DNA from: Gemmatimonadota bacterium
Lineage (GTDB): Bacteria; 4572-55; J002
Reading direction: 5' to 3'
Length of the DNA stretch: 44,729 nucleotides
Assembly (NCBI GenBank): GCA_003697105.1
Contig: RFFQ01000114.1
Coordinates: 1-44,729, forward strand
The notes beneath the pieces are model-generated. The model saw only the letters and a list, made by a program, of their open reading frames with translations. It made no database searches and was not told the origin of the DNA. Below are positions 1-44,729 of the stretch, one piece after another. The stretch's first letter is position 1. The number at the start of each line of letters is the position of its first letter. The position numbers and the translations under genes are program-made.

Positions 1-549
1 GAAATTACAATCCAGAACAACTACTTCATGGGGGGTCGTCGTGCCTTGCGCCTGAATGGCTTGACCCAAGGCATTGTCAGGAACAATACGTTCTGGTGCC
101 CTTCTCGGCATCCCCCGCTCACATGGGAAATGGTGGAAATTGAAAATACAAATATGGATTCCATCACATGGGAGAATAACACGTTTATCAACAATGGACA
201 ATTCGGTTGGATGAAACCCTGGGTTAAAACCGGTTCAAAAACGGATAAGGTCATTAATGGTAAAAATGGTAAACCAACCGGAACACAAATATTCAAACGC
301 GTGAATAAATATGAACCCGATCGAATCCATCTGATCGTGTATAATTGGGATCACTTAGACCGGGTAACGGTTGATCTCGATACACTTCTTGCGCCCGGTG
401 ATACCTACCGGGTGGTGAATGTGGTCGATTTTTTTGGTGACCCTGTTGTGGAAGGTATAGCGGAGAACTCAACCATCACATTACCCATGGGTCGGCACCG
501 CTATGAACCGGAATTTGGCACCTATATTCTCTTCAAAAACAGGGATTAA
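1..549 (+). CDS. Right-handed parallel beta-helix protein, C-terminal end (partial)
   Basis: The reading frame is open from base 1, so the gene starts upstream; 182 residues are visible. The first ~60 residues show the short N-rich rungs of a parallel beta-helix (IQNNYF, VRNNTF, WENNTF, each about one coil apart). After ~residue 85 comes a non-repetitive tail that looks like a small beta-sandwich (IHLIVYNWDH, then DTLLAPGDTYRVVNV). Such proteins are usually secreted polysaccharide-binding proteins or lyases; no catalytic residues can be assigned from this fragment. It ends 5 bases before the sugar dehydrogenase fusion and is probably in the same transcript, which points to a role linked to the exopolysaccharide. 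The alternative is an unrelated upstream gene merely read in the same direction. Confidence 0.75.
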   Translation, partial: EITIQNNYFMGGRRALRLNGLTQGIVRNNTFWCPSRHPPLTWEMVEIENTNMDSITWENNTFINNGQFGWMKPWVKTGSKTDKVINGKNGKPTGTQIFKRVNKYEPDRIHLIVYNWDHLDRVTVDLDTLLAPGDTYRVVNVVDFFGDPVVEGIAENSTITLPMGRHRYEPEFGTYILFKNRD

Positions 550-554
550 CTCGG

Positions 555-2180
555 ATGATGGAACCCACAGCGATTCAATTCGCTCTGATTGGTGCTGGAC
601 AATGGGGTTTAAACCATGCTCGCACCTTGAATCAACTCGTTGGGGATCGATTCGCTTATGTATGTGACCTTGACAAAACAAGAGCCGCGCTGGTTCATCA
701 AATTTCCGATTCCATTGAATTTATTACGGAAGCCCAACCCATTTTAACCGATGAATCGGTTCAAGCTGTAATTATTGCGACTCCGGCGGAAACCCACTAT
801 GCTATCGCCAAAACCTGCTTGGAAGCCGGCAAGCACGTGTTGGTTGAAAAACCCCTCGCGTTGTTTTCGGAGCAGGCAAAAGAGCTGGACCAGTTAGCGA
901 CCGCTCAACAAAAAATCCTGATGGCGGGGCATGTATTACTGTATCATCCGGCGGTGCAGAAGCTCAAGCAGATGATCGATCAGGGTCAATTGGGCAAACT
1001 TCAATATATCTACAGTAACCGGCTCAATTTGGGTACGGTTCGAAAAGAAGAGAATATTTTGTGGTCATTTGCTCCGCATGATATTTCGATTTTGCAGTAC
1101 CTGATCGGAGAGTATCCCGTTGAAGTGAACGCCAAGGGTGCGGTTTTCCTACAGCCGGGTATTCATGATGTTACTTTGACCACGCTCACGTATCCGAATA
1201 ACATCCACGCCCATATTCATGTTTCGTGGTTGCATCCCTTTAAGGAACAGCGCTTGGTGGCCATTGGGGATAGGTCAATGGCGGTCTTAGAGGATTCCCG
1301 GAAAGAGGATAAGCTCATTCTCTATCCCAAAGGGATCGACTGGATTAACGGCGAACCACAAAAGCGCGAAGGGGAGTATCAGGTGATTGACCACGATTCC
1401 AAATTGCCTCTGACCGCTCAATTAGAACATTTTATCGACTGTATTGAGCACAACAAAACACCTATCACGGATGGCAAAAGTGCCATTACTGTCTTGGAAA
1501 TTTTAGAACAGGCGCAACATCGCCTAGAAGAAAAGCCAGCACCCGATCTTGATATCCCGAAACCTGAATCCAAGCCTGATTATTTTGTGCACCCGCTAGC
1601 AGTTGTGGACGAAGGTTGTGAGATTGGAACGGGTACTAAAATCTGGCATTTTTCGCATGTCCAATCTGGAGCAAAAATCGGTGAGAAATGTGTGCTGGGG
1701 CAGAATGTCAATGTGGGAAATAACGTTACTATCGGCAATTATGTGAAAATTCAGAATAATGTCTCAGTCTATGAAGGGGTTGAATTGGAGGATTATGTCT
1801 TTTGCGGTCCCTCAATGGTCTTTACCAACGTGATCGATCCGCGCTGTGAGTTTCCGCAATCCGGTAGTGCATTTTACCGGCAGACCGTTGTCAAATACGG
1901 CGCATCGATTGGCGCCAATGCGACCATTGTTTGCGGCAATACGCTGGGTCGATTTTCGTTCATCGCCGCGGGTGCGGTGGTAACCAAAGATGTACCCGAT
2001 TATGCTCTGATGGCAGGTGTGCCGGCACGACGCGTCGGCTGGATGTCCCGTCATGGCGCACGACTCCCCGAACCGGACCCACACGGCATCATGATATGCC
2101 CCAAAAGCGGGTGGCGTTACCAAGAAGTGGCCCCGGAGCTTTTGCGGTGCCTCGACCACCCGGAGGACCAGCCCATCTAG
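555..2180 (+). CDS. Fused UDP-sugar 3-dehydrogenase / hexapeptide N-acetyltransferase (WbpB-WbpD type)
   Basis: This is a two-domain protein of 541 residues. Residues ~8-325 are a Gfo/Idh/MocA oxidoreductase: the nucleotide-binding turn GAGQWGLNHAR is the form seen in WbpB/WlbA, followed by EKPLAL and the APHDISIL segment. Residues ~345-515 are a left-handed beta-helix acyltransferase with hexapeptide rungs (VHPLAVV, EIGTGTKIW, IGEKCVLGQNV, VTIGNYVKI) like WbpD/WlbB. In the known pathway WbpB oxidises UDP-GlcNAcA at C3, WbpE aminates it, and WbpD acetylates the new amine to give UDP-GlcNAc(3NAc)A. Here steps 1 and 3 are on one chain and the WbpE-like gene follows 93 bases later. A tail of ~30 residues after the helix (GIMICPKSGWRYQEV) is extra. 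ATG 555 is followed at once by a second ATG at 558; either could be used. Substrate is inferred from family and neighbours. Confidence 0.88.
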   Translation: MMEPTAIQFALIGAGQWGLNHARTLNQLVGDRFAYVCDLDKTRAALVHQISDSIEFITEAQPILTDESVQAVIIATPAETHYAIAKTCLEAGKHVLVEKPLALFSEQAKELDQLATAQQKILMAGHVLLYHPAVQKLKQMIDQGQLGKLQYIYSNRLNLGTVRKEENILWSFAPHDISILQYLIGEYPVEVNAKGAVFLQPGIHDVTLTTLTYPNNIHAHIHVSWLHPFKEQRLVAIGDRSMAVLEDSRKEDKLILYPKGIDWINGEPQKREGEYQVIDHDSKLPLTAQLEHFIDCIEHNKTPITDGKSAITVLEILEQAQHRLEEKPAPDLDIPKPESKPDYFVHPLAVVDEGCEIGTGTKIWHFSHVQSGAKIGEKCVLGQNVNVGNNVTIGNYVKIQNNVSVYEGVELEDYVFCGPSMVFTNVIDPRCEFPQSGSAFYRQTVVKYGASIGANATIVCGNTLGRFSFIAAGAVVTKDVPDYALMAGVPARRVGWMSRHGARLPEPDPHGIMICPKSGWRYQEVAPELLRCLDHPEDQPI

Positions 2181-2191
2181 GAAAAAGTAAG

Positions 2192-2222
2192 GTCGAATAC
2201 TGCGGATGTACTCGACATTTTT
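2192..2222 (+). terminator. Possible intra-operon hairpin with T-tract
   Basis: A 9-base arm (2192-2200) pairs with 2208-2216 with one mismatch around a 7-base loop and is followed by ATTTTT. It lies in the 93-base gap between the fusion gene and the first aminotransferase. It could be a weak attenuator or processing site; the mismatch and short T-run make full termination unlikely because the downstream genes belong to the same pathway. Confidence 0.3.
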
Positions 2223-2273
2223 GTCAAAAAACCGATCACCATCTTAACTTACGACCGGTAAGGAATCCATACC

Positions 2274-3407
2274 ATGCAATTTATTGACCTCAAAACTCAG
2301 TATCAACGTATCAAAGATGACGTCAACCGGCGGATCGAAGTGGTGCTCGATCATGCTGCTTTCATTTTAGGACCAGAAGTTCGGGAGGTGGAAACCCGGC
2401 TCGCGGAATATGTTGGAGTGAATCATTGTGTGACCTGCGCCAGCGGTACAGATGCATTACTGATGGCACTCATGGCGTATGATGTGGGTCCCGGGGATGT
2501 GATTTTTACAACCCCCTTTACTTTTATCTCCACGGCAGAAGTAATTTCGTTATTGGGAGCGACGCCGGTCTTTGTCGATATTGACCCGCAAACGTATAAC
2601 CTCGACCCGGCTAAACTGCGCGAAGCAATCCTTGCTTGTAGGGAAAATCGCTGTTTACGTTGTGACCAATCCGATTGCCAACGCCAACCAAAGGGGATCA
2701 TCCCCGTCGATCTGTTTGGCTTGCCTGCTGAATATGATCAAATTGAGAAAATTGCTCAGGAATTCGACCTGTTTGTGCTGGAAGACGCTGCACAGAGTTT
2801 TGGGGCAACCTACCAGGGACGGAAAGCGTGCTCATTCGGTGATGTGGCGGCAACCTCGTTTTTTCCGGCAAAGCCCTTGGGTTGTTACGGCGATGGGGGG
2901 GCGATCTTCTGTAATGACAATGTGTTGGCAGAAAAGTTGCGCTCTATTCGAGTACATGGGCAAGGAACGCATAAATATGATAATACCCGCATTGGTGTAA
3001 ATGGGCGCTTTGACACCCTTCAGGCGGCGGTGATCCTCGCTAAAATGGAAATTTTTGATGAGGAAGTCGAGGCACGGCAACGCATTGCACAACGCTACAC
3101 GGAAGGATTGGTCGAAAAATTCACGACACCTTTTGTTCCTGATTATATCATTAGCGCGTGGGCACAGTACTCCCTTTTGGCGACGGATCGCGATGCAGAA
3201 ATCGCAAAATTGAACGAACAGGGTATTCCGACGGCTATTTATTATCCGAATCCCCTGCATTTGCAAACGGCTTATCAATATTTGGGATACCAACGGGGGG
3301 ATTTTCCGGTCAGCGAACAAACCGCAGACCATATTTTTAGCGTACCCTTTCACCCGTACCTGAGCAACGCTGATCAGGACCGCATCATTGACATCTTACG
3401 GGGATAA
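2274..3407 (+). CDS. DegT/DnrJ/EryC1 family UDP-sugar aminotransferase (WbpE-like, 3-amination)
   Basis: This is a 377-residue PLP-dependent sugar aminotransferase. The PLP-lysine is K200 in FFPAKPLGCYGDGGA, a form typical of the WbpE/WlbC branch. DAAQSFGA around residue 170 is the PLP-ring and acid motif. It would aminate the 3-keto sugar made by the preceding dehydrogenase domain, using glutamate. An insertion near residues 120-140 contains four cysteines spaced C-x4-C-x2-C-x4-C before the IPVDLFG strand; long loops are known here, but this cysteine cluster looks unusual. Start ATG 2274 has AAGGA nine bases upstream. The next aminotransferase starts 6 bases after its stop. Confidence 0.88.
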   Translation: MQFIDLKTQYQRIKDDVNRRIEVVLDHAAFILGPEVREVETRLAEYVGVNHCVTCASGTDALLMALMAYDVGPGDVIFTTPFTFISTAEVISLLGATPVFVDIDPQTYNLDPAKLREAILACRENRCLRCDQSDCQRQPKGIIPVDLFGLPAEYDQIEKIAQEFDLFVLEDAAQSFGATYQGRKACSFGDVAATSFFPAKPLGCYGDGGAIFCNDNVLAEKLRSIRVHGQGTHKYDNTRIGVNGRFDTLQAAVILAKMEIFDEEVEARQRIAQRYTEGLVEKFTTPFVPDYIISAWAQYSLLATDRDAEIAKLNEQGIPTAIYYPNPLHLQTAYQYLGYQRGDFPVSEQTADHIFSVPFHPYLSNADQDRIIDILRG

Positions 3408-3413
3408 TCGAAC

Positions 3414-4601
3414 ATGCGAGAAACCTTTTTGCCCTTTGCTTTACCAGACCTTGACCACACCGAATTTGACCAGATTAAAGAGTCCTTGGAATCCGGTTGG
3501 ATCACAACCGGACCCAAAACCCGGCAATTTGAGGTAGAGTTTGCCACAATGGTTGGAGCAAAACATGCTGTGGCGGTGAACTCCTGTACGGCAGCTATGC
3601 ATCTGGCATTGGAAGCCATCGGGTTACAACGTGGCGATGAAGTTATCACGACCCCATACACGTTTGCGGCGACCGCTGAGGTTATCCGCTATTTTGATGC
3701 CCGTCCGGTCTTTGTCGATGTCGATCCGTTTACGCTGAATATGGATATTTCCCAGATCGAGGCACAGATTACCTCCCAGACCAAAGCGATCATGCCGGTG
3801 GATATTGCCGGACTACCCGTTGATTATGACCCGTTGCTTGATCTGGCTCAGACACATCATTTGACGGTTATTGAAGATGCGGCTCATGCCTTTCCCACCC
3901 GGTACAAAGGGAAAATGATTGGGTCGATCAGTGACATGACGTGTTTTAGTTTTTATGCCACTAAAACGATCACCACCGGTGAGGGTGGAATGATTTGTAC
4001 GGATAACGACGAATGGGCGAACCGCTGCCGAATCATGGCACTGCATGGCATCAGCAAAGATGCATGGAAACGGTACACGGCAGAAGGGTCATGGTATTAT
4101 GAGATTGTTGCCCCCGGCTATAAATATAATTTAACGGATATTGCCGCCGGAATGGGCTTAGCTCAATTGAAAAAGGCAAGGCAGATGCATGCCCGGCGGG
4201 TAGCCATCGCACAGCGATATAATAACGCTTTTCAACATTATCCAGAACTCCAACTACCTGCTCCTGCTTGTAAATCCTCGTGCATCCCTTCCGATTGTGG
4301 TTGCCAACATGCGTGGCACTTGTATCTGATCCGTTTAAATTTCGACCGATTGAACATCGATCGGGCGGGGTTTGTGGATGCGCTCAAACAACGTAATATC
4401 GGAACGAGTGTTCATTTTATCCCGTTGCATATTCACCCGTATTACCGGGAACGGTATCATTTCCAACCGGAAGATTTTCCGGTTGCCTATCAGGAATACC
4501 AACGGGTTATCTCGTTGCCAATCTACAGCAAAATGAGTGATTCTGATGTGGATGATGTCATTGAGGCTGTTGTAACAATTATCGAAACCCATAGGAGTTA
4601 A
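3414..4601 (+). CDS. DegT/DnrJ/EryC1 family UDP-4-keto-6-deoxy-sugar aminotransferase (PglE/ArnB-like)
   Basis: This 395-residue PLP aminotransferase carries K184 in FYATKTITTGEGG, the motif of 4-aminotransferases such as PglE, PseC, ArnB and WecE. Other family marks are SGWITTGPKT near residue 28 and EDAAHAFPT near residue 155. It would convert the 4-keto-6-deoxy product of the membrane dehydratase encoded at 8118-10037 to a 4-amino-4,6-dideoxy sugar. A loop at ~residues 284-297 contains four cysteines (C-x3-C-x4-C-x-C) just before HAWHLYLIRL. It shares only moderate similarity with the preceding aminotransferase, so this is not a simple tandem duplication. The stop codon TAA abuts the ATG of the next gene, suggesting translational coupling. 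Confidence 0.87.
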   Translation: MRETFLPFALPDLDHTEFDQIKESLESGWITTGPKTRQFEVEFATMVGAKHAVAVNSCTAAMHLALEAIGLQRGDEVITTPYTFAATAEVIRYFDARPVFVDVDPFTLNMDISQIEAQITSQTKAIMPVDIAGLPVDYDPLLDLAQTHHLTVIEDAAHAFPTRYKGKMIGSISDMTCFSFYATKTITTGEGGMICTDNDEWANRCRIMALHGISKDAWKRYTAEGSWYYEIVAPGYKYNLTDIAAGMGLAQLKKARQMHARRVAIAQRYNNAFQHYPELQLPAPACKSSCIPSDCGCQHAWHLYLIRLNFDRLNIDRAGFVDALKQRNIGTSVHFIPLHIHPYYRERYHFQPEDFPVAYQEYQRVISLPIYSKMSDSDVDDVIEAVVTIIETHRS

Positions 4602-5183
4602 ATGGTGCCCCGTTGGCTTGAATTTGTACTCGCGTTCGTGGGTTTGATCGCCTTAAGTCCCCTGTTTCTCTTGATTATTGTGGCAATTAAGCTTGACTCG
4701 AGGGGATCGGCATTTTATCTTGCCAACAGAGTTGGACAAGGGAAAGCACACTTTAAGATGTATAAATTCCGAACAATGACTCCCCAAGCGGATCAAACGG
4801 GTCCCCCAATCACGGTGAATGGGGATAACCGAATTACGCGTGTGGGGCGGTTTCTGCGAAGAACAAAGTTGGATGAACTTCCCCAACTAATCAATATTCT
4901 CAAAGGGGAGATGCGGTTTGTCGGACCACGACCGGAAGACCCAACCGTCGCTGAGAATTATTCGGAATCCCAACAGAATATCTTCCGGTTTAAGCCGGGG
5001 ATTACAAGTCCGGCGAGCATCGCGTACCGTTCTGAAGAAGCCATGATACCACCCGAAGCGTGGGATCAGGTCTATTTTAATCAAATTTTGCCAAAAAAAA
5101 TAGAAACGGACCTGCAATACATGCAACGCGCGACGGTGTTTTCCGATATAATGCTGATATTCAAAACCCTATTCAAGGTATAA
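4602..5183 (+). CDS. Polyprenyl-phosphate phosphoglycosyl transferase (PglC/WcaJ-C type initiating sugar transferase)
   Basis: At 193 residues it matches the minimal monotopic phosphoglycosyl transferase. It has one hydrophobic re-entrant helix at ~residues 4-28, followed by FYLANRVGQGKAHFKMYKFRTM, RRTKLDELPQLINILKGEM and VGPRPEDP. The catalytic Asp-Glu pair lies in KLDELPQ. These enzymes transfer a sugar-1-phosphate from UDP-sugar to undecaprenyl phosphate on the inner face of the membrane, starting the repeat unit. The neighbouring 4-aminotransferase and dehydratase suggest the first sugar is an N-acetylbacillosamine-like or QuiNAc4N-type residue, although GlcNAc or others cannot be excluded. 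ATG 4602 follows directly on the upstream TAA, with AGGAG just before the stop. Confidence 0.9.
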   Translation: MVPRWLEFVLAFVGLIALSPLFLLIIVAIKLDSRGSAFYLANRVGQGKAHFKMYKFRTMTPQADQTGPPITVNGDNRITRVGRFLRRTKLDELPQLINILKGEMRFVGPRPEDPTVAENYSESQQNIFRFKPGITSPASIAYRSEEAMIPPEAWDQVYFNQILPKKIETDLQYMQRATVFSDIMLIFKTLFKV

Positions 5184-5199
5184 TTTTAGGAGAGACTTA

Positions 5200-7548
5200 A
5201 TGTATTTCGGTAGAATGGTGCCGAGTGATAGCGCACCGAAACTCCAAGCACCTATTTCAACATCAAATGGTGCTTATCACTCTGAAAATCCGATTCATGA
5301 ATATTTTCAGATTATCGTCCGTGGTCGTTGGATTATTTTAGTGGTGTTTACGCTTGTCATGGCTGCCACTATGATTTATGTGCTTCGAAATAAACCTCGA
5401 TTGGTTTATAGTACAACGGCGACAATTGCGTTGAAAAATAAATCTGGTAACTTGAACCCTTACCCCGTATACCGGGACCCTGCGAAAATCAATAATGAAC
5501 TGGTGATTTTGAAATCCCGCCGCTTGGCAGAGACGATTGCCGATAGCCTCCTGAAGCGTGTTTATATTGACCCGGAAACAAAAAATGAAAAGTTGCATAT
5601 TATTCATCGCCGCGTGGAATCCAACGGTCATGTAGATTACGAGCCGCTGAATAAACGGTCCGTTGTTCGACGGTTACAATCTTCTGCCTCCTTTTCGCCG
5701 ATTCCCCAATCCGATATTATCCAAATTTCGGTGAAAAGCACTCATCCTGAAGAGGCAAAGTTAATTGCCAATCTATTCGCCGAAACCTATTACCAATGGA
5801 ATGTAGAACGTAGCCGGACAGAATTGATCGGCACGCGGAAATTTTTGGAAAAACAGCTTGAGCAAAAACGGGAACGTTTATATCAAGCGGAGGATTCTCT
5901 CCGCAAATATATGGAAGCATCAAATGTGATGACAGATGATGCCGGAGCTACGGCGACAATTGAAAAAATCGCCCAGTTGGAAGCGACGCGGAGTGCGCTG
6001 GAAATTGATATTCAGGCATTTGCCGAGAAGATTAAATCCTATGAGGACAAACTGGGTAGTAAAAGCAACGTTAATGTCATCGCGGAGCAGAATGACCCGT
6101 ATATTACCCAGTTGCAGGAGCAAATTGCAAATTTGGAAGTTCAGCGAGATGTGACCATTACCCAAAACCCTGCACTCGCCGGGCAGGAAGCCTATATCGA
6201 AAAAATGGCGGAAATCAATGCCCAGATTGAAGCGCTCCGTAGCAAATTACAACAGCGCACGGAAGAGTATCGTAAATCCATTTTGAAGGACGAAAATTTA
6301 ACGGCATCCGATATTTTGGAGCTTCGGACATCCATTTTTGCCGCTCAAATGGAAATGCAAACGCTAAAGACAAAAAAGGAAATTTTAGATTCAACCATTG
6401 CGGATTATGAGAGGAAAATTAAAACACTTCCCCAGAAAAGCATTGATTATGCCCGGCTTGTCCGCCAGCGGTCGAGTGCCGAGAAACTCTATCTGCTTGT
6501 TGAGCAACACTATAATGAAGCCTCCATTGCCGAACAATCCGAATTTGGAAATGTCGAAATTATTGAATCGGCAGAAACACCAACAAAGCCGATTAATCCG
6601 CCAAAACCTCTCCGAACAGTATTTCTTGGCGGGTTTTTAGGACTTGGGCTGGGGCTGGGGATTGTTTTTGTCCGAGAGTTTTTCAATACCCAAATTCGAA
6701 CGCCGGAAGACATCAAAAAACGGGGATATACCTTGCTGAGTGTGATTCCTTCTATGAGTTTAGATAATGCAAATCGGAAAAAGCGCAAATCAAAGTCAGT
6801 AGCTGAAAATCCTCAACTTCTCACCTTCGCCAATCCCCGATCTACTGTGGCGGAATCCTACCGCCAATTGCGTACCTATGTCCAATTTTCAAAGACTGAT
6901 ACGCCGGTCAAAACCATTATGGTTTCGAGTGCCAATCCGAGTGAAGGAAAAACCACAACGGCTTCCAATATGGCAGTGGCGTTTGCGACCATGGGTAAAA
7001 AAGTGTTATTGATCGATTGTGATATGCGAAAACCACAGTTACACAATCGATTTTCCTTGGATCGGGAGCCCGGGTTGTCGAATATTTTCTTTTATACGGC
7101 AGCTGTTGAAAAAATTTGTCACAAAACCTCAGTAGATAATCTAGACGTGATTTGTAGCGGGATTATTCCACCGAATCCGGCTGAAATCTTAAGCTCAACC
7201 CGAATGATAGAATTTGTGAAAGAGATGCGAGATCAGTATGACCTGATTATTTTTGATACGCCTCCCATTCTGCGTGTAGCGGACCCCTCCATTGTTTCAA
7301 CACTGGTGGATGGCGTTATCTTAGTGGTCGCTTCCGGAAAGACGCCCGCTGGCGGGTTGAATTTTGCTGTTGAAACGTTAGTTAAAGTCAAAGCGAATCT
7401 TTTAGGTATTGTCCTCAATGATTTCGATCCGAAAAAGGCATATGGGGGCTACTATTACGGTAATTACTATAAATATTATTATTATAGTAGCTATTATGGA
7501 TCGGATCGAGACAAGAAAAAGCAAAGATCGATTAAACTTAAATCATAG
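5200..7548 (+). CDS. Wzc-like polysaccharide co-polymerase with bacterial tyrosine kinase domain
   Basis: This is a 782-residue inner-membrane protein with Wzz-type ends and a cytoplasmic BY-kinase. Membrane helices lie at ~44-63 and ~474-492. Between them is a long coiled-coil periplasmic region (~210-440), ending in a proline-rich ETPTKPINPPKPLR before TM2. The kinase has Walker A at ~580-588 (NPSEGKTTT), Walker A' at ~602-612 (LLIDCDMRKPQ) and Walker B at ~680-688 (LIIFDTPP). Residues ~748-766 hold a cluster of 12 tyrosines, the autophosphorylated tail; 3 or more lysines and arginines follow. It controls chain length and couples Wzy polymerisation to export by cycles of phosphorylation. 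RBS AGGAG lies 8 bases before ATG 5200. No cognate low-molecular-weight phosphatase is visible in the window. Confidence 0.93.
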   Translation: MYFGRMVPSDSAPKLQAPISTSNGAYHSENPIHEYFQIIVRGRWIILVVFTLVMAATMIYVLRNKPRLVYSTTATIALKNKSGNLNPYPVYRDPAKINNELVILKSRRLAETIADSLLKRVYIDPETKNEKLHIIHRRVESNGHVDYEPLNKRSVVRRLQSSASFSPIPQSDIIQISVKSTHPEEAKLIANLFAETYYQWNVERSRTELIGTRKFLEKQLEQKRERLYQAEDSLRKYMEASNVMTDDAGATATIEKIAQLEATRSALEIDIQAFAEKIKSYEDKLGSKSNVNVIAEQNDPYITQLQEQIANLEVQRDVTITQNPALAGQEAYIEKMAEINAQIEALRSKLQQRTEEYRKSILKDENLTASDILELRTSIFAAQMEMQTLKTKKEILDSTIADYERKIKTLPQKSIDYARLVRQRSSAEKLYLLVEQHYNEASIAEQSEFGNVEIIESAETPTKPINPPKPLRTVFLGGFLGLGLGLGIVFVREFFNTQIRTPEDIKKRGYTLLSVIPSMSLDNANRKKRKSKSVAENPQLLTFANPRSTVAESYRQLRTYVQFSKTDTPVKTIMVSSANPSEGKTTTASNMAVAFATMGKKVLLIDCDMRKPQLHNRFSLDREPGLSNIFFYTAAVEKICHKTSVDNLDVICSGIIPPNPAEILSSTRMIEFVKEMRDQYDLIIFDTPPILRVADPSIVSTLVDGVILVVASGKTPAGGLNFAVETLVKVKANLLGIVLNDFDPKKAYGGYYYGNYYKYYYYSSYYGSDRDKKKQRSIKLKS

Positions 7549-7556
7549 GATGAAAC

Positions 7557-8072
7557 ATGCGTATTCCAAACAGATGGCAACGCTTTATTACAATCTGGGT
7601 TATTATCGCCTTTATGTCTCCATCATTTGTGATGGCACAACCGGCGTCGGATTTAGGACTCGCCGGAAAAAACCCACTGGTGAATTACTCTTTTGCACGC
7701 CCCGGTGATCTGACGATCTATGTCAATATTTGGGGGGCGATTGCGGCGCCCGGGCGGTATGAAGTCCCCACAAATACCACGTTGCTGGATTTACTCTCCT
7801 TGACCGGTGGACCAAAACCCGGCGTTAAAATGAATAAAATCCGCATTATTCGCATTGTGGAAACCAATCCAGAAGTAAGGCGGGTTGAATTTACGGTGAA
7901 TCTGGAAGATATAACCAAAATCAAGGATCGAGATATCGAACTTTATCCGGGAGATACCATAATTTTGGAAGAAACCTCTTGGCAACGTACTCGCCAAGTC
8001 ATTAGTTCGATCTCCACGGTGGTTTTATTTGCAACTGCCATCATTAACTTGATAAATCTTTCTAATAAATAA
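7557..8072 (+). CDS. SLBB-domain polysaccharide export-associated protein
   Basis: This 171-residue exported protein has a signal peptide (residues ~1-27, cleavage probably after FVMA-QPAS). A single SLBB-type domain follows at ~50-135 (IYVNIWGAIAAPGRYEVP, then TLLDLLSLTGGPKPG). A hydrophobic helix at ~148-168 lies near the C-terminus. SLBB domains occur in Wza-type outer-membrane export proteins, usually after a Poly_export domain, which is absent here. The C-terminal helix could sit in the outer or inner membrane. It follows the Wzc gene by 8 bases and is surely in the same transcript. It probably helps connect Wzc with an export channel encoded elsewhere. The start ATG 7557 has AGGA seven bases upstream. 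Confidence 0.75.
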   Translation: MRIPNRWQRFITIWVIIAFMSPSFVMAQPASDLGLAGKNPLVNYSFARPGDLTIYVNIWGAIAAPGRYEVPTNTTLLDLLSLTGGPKPGVKMNKIRIIRIVETNPEVRRVEFTVNLEDITKIKDRDIELYPGDTIILEETSWQRTRQVISSISTVVLFATAIINLINLSNK

Positions 8073-8117
8073 TAACGACACCCGTGAACATTGGTTTCAG
8101 ATAGTAGGTTCTGATCC

Positions 8118-10037
8118 ATGCGTAAACCCTTTAAGCGTATTCCATACCGCTTCCGGACACTTGTCAAGATTATCGCGGATGCCTTTCTAATTTTACTTGC
8201 TTATTTTACGGCATATTTGATCCGCTTTGAGTTTTCCATTCCCCCCACCGAGATGGAAACGATCCTTCGCTCGATCCCCTTAGTATTTATTTCCGGGTCT
8301 ATAGCGATTGCCTTGTTCCGGGTCTATAAAGGACGTTGGGAGTACGCCAGTATCCGCGACCTCATTTCTATTTTTCTAGCGGTGACATGGGGCTGGTTGA
8401 CCTTTATTCTCCTGTTAAATATGTTTCAATTACATGGGAACCCACGCTCCGTTTTAGTTATCTATTGGCTTCTGAGTTTGCTCTTTGTAGGTGGTGTCCG
8501 TTTTTCTTACCGGATTTTCACGGAAATGCGCTCCATGCCGTGGGGGAATGCCTGTTATGTGCTGGTTATTGGCGCCGGAAAAGCGGGAGAAATGATCATC
8601 CGGCAAATTCGGAATGAACCTCGATTGGGATATTATCCGGTCGGTTTGGTGGATGATGACCCGGAAAAGCAACATACTCAGATTCATGGCGTTCCCGTTC
8701 TCGGAACCATTGACGACTTGGAGCACATTCTTCAGGGGCGAAATGTGGATCAGATTATCATTGCCGCTCCGTCTGCCACACCTGCTGAAATGCGCCGCAT
8801 TGTCGAAGCATGTGAGCGCGTTAATTTGGAGTTCAAGACCGTTCCCGGACCTAAAGAATTAGTCAATGGTGATGTCTCGATTAGCCAAATACGCCACGTC
8901 AAGATAGAAGACCTCCTGGATCGGGTGCCGGTGGAGATCGATTTGAATCAAATTCGAGCTTTCATTACGGGGCGGACGATCCTCATTACGGGTGCCGCCG
9001 GTTCTATCGGGTCTGAGTTAGCCCGGCAAATTTTGCAATTTTATCCCGCCAAATTGGTCTGTTTTGACCGCACAGAAAATAGCCTTTTCCATCTCAAAAA
9101 TGATTTGGATGCATACCAACTACCGGTTGATTATGAAGTCTGCGTTGCGGATATTCTTGACTTTGAAAAGGCAAATGATGTCTTTGCGAATGTCCAGCCG
9201 GATGTGGTGTTCCACGCTGCCGCTTACAAGCATGTCCCGCTAATGGAAGCGCATCCTGAAGAAGCCATCCGCAATAATGTCTTTGGTACGATCAATATGA
9301 TACGGTTGGCGGAACGGTACCACGCGGAAAAATTTGTCCTTATTTCAACAGATAAAGCGGTCAATCCGACCTCCATGATGGGGGCTTCCAAGCGATTAGC
9401 GGAATTGGTGGTTCAATCGTATGCCGAGAAATCCGATCTAAAACTTGTTACGGTTCGTTTTGGAAATGTTTTGGGGAGTATGGGTAGCGCGCTACCACTC
9501 TTTCAAAAACAGATTGAAGCCGGCGGTCCGGTAACGATTACCCACCCCGAGATGAAACGCTTTTTTATGACCATCCCTGAAGCGGTTAAATTGATTTTGG
9601 AAGCCGCGAAAATGGGTGAAAATGGTGAGATTTATGTGTTGGATATGGGTGAACCCATCAAAATCGAGGATTTTGCCCGCCATTTGATTCGTCTTTCCGG
9701 TCTGGAACCTGAAAAAGATATTCCGATTACCTATATCGGTATGCGACCCGGTGAAAAGATGGTGGAAGAGCTATGGACTGCCCATGAGCGTGTCCAAGAG
9801 ACGGAACATCGAAAAATCATGCGGGCAAAAGGAACCCAACATAAAACGTGGGAAGCCTTACAGGCAGACCTCAATGACCTGCGGCTTTACATCCGGCTGA
9901 TGGACCGGGCATCGATTTACAAAAAAGTGCAGCAGTTAATCCCAGAATACAAACCCTTTACCGGCGAAATGCCCCAACAGACAAAAACGACCTCTCCCCC
10001 AACAAACCCCAGCCGAGGCAAACAAACCTCCCGCTAA
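8118..10037 (+). CDS. Membrane-bound UDP-GlcNAc 4,6-dehydratase (PglF/WbpM/CapD type)
   Basis: The 639-residue protein begins with four hydrophobic helices (~residues 14-130), then a first Rossmann domain (VLVIGAGKAGEMI ~150-163) and a catalytic SDR domain (ILITGAAGSIGSEL ~289-302). The active-site stretch is STDKAVNPTSMMGASKR (~411-427), with Met in place of the usual catalytic Tyr. That is the hallmark of the PglF/WbpM/FlaA1 dehydratases, which use a Met-Lys pair. It converts UDP-GlcNAc to UDP-4-keto-6-deoxy-GlcNAc in the membrane, feeding the 4-aminotransferase upstream. The last ~25 residues are rich in Pro, Gln, Thr and Ser and look disordered. Its stop overlaps the stop of the convergent wecG-like gene by 4 bases. 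Confidence 0.92.
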   Translation: MRKPFKRIPYRFRTLVKIIADAFLILLAYFTAYLIRFEFSIPPTEMETILRSIPLVFISGSIAIALFRVYKGRWEYASIRDLISIFLAVTWGWLTFILLLNMFQLHGNPRSVLVIYWLLSLLFVGGVRFSYRIFTEMRSMPWGNACYVLVIGAGKAGEMIIRQIRNEPRLGYYPVGLVDDDPEKQHTQIHGVPVLGTIDDLEHILQGRNVDQIIIAAPSATPAEMRRIVEACERVNLEFKTVPGPKELVNGDVSISQIRHVKIEDLLDRVPVEIDLNQIRAFITGRTILITGAAGSIGSELARQILQFYPAKLVCFDRTENSLFHLKNDLDAYQLPVDYEVCVADILDFEKANDVFANVQPDVVFHAAAYKHVPLMEAHPEEAIRNNVFGTINMIRLAERYHAEKFVLISTDKAVNPTSMMGASKRLAELVVQSYAEKSDLKLVTVRFGNVLGSMGSALPLFQKQIEAGGPVTITHPEMKRFFMTIPEAVKLILEAAKMGENGEIYVLDMGEPIKIEDFARHLIRLSGLEPEKDIPITYIGMRPGEKMVEELWTAHERVQETEHRKIMRAKGTQHKTWEALQADLNDLRLYIRLMDRASIYKKVQQLIPEYKPFTGEMPQQTKTTSPPTNPSRGKQTSR

Positions 10038-10780
10038 CCCCGCAGACACCACCTGTATTTTAGAAATTGGTAGATGAAATAAGTGTTTATCACCGCATAA
10101 CGCTTGAATTTCTTAGGGTCTTGAATTGAGCGATATAGCCATTCAAGACCATTTTTTGTCCACTTTGGTGCCGCTTTTTTCAATCCAGCAACGACCTCAA
10201 AACTGCCACCAACCCCCAGACAAACCGGTACCTGTAATCTGTTGAGATGCCGGTATATCCACAATTCTTGTTTGGGGGAGCCAAGAGCAACAAATAGGAT
10301 ATCCGGTTGTGTCGCGTTAATCTCTTGAATAATCCGGGGAGTTTCCGCCACTGTAAAGTAGCCATCATGCCACCCAGTGGCGTTTAGGTGCGGATAATCC
10401 TGCCGGCAACGCTTCTGCAACTTCTGAAGTACTGCCGGTGTACTCCCTAAAAAATAAAACCGGTAGTCCTGTTGATGACTACCGGCGAGCAATGCTTCCA
10501 TTAGGGTAATTCCGCCTAAATCCTTTTCTTTTAAAGGCTGACCTAACCATTTACAGCCAAAATAAACCGCATTTTCCGGGATAATCCCGCCCGAATGATG
10601 AATCGCTTCCGCAAGTTCGGGAAGGCGATCCATCAAATACATTTTGTTGGCATTGAGTACCGAAATTTGGGTAGGTTTTCTCTGCCGGACCCATCGATCA
10701 ACTTGATCCAGCCATTCGGCTAACGTCAAATCATCTAGCGGGTAGTGTAAAAATTGGCGGCGGTACTCAAGATTAAGCAT
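10034..10780 (-). CDS. WecG/TagA/CpsF family glycosyltransferase
   Basis: This is a 248-residue GT26-family protein. It shows the conserved NANKMYLMDR near residue 42, GIIPENAVYFG, and ALGSPKQELWIYRH (~residues 170-185). Known members add ManNAcA (WecG) or ManNAc (TagA) to an undecaprenyl-diphosphate-linked amino sugar. The donor fits the UDP-ManNAc(3NAc)A-type pathway encoded in the same operon, with the WbpI/WecB-like epimerase immediately upstream; the ATG overlaps the end of that gene by 8 bases. It would act as the second transferase after the PglC-like enzyme; this order is inferred. It is the last gene of the minus-strand operon. No terminator is visible between it and the convergent dehydratase gene. 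Confidence 0.9.
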   Translation of the reverse strand: MLNLEYRRQFLHYPLDDLTLAEWLDQVDRWVRQRKPTQISVLNANKMYLMDRLPELAEAIHHSGGIIPENAVYFGCKWLGQPLKEKDLGGITLMEALLAGSHQQDYRFYFLGSTPAVLQKLQKRCRQDYPHLNATGWHDGYFTVAETPRIIQEINATQPDILFVALGSPKQELWIYRHLNRLQVPVCLGVGGSFEVVAGLKKAAPKWTKNGLEWLYRSIQDPKKFKRYAVINTYFIYQFLKYRWCLRG

Positions 10781-11870
10781 GATACACGTGATTAATGACC
10801 TTCACAATGCGTTCGGCGGTATGTCCATCCCACAAGGGTGGTATTTGACCTGTTTTGGTGTTCCCTGCTAAAATTTCCTGTACGGCGGCGACAATCGCTC
10901 CCGTCTCCAGCGGAATCAATTGGTTCGTACCCAATGTGATCGTTACCGGACGCTCTGTATTCTCCCGTAAGGTTAAGCAGGGGATGCTCAACGCGGTGGT
11001 TTCCTCCTGAATTCCCCCGGAATCTGTTATGACCACCATCGCGTGTTGCATCGCATTCAGAAAATCCAGATAACCTAACGGCGGTAATAAGCGGAAGTTG
11101 GTAAGGGATTCAATTTGGTTCTGAAACCCAAAATCAATAAGCCGTTGCCGGGTACGAGGATGTACCGGAAAAATTACGGGTAACTGGGGGTCTAATTCCG
11201 AAAACGCGCTCAAGATGGTTTGAAGTGCCGCTTTATCATCCACGTTACTGGGGCGGTGCAGCGTGACGAGAGCATATTCCCAAGGGGAAAGCCCCAGATC
11301 GGTTAAAATCGAGGATTGTCGCGCTTTTTCTTGGTAAAACCGTAAAGAATCGATCATCACATTGCCCACAAAATGGACCTTTTCCGCTGCAATACCTTCT
11401 TGTTTTAGATGATCGAGGCCGCTTTGTTCCGTGACGAACAGTATATCCGAGAGTGCATCCGTGACAATCCGGTTGATTTCCTCCGGCATCCGGCGATCCC
11501 CACTGCGTAGCCCCGCCTCTACATGAATTACCGGTACATGGAGTTTTGTCGCGGTCAACGCACAAGCCACCGTTGAATTAACATCGCCAACGACCAGAAC
11601 GGCATCCGGTTGGTATTGCAGCAAAATATCTTCAAACGCGACCATAATCGCGGCGGTCTGTTTGGCGTGAGACCCCGAACCCACCCCCAAATATACCTCC
11701 GGTTGGGGGAGTTCGAGATCATCAAAAAAAATCTTGGACATCTTTTCATCATAATGCTGCCCAGTATGGACGAGTACCGGCTCTAGCTGGGGATACTGTC
11801 CCATCGCCCGCTGAATCGGGGCAACCTTCATAAAATTCGGGCGTGCCCCCACAACGTTCATAATTCTCAT
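10773..11870 (-). CDS. UDP-N-acetylglucosamine / UDP-GlcNAc(3NAc)A 2-epimerase (WecB/WbpI type)
   Basis: About 365 residues of the non-hydrolysing 2-epimerase family. It has VGARPNFMKVAP at the N-terminus, HVEAGLRSGDRRMPEEINR (~residues 110-130) and ITDSGGIQEE (~280-290). These give the UDP-binding and catalytic Asp/Glu/His residues. The enzyme inverts C2 of a UDP-HexNAc. With the WbpA, WbpB/D and WbpE homologues in this window, the WbpI reaction (UDP-GlcNAc3NAcA to UDP-ManNAc3NAcA) is the best fit. A plain WecB role (UDP-GlcNAc to UDP-ManNAc) followed by oxidation is the alternative. I prefer ATG 11870 because it gives the family-typical MRIMNVVGARPNF; an in-frame TTG at 11882 lies upstream and has no better Shine-Dalgarno site. 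Confidence 0.9.
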   Translation of the reverse strand: MRIMNVVGARPNFMKVAPIQRAMGQYPQLEPVLVHTGQHYDEKMSKIFFDDLELPQPEVYLGVGSGSHAKQTAAIMVAFEDILLQYQPDAVLVVGDVNSTVACALTATKLHVPVIHVEAGLRSGDRRMPEEINRIVTDALSDILFVTEQSGLDHLKQEGIAAEKVHFVGNVMIDSLRFYQEKARQSSILTDLGLSPWEYALVTLHRPSNVDDKAALQTILSAFSELDPQLPVIFPVHPRTRQRLIDFGFQNQIESLTNFRLLPPLGYLDFLNAMQHAMVVITDSGGIQEETTALSIPCLTLRENTERPVTITLGTNQLIPLETGAIVAAVQEILAGNTKTGQIPPLWDGHTAERIVKVINHVYHA

Positions 11871-11899
11871 AATACGGTTCAACTTTCGACTATAAAAAT

Positions 11900-13198
11900 T
11901 TAGAGGAGTATCACATTGTCGCTACTGATCATCTTTTGGGTCGCATTACGGGTATCCAGAATAACGGTTGACTTTTCCATGATATACTCGTAGTCAAAAC
12001 AACTATGATTGGTGGTGATGACCACACAATCTGCGGATTCTAGCACCGGATCGGTTAATTCCACTTGTGCCATGCGTAAGCCGTGATCATCAAATTGGGG
12101 TAAATAGGGGTCATGATACAAGACATTTGCTCCCAATTCTTGCAAAAATTTGATGATTGGAATGGCTGGTGACTCTCGAATATCAGCCACATCTTTTTTG
12201 TAGGCAACACCTAACAACAAAATGGTTGATCCTTTAATGGACTTCGCGCGATCATTCAAAATGCGCCCAATTTTTTCCACCACATAGCGGGGCATAGAAT
12301 CATTCACTTCGCCCGCCAGCTCAATAAAGCGGGTGTATAAGCCATATTCTTTTGCTTTCCATGAAAGATAAAATGGATCCAGCGGGATACAGTGCCCGCC
12401 TAAACCCGGACCCGGATAAAACGGCATATAGCCAAATGGCTTGGTGGAAGCAGCGCTGATGACTTCCCAAACACTGATTTTCATCTCGTTGCACAATTGA
12501 GTCAACTCATTAACCAGTGCAATATTGACATTACGGAAGGTGTTCTCAAAAACTTTGCACATTTCCGCTACTTTGGGGGATGTTACCGGAAATACATTTT
12601 GTACCGAATTTGTGTAAAACACCACGGCTAATTCCGTACATTTGGGAGTCACGCCACCGATGACTTTCGGAATATTTTCGGTTTTATGCGTTTTATTGCC
12701 CGGGTCAACTCGTTCCGGTGAAAACACCAGAAAAATATCTTCGCCGATCTTCAGTCCGGATTTTTCAAGCTCGGGCTTGAGCAACTCTTCGGTAGTGCCC
12801 GGATACGTTGTGCTTTCCAAGATAATCAATTGATCCGGTTTTAGGTGTTGGGTGGTATCGCGCACCGCACTTTCGATATAACGCATTTCCGGAGTTTTGT
12901 TTGCCGTGAGGGGTGTCGGAACACAAATAATGATAACATCGCATTTCCGAATCACGGAAAAGTCGGTTGTGGCGGAAATCATACCGTTTTCAATAAAGGG
13001 GGAAAGTTCCTCGGAAGAAACATCATTAATATAACTTTTACCACGGTTAATTTCTTCAACTCGCTCCTGCCACGGGTCAATCCCGATTACGGTATAGCCT
13101 GCTTTTGCTTTTGTTACCGCTAGGGGTAAGCCCACGTATCCCAAGCCGAGTACCGCCACCACCGCGGACCGGTCTTTAAGTTTATCATAGAGTGCCAT
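11900..13198 (-). CDS. UDP-N-acetyl-hexosamine 6-dehydrogenase (WbpA/WecC-like)
   Basis: This 432-residue nucleotide-sugar dehydrogenase has NAD-binding VLGLGYVGLPLA (~residues 15-26) and ESTTYPGTT near 130. The catalytic cysteine is ~C270 in PGLGGHCIPLDPFYLSWKA, and GVAYKKDVADIRESPA falls near 345. It oxidises C6 of a UDP-HexNAc to the uronic acid with two NAD+. The motif set resembles the UDP-GlcNAc-oxidising WbpA/WbpO/TviB group, so it probably starts the UDP-GlcNAcA-based pathway that is continued by genes on the other strand. ATG 13198 has GAGG about 10 bases upstream. It is 11 bases after the toroid gene stop and 29 bases before the epimerase. Confidence 0.92.
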   Translation of the reverse strand: MALYDKLKDRSAVVAVLGLGYVGLPLAVTKAKAGYTVIGIDPWQERVEEINRGKSYINDVSSEELSPFIENGMISATTDFSVIRKCDVIIICVPTPLTANKTPEMRYIESAVRDTTQHLKPDQLIILESTTYPGTTEELLKPELEKSGLKIGEDIFLVFSPERVDPGNKTHKTENIPKVIGGVTPKCTELAVVFYTNSVQNVFPVTSPKVAEMCKVFENTFRNVNIALVNELTQLCNEMKISVWEVISAASTKPFGYMPFYPGPGLGGHCIPLDPFYLSWKAKEYGLYTRFIELAGEVNDSMPRYVVEKIGRILNDRAKSIKGSTILLLGVAYKKDVADIRESPAIPIIKFLQELGANVLYHDPYLPQFDDHGLRMAQVELTDPVLESADCVVITTNHSCFDYEYIMEKSTVILDTRNATQKMISSDNVILL

Positions 13199-13209
13199 AA
13201 ATCCATCCT

Positions 13210-14379
13210 CTAGGAAGTATTAAATGGGTTTAAGTAATATGCCAGTGCATAAAACATCCATGCCTGACTCCAACGAATATAAGGAATTTTATTTGTAAAC
13301 CATTTGGTTTTCTGAAAGTAAAAATACCCCCGCTGGGGGTCTTGCATTTGATCGACCGTCCATTCCAACAGATGTCGGCAAAAGCGTTCAACGTCGAAGT
13401 CACAATATTGTCGCAAGGTGATGAACGTCATGACTGCCTGCGCCGGACAATGCACGTCAATCGGATAAAGTTGGTTATGATAATATGTTGGGGTGTAATC
13501 GTCTAGGAAAAAATGTGTCCGGTAATAACGGAGTCCCTTTAAAAGTGCCGCTTCTCCCGAAAAATCTTGTGCGGCGCTCTGATACGCATGCAGGCACTCC
13601 AAATTATAACCGGTATGGAAGCTATCAATCCATTGTTGATAGGCTAACGGGCTGTAAAACCACGATCCGTCCGGATTTTGATGATCCAGACAAAATCGTA
13701 CTGCTTTTTGAGCGGTCTCGATCAATTCGGAGTCTTGCGTGTGGCAATAAACTCGGCTGAGTAGCCGCACTCCTAACAGCGAGGCATTGAAGACCTGCGA
13801 TTGATCCCGCGGTGAGTACGAAAAACAGAAGGAATCCTCTGTTCCGGTTCGATTCAGATCACGTAAGATAAATTCGCAAGCTCTCCGTGCCAGCGTCAAA
13901 TAAGAGTCCTCACCTAAAATTTTATATGCCAGCAGAAACGCATCACCGACGAAGGATGTCACCACGATATTGGGGGTGTATTTTGGCTGATAAAATGCCC
14001 GTGCTTGCCAGTCAAAATTGTAGCCCCATCCGGCTCCGCACCACCCCATACTTTGACACCGGTGCAACTCGGCGATAAATCGTAGTGATAGTTGCCGGTA
14101 GGTCTCATCCTGAGTGGCTTGATAGCAGTTCAAACAACCGGATAAAAAGAGGGCTAATCCTTTAGGATTATCACCCGTTGGCACCCCCAAAAGGGGTCTT
14201 AAGTTGATCGGGCTTCGCTTCAAAAGTTGAATCCAAGCGAGCCGAATTATCCGGCTGTGGCGAAAGGGGGTCGCCTGAAAAAGCCGGCTGTTTAAGCCAT
14301 CATAGCAATCCCAGCCCTTAAAATCGACCGTGATTAGGTATTGAAAAAGCCGCTCAAATGCCGTTTGGAGTTTGTTCAC
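13210..14379 (-). CDS. Alpha/alpha-toroid protein of unknown function (paralogue 1)
   Basis: This is a 389-residue soluble protein without a signal peptide. Helical hairpins rich in aromatic residues suggest an alpha/alpha barrel (six-hairpin or prenyltransferase/terpene-cyclase-like toroid). Distinct motifs are GDNPKG (~65), GWGYNFDW (~120), NPDGSWFY (~235), WIDSFHTGYNLECL (~250), YYHNQLYPIDVHC (~300) and IRWSQAWM near the C-terminus. The same motifs occur in order in the protein encoded at 18814-20025, so they are paralogues. Fold relatives include uronate lyases, glycoside hydrolases and epimerases, hence a role in modifying a sugar or polysaccharide is plausible; no catalytic assignment can be made. 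It starts at GTG in a GTGA overlap with the upstream gene, preceded by GAGAGGG. Confidence 0.8.
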   Translation of the reverse strand: MNKLQTAFERLFQYLITVDFKGWDCYDGLNSRLFQATPFRHSRIIRLAWIQLLKRSPINLRPLLGVPTGDNPKGLALFLSGCLNCYQATQDETYRQLSLRFIAELHRCQSMGWCGAGWGYNFDWQARAFYQPKYTPNIVVTSFVGDAFLLAYKILGEDSYLTLARRACEFILRDLNRTGTEDSFCFSYSPRDQSQVFNASLLGVRLLSRVYCHTQDSELIETAQKAVRFCLDHQNPDGSWFYSPLAYQQWIDSFHTGYNLECLHAYQSAAQDFSGEAALLKGLRYYRTHFFLDDYTPTYYHNQLYPIDVHCPAQAVMTFITLRQYCDFDVERFCRHLLEWTVDQMQDPQRGYFYFQKTKWFTNKIPYIRWSQAWMFYALAYYLNPFNTS

Positions 14380-15464
14380 GGTATCCCTCTCAATTCGGTG
14401 AAGTGGCTAAAATCAGTCCGACCCGACCAGACATATAATAACCAGCCTAAATGATACGAACAGCACTCTGGATGAATGACCCGTTGGGAGGGTGATACAA
14501 GCACATCTTCCGTGCCGCGTATGGTGTGACCCAAGGCACGCACCAATCGCACCGGACGTTGCCACCGCGCTTGTCGCCGGAGTGACCGGTGAATGAAAAA
14601 GGGTTGGGTTTGGATCATCGGGTAGCCCTTAAACCAGTCAAGACTCTTCTGAATTGCCGCTTCTGCACCGGATACGTTCCAATCCTGTGCCGGCAATAGA
14701 AAAAGCAACGCCATCGCATCCTGATGAACACTGTAGATCGGATACCAATCCATGACTTTTGCGGTATAGGCATTGAAGAACCATGCCCATTCCCCCCCAA
14801 CCCCTTGCCGGGCAATCACCCGGTGCATTGCCTGACAACATACGGATCGCACCGGATCATCATCAAATTGGCACGCAAAATGGGCTAATGCGGCTAAAAA
14901 ATAGGCAATTCCGCCAAAGGAAATAAATCCCCCCCGAAATCCCCGGTGATGAAACGGAAAGAACGTTTGTGGATGCATAAACTGGGTAATCAACATCTCG
15001 ATGAGTTCCCGTGCACGTTGATATACCAGCGCCTTACCGGTTTTGACCGCATACGTTGTTGTCCCCCAAGCCGCCCAACTAAGGTCTTGGATGGTGTATT
15101 TCCAGTTGTGCTCTTGATTTCCGAGCCGTTGGAAAAGCCAATCAAACAGGACTGCCGCCTGATCATGTTCTGCTGTTGCTAGTATATGCAGTAACAAACC
15201 TCGATTTGCCACATTTTGATCTCGTTCCAGATGCCGTGCCAAATAGGCTTCGATCAATGTGGATATATCCCACGGGAGTGAATCCCGTGCCGCTACCTGC
15301 TGCAAACCGGCAAGTACATTGATGGTATAGCGATATACCTTCGGATACTGAACCGTGTGTTGGTACTGGTCGCCAACCAACCGGGTTGAGGAGGCAAACA
15401 GATATGTCTGATCATCAAACATGTGGGTTAATAACTCCAACGATTTTTGAATCAGAGGCTTCAT
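14376..15464 (-). CDS. Alpha/alpha-toroid-like protein of unknown function (divergent member)
   Basis: This 362-residue soluble helical protein is unrelated in detail to its two toroid neighbours but has similar composition: Trp/Tyr-rich helical pairs such as WKYTIQDLSWAAWGT (~140) and GFRGGFISFGGIAYFLAAL (~200). It also has GGEWAWFFNAYTAKVMDWYP immediately followed by IYSVHQDAM (~240-270). I do not recognise a named function. The conserved-looking WYPIYSVHQD core with acid and histidine residues could form an active-site cleft at the end of a helical barrel. It follows a 176-base gap after the N-acyltransferase gene, the largest gap in this operon, and overlaps the next toroid gene by 4 bases. 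Its ATG at 15464 has no clear Shine-Dalgarno site. Confidence 0.75.
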   Translation of the reverse strand: MKPLIQKSLELLTHMFDDQTYLFASSTRLVGDQYQHTVQYPKVYRYTINVLAGLQQVAARDSLPWDISTLIEAYLARHLERDQNVANRGLLLHILATAEHDQAAVLFDWLFQRLGNQEHNWKYTIQDLSWAAWGTTTYAVKTGKALVYQRARELIEMLITQFMHPQTFFPFHHRGFRGGFISFGGIAYFLAALAHFACQFDDDPVRSVCCQAMHRVIARQGVGGEWAWFFNAYTAKVMDWYPIYSVHQDAMALLFLLPAQDWNVSGAEAAIQKSLDWFKGYPMIQTQPFFIHRSLRRQARWQRPVRLVRALGHTIRGTEDVLVSPSQRVIHPECCSYHLGWLLYVWSGRTDFSHFTELRGIP

Positions 15465-15639
15465 CGGGGGGGACTTTTCGAGGATAGGGTGATATGTAGA
15501 TGAAGAATATGTACCGGCTCTTGAGTACTAGCCGCCGGTAATTCCCCTAAAATAACGTATGTTACACCAATACCTTTGCCAAAACGTTGCCAACGCTTTG
15601 AAATCAATGAGGTAAATCCGTAAAAGCGCGGATACTTAT

Positions 15640-15654
15640 TTTACACGGTGTAAA
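15640..15654. promoter_or_regulatory. Perfect 15-base dyad TTTACAC-G-GTGTAAA
   Basis: A 7-base perfect inverted repeat with a single central base overlaps the stop codon of the N-acyltransferase gene and stands at the upstream edge of the 176-base intra-operon gap (15465-15640). It resembles an operator half-site pair and shares TTTACA/TGTAAA with dyads at 35747-35760 and 38744-38811. It may be a regulator site for an internal promoter, but part of it is constrained by coding, so chance is possible. Nothing else is visible in the gap. Confidence 0.3.
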
Positions 15655-16561
15655 TCGTGATCCCTTTTTGGGCATTTTGAATCATGTGATGAAACAACCT
15701 TGCCGCATCTGCCCGAAAAAATGCCATTCCATACCGCTCTATATCCTGACAAATCGTATCGGGAACATGCAATGCCATGTAACGCCGCACGTTGTGATTC
15801 ATTTTGTGCATATTGTGGGCATAGGTTTCTACCCAATGGTCTTGACCCGCCGCATCGATACACTTCACCCGAAACCGGCGTTCATGGTAGGGTTGTACCG
15901 GAAAGTCTGCTTTAAGGGCATCATCGACCGTGTGGACAAATGCCAATCGATTTGTGGAAACACCTACACCAATGATCCGTGCCTGATACGTTACCAACTG
16001 GTAGTACGGACTACATCGATCATACGGGTAGGGTGAATGATGGTGGGTGGCGGTGAGGGCTTCCGCGAGGGGTCCCAGCGCACAAACTGATTTTGCCGGG
16101 TGCAAACTGCGCTTTGCGCCGCGTTGTCGCCGGGCAAATTCAGTCAAAATACCGCTGTACGAGGGGCTTTTCCGGACATCAAACACCGGTTGGGTCAACA
16201 AATGTTTGTAGGAGTCCAATTCCGGGTACGTGGGGAATACAAGCGTGCCTTCTACCCCGACGGCTTCCCGCAACAGTACCAACATGTGGAAAAATGGGAA
16301 ATCCAGATGTAGATGATCCACGGAACTGTGAACAAACAGCACTTCACCCGGTTGTACCTGTAAATCATCCTGTAAAATCTGCCGAAACCGGCTTTTGTTG
16401 AGTGGTGGCAACGCCTTGACCCGTCGTTGTAATTGCCGGTATCGTATCTGTTTTAAGCGGAGTTGCCACCCGCGTGGCAAAACTTCCTTGACGACTTCTG
16501 TAACTCTCACACGTGCCTCGTCTTCTTGAAATGGCGGTATTCGGGTTCTGTATCGATCCAT
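15641..16561 (-). CDS. AAC(3)/antibiotic_NAT-family N-acyltransferase
   Basis: The protein is up to 306 residues. It carries the family signature: LFVHSSVDHL (~75), GTLVFPTYPELDSY (~108), then RSLHPAKSVCALGPLAEALTATHH (~155-178) and IIGVGVSTNRLAFVHTVDD (~215). Aminoglycoside 3-N-acetyltransferases use acyl-CoA to acylate an amino group, but many relatives sit in surface polysaccharide clusters and act on amino sugars. Here the usual Glu after the second His motif appears as Asp-Asp. Directly upstream are an AMP ligase, an SDR and an acyl carrier protein, so it may transfer an ACP-borne acyl group to a 4-amino sugar. ATG 16561 overlaps the upstream gene by 55 bases; a GTG at 16510 in a GTGA overlap is an equally likely start. 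A drug-resistance role is not supported. Confidence 0.82.
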   Translation of the reverse strand: MDRYRTRIPPFQEDEARVRVTEVVKEVLPRGWQLRLKQIRYRQLQRRVKALPPLNKSRFRQILQDDLQVQPGEVLFVHSSVDHLHLDFPFFHMLVLLREAVGVEGTLVFPTYPELDSYKHLLTQPVFDVRKSPSYSGILTEFARRQRGAKRSLHPAKSVCALGPLAEALTATHHHSPYPYDRCSPYYQLVTYQARIIGVGVSTNRLAFVHTVDDALKADFPVQPYHERRFRVKCIDAAGQDHWVETYAHNMHKMNHNVRRYMALHVPDTICQDIERYGMAFFRADAARLFHHMIQNAQKGITIYTV

Positions 16562-17856
16562 TTAATTTTGACCGGAACGTGATGTGGCGGTAAATGTTCC
16601 CGGCAGTGCCGCTTGATGTGCCGGATAAACGCAGGCGGGTCGAGAGGGCGTGCCGCTTGGATGGCGGCACAAACCACGTTCCCCAGTAGTGGATTTTTCT
16701 CCCCGTAAACCGTCACCTCATGCACGCCGTCAATCTCCTGAATCACACGTTCCACCGCCGCCGGATAGACCTTTTCCCCACCCACATTGATGACCTCCGA
16801 GTTTCGTCCTAAAATTTTGAGGTAATCTCCGTGTACTTCAACCCGGTCTCCGGTGATAAACCAGCCATCTGCGGTAAAGGGACTTGGTGCGTTAAGATAG
16901 CCCAACATCGAAGACACCGCCTTAATTTGCAAGATGCCGTTCACCACACGCGTCTGGAACTCTGCCCCGCCCAATTTAACCCAGAGCGAATCTGACCGCT
17001 CCGATTTGGAGCGCAACGTACCGGTTTCGGTAGTACCGTATTTTTGGAGTAGTGTCACGTGCGGAAACCGTGCCGCACACCGTTTTAGGGTACTTTCCGG
17101 CATGACCTCCGCCCCATAGGTGATGTACTTCAAGGATGATAAATCATGGTGTTCATCTGCCCGGCTGAGAAGCAACAGGTTCAAAAAGGTGGGGGAAACC
17201 GGTAATACCTCCACCTGATGCCGCTCAATTGCCCGGCAGATGGTCTGGGGTGACCGGTCTGGTATAGTGACCAGACAACTGCCGTTAGAAAGGGCATAAA
17301 ACAGTGTATCCATCCCGCCAATATGGTCTAGCGGCATAAACGCCAACGTTCGCAGATTGTACCGGCGGGCCCGGTATTTTTCCAGTAAAGTGGTGGCATC
17401 ATGCACCACCGCTTTGCGTTCTCCTGTTGTGCCGGAGGAAAACAGCACCACGCCCGGATGTTGGCGTTTCCACAACTGCCGGTAGAGTGGGTGATCCGGG
17501 CGGTACGGTAGCGGTTGGTAGTGCATGTGATCCGCGCCATCAATCTGAATCCCATATTCCACTTGTGCGGTACGAAACGTCTCGGCGCGTTGCCCGGCAG
17601 CGGGTTGACTCAACATGACTACGATGCACTGTTGAACCAGCAGTGCCAGCAGGGTTGCCACGGACTGCGGCGAAAGGTCTGCCTTCAACGCCACAACACT
17701 GCCGGCAGTTATGTTTCGGTTTTGCAAATCGTTTTGAACGGCGGAACGCCGGCTTAGTAGGTCTTGATACAAAAAGGCACGATCCTGCCAGATCAGCGCT
17801 TCTGCCGTGCTGGCGCCCCGAAAGCGGTTAAAGAGTATCTCAAGGATATCCGTCAC
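16507..17856 (-). CDS. AMP-dependent acyl ligase (ANL superfamily, acyl-ACP/CoA synthetase-like)
   Basis: This 449-residue adenylating enzyme has core motif A3 VVLFSSGTTGERKAV (~137-150), A5 YGTTETG (~280), A7/A8 GWFITGDRVEVHGDYLKILGR and NVGGEKVYPAAVE. A C-terminal lysine pair in HFKKTRH lies where the catalytic A10 lysine falls. It is shorter than typical acyl-CoA synthetases (500-550). It activates a carboxylic acid with ATP and would load it on a thiol; the acyl carrier protein two genes upstream is the likely acceptor. Start is GTG 17856, with a strong GGGAGGGG nearby upstream, 3 bases after the SDR stop. The acid substrate is unknown. Similar ligase-carrier pairs are known in O-antigen loci that make N-acylated 4-amino sugars. 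Confidence 0.85.
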   Translation of the reverse strand: MTDILEILFNRFRGASTAEALIWQDRAFLYQDLLSRRSAVQNDLQNRNITAGSVVALKADLSPQSVATLLALLVQQCIVVMLSQPAAGQRAETFRTAQVEYGIQIDGADHMHYQPLPYRPDHPLYRQLWKRQHPGVVLFSSGTTGERKAVVHDATTLLEKYRARRYNLRTLAFMPLDHIGGMDTLFYALSNGSCLVTIPDRSPQTICRAIERHQVEVLPVSPTFLNLLLLSRADEHHDLSSLKYITYGAEVMPESTLKRCAARFPHVTLLQKYGTTETGTLRSKSERSDSLWVKLGGAEFQTRVVNGILQIKAVSSMLGYLNAPSPFTADGWFITGDRVEVHGDYLKILGRNSEVINVGGEKVYPAAVERVIQEIDGVHEVTVYGEKNPLLGNVVCAAIQAARPLDPPAFIRHIKRHCREHLPPHHVPVKIKWIDTEPEYRHFKKTRHV

Positions 17857-17859
17857 GAT

Positions 17860-18555
17860 TCAAACCCCTCCCAGATAGAGAATCTGCCCAGTGACAAAGT
17901 CACTTTCCGGACGGATGAAAAAATCGATCACATTGGAAATGTCCCGAAACTCACCGAACCGGTGAATCGCTTGTCGTGCCAGAAGTGCCTGAACTTTCGC
18001 CGGTGGTACGGCACGGATCAGGTCGGTTTGTACCGGTGTGGGACCGATAGCATTGACCGTGATTCCAAATTCGGCAAGTTCCCGTGCTAGGATTCCGGTC
18101 AGGGAGACGACCGCCGCTTTGGAAGCGGCATAAATCGCTTCTCCTTCTAATTTCAAGGGTGTGGCAACCGTCGCAAAATTGACAATCCGGCCATATTGAG
18201 TGCGTTTCATCAGTTTGGCGGCTTCCCGGCAACACAAAAATGTACCGGTGACGTTTGTGTTCAGGATGTGATTAACCGTTTTTACCGGTGTTAGCAACAG
18301 GTGATTCATGGTGGCTATACCCGCATTATTGATCAGGATATCCAATTTGCCGTAGGTCTGGCGAATGGTGGCAAACATCTGTTTCACCGCCATTTCATCG
18401 GTGATGTCCAATTCAAAATGTTGGTAATTCGGGTGGTTTTGGTCAACGGCAGAGCGGCTGCAACCGATTACGGTGAGATTTTGCGCCAGATAATATTCTG
18501 CCAGATACCGTCCGATGCCTTTACGTGTGCCGGTGATGAGCATCACCTGATTCAT
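17860..18555 (-). CDS. Short-chain dehydrogenase/reductase (FabG-like 3-oxoacyl reductase)
   Basis: The 231-residue SDR has the cofactor turn TGTRKGIG (8-15), NNAG (77-80) and the catalytic Y142-x3-K146. The position of the catalytic serine, 13 residues before the tyrosine, is Thr129 in NFATVAT, a conservative but unusual replacement. The glycine-rich turn with Arg and later Ser suggests NADPH use. Its ATG overlaps the ACP stop (ATGA), and the AMP ligase follows at once, so it probably reduces a 3-oxoacyl or aldehyde intermediate held on the ACP, for example to give a hydroxyacyl group. An alternative is a sugar reductase. The C-terminus FVTGQILYLGGV is typical of FabG-type enzymes. Confidence 0.87.
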   Translation of the reverse strand: MNQVMLITGTRKGIGRYLAEYYLAQNLTVIGCSRSAVDQNHPNYQHFELDITDEMAVKQMFATIRQTYGKLDILINNAGIATMNHLLLTPVKTVNHILNTNVTGTFLCCREAAKLMKRTQYGRIVNFATVATPLKLEGEAIYAASKAAVVSLTGILARELAEFGITVNAIGPTPVQTDLIRAVPPAKVQALLARQAIHRFGEFRDISNVIDFFIRPESDFVTGQILYLGGV

Positions 18556-18857
18556 GCCGTCTCCTCGTCCAGAATGCGTGCAATATAATCCGCCAGCGCG
18601 CCGGTGGTTTCAAACGGATTGTGGCGTTGTGCCATTGCTCGCTCATCCGCGAGGGAAATTGCCCGCCCGAATGTATCCTCGGCGTACTGTTCCACCAATA
18701 TGATAAAATTCACCAAACCCATCGAATCCAAGTGTGCCTGACTCCCGCCAAATAGGGGTGTATGGGGTGATTTTGCCAAATGCTGGGAGGTTGGTAAGAG
18801 CGTATTGAATTCATCAATCGCCCGGTAAATGGTATGTAGGATGGTCTCCTGTGTCAT
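18552..18857 (-). CDS. Acyl carrier protein (stand-alone phosphopantetheine carrier)
   Basis: This is a 101-residue carrier protein. The phosphopantetheine serine is S45 in HLDSMGLVNF, matching the D-S-x-G-L-V pattern, preceded by a Gly-rich loop and followed by acidic helix III residues. Start is ATG 18857 with AAAGG eight bases upstream; a longer open frame extends to 19235 but that part is a shadow of the toroid gene, which it overlaps by 44 bases. The stop overlaps the SDR start (ATGA). It would be primed by a host phosphopantetheinyl transferase and hold the acyl group activated by the AMP ligase. It differs from the housekeeping ACP in lacking a DSLDxVE motif and in its operon context. 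Confidence 0.85.
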   Translation of the reverse strand: MTQETILHTIYRAIDEFNTLLPTSQHLAKSPHTPLFGGSQAHLDSMGLVNFIILVEQYAEDTFGRAISLADERAMAQRHNPFETTGALADYIARILDEETA

Positions 18858-20025
18858 GATTGGCCTTTCGGGTGTAATAGAGCAGGCTACCCAGTGCGGA
18901 GAGCATTGTTGCCTGCCCCCAGTGGATAGATTCCAGATTATTGACCCACCATCTACCACGCCGGAAGCGAAACGCACCGTTTTTCTTTTGCATCCGGCGG
19001 ATCGTCCACGTCGCCACCTTCCGGGCGAGGACAAGTGAGGAAGGGTCACGGGTGCTGTATTTTGCCAGTGATTCAATGGCTTGTGAGGCACATTGAATAT
19101 CAATGGGGGCTGTCCGGTTGTGATAATATCTCGGTGCGCCATCCTCCCGAAAAAAGTGATCGACCCAAAATTGATATGTTTTTTCGATAATGGGCGTGGG
19201 GATAAGGGTCTCTCCGGCGAGATGGTGGGCGGCAATCAGGCAGTCCAAATTGTAACCGGTGTGAAAATTATCAATCCAGTGATAGTGTGGGTCTGCGCCG
19301 TAATACCAACTGCCATCTTTGTTTTGATGGGCGCATGTCCACCGGATGGCTTCTGCCGCGAGATCAAAATAGCGGGTGTTGTGGGTCAATGCCCATGCCC
19401 GTAAAAGGGTTACGGCACCCAACAGGTTGGCATTGTGAATTCGGTTCAGAATGCCGGGCGCATAGGCAAAACAGAAACCGTTTTTGTCTGGTTGCCGTTC
19501 TAAATTTTCGTAAATAAACTGTGCCGCCTGTAGGGTTACCGCATGGTACTCCGGTTGCTGAAGTTCTTCTGCCGCCAGATGAAAGGCTTCTGCAATATGC
19601 GCGGTCCAGACGATGGTTGGCAGACCCTGGGGGAAGAACCCACCCCGGCTGGCAAAATCAAAGGCGTTGCCCCACGACATCCCGCTGTAATTCCGGCAAT
19701 AGTGCTGTTGGAGCCATTCTAGGTGATCGTGTACCAGCGGCAGAAATTGCTCCTCTCCGGTGGCTAAAAAATGGTATAAATAGCCTTTGATGATGTAGGC
19801 AAATGCTTTGGAACTTTTCAACTTTTTGACACCGATCCACGGACGAATGTTGACGATCAACCGCCGCCCAACCTGGATCGCTACCCGCTGGAGCCATACA
19901 TTGTGCCTCGTGAGTGCCCGGACCAGTGGTGACCCTAAAATATCATCAAATTCGTAGCCGGCAAAATCATTCTGGAGAAGATACTGGTGCAAGGTCTGGA
20001 AAGATTTCTGAATGGGGCAATCCAT
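18814..20025 (-). CDS. Alpha/alpha-toroid protein of unknown function (paralogue 2)
   Basis: This 403-residue soluble protein is paralogous to the one at 13210-14379: shared motifs in order are SWGNAFDF (~125), NKDGSWYY (~245), WIDNFHTGYNLDCL (~257), YYHNRTAPIDIQCASQAI (~305) and IHWGQATM near the end. Aromatic-rich helical hairpins suggest an alpha/alpha barrel. The HTGYNL and PID-x-C motifs may line a sugar-binding or catalytic centre. The gene sits between two glycosyltransferases and the acyl carrier protein; its tail overlaps the ACP start by 44 bases. No signal peptide is present, so it should act in the cytoplasm before flipping. Function is unknown; lyase, epimerase or scaffold for acyl transfer are possibilities. 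Confidence 0.8.
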   Translation of the reverse strand: MDCPIQKSFQTLHQYLLQNDFAGYEFDDILGSPLVRALTRHNVWLQRVAIQVGRRLIVNIRPWIGVKKLKSSKAFAYIIKGYLYHFLATGEEQFLPLVHDHLEWLQQHYCRNYSGMSWGNAFDFASRGGFFPQGLPTIVWTAHIAEAFHLAAEELQQPEYHAVTLQAAQFIYENLERQPDKNGFCFAYAPGILNRIHNANLLGAVTLLRAWALTHNTRYFDLAAEAIRWTCAHQNKDGSWYYGADPHYHWIDNFHTGYNLDCLIAAHHLAGETLIPTPIIEKTYQFWVDHFFREDGAPRYYHNRTAPIDIQCASQAIESLAKYSTRDPSSLVLARKVATWTIRRMQKKNGAFRFRRGRWWVNNLESIHWGQATMLSALGSLLYYTRKANHDTGDHPTYHLPGD

Positions 20026-20040
20026 GAGTTCGTTTCTTAT

Positions 20041-21120
20041 TTAAGACGGATTTCGTAGATCGTGATATATCCGTTCCAACCGCCGGACGACGGTGGGGGC
20101 TAAAAAATGGCGCTGGGCATACTGCCGGTTGTAGCGCCCCATTCTCCGCCGGAGGGTCTCATCGTTGATCAAGCGGGTGATATAGGCGGCAAACACTTCT
20201 GGATCGCGGCTTTCCGTGATAAAACCCATCTTACCATCCTCAAAAAAATCCTTTACGCCGCCATCGGGGCGGGTGATGACCGGCACACCGCAGATCAGGG
20301 CTTCTAGCACCGTCACCGGCATCCCCTCACCATAGTACGTGGGGAAGAGGTACACATCCGCCGCCTGAAACAGCCGGTATTTTTCCGCCACATCCGTAAC
20401 CACGTGGGTGAACGTGACCTGTGGAATCCGGTTTTTCTCCACGTAGTGGCGGGCGGGGTCGTATTCACGACCGCCACCAGCAATGGTTAGGTGGACGTGG
20501 GGATGGGTTTGTTGAACGTGACGCACCGCTTCAATGGCTTCGTAAATCCCTTTTGTTTTTTCGAGCCGGGCTAGAAAGAGGACGTCAAATGTTTCAGAAG
20601 ATTTCGGGACGGAATTACATTGATCCAAAATGTAATCATCGACCAAGGTGGTCTCCTGATAAATTTGCCCAGAATAACCCCATCTGCTTAGGGTGGTTTT
20701 AAAATCTGAACACAATACCGCCAACGCGGTTGCATGGAAAAATATCCGCTTGAACATCCCTAATCGAATGCCATTCATCTGCTGTTCTAGGGAGCGTTGC
20801 CACCCGTGAAAATAAACCAACACTTTGATGCCTTGCCGACGGGCAAACCACGCGAAGCATCCATCCCGCAGCAGCGCTTTGGTATTAAACGAGGTATTGA
20901 TATGAACCAGATCATACGCACCGCTTTTTAGGTGACGCTGAAAGCGAAAGATGTCCCGGATTACGCGAAGAAGGGTTTGCCAAAGCGCGGATTCGCCCTG
21001 CCGTTTGCCGACCTCAAAATAGTCCACCGGTAGCTGGAATTGGTTCTGCAATGCGCGGCAGTAACTCACCACGCCACCGGTTTGGGTCAATTCTGGGGTT
21101 GTCATCAAAATGCGATTCAT
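20041..21120 (-). CDS. GT4-family glycosyltransferase
   Basis: About 359 residues with the GT-B fold of family GT4: N-terminal TPELTQTGGVVSYCRAL (donor-loop glycines), middle VLFLARLEKTKGIYEAIEAV (~200), and the C-terminal signature GEGMPVTVLEALICGVPVIT (E-x7-E, ~290-310). It would add a sugar to the lipid-linked repeat unit on the cytoplasmic membrane face. ATG 21120 overlaps the upstream stop (ATGA), so this start is preferred over an in-frame codon 81 bases further upstream (21201) that lies inside the previous gene. Donor and acceptor cannot be told from sequence. Confidence 0.88.
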   Translation of the reverse strand: MNRILMTTPELTQTGGVVSYCRALQNQFQLPVDYFEVGKRQGESALWQTLLRVIRDIFRFQRHLKSGAYDLVHINTSFNTKALLRDGCFAWFARRQGIKVLVYFHGWQRSLEQQMNGIRLGMFKRIFFHATALAVLCSDFKTTLSRWGYSGQIYQETTLVDDYILDQCNSVPKSSETFDVLFLARLEKTKGIYEAIEAVRHVQQTHPHVHLTIAGGGREYDPARHYVEKNRIPQVTFTHVVTDVAEKYRLFQAADVYLFPTYYGEGMPVTVLEALICGVPVITRPDGGVKDFFEDGKMGFITESRDPEVFAAYITRLINDETLRRRMGRYNRQYAQRHFLAPTVVRRLERIYHDLRNPS

Positions 21121-22334
21121 GAGCTGCCTGTTTTCAATTGCGTTAGGGTCTGATCGATGGTAACCGCCATCTGTTTGAAGGTACGGTGTGTCTGAATCCA
21201 CTCAAACCCCTTTTGGGCGCATGTGATGCGGCGGTGTTCATCTTCAACCAACAGACAAAGTGCTTCGGTAAATTCCGTCCGGTTGTACGCGGTTAAAATC
21301 CCACCCTGACTGGCTTCCAAAATTTTTTTTTGCTCTTCAATTTCTCGATTTGCCACTACCGGCAGTTTCAGTGCCAGATATTCAATGCACTTTGTGGGGG
21401 TAGCGACACGGAAAAGTTCCGAAGGGGGGATGGGAGATAAGCCAATATCGCAGGTGGTGACGATCTCCGGTACGGTTTCATAAGGGACTTTACCCACAAA
21501 ATGGATGGACTCTGCAGAACGCTTTTGGTAGATGTAGCGTTGTAGCGCCGGAATATCCGTTGGATATTCACCCCAACCCAACAAATACAACTGGACGTGG
21601 GGGTGTTCTAACCAGAGGTGATCAAAACAATCAATGATAAACGGGATGTTCCGCCAAGGTCCCAAACTGCCAACGTAGATGAGCGAGACCTGCTCCCGGT
21701 GGGGTTTGTAATCATGGTTGCGCCCGACAGTTAAAAAGGTTTCGCTGGCGCATTCACCAACGGGTAATAACCGGTGGGTGGGGATGTTCAATTCCTGTTC
21801 CAGCAAGTCACCAAGTGCTTTACTAATGGGAAAGACCCGTGCCGCCTGTTGCAACACGACCCGGTAGCCCCATCCACGAAACCGGTTGTAGATGAGTTTG
21901 AGATAGTGCCGCCAGCCGGTGGAATCCGGGGGTTGTTGGACGTGGCGGTGCATTGGAAAGGTGTACCCGTAGGTGTACGGCTGACCAAATATCCGCTTCA
22001 AAAACAGCGCGATGATGCCCTCCTCTACCCCGTCATGGACGTGAACATGATCGATCCGCTCCCGTAACATCAAATACGTGGCAAAAAATCCCTTCCCGAT
22101 CAGGGTGACTGCCAGATTTGCCATTTGAGTTATGCTGTTTTTCGACGGAAATGCCGGCAGAAGGTAAACCCGGCTGCCGTTCCAATTGTGGATGCGTATT
22201 TTCCACGCCGGTTGTTCCGTTTGCATAATCCAGATCAGTTTATGATCGCGGTTTTGTATTTCGTGATTCCACAACTCGATGAGCATCGGGCGAATGGTGG
22301 GGAATTTCTCTTTAACGAGCATCAAAATGGTCAT
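21117..22334 (-). CDS. GT4-like glycosyltransferase
   Basis: The 405-residue protein has GT-B features: LIYVGSLGPWRNIPFIIDCF (~215-235), IHFVGKVPYETVPEIV and SPIPPSELFRVATPTKCIEYLALKLPVVA (~310-340), where the Glu of the usual E-x7-E is in CIEYLA and the first acidic residue is replaced. The N-terminal domain has LHVHDGVEEG-like HVHDGVEEGIIALFL. The hydrophobic patch near residue 80-100 may dock it at the membrane. It overlaps the sulfotransferase stop by 4 bases (ATGA) and its own stop overlaps the next glycosyltransferase. It is probably a retaining transferase in repeat-unit assembly; specificity unknown. Confidence 0.82.
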   Translation of the reverse strand: MTILMLVKEKFPTIRPMLIELWNHEIQNRDHKLIWIMQTEQPAWKIRIHNWNGSRVYLLPAFPSKNSITQMANLAVTLIGKGFFATYLMLRERIDHVHVHDGVEEGIIALFLKRIFGQPYTYGYTFPMHRHVQQPPDSTGWRHYLKLIYNRFRGWGYRVVLQQAARVFPISKALGDLLEQELNIPTHRLLPVGECASETFLTVGRNHDYKPHREQVSLIYVGSLGPWRNIPFIIDCFDHLWLEHPHVQLYLLGWGEYPTDIPALQRYIYQKRSAESIHFVGKVPYETVPEIVTTCDIGLSPIPPSELFRVATPTKCIEYLALKLPVVANREIEEQKKILEASQGGILTAYNRTEFTEALCLLVEDEHRRITCAQKGFEWIQTHRTFKQMAVTIDQTLTQLKTGSS

Positions 22335-23248
22335 GATAACGGATGCCTAAGACGGAAAAGCGTTCGGAAAAGTGCCTGTTTGACCTGACGTGCCACCATT
22401 TCCCCGCGTGAGAAGCGGAGCGGTGCTAGATGGGATAGCGGCACGGGCTGGGGATGTTGCAACACCCTGATAATGTCCGAAAACCGGGGGTTTCGATTTT
22501 GTGCCCGCCTGACAAACTCAACCAACGCGCGGTCATGAATATCTGGGTAGTAAATTTGTTGGTGCGCCATCTGGGCGGGGTGCGTGTGTTGTGTTAGCTC
22601 GACTTTTGCGGTTTCATAGGTCGCCGTTTGGGGCGCGTACAGATGAATTTTGGCAGACGTGTTACCAAAAAGCGTATGGTGTGTTTTTTCCCAGTAGCGG
22701 TGTTTCCCCTCAAAATAGGGAATATCAAGTTGGTGGCAAAGCTGGGCAAATCGGGTGGAATCGTGGATTAATTCCCGGTATGAGATGGAAATCCAGTGGT
22801 CTATGCTGGTGAAATACGACCGGTGATAGTTGATCCAGTGTTTTTCCCACAGGGCTAACCGGTTTCGTTTTTGGAATGACGCGGCAGAGTCGAGCGGTGT
22901 TTTCCAGATCAACACGTGCTGAACATCCATATTCTGATGTTGCAACCGGACGGTTTGCTCGTGAATCCACGTTGAATTTTTACTGGAATCGACGATGAAA
23001 TTGACCTCTGGAAAGTGGGAAAACAGGGTGTGATATAACCGGTGTTTTCCGGCACGGCGCACATTCTGCCAGAGCGTGCAGGTGGAATCCCCACAACCGC
23101 AGGAGGGCTGGAGATGATGCGGTCGCCATGGCTGAAATAGTGCCTGTACCTCTCCGCAGGAGAAGCCATGCGGATCATTGGCAAGCATCATATCCAGCAA
23201 AGTAGAACCGCTGTAAGACACGCTCCCAATAAAAATAACTTTTTTCAT
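22331..23248 (-). CDS. PAPS-dependent sulfotransferase-like protein
   Basis: This 305-residue P-loop protein begins with VIFIGSVSYSGSTLLDMMLAN, the 5'-phosphosulfate-binding loop of sulfotransferases. The later FIVDSSKNSTW (~100) fits the 3'-phosphate site (Ser-x-Lys). A cysteine-rich segment (CGCGDSTC ~50) is common in bacterial polysaccharide sulfotransferases. It would transfer sulfate from PAPS to a hydroxyl or amine of the saccharide before export, giving a charged polymer. No PAPS synthesis genes occur in the window. It lies 15 bases after the Wzy gene and overlaps the next glycosyltransferase by 4 bases. Confidence 0.85.
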   Translation of the reverse strand: MKKVIFIGSVSYSGSTLLDMMLANDPHGFSCGEVQALFQPWRPHHLQPSCGCGDSTCTLWQNVRRAGKHRLYHTLFSHFPEVNFIVDSSKNSTWIHEQTVRLQHQNMDVQHVLIWKTPLDSAASFQKRNRLALWEKHWINYHRSYFTSIDHWISISYRELIHDSTRFAQLCHQLDIPYFEGKHRYWEKTHHTLFGNTSAKIHLYAPQTATYETAKVELTQHTHPAQMAHQQIYYPDIHDRALVEFVRRAQNRNPRFSDIIRVLQHPQPVPLSHLAPLRFSRGEMVARQVKQALFRTLFRLRHPLS

Positions 23249-23263
23249 AACTTGTAGCGGGGT

Positions 23264-24562
23264 TCACCCCGGTGTACGGTTCGAGGTGCGGTAAGTCGCA
23301 AGTCTGGCAGCGAATTGTGCCAGCCGGGTTTCAATCTTGTCTTCCCGGATAGTTATTCCGGCAAGTACCCAAAAATAGTAACCCAGTACATCATTTAAAA
23401 TATTGATATTATACACGAAGCCCACGATAAACACGCTAAATACCCCTAAAAACCAGATGCTAAACAGATTTTGGCGGTGTTTCAGGCTATACCGGAACAA
23501 CTTCCCAAACATGATCGCCCAACCCCCTAATCCGAGGATACCCCATTCCCAGATGTGCCGTCCCAGATAGCTGCTATCAATATCAAATTCAACAAATCTG
23601 CGGTAGTAGTCCCCGATGGCGCCGGCAAAAGGGCTATGGGAGGCATTGCCAAGCCCAACACCCCACAACAGGTGGTACGGGTCTGCCGCGATGGAAGCCA
23701 TCGCGAACAACACTTGTGGGATGCGGTTGAGTGTTCCGCTTTTAGTGAACCACCGCCCGTAAATGGCGGTTTCCGGATCGCGGATATATTCCAATACCAG
23801 ATGCTGCGGCAGTTCCCGTCCAGCGTAAAGTATGGCATACACGTTATTGAACAAGATAATGGAGAACAAGGCAACTCCTGCGATGGCTACCTTTTTTTCC
23901 CATCGAATACCCGTCCGAACGAGAATTAGCATGGTACCGAGCATCACCAGAAGAATCAACGTTACTTTCGTTTCGTTCAGCAGGGTCGGAAGGAGCAATA
24001 TCAAGGAAAACAGAGCGAGTTTGGGCAACGAAATTTTACGGGTAAAATAGAGTGCCACAAAAAAGGAAATCGTAAAAAACATAAATTGGCTTAGGTAGCC
24101 GGAAGCATTGGCTCCCAGCGTTCCACCGATAACATCACCGGTTTGTGCGCCTTCAAACGTGATAAAGCGTTGCCACACGGCAACCGGTATCTGGATCAAG
24201 GTGATGATTATAACAACGTAGATAAAATAGAGCCGAAATTGGCGATATTCCTGTATCGGCAACACCTGCGGTAAAAAGAAAAAAGGCAAAAATTTAAAGT
24301 AATTCCGCAACCCGGAAAGATAGATAATGAGCGAAGTCTCTCCTCGCAATAACGGGATGAGTGATAGTCCCAGCAAGAGAAGCAGCAGGTACAAAAAATC
24401 CCATGATTTTTGCCTGCGGAACTGGATCAAGAGATAACCTAGAACAAGGAGAGAGGCCATATCCGGGAACCATGTCAACTGGCGCGGGATGACCCCCATG
24501 ACCTCGGCAAGCCAGCCGGTTGTGTAAATGGAAATAAATGTCAGAAGAAGTAAATAAGGCAT
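23264..24562 (-). CDS. O-antigen/exopolysaccharide polymerase-ligase-like membrane protein (Wzy/WaaL superfamily)
   Basis: The 432-residue integral membrane protein has about 11-12 hydrophobic helices, one larger periplasmic loop (~270-330) and the motifs GGTLGANASG (~155) and LLWGVGLGNA (~305) found in O-antigen ligase/polymerase proteins. As the only such gene beside a Wzx flippase and Wzc kinase, it is most likely the Wzy polymerase joining repeat units on the periplasmic face. A ligase role cannot be excluded. Its ATG is 3 bases after the lipoprotein stop. Confidence 0.85.
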   Translation of the reverse strand: MPYLLLLTFISIYTTGWLAEVMGVIPRQLTWFPDMASLLVLGYLLIQFRRQKSWDFLYLLLLLLGLSLIPLLRGETSLIIYLSGLRNYFKFLPFFFLPQVLPIQEYRQFRLYFIYVVIIITLIQIPVAVWQRFITFEGAQTGDVIGGTLGANASGYLSQFMFFTISFFVALYFTRKISLPKLALFSLILLLPTLLNETKVTLILLVMLGTMLILVRTGIRWEKKVAIAGVALFSIILFNNVYAILYAGRELPQHLVLEYIRDPETAIYGRWFTKSGTLNRIPQVLFAMASIAADPYHLLWGVGLGNASHSPFAGAIGDYYRRFVEFDIDSSYLGRHIWEWGILGLGGWAIMFGKLFRYSLKHRQNLFSIWFLGVFSVFIVGFVYNINILNDVLGYYFWVLAGITIREDKIETRLAQFAARLATYRTSNRTPG

Positions 24563-24565
24563 AGT

Positions 24566-25858
24566 TCAGCGGGGACCCGCGTCAGAGTTTGCGGTAAGCA
24601 ATACCGGCTCGATTTGAACATAGCTGAACGTTTGATCGCCGTATTGCCCCGTGTTATTGTGTTCATCCCAAATTTTGGTGCGGATATCCGCAAGACGGGT
24701 TGTACCCCACCAATTATTGGTGGCATTGATGTCCCGTTCCTCTTGATAGGCATCGATGCCGTGGGTGGTTTGTCCGTAGAAAAAGTCGCTGTAAATCCAG
24801 TATGTTCCTTGCAAAAAATTATTTTGATGCACTTCCGGGTAGGAATCAACGGTACACCAGATCGCTTTATCATTTACCACAAACTGGTTAGCGATTATCG
24901 TCACTGCTGCCTCGCGGATTGCCCGCACGTGGATGCCCTGCTCCCCTTGAAATTGATTATGTTCGATCCGCGCGCCGCTATGTTCCAGAAACAGGTTGGT
25001 TGCATTATCAAACTGGTTGTCGGTAATGACTATATTTGAGACCATATCGGTTTGCACTCCAATTCGATTGGCTTCGATCCGGTTTCCCACAATCTGTTGT
25101 CGGGAGATACTCTCGGAGAAGATGCCTTTATCCGAGTAGCGAAGCGTGCTGTGGAACAGATCGATCCCGGCAAAATCACTGTTGATGGCGTTTTTGGCGT
25201 ATTCGACTATGGTATATTCAAGGCGGCTATTCACGGCGGGTGAGGCGGCGTAAATTCCGCGCCATGCGTTCGCGGCAGGGCGTAAGGCCGTTGACGTGAA
25301 CACAATCGGCTGGGTTCGTGTCCCAATGGCGGTTAATGTACCGAGAATATTCAATTCACCGAATGCGGTAAATTGGATTTCTGCGCCGGGCAGGAGGGTC
25401 AAAATGACCCCGGGTTCAATCTTAATCCGGCGGTCAATGCGATAGGGGCTTTCTGCCGCCGTCCAGGTGGTATGGGTGATGAGATGATCGTCAATGGGCG
25501 TGTATTGGCGCAGGAGCAGGTCGCCTACGTGGGTGATTTGCCCGACATTTACGGAGATATTTTCGAGCCGGCGGTTTTCATGGGACTCCCGGTTCGAGGC
25601 GATTTCGAGCCGGTAGGTACCGCTCGTTAAGCCGGTAAACTCAAATTCTCCGGTTGCTGGGGTGGTTTGTTGGGCAACAAGGCTATCGCTCGCCGTGCGT
25701 AAGATCACTTCGACGTCACTTTGAGCCGCGATGCCTTCCAGTTGGATGTGTCCGGTGATGGCGCTCCGCGGAGGCTCTGAACCTTCGTCTCCAGAACAAC
25801 TTACCAGTAGCCATGTTAATAGGATTCCCGCACCGGCAAAAATGTGCCATAACTTCAT
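24566..25858 (-). CDS. Lipoprotein with carboxypeptidase-regulatory-like domain and parallel beta-helix
   Basis: About 430 residues. The signal peptide ends in LLVSC, so lipidation occurs at C21 counting from ATG 25858; a GTG at 25870 in a GTGA overlap is another start, but GAGG precedes the ATG. Residues ~30-110 form a beta-sandwich like carboxypeptidase regulatory domains (GHIQLEGIAAQSDVEVILR, ending GEFEFTGLTSGTYRLEI). Residues ~135-400 form a right-handed beta-helix with N- and I-rich coils and the NWWGT motif often seen in bacterial beta-helix surface proteins. It probably sits on the outer membrane or the cell surface and may bind or cleave the polymer. A lipoprotein inserted between the glycosyltransferase and polymerase genes is unusual. 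Confidence 0.85.
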   Translation of the reverse strand: MKLWHIFAGAGILLTWLLVSCSGDEGSEPPRSAITGHIQLEGIAAQSDVEVILRTASDSLVAQQTTPATGEFEFTGLTSGTYRLEIASNRESHENRRLENISVNVGQITHVGDLLLRQYTPIDDHLITHTTWTAAESPYRIDRRIKIEPGVILTLLPGAEIQFTAFGELNILGTLTAIGTRTQPIVFTSTALRPAANAWRGIYAASPAVNSRLEYTIVEYAKNAINSDFAGIDLFHSTLRYSDKGIFSESISRQQIVGNRIEANRIGVQTDMVSNIVITDNQFDNATNLFLEHSGARIEHNQFQGEQGIHVRAIREAAVTIIANQFVVNDKAIWCTVDSYPEVHQNNFLQGTYWIYSDFFYGQTTHGIDAYQEERDINATNNWWGTTRLADIRTKIWDEHNNTGQYGDQTFSYVQIEPVLLTANSDAGPR

Positions 25859-25866
25859 GAGATGCC

Positions 25867-26982
25867 TCACGTTTGTTCCATGAGTTCAATTAATCGATCC
25901 ACATGGGATACCGAAAAGGTGTTTTGAGCAAATTGTCGTGCTCGTTGACCCATCTCTTCTCGCCGGCGGGGATCCGCGACTAAACATCGGACATCTTGGA
26001 TGAGTTGATCATAGGTTTGGGCATAAAAACCGATTTTTTGCGAAGTGAGCAGACCATCTGGGTTTACATGCAAACTGACCACCGGTACACCGCGAAGCCA
26101 AGCTTGAATGAATGTGTTGGGGAAGCCCTCAAAGGTGCTGGTATTGACGAGAATATGGGCAGTTTCCAATATCCGGTTAACCTCATCCACCGCTAGCACG
26201 CCTTTATACTCAAAATGGGGATGTTCCACCATGTGTTGGGCAAGCCGCGGTTGCCAGTACGTACCGGCGTTGCCAATCATGATGAATTTTATCCCCGATT
26301 GCGCCGTGAAATGGCGGGCTAGCCGGAGAAACAACTCGGGTTGTTTTGGTCCCTCGATCCGCCCGATCCAGACCACTTGAATGGGGTCACGCTTTGGTGG
26401 TATCACCTCTGGGACGGGATGAACATTCGGCAGGATGATGTCGCAGGAGCGCCCGAACCGGCTTGCTAATATCCGGTTTTGGTAACGTGCCTGCCCGATG
26501 ATGTGATCGGCATGCCGGATACCATAATTCAGGATCACCCGGTCGATTGCGTTTATGACTCGTTTGGGGGGGCTGACCGTCTCCGGTACGGGGGTAATAT
26601 CCCGCTGGGACGCCACATGCCAGATGGTTTTGCACCGGTTTCGGCGGCCATACCACGCCACAAATCCGGTATAGGCACAGCCGACCCGTTGGTAGATCAC
26701 ATCGGGTTTAATACGGTTTAATATACAATTCATCTCCCAAAAATCCAGTACAAATGGTATTTTTTTGCTTTGGTGGGTTAATGTGATAATATTCACCCGC
26801 GAACCGGGTGAGGTACGGGCATAGCGGCAGAGATACCATAATTGATAATCGGGTCGGTGTTCCGCGAGATAATCGGTAATGTATTGAACTTGAAGCTCAG
26901 CACCCCCGATCTGGTAACTCCAGTGGGTCGGTAGTACAAAACAGATTTTTCGAGACACACGTTGGGAGGTGAGTGGTTTCAT
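25867..26982 (-). CDS. GT4-family glycosyltransferase
   Basis: About 371 residues with N-terminal ICFVLPTHWSYQIGGAELQVQYI (GT-B glycine loop), VVWIGRIEGPKQPELFLRLA (~215) and the C-terminal signature FEGFPNTFIQAWLRGVPVVSL (~300). The gene uses an ATG at 26982 overlapping the methyltransferase stop (ATGA); an in-frame TTG at 26991 has no better ribosome site. It is the first glycosyltransferase of the minus-strand operon in transcription order. Specificity unknown. Confidence 0.88.
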   Translation of the reverse strand: MKPLTSQRVSRKICFVLPTHWSYQIGGAELQVQYITDYLAEHRPDYQLWYLCRYARTSPGSRVNIITLTHQSKKIPFVLDFWEMNCILNRIKPDVIYQRVGCAYTGFVAWYGRRNRCKTIWHVASQRDITPVPETVSPPKRVINAIDRVILNYGIRHADHIIGQARYQNRILASRFGRSCDIILPNVHPVPEVIPPKRDPIQVVWIGRIEGPKQPELFLRLARHFTAQSGIKFIMIGNAGTYWQPRLAQHMVEHPHFEYKGVLAVDEVNRILETAHILVNTSTFEGFPNTFIQAWLRGVPVVSLHVNPDGLLTSQKIGFYAQTYDQLIQDVRCLVADPRRREEMGQRARQFAQNTFSVSHVDRLIELMEQT

Positions 26983-27839
26983 TGCTGGCAATATAATTCA
27001 ATAAAACTTCCGCTGGGCAACCATAACGCGGTGGTGAACTTCCGGAATGCTTGACGCAGGTAATACCACACCGGGGATAAATCTTCCGGCGGGGTATCCG
27101 GGCGGTGCTGGTTGAACTCCAGAATGTGAAATCCTTTTGCTGTGACCATCTGAGCCAAGGTTTGCGGAGAAAAAAAATAGATGTGATCCATACAAGGTGT
27201 CGGATATTTTTTTTTGGTAGCGGGATAATGAATGATGTCTTGAATTCGTGTGAGCTGGTAGGGTACTTCAATGAGTAAAATTCCGTGTTTATGGATCCGT
27301 GTGGTAATTAAATCCAGCAGTTGGGACGGTGAGGGGACATGCTCCAACACGTGATGGAGATGAATGACGTCAAATTGACCTAATTCATCCTTGATGTGGA
27401 AGACATCTTCATTGATGAGGTCTAAACCGTACAAAGTTTTAGCGTGGTGGCATTGTTCGGTGGAAAGTTCGATCCCGACCGGGTCAAATCCTTCTTGTTT
27501 TGCGAGGTCAACAAAGGTTCCCAAGCCGGCACCGATATCGAGCAGTCGATTGCCGGGGGCGTATTGTTTCAATTTTTTAATTTTATGGGGATAGACGGTG
27601 TCCCGGCGAATCTGCTCCACCCGAAGCCGGTCTTTTTTTTCACTATACTGGGTGTATATCTCTTGAATCATTTGTGGCGTGGGGATGGGATATAACGAGA
27701 CCAAGTGACACCGCGTGCATTTGACAATTTTGAACGTTTCCGCTGGGATATGCACGTTTTTCGGTGCCGGTTTCTGCTCTACGCAGTGGGTTGAGCGGCA
27801 AAAGTCACATTGAAAGCTTGAAATCGCAGTGTTGAACAT
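26979..27839 (-). CDS. SAM-dependent methyltransferase with N-terminal zinc-binding motif
   Basis: This 286-residue protein starts with a cysteine cluster (C11, C14, C19 and C41, C44) forming a probable zinc knuckle. A class I methyltransferase follows: motif I LLDIGAGLGTF (~99-109), motif II-like DPVGIELS and HLHHVLEHVPSP (~155-167), where HVLEHV marks sugar/polysaccharide methyltransferases of the Methyltransf_23 type. It would methylate a sugar hydroxyl or carboxyl in the repeat unit, or modify its chain end. It follows the flippase gene by 12 bases. Confidence 0.85.
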   Translation of the reverse strand: MFNTAISSFQCDFCRSTHCVEQKPAPKNVHIPAETFKIVKCTRCHLVSLYPIPTPQMIQEIYTQYSEKKDRLRVEQIRRDTVYPHKIKKLKQYAPGNRLLDIGAGLGTFVDLAKQEGFDPVGIELSTEQCHHAKTLYGLDLINEDVFHIKDELGQFDVIHLHHVLEHVPSPSQLLDLITTRIHKHGILLIEVPYQLTRIQDIIHYPATKKKYPTPCMDHIYFFSPQTLAQMVTAKGFHILEFNQHRPDTPPEDLSPVWYYLRQAFRKFTTALWLPSGSFIELYCQQ

Positions 27840-27851
27840 ATCATGTTCCGT

Positions 27852-29429
27852 TTACGATGGTCTGCCGGTTCGCCTCACGGGGTTTAACCGGTAGATCGCC
27901 AAAATGATCTGTTTGATGGATTGGGTGAGCGGTGATGCGTCGCCCATCCGGTTGAGCAGGTTGAGGTCTTCGGCGTCAAATCCATGGAACATGATGCACA
28001 TTCCGGCTGAACATACACCAAATAGCAGTGAATACCCCACTAATGAATAGATGGTTGTTATCCCTAAACCCGTCGGGTAGAATATCCCTATTAGCAGAAT
28101 AGCAATATAAATATAATTTTTAAAGTCTTTTAGGGTATACTGGATGTGGATGTGTTTTGATAATCCGATATAGATGAATATCATTTTTAACAGACCGCCG
28201 GTCAGTGTTGCCAAGGCGACTCCCACAATGCCAAAGAACTTCATGGCGTAAATACCGCCGATGATGCTAAACACAACCACCGTTTTACTGTAAAATAAAA
28301 TATCCATGCGCTCCAACAGTTGAGCGGTGAGTCCGAGTGGGTAAAAAATGGCAAACGTGATGTTACCGGTTAAGACAATGGTGGTGACCCAATAGGCATC
28401 CATATATTTTGGATCAAAAATCAAATGGATGACCGGCTTCCCGAATATCAGGAAATAAAGGGCGGGGAAGGCACATACCGGTAGCATGATCTTCACCATA
28501 AAATTGTAAATACGGGTGAATGCCGCTTGATCCATATCGGCACTAAATTTTTGGAAAAAAAGCGGTCTTAAAACGCTTAGAAATTCGTTTACCGGTAAAA
28601 TTTTATAGACAATTTCATAGATTTTATAGGCAAAGGCATACAATCCCACAAAATATTGGGTGGACAGCGCGGAAATGATGTAATAATCGGACGTTTTGCT
28701 GATGATGCCCGCACCTAATTCATTCATTGAAGAATACAAGCCATATTGGATCACCCGGGCTTTGGTCACTGACGTTGAAGGGGTGCGCTTGGGGGATGGG
28801 TTCCGTGTTTGGTAAAAGCGATAGTAGCGCGCCAAGCCGGCGATACCGAAAAAAAATCCTAAGACGGTTTCAATATAAAGTAGGGCGGAAACACTCATCA
28901 CGGGCAAATAGATAAGATAGAGTACCGCCCGTGAAACAGAGACCACTATTTGCAGGATAGATGTTGTTTGGTGAAGCAGTAATGAGGTTAAGATGGCGTT
29001 TGCTAGCCGCACCAACAGTTGGCTGAACACAAACAGCGAAAAGACCGTTAGGTACATGTGGAACTGCGGAACATTAAAAAACGCCGCAAAGGGTTCGTGC
29101 CAACGGTAAAGTAGCCCGAGGATGACTAACGTGCCGCTCATGGAGACGGTGGCACCAAGCCATAACATCCGGTTTAATTTTCCGTATTCTCCATTTTGGA
29201 TGAGTTCTGGGATGTAGCGGTGAAAAACATTGACGATGGCACCTACCGCCAGAATACTAAACAGAATAAAAAGGTTTTGGATGAAATTAAATGTACCGTA
29301 AAGGGCAACATCCAATTTGCGGATCACCAGCACCAGAGTGATCATACCAAATAGCTGGGCACCGGCTTTACCCAGATACACCCATTGGGTATTATGGATG
29401 AACACCTGGAGGCGAGAGGACGATTTCAC
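27852..29429 (-). CDS. Wzx-type oligosaccharide flippase
   Basis: The 525-residue polytopic protein has about 14 hydrophobic helices and the N-terminal AQLFGMITLVLVIRKLDVALYGTFNF pattern (A-x-x-FG-x8-LxVxxYG) of the MATE/Wzx superfamily. It moves undecaprenyl-linked repeat units to the periplasmic face. It is the first gene of the minus-strand polysaccharide operon, starting at GTG 29429 with AAGGA eight bases upstream. Sequence upstream is a 128-base gap carrying the terminator of the response-regulator gene. Confidence 0.9.
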   Translation of the reverse strand: MKSSSRLQVFIHNTQWVYLGKAGAQLFGMITLVLVIRKLDVALYGTFNFIQNLFILFSILAVGAIVNVFHRYIPELIQNGEYGKLNRMLWLGATVSMSGTLVILGLLYRWHEPFAAFFNVPQFHMYLTVFSLFVFSQLLVRLANAILTSLLLHQTTSILQIVVSVSRAVLYLIYLPVMSVSALLYIETVLGFFFGIAGLARYYRFYQTRNPSPKRTPSTSVTKARVIQYGLYSSMNELGAGIISKTSDYYIISALSTQYFVGLYAFAYKIYEIVYKILPVNEFLSVLRPLFFQKFSADMDQAAFTRIYNFMVKIMLPVCAFPALYFLIFGKPVIHLIFDPKYMDAYWVTTIVLTGNITFAIFYPLGLTAQLLERMDILFYSKTVVVFSIIGGIYAMKFFGIVGVALATLTGGLLKMIFIYIGLSKHIHIQYTLKDFKNYIYIAILLIGIFYPTGLGITTIYSLVGYSLLFGVCSAGMCIMFHGFDAEDLNLLNRMGDASPLTQSIKQIILAIYRLNPVRRTGRPS

Positions 29430-29491
29430 TCGTTGATTCCTTGTATCGTATTGCTTTTAGAGTCCTTTTGCCTGATGGTAGGCTTCTTTAT

Positions 29492-29531
29492 AAAAAAACC
29501 TTCTGCTTAACGTCATCAAAGCAGAAGGTTT
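29492..29531 (-). terminator. Intrinsic terminator after the REC-HATPase gene
   Basis: A 13-base perfect inverted repeat (29496-29508 with 29519-29531, loop 10) is followed on the minus strand by a run of Ts (complement of 29492-29498). It ends the signalling transcript of 29557-30456. It lies upstream of the polysaccharide operon on the same strand, so read-through past it could feed that operon. Confidence 0.88.
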
Positions 29532-29556
29532 GAGATATTGTGCTCACTTCTTCTAG

Positions 29557-30456
29557 TTATAGTTGGTTGATGTATAACGGCTTATACCCTGAGTACACTT
29601 TTTCATAGTAATTGAACACGATGATCTCGGTCTTTTTACCGACAGCAATATTAATGATGCACCGGTCGAGAATTTTGCGAATCATCAAGGTGCCGCGGCC
29701 GCTAATATCTTCCATTCCCGCGCCACTAATTTGCCGGTCTAGCGCTTCTAACAGCCGTTGTTTAGAGGTAGAGCCGCTGGAGTCAATCACTGAAACCCCA
29801 TATTTTTCATTATCTTTGCCGTAGTTGACTTCTACCACTTCATGATCTTCCAACGTAATATCACTACCCTTTTCATATTTTTGAGAGCCATCTGGATTGA
29901 CCGGTGCATGCCAAATCGCATTGGAAATCAGTTCATCGAGTGCCAACCGGCACAGCATTGGTTTTTCCGGTTGAAGATAGGCTTCGATGGCGTCGATGGT
30001 TTCAAGCATATCCTGATGAGTCCGAATCCGGCGTTTGATAATGGGGGTTCCCTCGGTCAGATAGTTCTCCAACCCAAACACCCGTTCCCCCGTGATCAGG
30101 TTTTCTACGGTGTGGATCACTTCTTCGACATTAAATGGATCGGTTTTGGTAATGATATTTCCAATATCATGTTCTTTTGCCAACCGGATGTAATTTTCGA
30201 CTTCATAGCTGGTCATCAATGCTGTTCGCACATTGGGTACTTGCTTTTTGATTTCCAATAGCGTACTAATCCCATCCCGACCGGGCATGTTGATGTCGCT
30301 AATGACTAAATCCGGCTGAAATTCACCGGCCAGTGCGATGCCTTCATCTCCGGTGCTGGCAGTTTTCACCTCATACTCATCATTTAAAAAATACGCCATC
30401 ATTTCTTGAATGAGTGATGAGTCATCAATGATCAAAATTCGTCCTTTTTTACTCAT
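29557..30456 (-). CDS. Response regulator with RsbW-like HATPase domain (REC-HATPase)
   Basis: The 299-residue protein has an N-terminal receiver domain (residues ~5-120): acid pair D11/D12, phospho-acceptor D54 in ISDINMPG and K104. The C-terminal half is an RsbW/SpoIIAB-like ATPase: N-box LALDELISNAIWHA (171-184), VIDSSG (~223-228) and GRGTLMIRKILD (~253-264). Such domains act as anti-sigma or protein kinases in partner switching. Fusing it to a receiver suggests phosphorylation by the histidine kinase encoded divergently controls the switch. Its ATG 30456 has GAGGG nearby upstream and a good promoter at 30507-30535. No STAS or sigma factor partner lies in the window. Confidence 0.87.
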   Translation of the reverse strand: MSKKGRILIIDDSSLIQEMMAYFLNDEYEVKTASTGDEGIALAGEFQPDLVISDINMPGRDGISTLLEIKKQVPNVRTALMTSYEVENYIRLAKEHDIGNIITKTDPFNVEEVIHTVENLITGERVFGLENYLTEGTPIIKRRIRTHQDMLETIDAIEAYLQPEKPMLCRLALDELISNAIWHAPVNPDGSQKYEKGSDITLEDHEVVEVNYGKDNEKYGVSVIDSSGSTSKQRLLEALDRQISGAGMEDISGRGTLMIRKILDRCIINIAVGKKTEIIVFNYYEKVYSGYKPLYINQL

Positions 30457-30506
30457 AATCCCTCTATCCGGTAAACACTAAATCCCCTCTCGACAATGGA
30501 TTTTAT

Positions 30507-30535
30507 ATTTTAGCATGTTTTTCGTTAAAAGACAA
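30507..30535 (-). promoter_or_regulatory. Promoter for REC-HATPase gene
   Basis: On the minus strand a -35 TTGTCT (complement of 30530-30535) and a -10 TAAAAT (complement of 30507-30512) are spaced by 17 bases. That leaves about 45 bases of leader before ATG 30456. Confidence 0.65.
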
Positions 30536-30576
30536 TTATATTTTTTCAGTAGGAGGCTCGTTTCCCTGAAAATTTA

Positions 30577-30643
30577 TCTGGGTAGCCGGGGAGATACCCT
30601 TATTTACTGGATAGATTTGTCTGGATAATGGGGGTATTACCCT
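30577..30643. repeat. Pair of imperfect 24-base direct repeats (possible operators)
   Basis: 30577-30600 and 30620-30643 match at 17 of 24 positions in the same orientation, sharing TCTGG at the left, GGGG in the middle and TACCCT at the right. Their starts are 43 bases apart, about four helical turns. Each contains a GGGTA/TACCC dyad (30580-30599 and 30632-30642). They lie just upstream of the -35 at 30667, where an activator or repressor would bind. Confidence 0.45.
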
Positions 30644-30666
30644 ACTGCCTTCTCCATGATTTTATG

Positions 30667-30695
30667 TTGACACGTCTCTCTTTTTATGGTATGGT
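30667..30695 (+). promoter_or_regulatory. Promoter for sensing operon
   Basis: A perfect -35 TTGACA (30667-30672) is followed after 17 bases by TATGGT (30690-30695), 4 of 6 bases of the -10 consensus. A weak -10 after operator-like repeats suggests an activator-dependent promoter. The expected leader before ATG 30767 is about 65 bases. Confidence 0.6.
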
Positions 30696-30766
30696 TATCA
30701 CTGGTTTTGATAGGTACTTACTGTACTTTTCAGCCTGACATCTCCAAAGTTATTAAAGGATATGAA

Positions 30767-31714
30767 ATGCCAGCTAACCCCATCCGAATTCTTCCTGTAT
30801 TTCTATTTTCTATTTGTTTTATTTTCGGTGCGATTCCGGTCAGCGCCGAGGTGGCGGTCATTTTAAGCCGGGATGATTTTGAACCGTATCAGGAAGCGCG
30901 TCAGGGGTTTGAAGAAACATGCACGGCGCCCACAAAAGTGTTTGCCTTTGAAGTAGAAAATCGGGAAACCCGGCAATACAAGCAACGTTCCATTGATGAG
31001 GCGTTAAATTATATCCAAAAGGGAAACCCCGAGCTAATTTGTGCGATAGGTACACAGGCATTTTTAGCCGTGCTTCAGGTTGCTCCCGCACAAATCCCCA
31101 TTGTTGCCGCAATGGTCAAATCCCCAGAGCAGTTAATCCAAGATTCCCTCGCGACGGGTCACACGATTTATGCCGTTGATTTTTTTGTTAGCTCGGATAT
31201 CGTCATGGAAACCATCCGATCGACCTATCCTGAACTGAAATCCATTGGAATCATTTATTATGAAACCTCCCAATCCCTAGTGGATGAACTTCGAGCCGAA
31301 GCGGATACCCGAAATTTGCAGGTGATTGCGGAAGTGGCGGATGGGAATAATCCCTTGCCAGCGCTCCGAAATGTGAGTACCTCCGCCGATTTGTTTTTGA
31401 TTATCGATAATGCTATGATCGGTGGTTCGGCATTTGATGTGTTATTGGGTTTTCAGAAACCGATTATTAGCTTGATTCATAATCCCCGGATGGTGCGGAA
31501 AGGTGCTCTATTTGGGTTTTTACTGCAATCCCGTGAAAACGGGCGTGCGGTGGGTCAAATCGCCAATACCATTTTAGCGGGTGGGAAGGTAACACCCCCT
31601 TTTCCCAAGATGACAAAAGCCGCACTGGCGGTGAATCAAAAAGTTCGTGATTTATTGAATGTTCCAGTACCAAATAATTTTGATATTCTTGAAAAATATA
31701 ACACCATTGAATAG
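30767..31714 (+). CDS. Periplasmic ABC-type substrate-binding protein (ABC_sub_bind/TrpX-like), likely sensor input
   Basis: This is a 315-residue protein with signal peptide (MPANPIRILPVFLFSICFIF, cleavage near VSA-EVAV). The two-lobed binding-protein pattern follows: AVILSRDDFEPYQEARQGF, LICAIGTQAFLAV, IPIVAAMV, KSIGIIYYETSQSLVDELR, and LFLIIDNAMI. It belongs to the COG2984-type family. No permease or ATPase is nearby, while a membrane histidine kinase starts 5 bases after its stop, so it probably presents a ligand to that kinase. ATG 30767 is chosen because AAAGGA stands seven bases before it and it gives a clean signal peptide; the frame extends back to 30686 but that region overlaps the promoter. 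Confidence 0.82.
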   Translation: MPANPIRILPVFLFSICFIFGAIPVSAEVAVILSRDDFEPYQEARQGFEETCTAPTKVFAFEVENRETRQYKQRSIDEALNYIQKGNPELICAIGTQAFLAVLQVAPAQIPIVAAMVKSPEQLIQDSLATGHTIYAVDFFVSSDIVMETIRSTYPELKSIGIIYYETSQSLVDELRAEADTRNLQVIAEVADGNNPLPALRNVSTSADLFLIIDNAMIGGSAFDVLLGFQKPIISLIHNPRMVRKGALFGFLLQSRENGRAVGQIANTILAGGKVTPPFPKMTKAALAVNQKVRDLLNVPVPNNFDILEKYNTIE

Positions 31715-31719
31715 TTCTT

Positions 31720-33378
31720 ATGAATCTCACATTTGAGCAAAAAGTTGTTTTACTCCTGAGTATCACACCGGTTCTGTTCGTCGTGTTTTCAATGATGTAT
31801 GTTGTCAACACGAAATCAACACTCACCCGGCAGGAAGTAGAAAGCGGTAAGATTCTGGCAAAAACCTTTGCAAAAAATGCGACCTTCGGCACCTTGCTGC
31901 AAGAACCCAATAAATTGGAAACCCCTTTTAGGGATTATCTGGAAGAGCCGTCGGTCGTGGCTGTTGCCGTATTCATGGTAGATACGGGCGAACAATTAGC
32001 CGCGGCGATTGATAGCACCTTGTTGCTGTCGCCTTCCGTCCGGGCGGATATTCCCTTCTCTGAGATTGTGGAACGCCTAGAAAGCCGGGTGGATGATGTG
32101 GTCGTTGATGCGTCCGGTTCGGATGTCATCTACTTTTATACACCTATTTTCAACCGGCAGGTGGTCCATGTAACGGAAGATGCGTTTGGGTGGGAAGACG
32201 AACTGAATGTGGAAGAGCAAGAGGTGCTTTTTGCCGTTGCGGAGATGGGTATCACGTTGGACCGGGTGAAGCGTTCCTTTAATCAAAACTTGATCTTTGT
32301 CGCCATAATGACTATTGTGTTTCTTGTTGCGGGGGTTGTCATCATGCGTTATATTTTTGCCCAATGGCGCCAGCGTACCGATGAACTTCAGGAGGCTATT
32401 ACCCGCTCCAAAGAAGCCGAAGACCAAATCCGCAAAGCTTATAAAGAACTTGAACACAAAAGCCGGCAGTTTGAAAAAGCCAACGAAGACCTGTTGCAAG
32501 CCCAATTAGAGACCATTAAACAACGTTCCCAATTAGTCGAAAGTGAACGCTTAGCAACGTTAGGTGAGCTTTCCGGGATGGTTGCTCATGAAATCAATAA
32601 TGCTTTAAGCGGTATCAGTGGTCCCATCGACCATATTCTGAATATGAAACCCATCGACGAGGAAAAAATATGGTACTGCTGGGAATCCGATCAAGATGGA
32701 CACGAACTCCAAGCCTATCTGGAAGAATGGAATCAAAACTGGAATAGCCTGATCGAAGCGGCTCGCCTGATTGAAACTGCCGGAAAACGGGCGCGAACAA
32801 CCGTCAGAAACTTGCAAGGCTTGGTGGGAGGTCGTAGCCGCCAATATGGCACCGTGGATGTATGCGAAGTCTTTCGGGAAAGCTACAGCCTGCAAAAACA
32901 CCGCGAAGAACTTCAGGCGGTAAAACTGATCGAAAAATTTGAAGAAGAGGAGATGAAGATTATCTCCACCAGTGGGGAATTGGGGCAAATTTTTACCAAC
33001 ATGCTAATTAATGCCGGGCACGCCTTAGTGGGTCGTCCCGATCCAACGATAACCGTTGAAATCCGGCATAAAGATAATGGCATCGAGATTTTGTTTAGCG
33101 ATAACGGAAAAGGGATGCCCTTTGAAGTGCGTACGCAAGTTTTTAAACCCTTTTTCACCTATGGTAAGGGCGAAAAAGGCACCGGTTTAGGGCTTTCAAC
33201 CGTGGATCGAATTGTAAAGGCGCATGGCGGTAAAATCCATGTGGAAAGCGAAGAAGGAAAAGGAACGACCTTTATTATGTGGTTTCCGTATGAAAGACCT
33301 AAAAATACAGAAAAAGATGATGCGACTGAAACCAACGTAGAACCCCGTGAGGAAAAGGAGCAGAACATTAATGGCTGA
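31720..33378 (+). CDS. Membrane sensor histidine kinase
   Basis: This 552-residue kinase has TM1 (~7-28), a periplasmic domain (~30-188) and TM2 (~190-213). A coiled coil (~215-280) then leads to the dimerisation helix with H290 in VAHEINNALSG. A long insert of about 45 residues lies between the H-box and the conserved arginine helix (TAGKRARTTVRNL). The ATPase has N-box QIFTNMLINAGHAL (~423-436), G1 DNGKGMP (~460-466) and G2 GTGLGLS (~487-493). The two neighbouring receivers (encoded at 33371-35110 and 29557-30456) are probable phosphotransfer partners. Its end overlaps the next gene by 8 bases. Confidence 0.92.
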   Translation: MNLTFEQKVVLLLSITPVLFVVFSMMYVVNTKSTLTRQEVESGKILAKTFAKNATFGTLLQEPNKLETPFRDYLEEPSVVAVAVFMVDTGEQLAAAIDSTLLLSPSVRADIPFSEIVERLESRVDDVVVDASGSDVIYFYTPIFNRQVVHVTEDAFGWEDELNVEEQEVLFAVAEMGITLDRVKRSFNQNLIFVAIMTIVFLVAGVVIMRYIFAQWRQRTDELQEAITRSKEAEDQIRKAYKELEHKSRQFEKANEDLLQAQLETIKQRSQLVESERLATLGELSGMVAHEINNALSGISGPIDHILNMKPIDEEKIWYCWESDQDGHELQAYLEEWNQNWNSLIEAARLIETAGKRARTTVRNLQGLVGGRSRQYGTVDVCEVFRESYSLQKHREELQAVKLIEKFEEEEMKIISTSGELGQIFTNMLINAGHALVGRPDPTITVEIRHKDNGIEILFSDNGKGMPFEVRTQVFKPFFTYGKGEKGTGLGLSTVDRIVKAHGGKIHVESEEGKGTTFIMWFPYERPKNTEKDDATETNVEPREEKEQNING

Positions 33379-35110
33379 TGAAGGACGTCGTAGAATACGA
33401 CCCGGACGGGTCCGCCCAAGTGGAGCACCTCAAAGCCGTGGAACTGAATCGCCAACTTCCAAAAAGTTTGGTCAGCGGTTCAGCGATAAAAAATTACCGG
33501 CATATAAGGGTACGGTCTTGCTAGTAGATGATGATGACCTGGTCCGCGGCTCGATGCGAATGTCGTTACAAGGTGAGTATCAGATTCTGGAAGCCAACGA
33601 TGGTTTTCAAGGGCTAGATGTTCTCAAAGAACATCTGGCTCAAATCGATTGTGTGGTGACCGATATTCGGATGCCCGGCTTGAACGGTTCCGAATATATG
33701 TCACGCGCCGCGGAAATCACAAAAGAAGTCTATTTTATTGTGGTAACCGGTCACAAAGGTGAAGTCACAGAATCCAAATTGATCGGTGATGGTGGCGGTC
33801 GCCTGAGCGGTTTTCTGGAAAAACCCGTTACCAGTGATGAACTCAAATATCAAATCGATAAAGCTATTGAACTCACCCGTAACCAGCGGGACCGCATTCG
33901 TGCCAATGATAACGCTCACAAGCTGGTACAAAGCGTGGAAAATATCTATAGCATCAAAAGTTTGGAAGATTTGCTCGCTGCTATCTTTGAAAATGTCGCT
34001 ATTTTTAGCTCGGTGCGGACGGGTTTTCTGGCGTTCTCCAGTGATTCCTCAGAAAATGATTATGTTGTGCGGGGTGGCGTCGGTCGATTTGCGGAAATGA
34101 TCGGCGAATCCATCGTCGAAAATCCAAAACTCAGAAAACACGAAGTCGAACTGCTCGTAAAAGCCGTCAAAGAAGACCGAATCCACGAAACCGATGAGGT
34201 GATGGTGCTTCCCCTGAAACGGGGCGGCTTGCTCCTGATCGGACAACCCTCGGTCGATGAGCGGGATAAAGATTTTATCCGTACCTACGCCCGAAATGCC
34301 GAAAAAGCCATTGAAAATGTCTTTTATTACCATGAATTGGAAGAAAAGAAGCGATTAGAACAAGAACTGAAGATCGCAGCGGAAATTCAGACCTCCTTGT
34401 TGCCGAAAAAACAACCGGAACTAGAAGATATTGAAGTGCTCGGATTTCAACTGCCCGCAAAAGAGGTCGGAGGGGATTACTACGACTTCATTGAGATGGG
34501 TGAAGGCAGCCTCGCGGTGTGTATCGGCGATGTGAGCGGTAAGGGTGTCCCCGCCGGGCTGGTCATGGTCATGGCACGGAGCTACCTGCAAATCCTAATG
34601 GGTAAGGATAGCGAAGGTCATGTGGTAGAAATTCCCTCTCTGGCAACCGTCCTAAACAAAATCAACCGGGTCTTGCATAAAGATGTTGAATCCACCCGGT
34701 TTATGACCATGTTACTTTCCGTGTGGGATGCCCATAAAAAGGTGTTGCGCTATGTCGGCGCCGGGCATGAACGGTTGATCGTTTATCGCGAAGCAACCCG
34801 AACGTGCGAACTCATCAAACCCGGCGGCGTGATGTTGGGAATGCTGGATGATGTGGAAGATTTCCTGACCGATCAGGAACTAGAACTTGCCCCCGGCGAT
34901 ACCGTTGTTCTGTACACGGATGGTGTCACCGAAGCCCGCTCCAAAGCCGATAAACTGTTCGGGATGGATGCGCTGATTGCCTCCATTGAGAAACACGCCA
35001 GCGATAATGTCCACTCACTAATTGAAGGCGTCCGGGAAGACTTGCGGGAGTTCATGCTCGGTGAGATTCAGTACGATGATATTACGCTGGTGGCATTACG
35101 CCGTAAATGA
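33371..35110 (+). CDS. Response regulator with SpoIIE-type PP2C phosphatase output (REC-GAF-like-PP2C)
   Basis: A 579-residue protein. A basic, disordered N-terminus of about 45 residues precedes the receiver (~46-170; phospho-acceptor D98 in VVTDIRMPG, Lys in FLEKPVT). A GAF-like middle (~185-325) and a coiled-coil linker follow, then the SpoIIE/PP2C domain (~345-579). The metal-binding acids are in EVGGDYYDF, CIGDVSGKGVPAG, LYTDGVTEA and YDDITLV. Such proteins dephosphorylate a STAS-domain antagonist and so free it to bind an RsbW-type kinase; the REC-HATPase protein encoded divergently is the candidate opposing enzyme. ATG 33371, with GGAG upstream, is preferred to an in-frame ATG at 33347 inside the histidine kinase gene. 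Confidence 0.92.
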   Translation: MADEGRRRIRPGRVRPSGAPQSRGTESPTSKKFGQRFSDKKLPAYKGTVLLVDDDDLVRGSMRMSLQGEYQILEANDGFQGLDVLKEHLAQIDCVVTDIRMPGLNGSEYMSRAAEITKEVYFIVVTGHKGEVTESKLIGDGGGRLSGFLEKPVTSDELKYQIDKAIELTRNQRDRIRANDNAHKLVQSVENIYSIKSLEDLLAAIFENVAIFSSVRTGFLAFSSDSSENDYVVRGGVGRFAEMIGESIVENPKLRKHEVELLVKAVKEDRIHETDEVMVLPLKRGGLLLIGQPSVDERDKDFIRTYARNAEKAIENVFYYHELEEKKRLEQELKIAAEIQTSLLPKKQPELEDIEVLGFQLPAKEVGGDYYDFIEMGEGSLAVCIGDVSGKGVPAGLVMVMARSYLQILMGKDSEGHVVEIPSLATVLNKINRVLHKDVESTRFMTMLLSVWDAHKKVLRYVGAGHERLIVYREATRTCELIKPGGVMLGMLDDVEDFLTDQELELAPGDTVVLYTDGVTEARSKADKLFGMDALIASIEKHASDNVHSLIEGVREDLREFMLGEIQYDDITLVALRRK

Positions 35111-35152
35111 TCCACGGTGTACCGGCTACCACTGCAAATTGCACATAACGGG

Positions 35153-35192
35153 AAACCCTTAGGGTCTTAAAAGAACCTAAGGGTTTTGTTTT
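35153..35192 (+). terminator. Intrinsic terminator of the sensing operon
   Basis: An 11-base perfect stem (35153-35163 with 35176-35186) with a 12-base loop is followed by TTTTGTTTT. It ends the binding protein/histidine kinase/phosphatase transcript. Confidence 0.88.
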
Positions 35193-35235
35193 CAGCGGGT
35201 TATCGTACAACGAACATTTTAATGCGGTAATCATT

Positions 35236-35261
35236 AAAAAAGGCGTCTCGCACGGACGCCT
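35236..35261 (-). terminator. Intrinsic terminator of the orphan 105-residue gene
   Basis: Arms 35241-35247 and 35255-35261 (7 bases, extendable by a G-T pair) are followed on the minus strand by six Ts (complement of 35236-35241). It lies just after the stop of the gene at 35270-35587 and stands back-to-back with the plus-strand terminator. Confidence 0.85.
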
Positions 35262-35269
35262 CTCAAGCT

Positions 35270-35587
35270 TTAGCGCGGATTGACTATCAGTTCCCCATTG
35301 GAAAGCGACGCCGCAAATTTATCCACATTTTTCGGGAGATTTGCCGACGGGACAATTTCCACAATGATTTCTTCCTGATCATTGGTTTTATCCACATACC
35401 ACTTAGCGTTGATTTTCAGGGTCAGGGACGACGGGCGACCGGTGCGCTCCGTGTTTTCGACAATCTCACGAATCCCTTTCACCACAATATCATTCATCAC
35501 TTTCAGAATCTTCTCATCCGAAAGGGTGTGTGAAGGACGTTCTTCTGCCGCCGTTTCCGCGCCAACCGTTACTTTGGTTTCGTCCAT
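35270..35587 (-). CDS. Conserved-looking small protein of unknown function
   Basis: A 105-residue protein I do not recognise. The first ~25 residues are acidic and low-complexity (ETAAEERPS). The rest alternates helix (DEKILKVMNDIVVKGIREIVENTERTG) and beta strands (SSLTLKINAKWYVD, then EEIIVEIVPSANLP). No membrane helix or cysteine is present. The start is ATG 35587 with GGAGG upstream; an in-frame TTG at 35599 overlaps that ribosome site. It has its own promoter (35647-35676) and terminator, so it is a monocistronic gene. Its place between the signalling island and the reductase fusion does not indicate a function; a small regulator is possible but unproven. Confidence 0.75.
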   Translation of the reverse strand: MDETKVTVGAETAAEERPSHTLSDEKILKVMNDIVVKGIREIVENTERTGRPSSLTLKINAKWYVDKTNDQEEIIVEIVPSANLPKNVDKFAASLSNGELIVNPR

Positions 35588-35646
35588 CCTATCCTCCAAG
35601 ACAAAATGTTGAAATAAAATGAATTAATAGCAGGTGACGGGAAAAT

Positions 35647-35676
35647 ATCATATTCCCGGCTGAAATTCAAGGTCAA
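35647..35676 (-). promoter_or_regulatory. Promoter for the 105-residue gene
   Basis: On the minus strand, -35 TTGACC (complement of 35671-35676) and -10 TATGAT (complement of 35647-35652) lie 18 bases apart, each 5 of 6 consensus bases. The leader to ATG 35587 would be about 52 bases. Confidence 0.65.
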
Positions 35677-35746
35677 AAATGATAGGACGGTCTGCCCTTT
35701 TTTGCGAAAATGTGCTAACTGGTTGAAAATAAACCAGATCAATACC

Positions 35747-35760
35747 TGTAAAAATTTACA
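35747..35760. promoter_or_regulatory. Dyad TGTAAA-AA-TTTACA upstream of reductase-USP gene
   Basis: A 6-base perfect inverted repeat with two central bases lies 100 bases before the reductase-USP start in an AT-rich leader where no clear -35/-10 pair was found. Its half-site recurs around the giant kinase promoter (38744-38811). It may be an operator. Confidence 0.35.
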
Positions 35761-35859
35761 ATATCTATTTACGTTCTACTTGAATAAACACCGTGTTTCC
35801 ATACCCCCGGATCGCGTTTTATGCTCGGCGGTGCCATCTTTAGTTGAAGGAGTTACCCT

Positions 35860-38187
35860 ATGCCTCGTCCCGGGACGAAAGATAATCCATTGCGCGTGGC
35901 CATTATTGGTGCGGGACCCGCCGGTTTTTTCACGGCGGAGCACTTATTTAAACAACCGGATTTGAATGTTGAAATCGATATGTTTGAGCGACTGCCAACC
36001 CCCTATGGGCTGGTGCGTGCGGGTGTTGCTCCTGATCATCAAAAGATCAAATCCATTACCAAAAATTTTGACCGGATTGCCGGAAACCCCAATTTCCGGT
36101 ATTACGGCTACGTGGAATTCGGTAAAGATATTTCCATGGCGGATATTCGCCAGCACTACCATCAAGTGGTGATTGCCACCGGTGCCCAGACAGACCGCCA
36201 GTTGCGAATTCCGGGCGAAGAATTGGAAGGTTGTCACGGTGCGACCGAGTTTGTCGCATGGTACAACGGGCATCCCGATTACCGGGAATGCCGTTTTGAC
36301 CTCTCGCAGGAACGTGTGGCTATAATTGGGGTCGGCAATGTGGCACTGGACGTTGCTCGCATCCTCTGCCGGACTCCAGAAGAATTGGAAGTGACCGACA
36401 TCGCGGATTATGCGCTAGATGCCTTACGCCAAAGCCACGTACGCGAAGTTTACCTACTCGGACGGCGCGGCGTGGCACAAGCGGCATTTACCAATGCCGA
36501 AATTAAAGAGATGGGCGAACTCTCTGATTGTGATGTGCTTGCCCGGACAGATGAAGTTGAACTCGATCCGGCTTCCGCTGCCGCCATTGCAGACGATAAA
36601 AAGGCACTCCGAAAAGTGGAAATTGTGCAAGGCTATGCCCAACAGTCGCCGCGTGGTAAGTCCCGCCGGCTGTTTTTGCGATTTTTGATCTCTCCCGTGG
36701 AAATTTTAGGGGATGAACAGGGGCGGGTTTGTGGAATGCAACTGGTCAGAAATGAACTGTACCAAACCAAAAGTGGGACATTGCATGCCCGTCCCACTGA
36801 CCTGTTTGAGGATTTAGATGTCGGGCTGATTTTCCGTTCGGTGGGTTACCGGGGTGTCCCCTTGCCCGGCGTAGAATTTAACAATAGTTGGGGCACGATT
36901 CCGCATCAAAATGGACGTGTTATCGGGATGTACACCCACCAACCGGTCTTGGGTGTTTATACGACCGGCTGGATCAAACGGGGACCCTCCGGTGTGATCG
37001 GCACCAACAAAGGGGATGCCAAGGAAACCGTCGAGCAGATGATGCAGGATTTGCAAAGTGGGATGGTTTTACAGCCGGAAAAGCCAGACCGGGACGCCGT
37101 CGAAGCCTTAATCCGGGAACGGCAACCCAATGTGTTTACTTACACCGATTGGCTGCGGCTGAACGAAATTGAGGTTGTCAACGGGCAAAAATTGGGACGC
37201 CCGCGCCTCAAATTAACCACGATCCCCACTATGCTCAGTGCCTTAGAGCGCGAGCATGTCAGTGGTGCCCGCAAGAAAATATTGTTACCCACGGATTTTT
37301 CCCGCAGTGCGGAGCAAGCGCTCATTCATGCCGTGCATCTAGCAAAACGGTATGAGGCGGAAATTCATCTGCTGAATGTGATCGTCTTTCATGATGATGA
37401 CCCGTTTCATCCGGGGCAACACATGGAAAACAGCTCCGATATCTTGAACAAATTGAAACAACTGGGCGCGGAAAAACTCGATGAAATATCCACCGCTTAC
37501 ACAGCGCCGGATCAGCGGTATGAACTGAAAAAAGTGCAACAGCGGGGTGATTCTGTGGATGGTACTATCCTAAAATATGCGGAGGAAGAAGATATCGATT
37601 TAATCGTGATGGGCACGCATGGGCGCCGGGGTATAAACCAGTTGGTGATTGGTAGTATTGCCGATAAAATCGTCCGGTTAGCCCCCTGCCCGGTGATGAC
37701 CGTGCTGGAACAGAAAACAATCGCTCATGAAACCATCCGCCAGATTTTAGTACCGATTGATTTTTCCAACTATTCCCGGCTGGCGCTAACCCACGCCAAA
37801 AAAATTGCGGCGGATTATAATGCTCGTCTCCAACTCCTCCATGTGGTGCAGGAGGTGATACGACCCACCTTTTACTATGCTTCGGATCACCCACCCGCAC
37901 TGCAATTTACCCCACAACTGGCGGAACGGGCAACACAAGCCATGCAGGACATGCTGGAAGGTACGGTTGGCATCAATCCAGAAGCGGAATTTTTCGTTAC
38001 GGAGGGACATCCTCGCACCGAAATTCTGGATTTTGCAGACCGGCATCACTCGGATTTGATTGTCATCGCCACTCACGGCTTATCCGGTTTTGAAAATCTA
38101 CTGTTAGGAAGTACCACCGGCATGGTCGTCCGGCGGGCAAAGTGCCCGGTGTTTACGGTGAAGGCGTTTGGTAAACATTTTATCTAG
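35860..38187 (+). CDS. Ferredoxin/adrenodoxin-type NADP reductase fused to two universal stress protein domains
   Basis: A 775-residue fusion. Residues ~1-460 form an FprA/adrenodoxin-reductase-like flavoprotein. It shows FAD motif IIGAGPAGFFTAEHL (~10-24), PTPYGLVRAGVAPDH, NADPH motif IIGVGNVALDVARIL (~155-169), LLGRRG, and C-terminal GWIKRGPSGVIGTNKGDA (~371-388). Residues ~468-620 and ~625-775 are two UspA domains, each starting ILLPTDFS/ILVPIDFS. Each ends with the ATP-binding GTHGRRG-x-G-type motif (GTHG ~585, ATHG ~735, followed by GS). The usual FprA is about 450 residues and ends where the Usp part begins. It passes electrons between NADPH and a ferredoxin; the Usp domains may sense ATP/AMP or stress and tune that flow (inference). 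GAAGGAG precedes ATG 35860. Confidence 0.93.
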   Translation: MPRPGTKDNPLRVAIIGAGPAGFFTAEHLFKQPDLNVEIDMFERLPTPYGLVRAGVAPDHQKIKSITKNFDRIAGNPNFRYYGYVEFGKDISMADIRQHYHQVVIATGAQTDRQLRIPGEELEGCHGATEFVAWYNGHPDYRECRFDLSQERVAIIGVGNVALDVARILCRTPEELEVTDIADYALDALRQSHVREVYLLGRRGVAQAAFTNAEIKEMGELSDCDVLARTDEVELDPASAAAIADDKKALRKVEIVQGYAQQSPRGKSRRLFLRFLISPVEILGDEQGRVCGMQLVRNELYQTKSGTLHARPTDLFEDLDVGLIFRSVGYRGVPLPGVEFNNSWGTIPHQNGRVIGMYTHQPVLGVYTTGWIKRGPSGVIGTNKGDAKETVEQMMQDLQSGMVLQPEKPDRDAVEALIRERQPNVFTYTDWLRLNEIEVVNGQKLGRPRLKLTTIPTMLSALEREHVSGARKKILLPTDFSRSAEQALIHAVHLAKRYEAEIHLLNVIVFHDDDPFHPGQHMENSSDILNKLKQLGAEKLDEISTAYTAPDQRYELKKVQQRGDSVDGTILKYAEEEDIDLIVMGTHGRRGINQLVIGSIADKIVRLAPCPVMTVLEQKTIAHETIRQILVPIDFSNYSRLALTHAKKIAADYNARLQLLHVVQEVIRPTFYYASDHPPALQFTPQLAERATQAMQDMLEGTVGINPEAEFFVTEGHPRTEILDFADRHHSDLIVIATHGLSGFENLLLGSTTGMVVRRAKCPVFTVKAFGKHFI

Positions 38188-38277
38188 CCGGCTTTTCGGC
38201 TTGATGAAATGAATACGCTATTATATTCTTACTGTTTTTATTCTTCCTTCCATTCTTAGCAGAAAGGGGTTAAACCA

Positions 38278-38649
38278 ATGGCAAATGTAATCAATTGGTT
38301 TGAAATTCCGGTCGATGATCTGGATCGGGCGGCGGCATTTTATGAGGCTATTTTTGAGTACGACTCCATGTACCGCATGGAAATGGGTGGGGGGCAGATG
38401 GCATTTTTCCCGATGGAGGGCGAAGGTGTTGGCGGCGCACTGACCCAACATGAGATGATGCGCCCCTCCCCCCACGGGGTATTGGTGTATCTCAACGCGG
38501 GTGATGACCTCGCCCCGATTTTAGGACGCGTGGAAGATGCCGGTGGGAAAATTGTCATGCCTAAAACACAAGTCACAGAGGAGATTGGTTATATCGCTAT
38601 GTTTATCGATACGGAAGGTAACCGGATCGGGTTACATTCGCCGCATTAA
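38278..38649 (+). CDS. VOC-family protein (glyoxalase/bleomycin-resistance fold)
   Basis: The 123-residue protein has two beta-alpha-beta-beta-beta units: VINWFEIPVDDLDRAAAFYEAIF at the start, VLVYLNAGDDLAPILGRVEDAGGKIVMP in the middle and GYIAMFIDTEGNRIGLHS at the end. The final E of the usual metal site is replaced by H in LHS. Members bind metal and small molecules; substrate unknown. It begins 90 bases after the reductase gene with AAAGGGG before ATG 38278 and ends before a strong terminator. It may share a transcript with the reductase; only a weak hairpin lies between. Confidence 0.88.
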   Translation: MANVINWFEIPVDDLDRAAAFYEAIFEYDSMYRMEMGGGQMAFFPMEGEGVGGALTQHEMMRPSPHGVLVYLNAGDDLAPILGRVEDAGGKIVMPKTQVTEEIGYIAMFIDTEGNRIGLHSPH

Positions 38650-38676
38650 ACAGCACTTTCTCCTCAACGAATAGTG

Positions 38677-38711
38677 CCCGTCCGAGATGATTTTTCTCGG
38701 GCGGGTTTTTT
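38677..38711 (+). terminator. Intrinsic terminator after the VOC gene
   Basis: An 11-base stem (38677-38687 with 38695-38705, one G-T pair) and 7-base loop followed by six Ts. Confidence 0.88.
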
Positions 38712-38743
38712 CATGCCGACCCTACTAAAATTTTAAGTGTTTT

Positions 38744-38811
38744 ATTTATTTACAGTTTGGAAATAGTGTTTGACTTCCCCCCATTCCGTGCGTAAAATAG
38801 TGTAAATAAAT
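38744..38811. promoter_or_regulatory. 11-base inverted repeat flanking the giant kinase promoter
   Basis: ATTTATTTACA at 38744-38754 and its exact complement TGTAAATAAAT at 38801-38811 lie on each side of the -35/-10 pair, 57 bases from start to start (about 5.4 helical turns). The right copy overlaps the expected transcription start, so a bound regulator could block or loop the promoter. Confidence 0.45.
38770..38798 (+). promoter_or_regulatory. Promoter of the giant kinase gene
   Basis: TTGACT (38770-38775) and TAAAAT (38793-38798) are spaced by exactly 17 bases, each 5 of 6 consensus positions. The leader to ATG 38845 would be about 40 bases and carries GGGGAGGAG as ribosome site. Confidence 0.72.
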
Positions 38812-38844
38812 TTATCAATAGCATCTTGGGGAGGAGAGAACCGA

Positions 38845-41800
38845 ATGCTAACGCACATTGATAATCGCTACCGTATTACCAAGTTTCTGGGGGAAGGGGC
38901 GATGGGTAAGGTTTATCTGGTGGAAGATGAACTCAAAGACCATCGCCAAATGGCATTAAAGACCATCCGCACGTCGATTTCCGGCACCGACCTCATCCGT
39001 CACCTAAAAAACGAATTCCAATTGCTGGCACACCTGTGCCATCCTAACCTGTGTGAGGTTTACGATTTTGGTTTTTGGCGCGGGGATGAAGGCTCGTCCG
39101 CCTTTTTGGATGCCGATGATGGGGTCGAAAACGGCATCTATTATTTCACGATGGAATACATCGACGGTTCGGATTTCCTCACCGCGACAGAACATCTCAC
39201 CGAATTTGAGCTGTACCCTCTCATTGTGCAGGTCTGCCAAGCGCTCAGCTATATCCACAGCCGCAATTTTATCCATTATGACATCAAACCGAGTAACGTC
39301 TGGGTCACTCGTGAGGGTAAGATCAAACTCATGGACTTAGGACTTGCCCGCGAGCAAGAAGTTGGTTCCAACATGCGTCTTAGGGGCACGGTCAACTACA
39401 TCGCGCCGGAGATTATTCGCGGCGATCCGGTCGATCCCCGTGCGGATTTGTACTCGCTCGGGGTGATGCTCTATCAGGTGGTTGCCCATGAACTCCCTTT
39501 TTCGGCTCCGTCCTCGGTGGAAGTGTTGAAAAAGCATGTCAGTGAATATCCGGTCAAATTGACCCTTAAAGTGCCGGGAGTCTCCCCAGAGCTTTCCCAA
39601 CTGGTGATGCGCCTGTTGCAAAAACATCCCATGGATCGCTTTACCTCCGCCAATGCGCTCCTGCGTATCCTGTGTGATATGGCGCATATTGACTGCGAGG
39701 AAAGCAGTGTCGAACTGCGCACCTCCTATATTCTCAGTAGTAAATTTGTCGGGCGAGAGGCGGAATTTGATCGCTTAAAAACCGCTTTGGAACAAATTCA
39801 AAACAAAAATATAACCCAGTTTTTCCTGATCAGTGGCGCGGCGGGCATTGGTAAATCTCACCTGATGCGGGAGTTCCGCTACCACACCCAATTAAACGGT
39901 GTGACCCTAATCGAAGGCAATTGCTACACGGAAGGCTCACAAGCGTACCAACCATTCCACGATATTTTGAAAACCCTAGTACGCCAATCTCGCCCCGAAA
40001 CCCTTGGAAAATATGGTTCAGAACTGGTTAAACTGATTCCCGATGTAAAAACCATCATTGAGATAGAACCCTCCCCAGAATTGAATGCGGAAGAGGAGCA
40101 GACCCGGCTGATCCGCGAAATTACCGCCTTTATTTTTGATATTGCGACTCGCAAGCCGCTGGTACTTTATATCAATGATTTACACTGGGCGGATACTTCC
40201 ACGCTCCAATTGGTTCAGGCATTGGTACGCACGGCGGAATTGAAATTGGAAAAAGGGAAAGCACCACATCTGCTGATCTGCGCCTCCTACTGTACCGAAG
40301 GCGCTTCAGATGACCAATTTGATCACTTGTGTGCAGAGTTGCAACGGTCGCCCCACATTTGCCAGCAGATCAACCTGCCGGGACTGCCGGCAGAGGCGGT
40401 GGCGGCAATGGTGGAATCCATGTTTGGCTTTAAGAACCTACCGGCGGTGTTTTTGGAAAAAATCGTGAAGGAGACCGACGGAAATCCCTTTTTTGTGGAA
40501 GAAATGATGAAGTCCATGCTGGAAGTGGGTATTTTGACCCAAGCGGACGATCAATGGCAGGTGGATGTGGCAAAACTGGATCAACTGGAACTCCCCAAGA
40601 CTGTTGCCGCGGCCCTCCAACGGCGGTTAGCCACCCTTTCGCCGGAGAAACGCACCTTCCTAAGCCTCTTCTCCGTAATTGGACGACCGGTTTCGCTACG
40701 CGGAATCGAAATGCTGATGGCGGCATTTGACCCCCATCTCAAAGGGGAACAACTGGCGGAACTGCTGCAATCCTTACAACGCCAAAATCTGATCAAATTT
40801 GGGAATGGCTTTTATTCGATTTCACATCAGCAGATTATGTCCTTGCTGGTAACCGAAATTCCGGCGGCAGAACGCCCCCGCTATCACCGTATCGCCGCCG
40901 AAACTTTGGAAAAATTGCATCCCAACGGTGACGAATTCATCGAGGAGTTGGCGATCCATAGTTACCGCGGCGAACTCTGGGGGCGTGCCCTGCGCTACTC
41001 GATCCTCGCAGGAGATAAAAACCGCGCGATTTACTCCAATCACACCGCCATTGATTTTTACCAGAATGCTTTGGAGATTCTCAAGCGGGATGAGTTTCGG
41101 AATCGGGAGCAGGAACGCCATATCTACCGCCAATTAAGCCATCTATACGATTTAACGGGACAGGTGGACCAGCGGCTACACGTACTAAATGTTTGGCTGG
41201 AAGCCACCTCATCCAATATCGAAAAAGCCGAAATTCTGGAGATGTTGGCAAAATCCTATGAGGTGATCAAGGATGATTACGATCGAGCGCTGAAATATAC
41301 GCAGGAAGGGCTGGAGTGGGTCAAAAATGAACCGGTTTGCCCGGAAATCGCTAATTTGTATCAGCGAATGGGAAGTATCCACCAAACAAAAGGGGACTAT
41401 TCGTCGGCAATTGAATATTTTGAAAAAAGTTTGCGTATCTTTCAGGAATTGGAAGACCAACTCGGTGAAGCCCGGATGTCCCGCAATTTGGGCACCATCT
41501 ACCGCTTAAAAGGCGATTATCCCACCGCCCAAACCTTTTATGAAACCAGTTTGAAAATTGCCGAAGCCTCCGAATCCCTAAAAGAAAAAGAATTAACCTA
41601 CCGCGCATTAGGAACACTCTATTTTTACTGGCAAGATTATGACCGCGCCCTCGGATACTATCACAAAGGGTACAAAATTGTGGAAGATATGGACGATGTG
41701 TACGGTCAAGCCAGCTATTTTAATAATTTGGGAGGTGTCCACCGCGTCAAAGGGGAGCAAGAAAAAGCACTGGAGTACTACCAAAAAAGTTTGGATATTT

Positions 41801-44729
41801 ACAAAGAGATCGGCGTCGCTCGGGGCGTGAGTGTGCTGTACAATAATATAGGACTGCTCTACCTGAACCAAAGCAAGTATGAGCAAGCGTTGGATTATTA
41901 CTTCCGCAGTTTAGAAATTAGCCAGCGGATCGGGCATCTGGAAAGCCAAGCGGCCGCCCTGAATAATGTCGGGATCATTTACCGGGTGCTCAAAAACTAT
42001 GATAAAGCGGTGGAATACTATCAAAAAAGCTTGACCATCAGCACTAAATTGGGTGATCTGCGCAGTGTGAGCGAGCTATACTTTAACATGGCAGAGATGT
42101 ATCACCGGCGAAATCAACTGGATACCGCACGCCAACTCTATGAAAAAGCGTTTGAAGTCGGGAAAGATGTTGATGATTTGCCCACTACCGCCGACTGCCT
42201 GACCAGCATCGCGGGGATTTACCGGACACAAGGCGCCTTTTCCACCGCGATGGAATATGTGGAGCAGGCATTATCGTATCTGGAACACTCCGAAAATTAT
42301 GAAAGTAAGGAATCTTGCCTGAACGAACTGGCACGAATTCATTTGTGGCAAGGGGACTACGCACAGGCTGTTGCCGTGATGGAAAAAGCTCTCAAACTGC
42401 GCCCGGATGCCTCCGATTGGGAACGGACGGAAATTTTTACCGGTGCGGGCGATTTGTACCGGATACTCAATCAGGTGGCAAAAAGCCAATTTTACTACCA
42501 AAAGGCGCTCGATGCCCACCAAGCCGCAAATGAGAAGGAAGGCTCCGGTACATGCTTTGCCGGACTGGGCAAACTCGCCTTATTGCAAAAAAAGTACGAT
42601 CTGGCAGAGGATTTTTACCAAAAAGCCCTCTCACCGGAACTTAGTATTTTAGATGAAGATGAAGAAATTCAGACGAAAATTGATTTAGCTCGATTGTATC
42701 TGGAACAAGATCAATTGGATCAGGCAGACCGGTTACTGGTGGAGACCATGCAACAAACCGATGACCTCACCCCGCCTCGTGTCATTTGCGAAATTTATGT
42801 CCTAAAAAGCCTGATTTTAGCTAAACAGTTGGCTACCGAAGGCATTTTGCTGGATAAAGCCCTGACCCTTAGTTCAGACATCAAATTTGCCGAGGCAAAA
42901 TGGATGCTCTTCCGGGATTTTGCCGTCTATTTTAATGAAAAAGGGGATACGACCTCCACGGATCACTACCTGAATGAAGCGAAAGCCATTATCAAACGCT
43001 TGGGAGCGTCCCTAAATGACCGTGTGGCGGAGAAAACATACTTCAACCAGCGCTACCGGCGAAGTGTGCTGGTGCAACTGATCCGGCAAAAGGCGGATGT
43101 ACCGGATCAGGCTCATTTTACCGAGGGTGAAACCGAAACCCTGAACGAATTTGAACAGGAATTGCAAGATTTACGCGCCTTTTTGCGCAGTGATGCCCCC
43201 TCAGCAGAAACCAAACTCAAATATGTTTCCTCCAAGCTCAGCGTCTGGACCCGCATGACCCGGGCAATTAAAAATATCCAAAACCACTCTGACCGGAACC
43301 CCTATTTTTCCGAACTGATGAAGACCACCCGAATGCTAGTCCGCATGACCGATGATTACAGTAAACTACTGGAAATCATCCAAATTTTAAACAGTAGCCT
43401 GATTTTGGATGATCTGCTCATTAAAATTGTCGATCTGGCGATTGATTTTGCCCAATCGGATAGCGGCTCTATTATGTTGTATAACCCCGATGGGGATTTG
43501 GAAATCCGGGTTGCACGAGACCGCTGGCAACAGCATCTTACCGGTGAAATTTATCCGTTTTCGTGGACGATTGTCGATCAGGTCATCTCCTCTAAAGAAC
43601 CGGTATGTGTGACGGATATAGTTGAAAATAAAGAACTTCAGATGCATGATAGTATTGCTGATATTGGTTTGCAGTCCGTCATGTGTTTGCCTTTACGGCG
43701 ACGCTTGCTCAAGACGAATGATGAAGACCAGACCGGTGAAGTGCAAGATAATCTGCTGGGTGTCCTCTATCTGGACATCTACACCCATCAATTACACGAG
43801 GAAAGCCGTTTTTCCGAGGAAAATATAAATCTACTACAAACTTTGGCAGATCAAGCCTCCATTGCGTTGATCAACGCCAGTTTATACGAAAAAACCAACT
43901 CCGACCGCCTCACCCGCCTCTATTTGCGCCCCTATTTTGAGGAGATGCTCAAGATTGAACTCAATCTAGCCAAGAAGCATGATCAGCCACTATCGATTCT
44001 CAAGATTGATATCAACGGTTCCAAAGCGATGAACCGGATTCACGGGCGAGAAGCCGGAGACCGCGTTTTGGAAGAAATCGCCCAGATTCTCAAACATTCC
44101 GTCTCCTCGACCGATTTGTGTGCCCGCTACGGCGGGGATGAGTTTGCCATCCTATTGCCGAATACGGATCGGGCACAAGCACAACAGGTTGCCAGTAAAA
44201 TTTTGGAGACCATCAAGCATTACGCTTTTTCCTGCCCGGATGTGAGTGTCGGGCTGGGGATTGCCGGTTTTCCCTTCACCGGTACCATTGCCGATCAGTT
44301 GCAGTTACAGGCGGAGCAAGCGATCTTCATCGCTAAAAGCCGGGGGCTCAATCAGATGGCTGTCTGGGAAGAAAGCGCCTTGACCGATTGGAAGGACCAG
44401 GATCATGTCCCTGATATTTTAACCGGAGACCCGATTCGGGATTATCAAAATGTGAAAATGCTTCTTGAAGCCATTGAGGTGGCAAATTCGACGCTGGATA
44501 TGGACAAATTGCTGATCCGGATCGTCGATATTATCTTGAAGATCACCAACGCGGAGCGGTGTATCTTGATGCTGGCGGAGGATGGGCAACCGCTAAAAGT
44601 TCGGGTGGCGCGAAATTTTGAGGGCGAAAATATACAGGTGGAAGGCACTTATAGCTTGAGTATCCCAGAACAAGTTTACCAGCAAGGGGACCCGATCTCA
44701 TTGAATGAGAGCGGTGACATCAGTTTTAC
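38845..44729 (+). CDS. Giant Ser/Thr kinase-AAA ATPase-TPR-GAF-GGDEF-GAF signalling protein (partial at window end)
   Basis: The frame runs open from ATG 38845 to the window end (1961 residues seen). Kinase: P-loop GEGAMGKVY (~17-25), K39, HYDIKPSN (144-151, Tyr in place of Arg, so non-RD), DLG (164-166) and APE (187-189). AAA-type ATPase: Walker A GAAGIGKS (331-338), Walker B LVLYINDLHWAD (~438-449). TPR array from ~770 to ~1300, with AIEYFEKSL- and ALEYYQKSL-like repeats. GAF ~1512-1680. GGDEF ~1682-1842 with intact GGDEF (1763-1767), but the inhibitory site reads SSTD and lacks the R of RxxD. A second GAF starts ~1871. It could phosphorylate proteins in response to scaffolded inputs and make cyclic-di-GMP. 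It has no transmembrane segment. AGGAG precedes the start. Confidence 0.9.
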   Translation, partial: MLTHIDNRYRITKFLGEGAMGKVYLVEDELKDHRQMALKTIRTSISGTDLIRHLKNEFQLLAHLCHPNLCEVYDFGFWRGDEGSSAFLDADDGVENGIYYFTMEYIDGSDFLTATEHLTEFELYPLIVQVCQALSYIHSRNFIHYDIKPSNVWVTREGKIKLMDLGLAREQEVGSNMRLRGTVNYIAPEIIRGDPVDPRADLYSLGVMLYQVVAHELPFSAPSSVEVLKKHVSEYPVKLTLKVPGVSPELSQLVMRLLQKHPMDRFTSANALLRILCDMAHIDCEESSVELRTSYILSSKFVGREAEFDRLKTALEQIQNKNITQFFLISGAAGIGKSHLMREFRYHTQLNGVTLIEGNCYTEGSQAYQPFHDILKTLVRQSRPETLGKYGSELVKLIPDVKTIIEIEPSPELNAEEEQTRLIREITAFIFDIATRKPLVLYINDLHWADTSTLQLVQALVRTAELKLEKGKAPHLLICASYCTEGASDDQFDHLCAELQRSPHICQQINLPGLPAEAVAAMVESMFGFKNLPAVFLEKIVKETDGNPFFVEEMMKSMLEVGILTQADDQWQVDVAKLDQLELPKTVAAALQRRLATLSPEKRTFLSLFSVIGRPVSLRGIEMLMAAFDPHLKGEQLAELLQSLQRQNLIKFGNGFYSISHQQIMSLLVTEIPAAERPRYHRIAAETLEKLHPNGDEFIEELAIHSYRGELWGRALRYSILAGDKNRAIYSNHTAIDFYQNALEILKRDEFRNREQERHIYRQLSHLYDLTGQVDQRLHVLNVWLEATSSNIEKAEILEMLAKSYEVIKDDYDRALKYTQEGLEWVKNEPVCPEIANLYQRMGSIHQTKGDYSSAIEYFEKSLRIFQELEDQLGEARMSRNLGTIYRLKGDYPTAQTFYETSLKIAEASESLKEKELTYRALGTLYFYWQDYDRALGYYHKGYKIVEDMDDVYGQASYFNNLGGVHRVKGEQEKALEYYQKSLDIYKEIGVARGVSVLYNNIGLLYLNQSKYEQALDYYFRSLEISQRIGHLESQAAALNNVGIIYRVLKNYDKAVEYYQKSLTISTKLGDLRSVSELYFNMAEMYHRRNQLDTARQLYEKAFEVGKDVDDLPTTADCLTSIAGIYRTQGAFSTAMEYVEQALSYLEHSENYESKESCLNELARIHLWQGDYAQAVAVMEKALKLRPDASDWERTEIFTGAGDLYRILNQVAKSQFYYQKALDAHQAANEKEGSGTCFAGLGKLALLQKKYDLAEDFYQKALSPELSILDEDEEIQTKIDLARLYLEQDQLDQADRLLVETMQQTDDLTPPRVICEIYVLKSLILAKQLATEGILLDKALTLSSDIKFAEAKWMLFRDFAVYFNEKGDTTSTDHYLNEAKAIIKRLGASLNDRVAEKTYFNQRYRRSVLVQLIRQKADVPDQAHFTEGETETLNEFEQELQDLRAFLRSDAPSAETKLKYVSSKLSVWTRMTRAIKNIQNHSDRNPYFSELMKTTRMLVRMTDDYSKLLEIIQILNSSLILDDLLIKIVDLAIDFAQSDSGSIMLYNPDGDLEIRVARDRWQQHLTGEIYPFSWTIVDQVISSKEPVCVTDIVENKELQMHDSIADIGLQSVMCLPLRRRLLKTNDEDQTGEVQDNLLGVLYLDIYTHQLHEESRFSEENINLLQTLADQASIALINASLYEKTNSDRLTRLYLRPYFEEMLKIELNLAKKHDQPLSILKIDINGSKAMNRIHGREAGDRVLEEIAQILKHSVSSTDLCARYGGDEFAILLPNTDRAQAQQVASKILETIKHYAFSCPDVSVGLGIAGFPFTGTIADQLQLQAEQAIFIAKSRGLNQMAVWEESALTDWKDQDHVPDILTGDPIRDYQNVKMLLEAIEVANSTLDMDKLLIRIVDIILKITNAERCILMLAEDGQPLKVRVARNFEGENIQVEGTYSLSIPEQVYQQGDPISLNESGDISF

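Follow-up and report, generated by a model that had tools for sequence, protein, structure and literature searches.

Among described systems, M. tuberculosis FprA (1lqt, 1lqu) and bovine adrenodoxin reductase (1cjc) share with the gene reported here the whole reductase domain, including the FAD and NADP segments, the His/Glu pair and GRRG; both end at about 456-460 residues without a Usp module, unlike the fusion. Usp domains are very widespread and their targets are mostly unknown; Usps commonly dimerise and act by protein contacts. The tandem Usp Rv2623 of M. tuberculosis (3cis) has the same fold as the C-terminal part of the fusion (TM about 0.79), with a complete motif in domain 1, but it is free-standing and carries the motif in both domains, whereas the second Usp domain of the fusion has Ala for the first Gly. 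KdpD likewise contains a Usp domain that serves as the ligand-binding module of a larger protein (PMC8214093); it differs in being a kinase with a single Usp domain and with c-di-AMP as the ligand. Here we analyse a window of 44,729 nucleotides, which is the whole stretch of DNA under study, from a bacterium of a sparsely sampled lineage, in whose assembly no 16S sequence was found. It contains a real, in-frame combination of these two families, which is apparently unique: the parts are known, and the combination of domains is new.

The fusion gene and its domains

The fusion gene is a single uninterrupted frame, from an ATG at 35860 to a stop ending at 38187 (Table 1). The initial annotation had described it as a complete FprA-type enzyme joined to two Usp domains, and this description holds, with exact coordinates, one frame of 775 codons and matches to Pfam and 1lqt. 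The two halves are joined in frame: the similarity to FprA stops at about residues 460-464 and Usp1 begins at 471. In free-standing FprA relatives the stop lies no more than a few codons away from the counterpart of residue 462-470, and the entry into Usp1 after the linker is the point where free-standing Usps begin. A frameshift or stop between the halves was considered and rejected, the frame being open throughout. Separate translation of the Usp part was likewise rejected: no Shine-Dalgarno-like sequence is seen upstream of Met458, so there is no sign of the Usp part being made on its own.

Table 1. Features of the fusion gene and its downstream neighbour (positions in the window)
Feature	Position	Strand	Basis
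Likely ribosome-binding site of the fusion gene, AAGGAG	35847..35852	+	sequence
Fusion gene, FprA-type NADPH:ferredoxin reductase with tandem Usp, 775 aa	35860..38187	+	Pfam, PDB sequence matches
FprA/adrenodoxin-reductase-type domain, residues 1-464	35860..37251	+	1lqt E 3e-114, kept residues, fold match
FAD dinucleotide-binding motif GAGPAG, residues 17-22	35908..35925	+	sequence, mapping on FprA
NADP-binding segment GVGNVALDVAR, residues 157-167	36328..36360	+	sequence, mapping on FprA
Linker of about 6 residues (465-470), at the stop position of free-standing relatives	37252..37269	+	comparison with relatives
Usp domain 1 (Usp1), residues 471-615, full ATP motif	37270..37704	+	Pfam PF00582
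Usp1 G-2X-G-9X-GS motif, GTHGRRGINQLVIGS, residues 585-599	37612..37656	+	sequence
Usp domain 2 (Usp2), residues 627-768	37738..38163	+	PF00582 second stretch; phmmer to 2pfs
Usp2 motif, ATHGLSGFENLLLGS, residues 737-751, Ala for first Gly	38068..38112	+	sequence
VOC/glyoxalase-fold protein, 90 bp downstream of the fusion gene	38278..38649	+	Pfam PF00903 E 5e-10
Stem-loop of 12 pairs with T run behind the VOC gene, terminator-like	38676..38706	+	1 found vs 1.0 expected in shuffles; suggestive only

In the reductase half, the alignment with M. tuberculosis FprA (1lqt, E 3e-114) is end to end over residues 10-459, with an identity of 46% (203 of 440 aligned positions), and adrenodoxin reductase (1cjc, E 2e-92) matches residues 7-460. 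The similarity to the FprA/adrenodoxin reductase family is thus of full length, over about 450 residues, and both the FAD and the NADP motifs are present. With the numbering fixed by PDB 2c7g, titled 'His57Gln mutant', the FprA residues H57, R199, R200, E211, E214, W359 and G366 correspond here to H60, R202, R203, E214, E217, W371 and G378. We take His57/Glu214 to be the active site and R199/R200 to serve the NADPH 2'-phosphate, as is assumed for the family; all four are kept here, the His/Glu pair as H60/E217 and the arginines of GRRG as R202/R203. Since these residues and the cofactor motifs are kept, the reductase half looks active judging from its sequence, and its activity would presumably be NADPH/ferredoxin exchange. 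Ferredoxin genes and a haem-copper terminal oxidase are present in the host genome.

The C-terminal half has two Usp stretches in Pfam, with 217 bits against a cut-off of 24 and a whole-protein E of 1.8e-64; the best stretch is 471-615, and the second, at 627-768, matches 2pfs by phmmer. Two domains above the Pfam cut-off, together with fold matches to 3cis and 3loq, place the pair among the tandem-type Usps (PF00582). Both domains keep an L1-type Asp (PTDFS in Usp1, PIDFS in Usp2). The initial annotation had assigned ATP-type glycine motifs to both domains, which is right for Usp1 and not for Usp2. Usp1 carries the G-2X-G-9X-G(S/T) motif in full together with the L1 Asp, as in the ATP-binding group of the MJ0577/Rv2623 type, while Usp2 departs from the motif and has Ala where Rv2623 has G117. 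In Rv2623, G117A lowers ATP binding and function (PMC2682197), and the equivalent change in SaUspA, G97A, weakens binding about 50-fold (PMC7693658). All related tandem Usps that we aligned have Ala or Thr at the first motif Gly; the Ala of Usp2 is therefore a trait of the subfamily rather than a sequencing error. We thus predict one likely nucleotide site, in Usp1, and one doubtful site, in Usp2.

An AlphaFold2 model was built from a 20-row alignment, with a mean pLDDT of 82.7 and a pTM of 0.61. In the model both modules fold as expected: Foldseek relates it to FprA 1lqu (TM 0.86, by target) and to the tandem Usps 3loq (TM 0.83) and Rv2623/3cis (TM about 0.79). The placement of the FprA module against the Usp module is not interpretable, because the pTM is moderate.

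The fusion gene and the VOC gene behind it are likely on one transcript, as read from the sequence, since no terminator-like site is found in the 90-bp gap between them and the candidate stem-loop follows the VOC gene. Farther downstream, a frame of more than 1961 aa (38845-44727, +) runs off the contig end, and its translation resembles a protein kinase that also has ATPase, TPR, GAF and GGDEF-like parts. Upstream lies a signalling cluster (29557-35110), which by Pfam includes a response regulator with HATPase (-), an ABC-type substrate-binding protein, a histidine kinase and a receiver-SpoIIE phosphatase. Between this cluster and the fusion gene is a 109-aa frame (35270-35599, -) without Pfam match.

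Occurrence of the fusion and gene neighbours of its relatives

All 115 other distinct FprA sequences that we read are free-standing, with lengths of 423-488 aa, which agrees with the initial annotation's remark that such enzymes usually end at about 450-460 residues; in the relatives the end is found near 460-470. Around the 80 nearest FprA loci in GTDB r220 genomes, all with free-standing FprA, no Usp sequence is present in the flanks, and by tblastn no Usp gene adjoins a free-standing fprA. FprA-only or Usp-only matches, and never both in one place, were obtained in 386 mixed genomes. The two are also not found together in the phyla of G086 (95 genomes), G332 (350), G363 (5), G077 (43) and G321 (82). 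Among plasmids, 0 of 502 matching records cover 80% of the fusion query, and a scan of viral contigs found nothing. Long frames around fprA at three loci (L170, L171, L176) were rejected as candidates, being free-standing FprA with overlapping or neighbouring frames and no Usp fusion. The architecture search that the initial annotation proposed has therefore brought up no second FprA-Usp-Usp protein among the 115 relatives, about 1,000 further genomes and plasmids, and literature searches on FprA with Usp found no paper. From this absence, the fusion is lineage-specific here and a single instance; it is rare and unique in our sample, and other proteomes could contain one.

Because the fusion is known from one instance, in an assembly of 199 contigs and with no independent copy found, an assembly or sequencing artefact has to be considered, that is, a chimeric join or a lost stop in a metagenome-type assembly. 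We regard it as very improbable. Both halves are complete and in the same frame, with only about 6 residues between them, and a chance join that spares both domains, keeps the frame and leaves no intergenic sequence is unlikely. In addition, the halves are alike in G+C content (0.53 and 0.50; 0.55 and 0.53 at the third position), in line with the neighbouring genes.

As to the origin of the halves, in the tree the reductase falls within a group of sequences from Chloroflexota, Rokubacteria and their allies; its identities do not exceed 66%, and no sister has strong support. The Usp half is closest, at 44-51% identity, to tandem Usps from the phylum of G321 (L136, L144-L149), in whose 82 genomes no FprA match was found at the threshold used. 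Most of these tandem Usps share with the fusion the C-terminal tail CPVFTVK.FGK; unlike the fusion, they are free-standing or receiver-fused, and none is joined to FprA. In two of them (L148, 1492-3060, -; and L149) a response-regulator receiver and a tandem Usp from the subfamily of the fused Usp pair form one protein, while L144 has separate receiver and Usp frames that overlap. A cytochrome c-type gene adjoins the Usp gene in L144, and a similar ORF with haem motifs occurs in L148. In L136 (495-3655) a free-standing tandem Usp lies between two rubrerythrin-family genes, next to an Fe/Mn superoxide dismutase gene. From the receiver-fused relatives and those flanked by rubrerythrin and superoxide dismutase genes, the Usp module appears to move between signalling and redox contexts. 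The initial annotation had held Usps to be normally free-standing or tandem; such forms are indeed seen, but the statement is too narrow in view of the receiver-Usp-Usp protein of L148 and of the multidomain proteins with Usp domains already known, namely KdpD, transporters and kinases (PMC8214093).

The genes around free-standing fprA were clustered, and CBS domains were then sought by profile search in loci with 500 bp or more of upstream sequence. The neighbour seen most often is a small CBS-pair protein (in L037, Pfam CBS E 1e-27), whose gene directly precedes fprA in the same orientation in 44 of the 115 loci (L037, L038, L043, L047, L054, L065, L087 and others). By group, this arrangement is found in 13 of 15 Rokubacteria, 15 of 32 Chloroflexota, 0 of 6 Gemmatimonadota and in single cases in other phyla; all remaining fprA flanks, about 750 kb, give only 8 other CBS matches. 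The trait undergoes 12 changes on the FprA tree of 85 tips, and thus the pairing recurs or is kept selectively. Within the window there is no CBS match, and accordingly no CBS-pair gene upstream of the fusion gene. Our literature searches found no description of the CBS-fprA pairing and no paper on FprA with CBS.

CBS pairs are adenine-nucleotide sensors. The CBS-pair protein of the relatives (L037, L038, L065 and others) therefore resembles the Usp pair of the fusion as an adenine-nucleotide-type sensor tied to the same reductase, but it is encoded by a separate gene, 5' of fprA, and its fold is unrelated to Usp. An enzyme may be controlled from such a neighbouring gene, as AMP-bound AcuB, a CBS protein, inhibits AcuC from the same operon (PMC13121692). 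By guilt by association, it is a natural inference that an adenine-nucleotide sensor often accompanies FprA in this clade, its place being filled here by the fused Usp pair; the CBS gene beside fprA in relatives thus makes energy control of the enzyme a testable idea.

Possible roles of the fused Usp pair

Our best reading, which we hold tentatively, is an NADPH:ferredoxin reductase with a built-in adenylate-responsive Usp module, replacing the CBS partner of the relatives. The FAD-containing reductase part would move electrons between NADPH and soluble ferredoxin, while the C-terminal tandem would fold as an intramolecular Usp pair and bind adenine nucleotide, mainly at the complete Usp1 site. 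The nucleotide-bound Usp may then change how active the reductase is, its oligomeric state or its contact with a partner; in this way NADPH/ferredoxin flow would track the adenylate state or stress, and the module would act in cis as the adjacent CBS-pair protein probably does in relatives. What we infer here is that nucleotide is bound, that the reductase is regulated and that Usp and CBS are equivalent. The intact reductase residues, the Usp1 motif, the fold matches, the CBS adjacency, and the ferredoxins and terminal oxidase of the host argue for this reading; the upstream CBS in 44 of 115 relatives gives indirect support to adenylate coupling. Precedents for it are the tandem Usp Rv2623, in which function is tied to ATP binding (PMC2682197), SaUspA, which binds and stimulates the enzyme PP2A and whose binding is strengthened by ATP (PMC7693658), and the control of an operon neighbour by AcuB. 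Against the reading, no second fusion is found, and hence no evolutionary conservation supports the function; Usp2 deviates from the ATP motif, and no Usp gene is seen beside free-standing fprA; the relation of CBS to FprA is one of gene order only, and the interdomain placement is uncertain (pTM 0.61).

The chief alternative, which we consider rather doubtful, gives the Usp pair a passive or scaffolding role: it would be a passive or protective appendage that stabilises the enzyme or tethers it to other Usps or to complexes formed under stress, with catalysis not under nucleotide control. This would fit the habit of Usps to dimerise and to work through protein contacts, and Usp2 lacks the first motif Gly. 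A scaffolding role is known for E. coli UspC in KdpDE (PMC8214093), and in the assay SaUspA gave the same stimulation of PP2A whether or not ATP was added (PMC7693658), which also counts against our best reading. Yet the full ATP motif in Usp1 and the L1-type Asp in both domains are at odds with a merely passive part, and the recurrent CBS neighbour of fprA points to a nucleotide-sensing partner. It is less probable still that the module senses another ligand, such as cAMP or c-di-AMP instead of ATP, ADP or AMP, and that control of the reductase runs through that ligand. Binding of cAMP is known for a Usp of M. tuberculosis (PMC11107214) and binding of c-di-AMP for the Usp domain of KdpD (PMC8214093), and a gene for a cNMP-binding protein recurs in 8 fprA loci; but the Usp1 motif belongs to the ATP-binding group, and the cNMP-binding genes can be placed only within these loci.

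The Usp pair is here fused to an enzyme with a simple spectrophotometric assay, which points to its probable target and opens the ligand question to direct test. The fusion and the CBS-fprA pairing together suggest that adenine nucleotides may tune FprA-type NADPH/ferredoxin exchange, of which no description was found in literature searches, and the pairing may perhaps be a more general lead than the fusion. It is possible, though we would not count it probable, that across the broad FprA clade energy charge gates NADPH/ferredoxin exchange via interchangeable sensors, usually a neighbouring CBS protein and here a fused Usp. If true, low-potential electron flow would be subject to an energy-charge switch of an undescribed kind.
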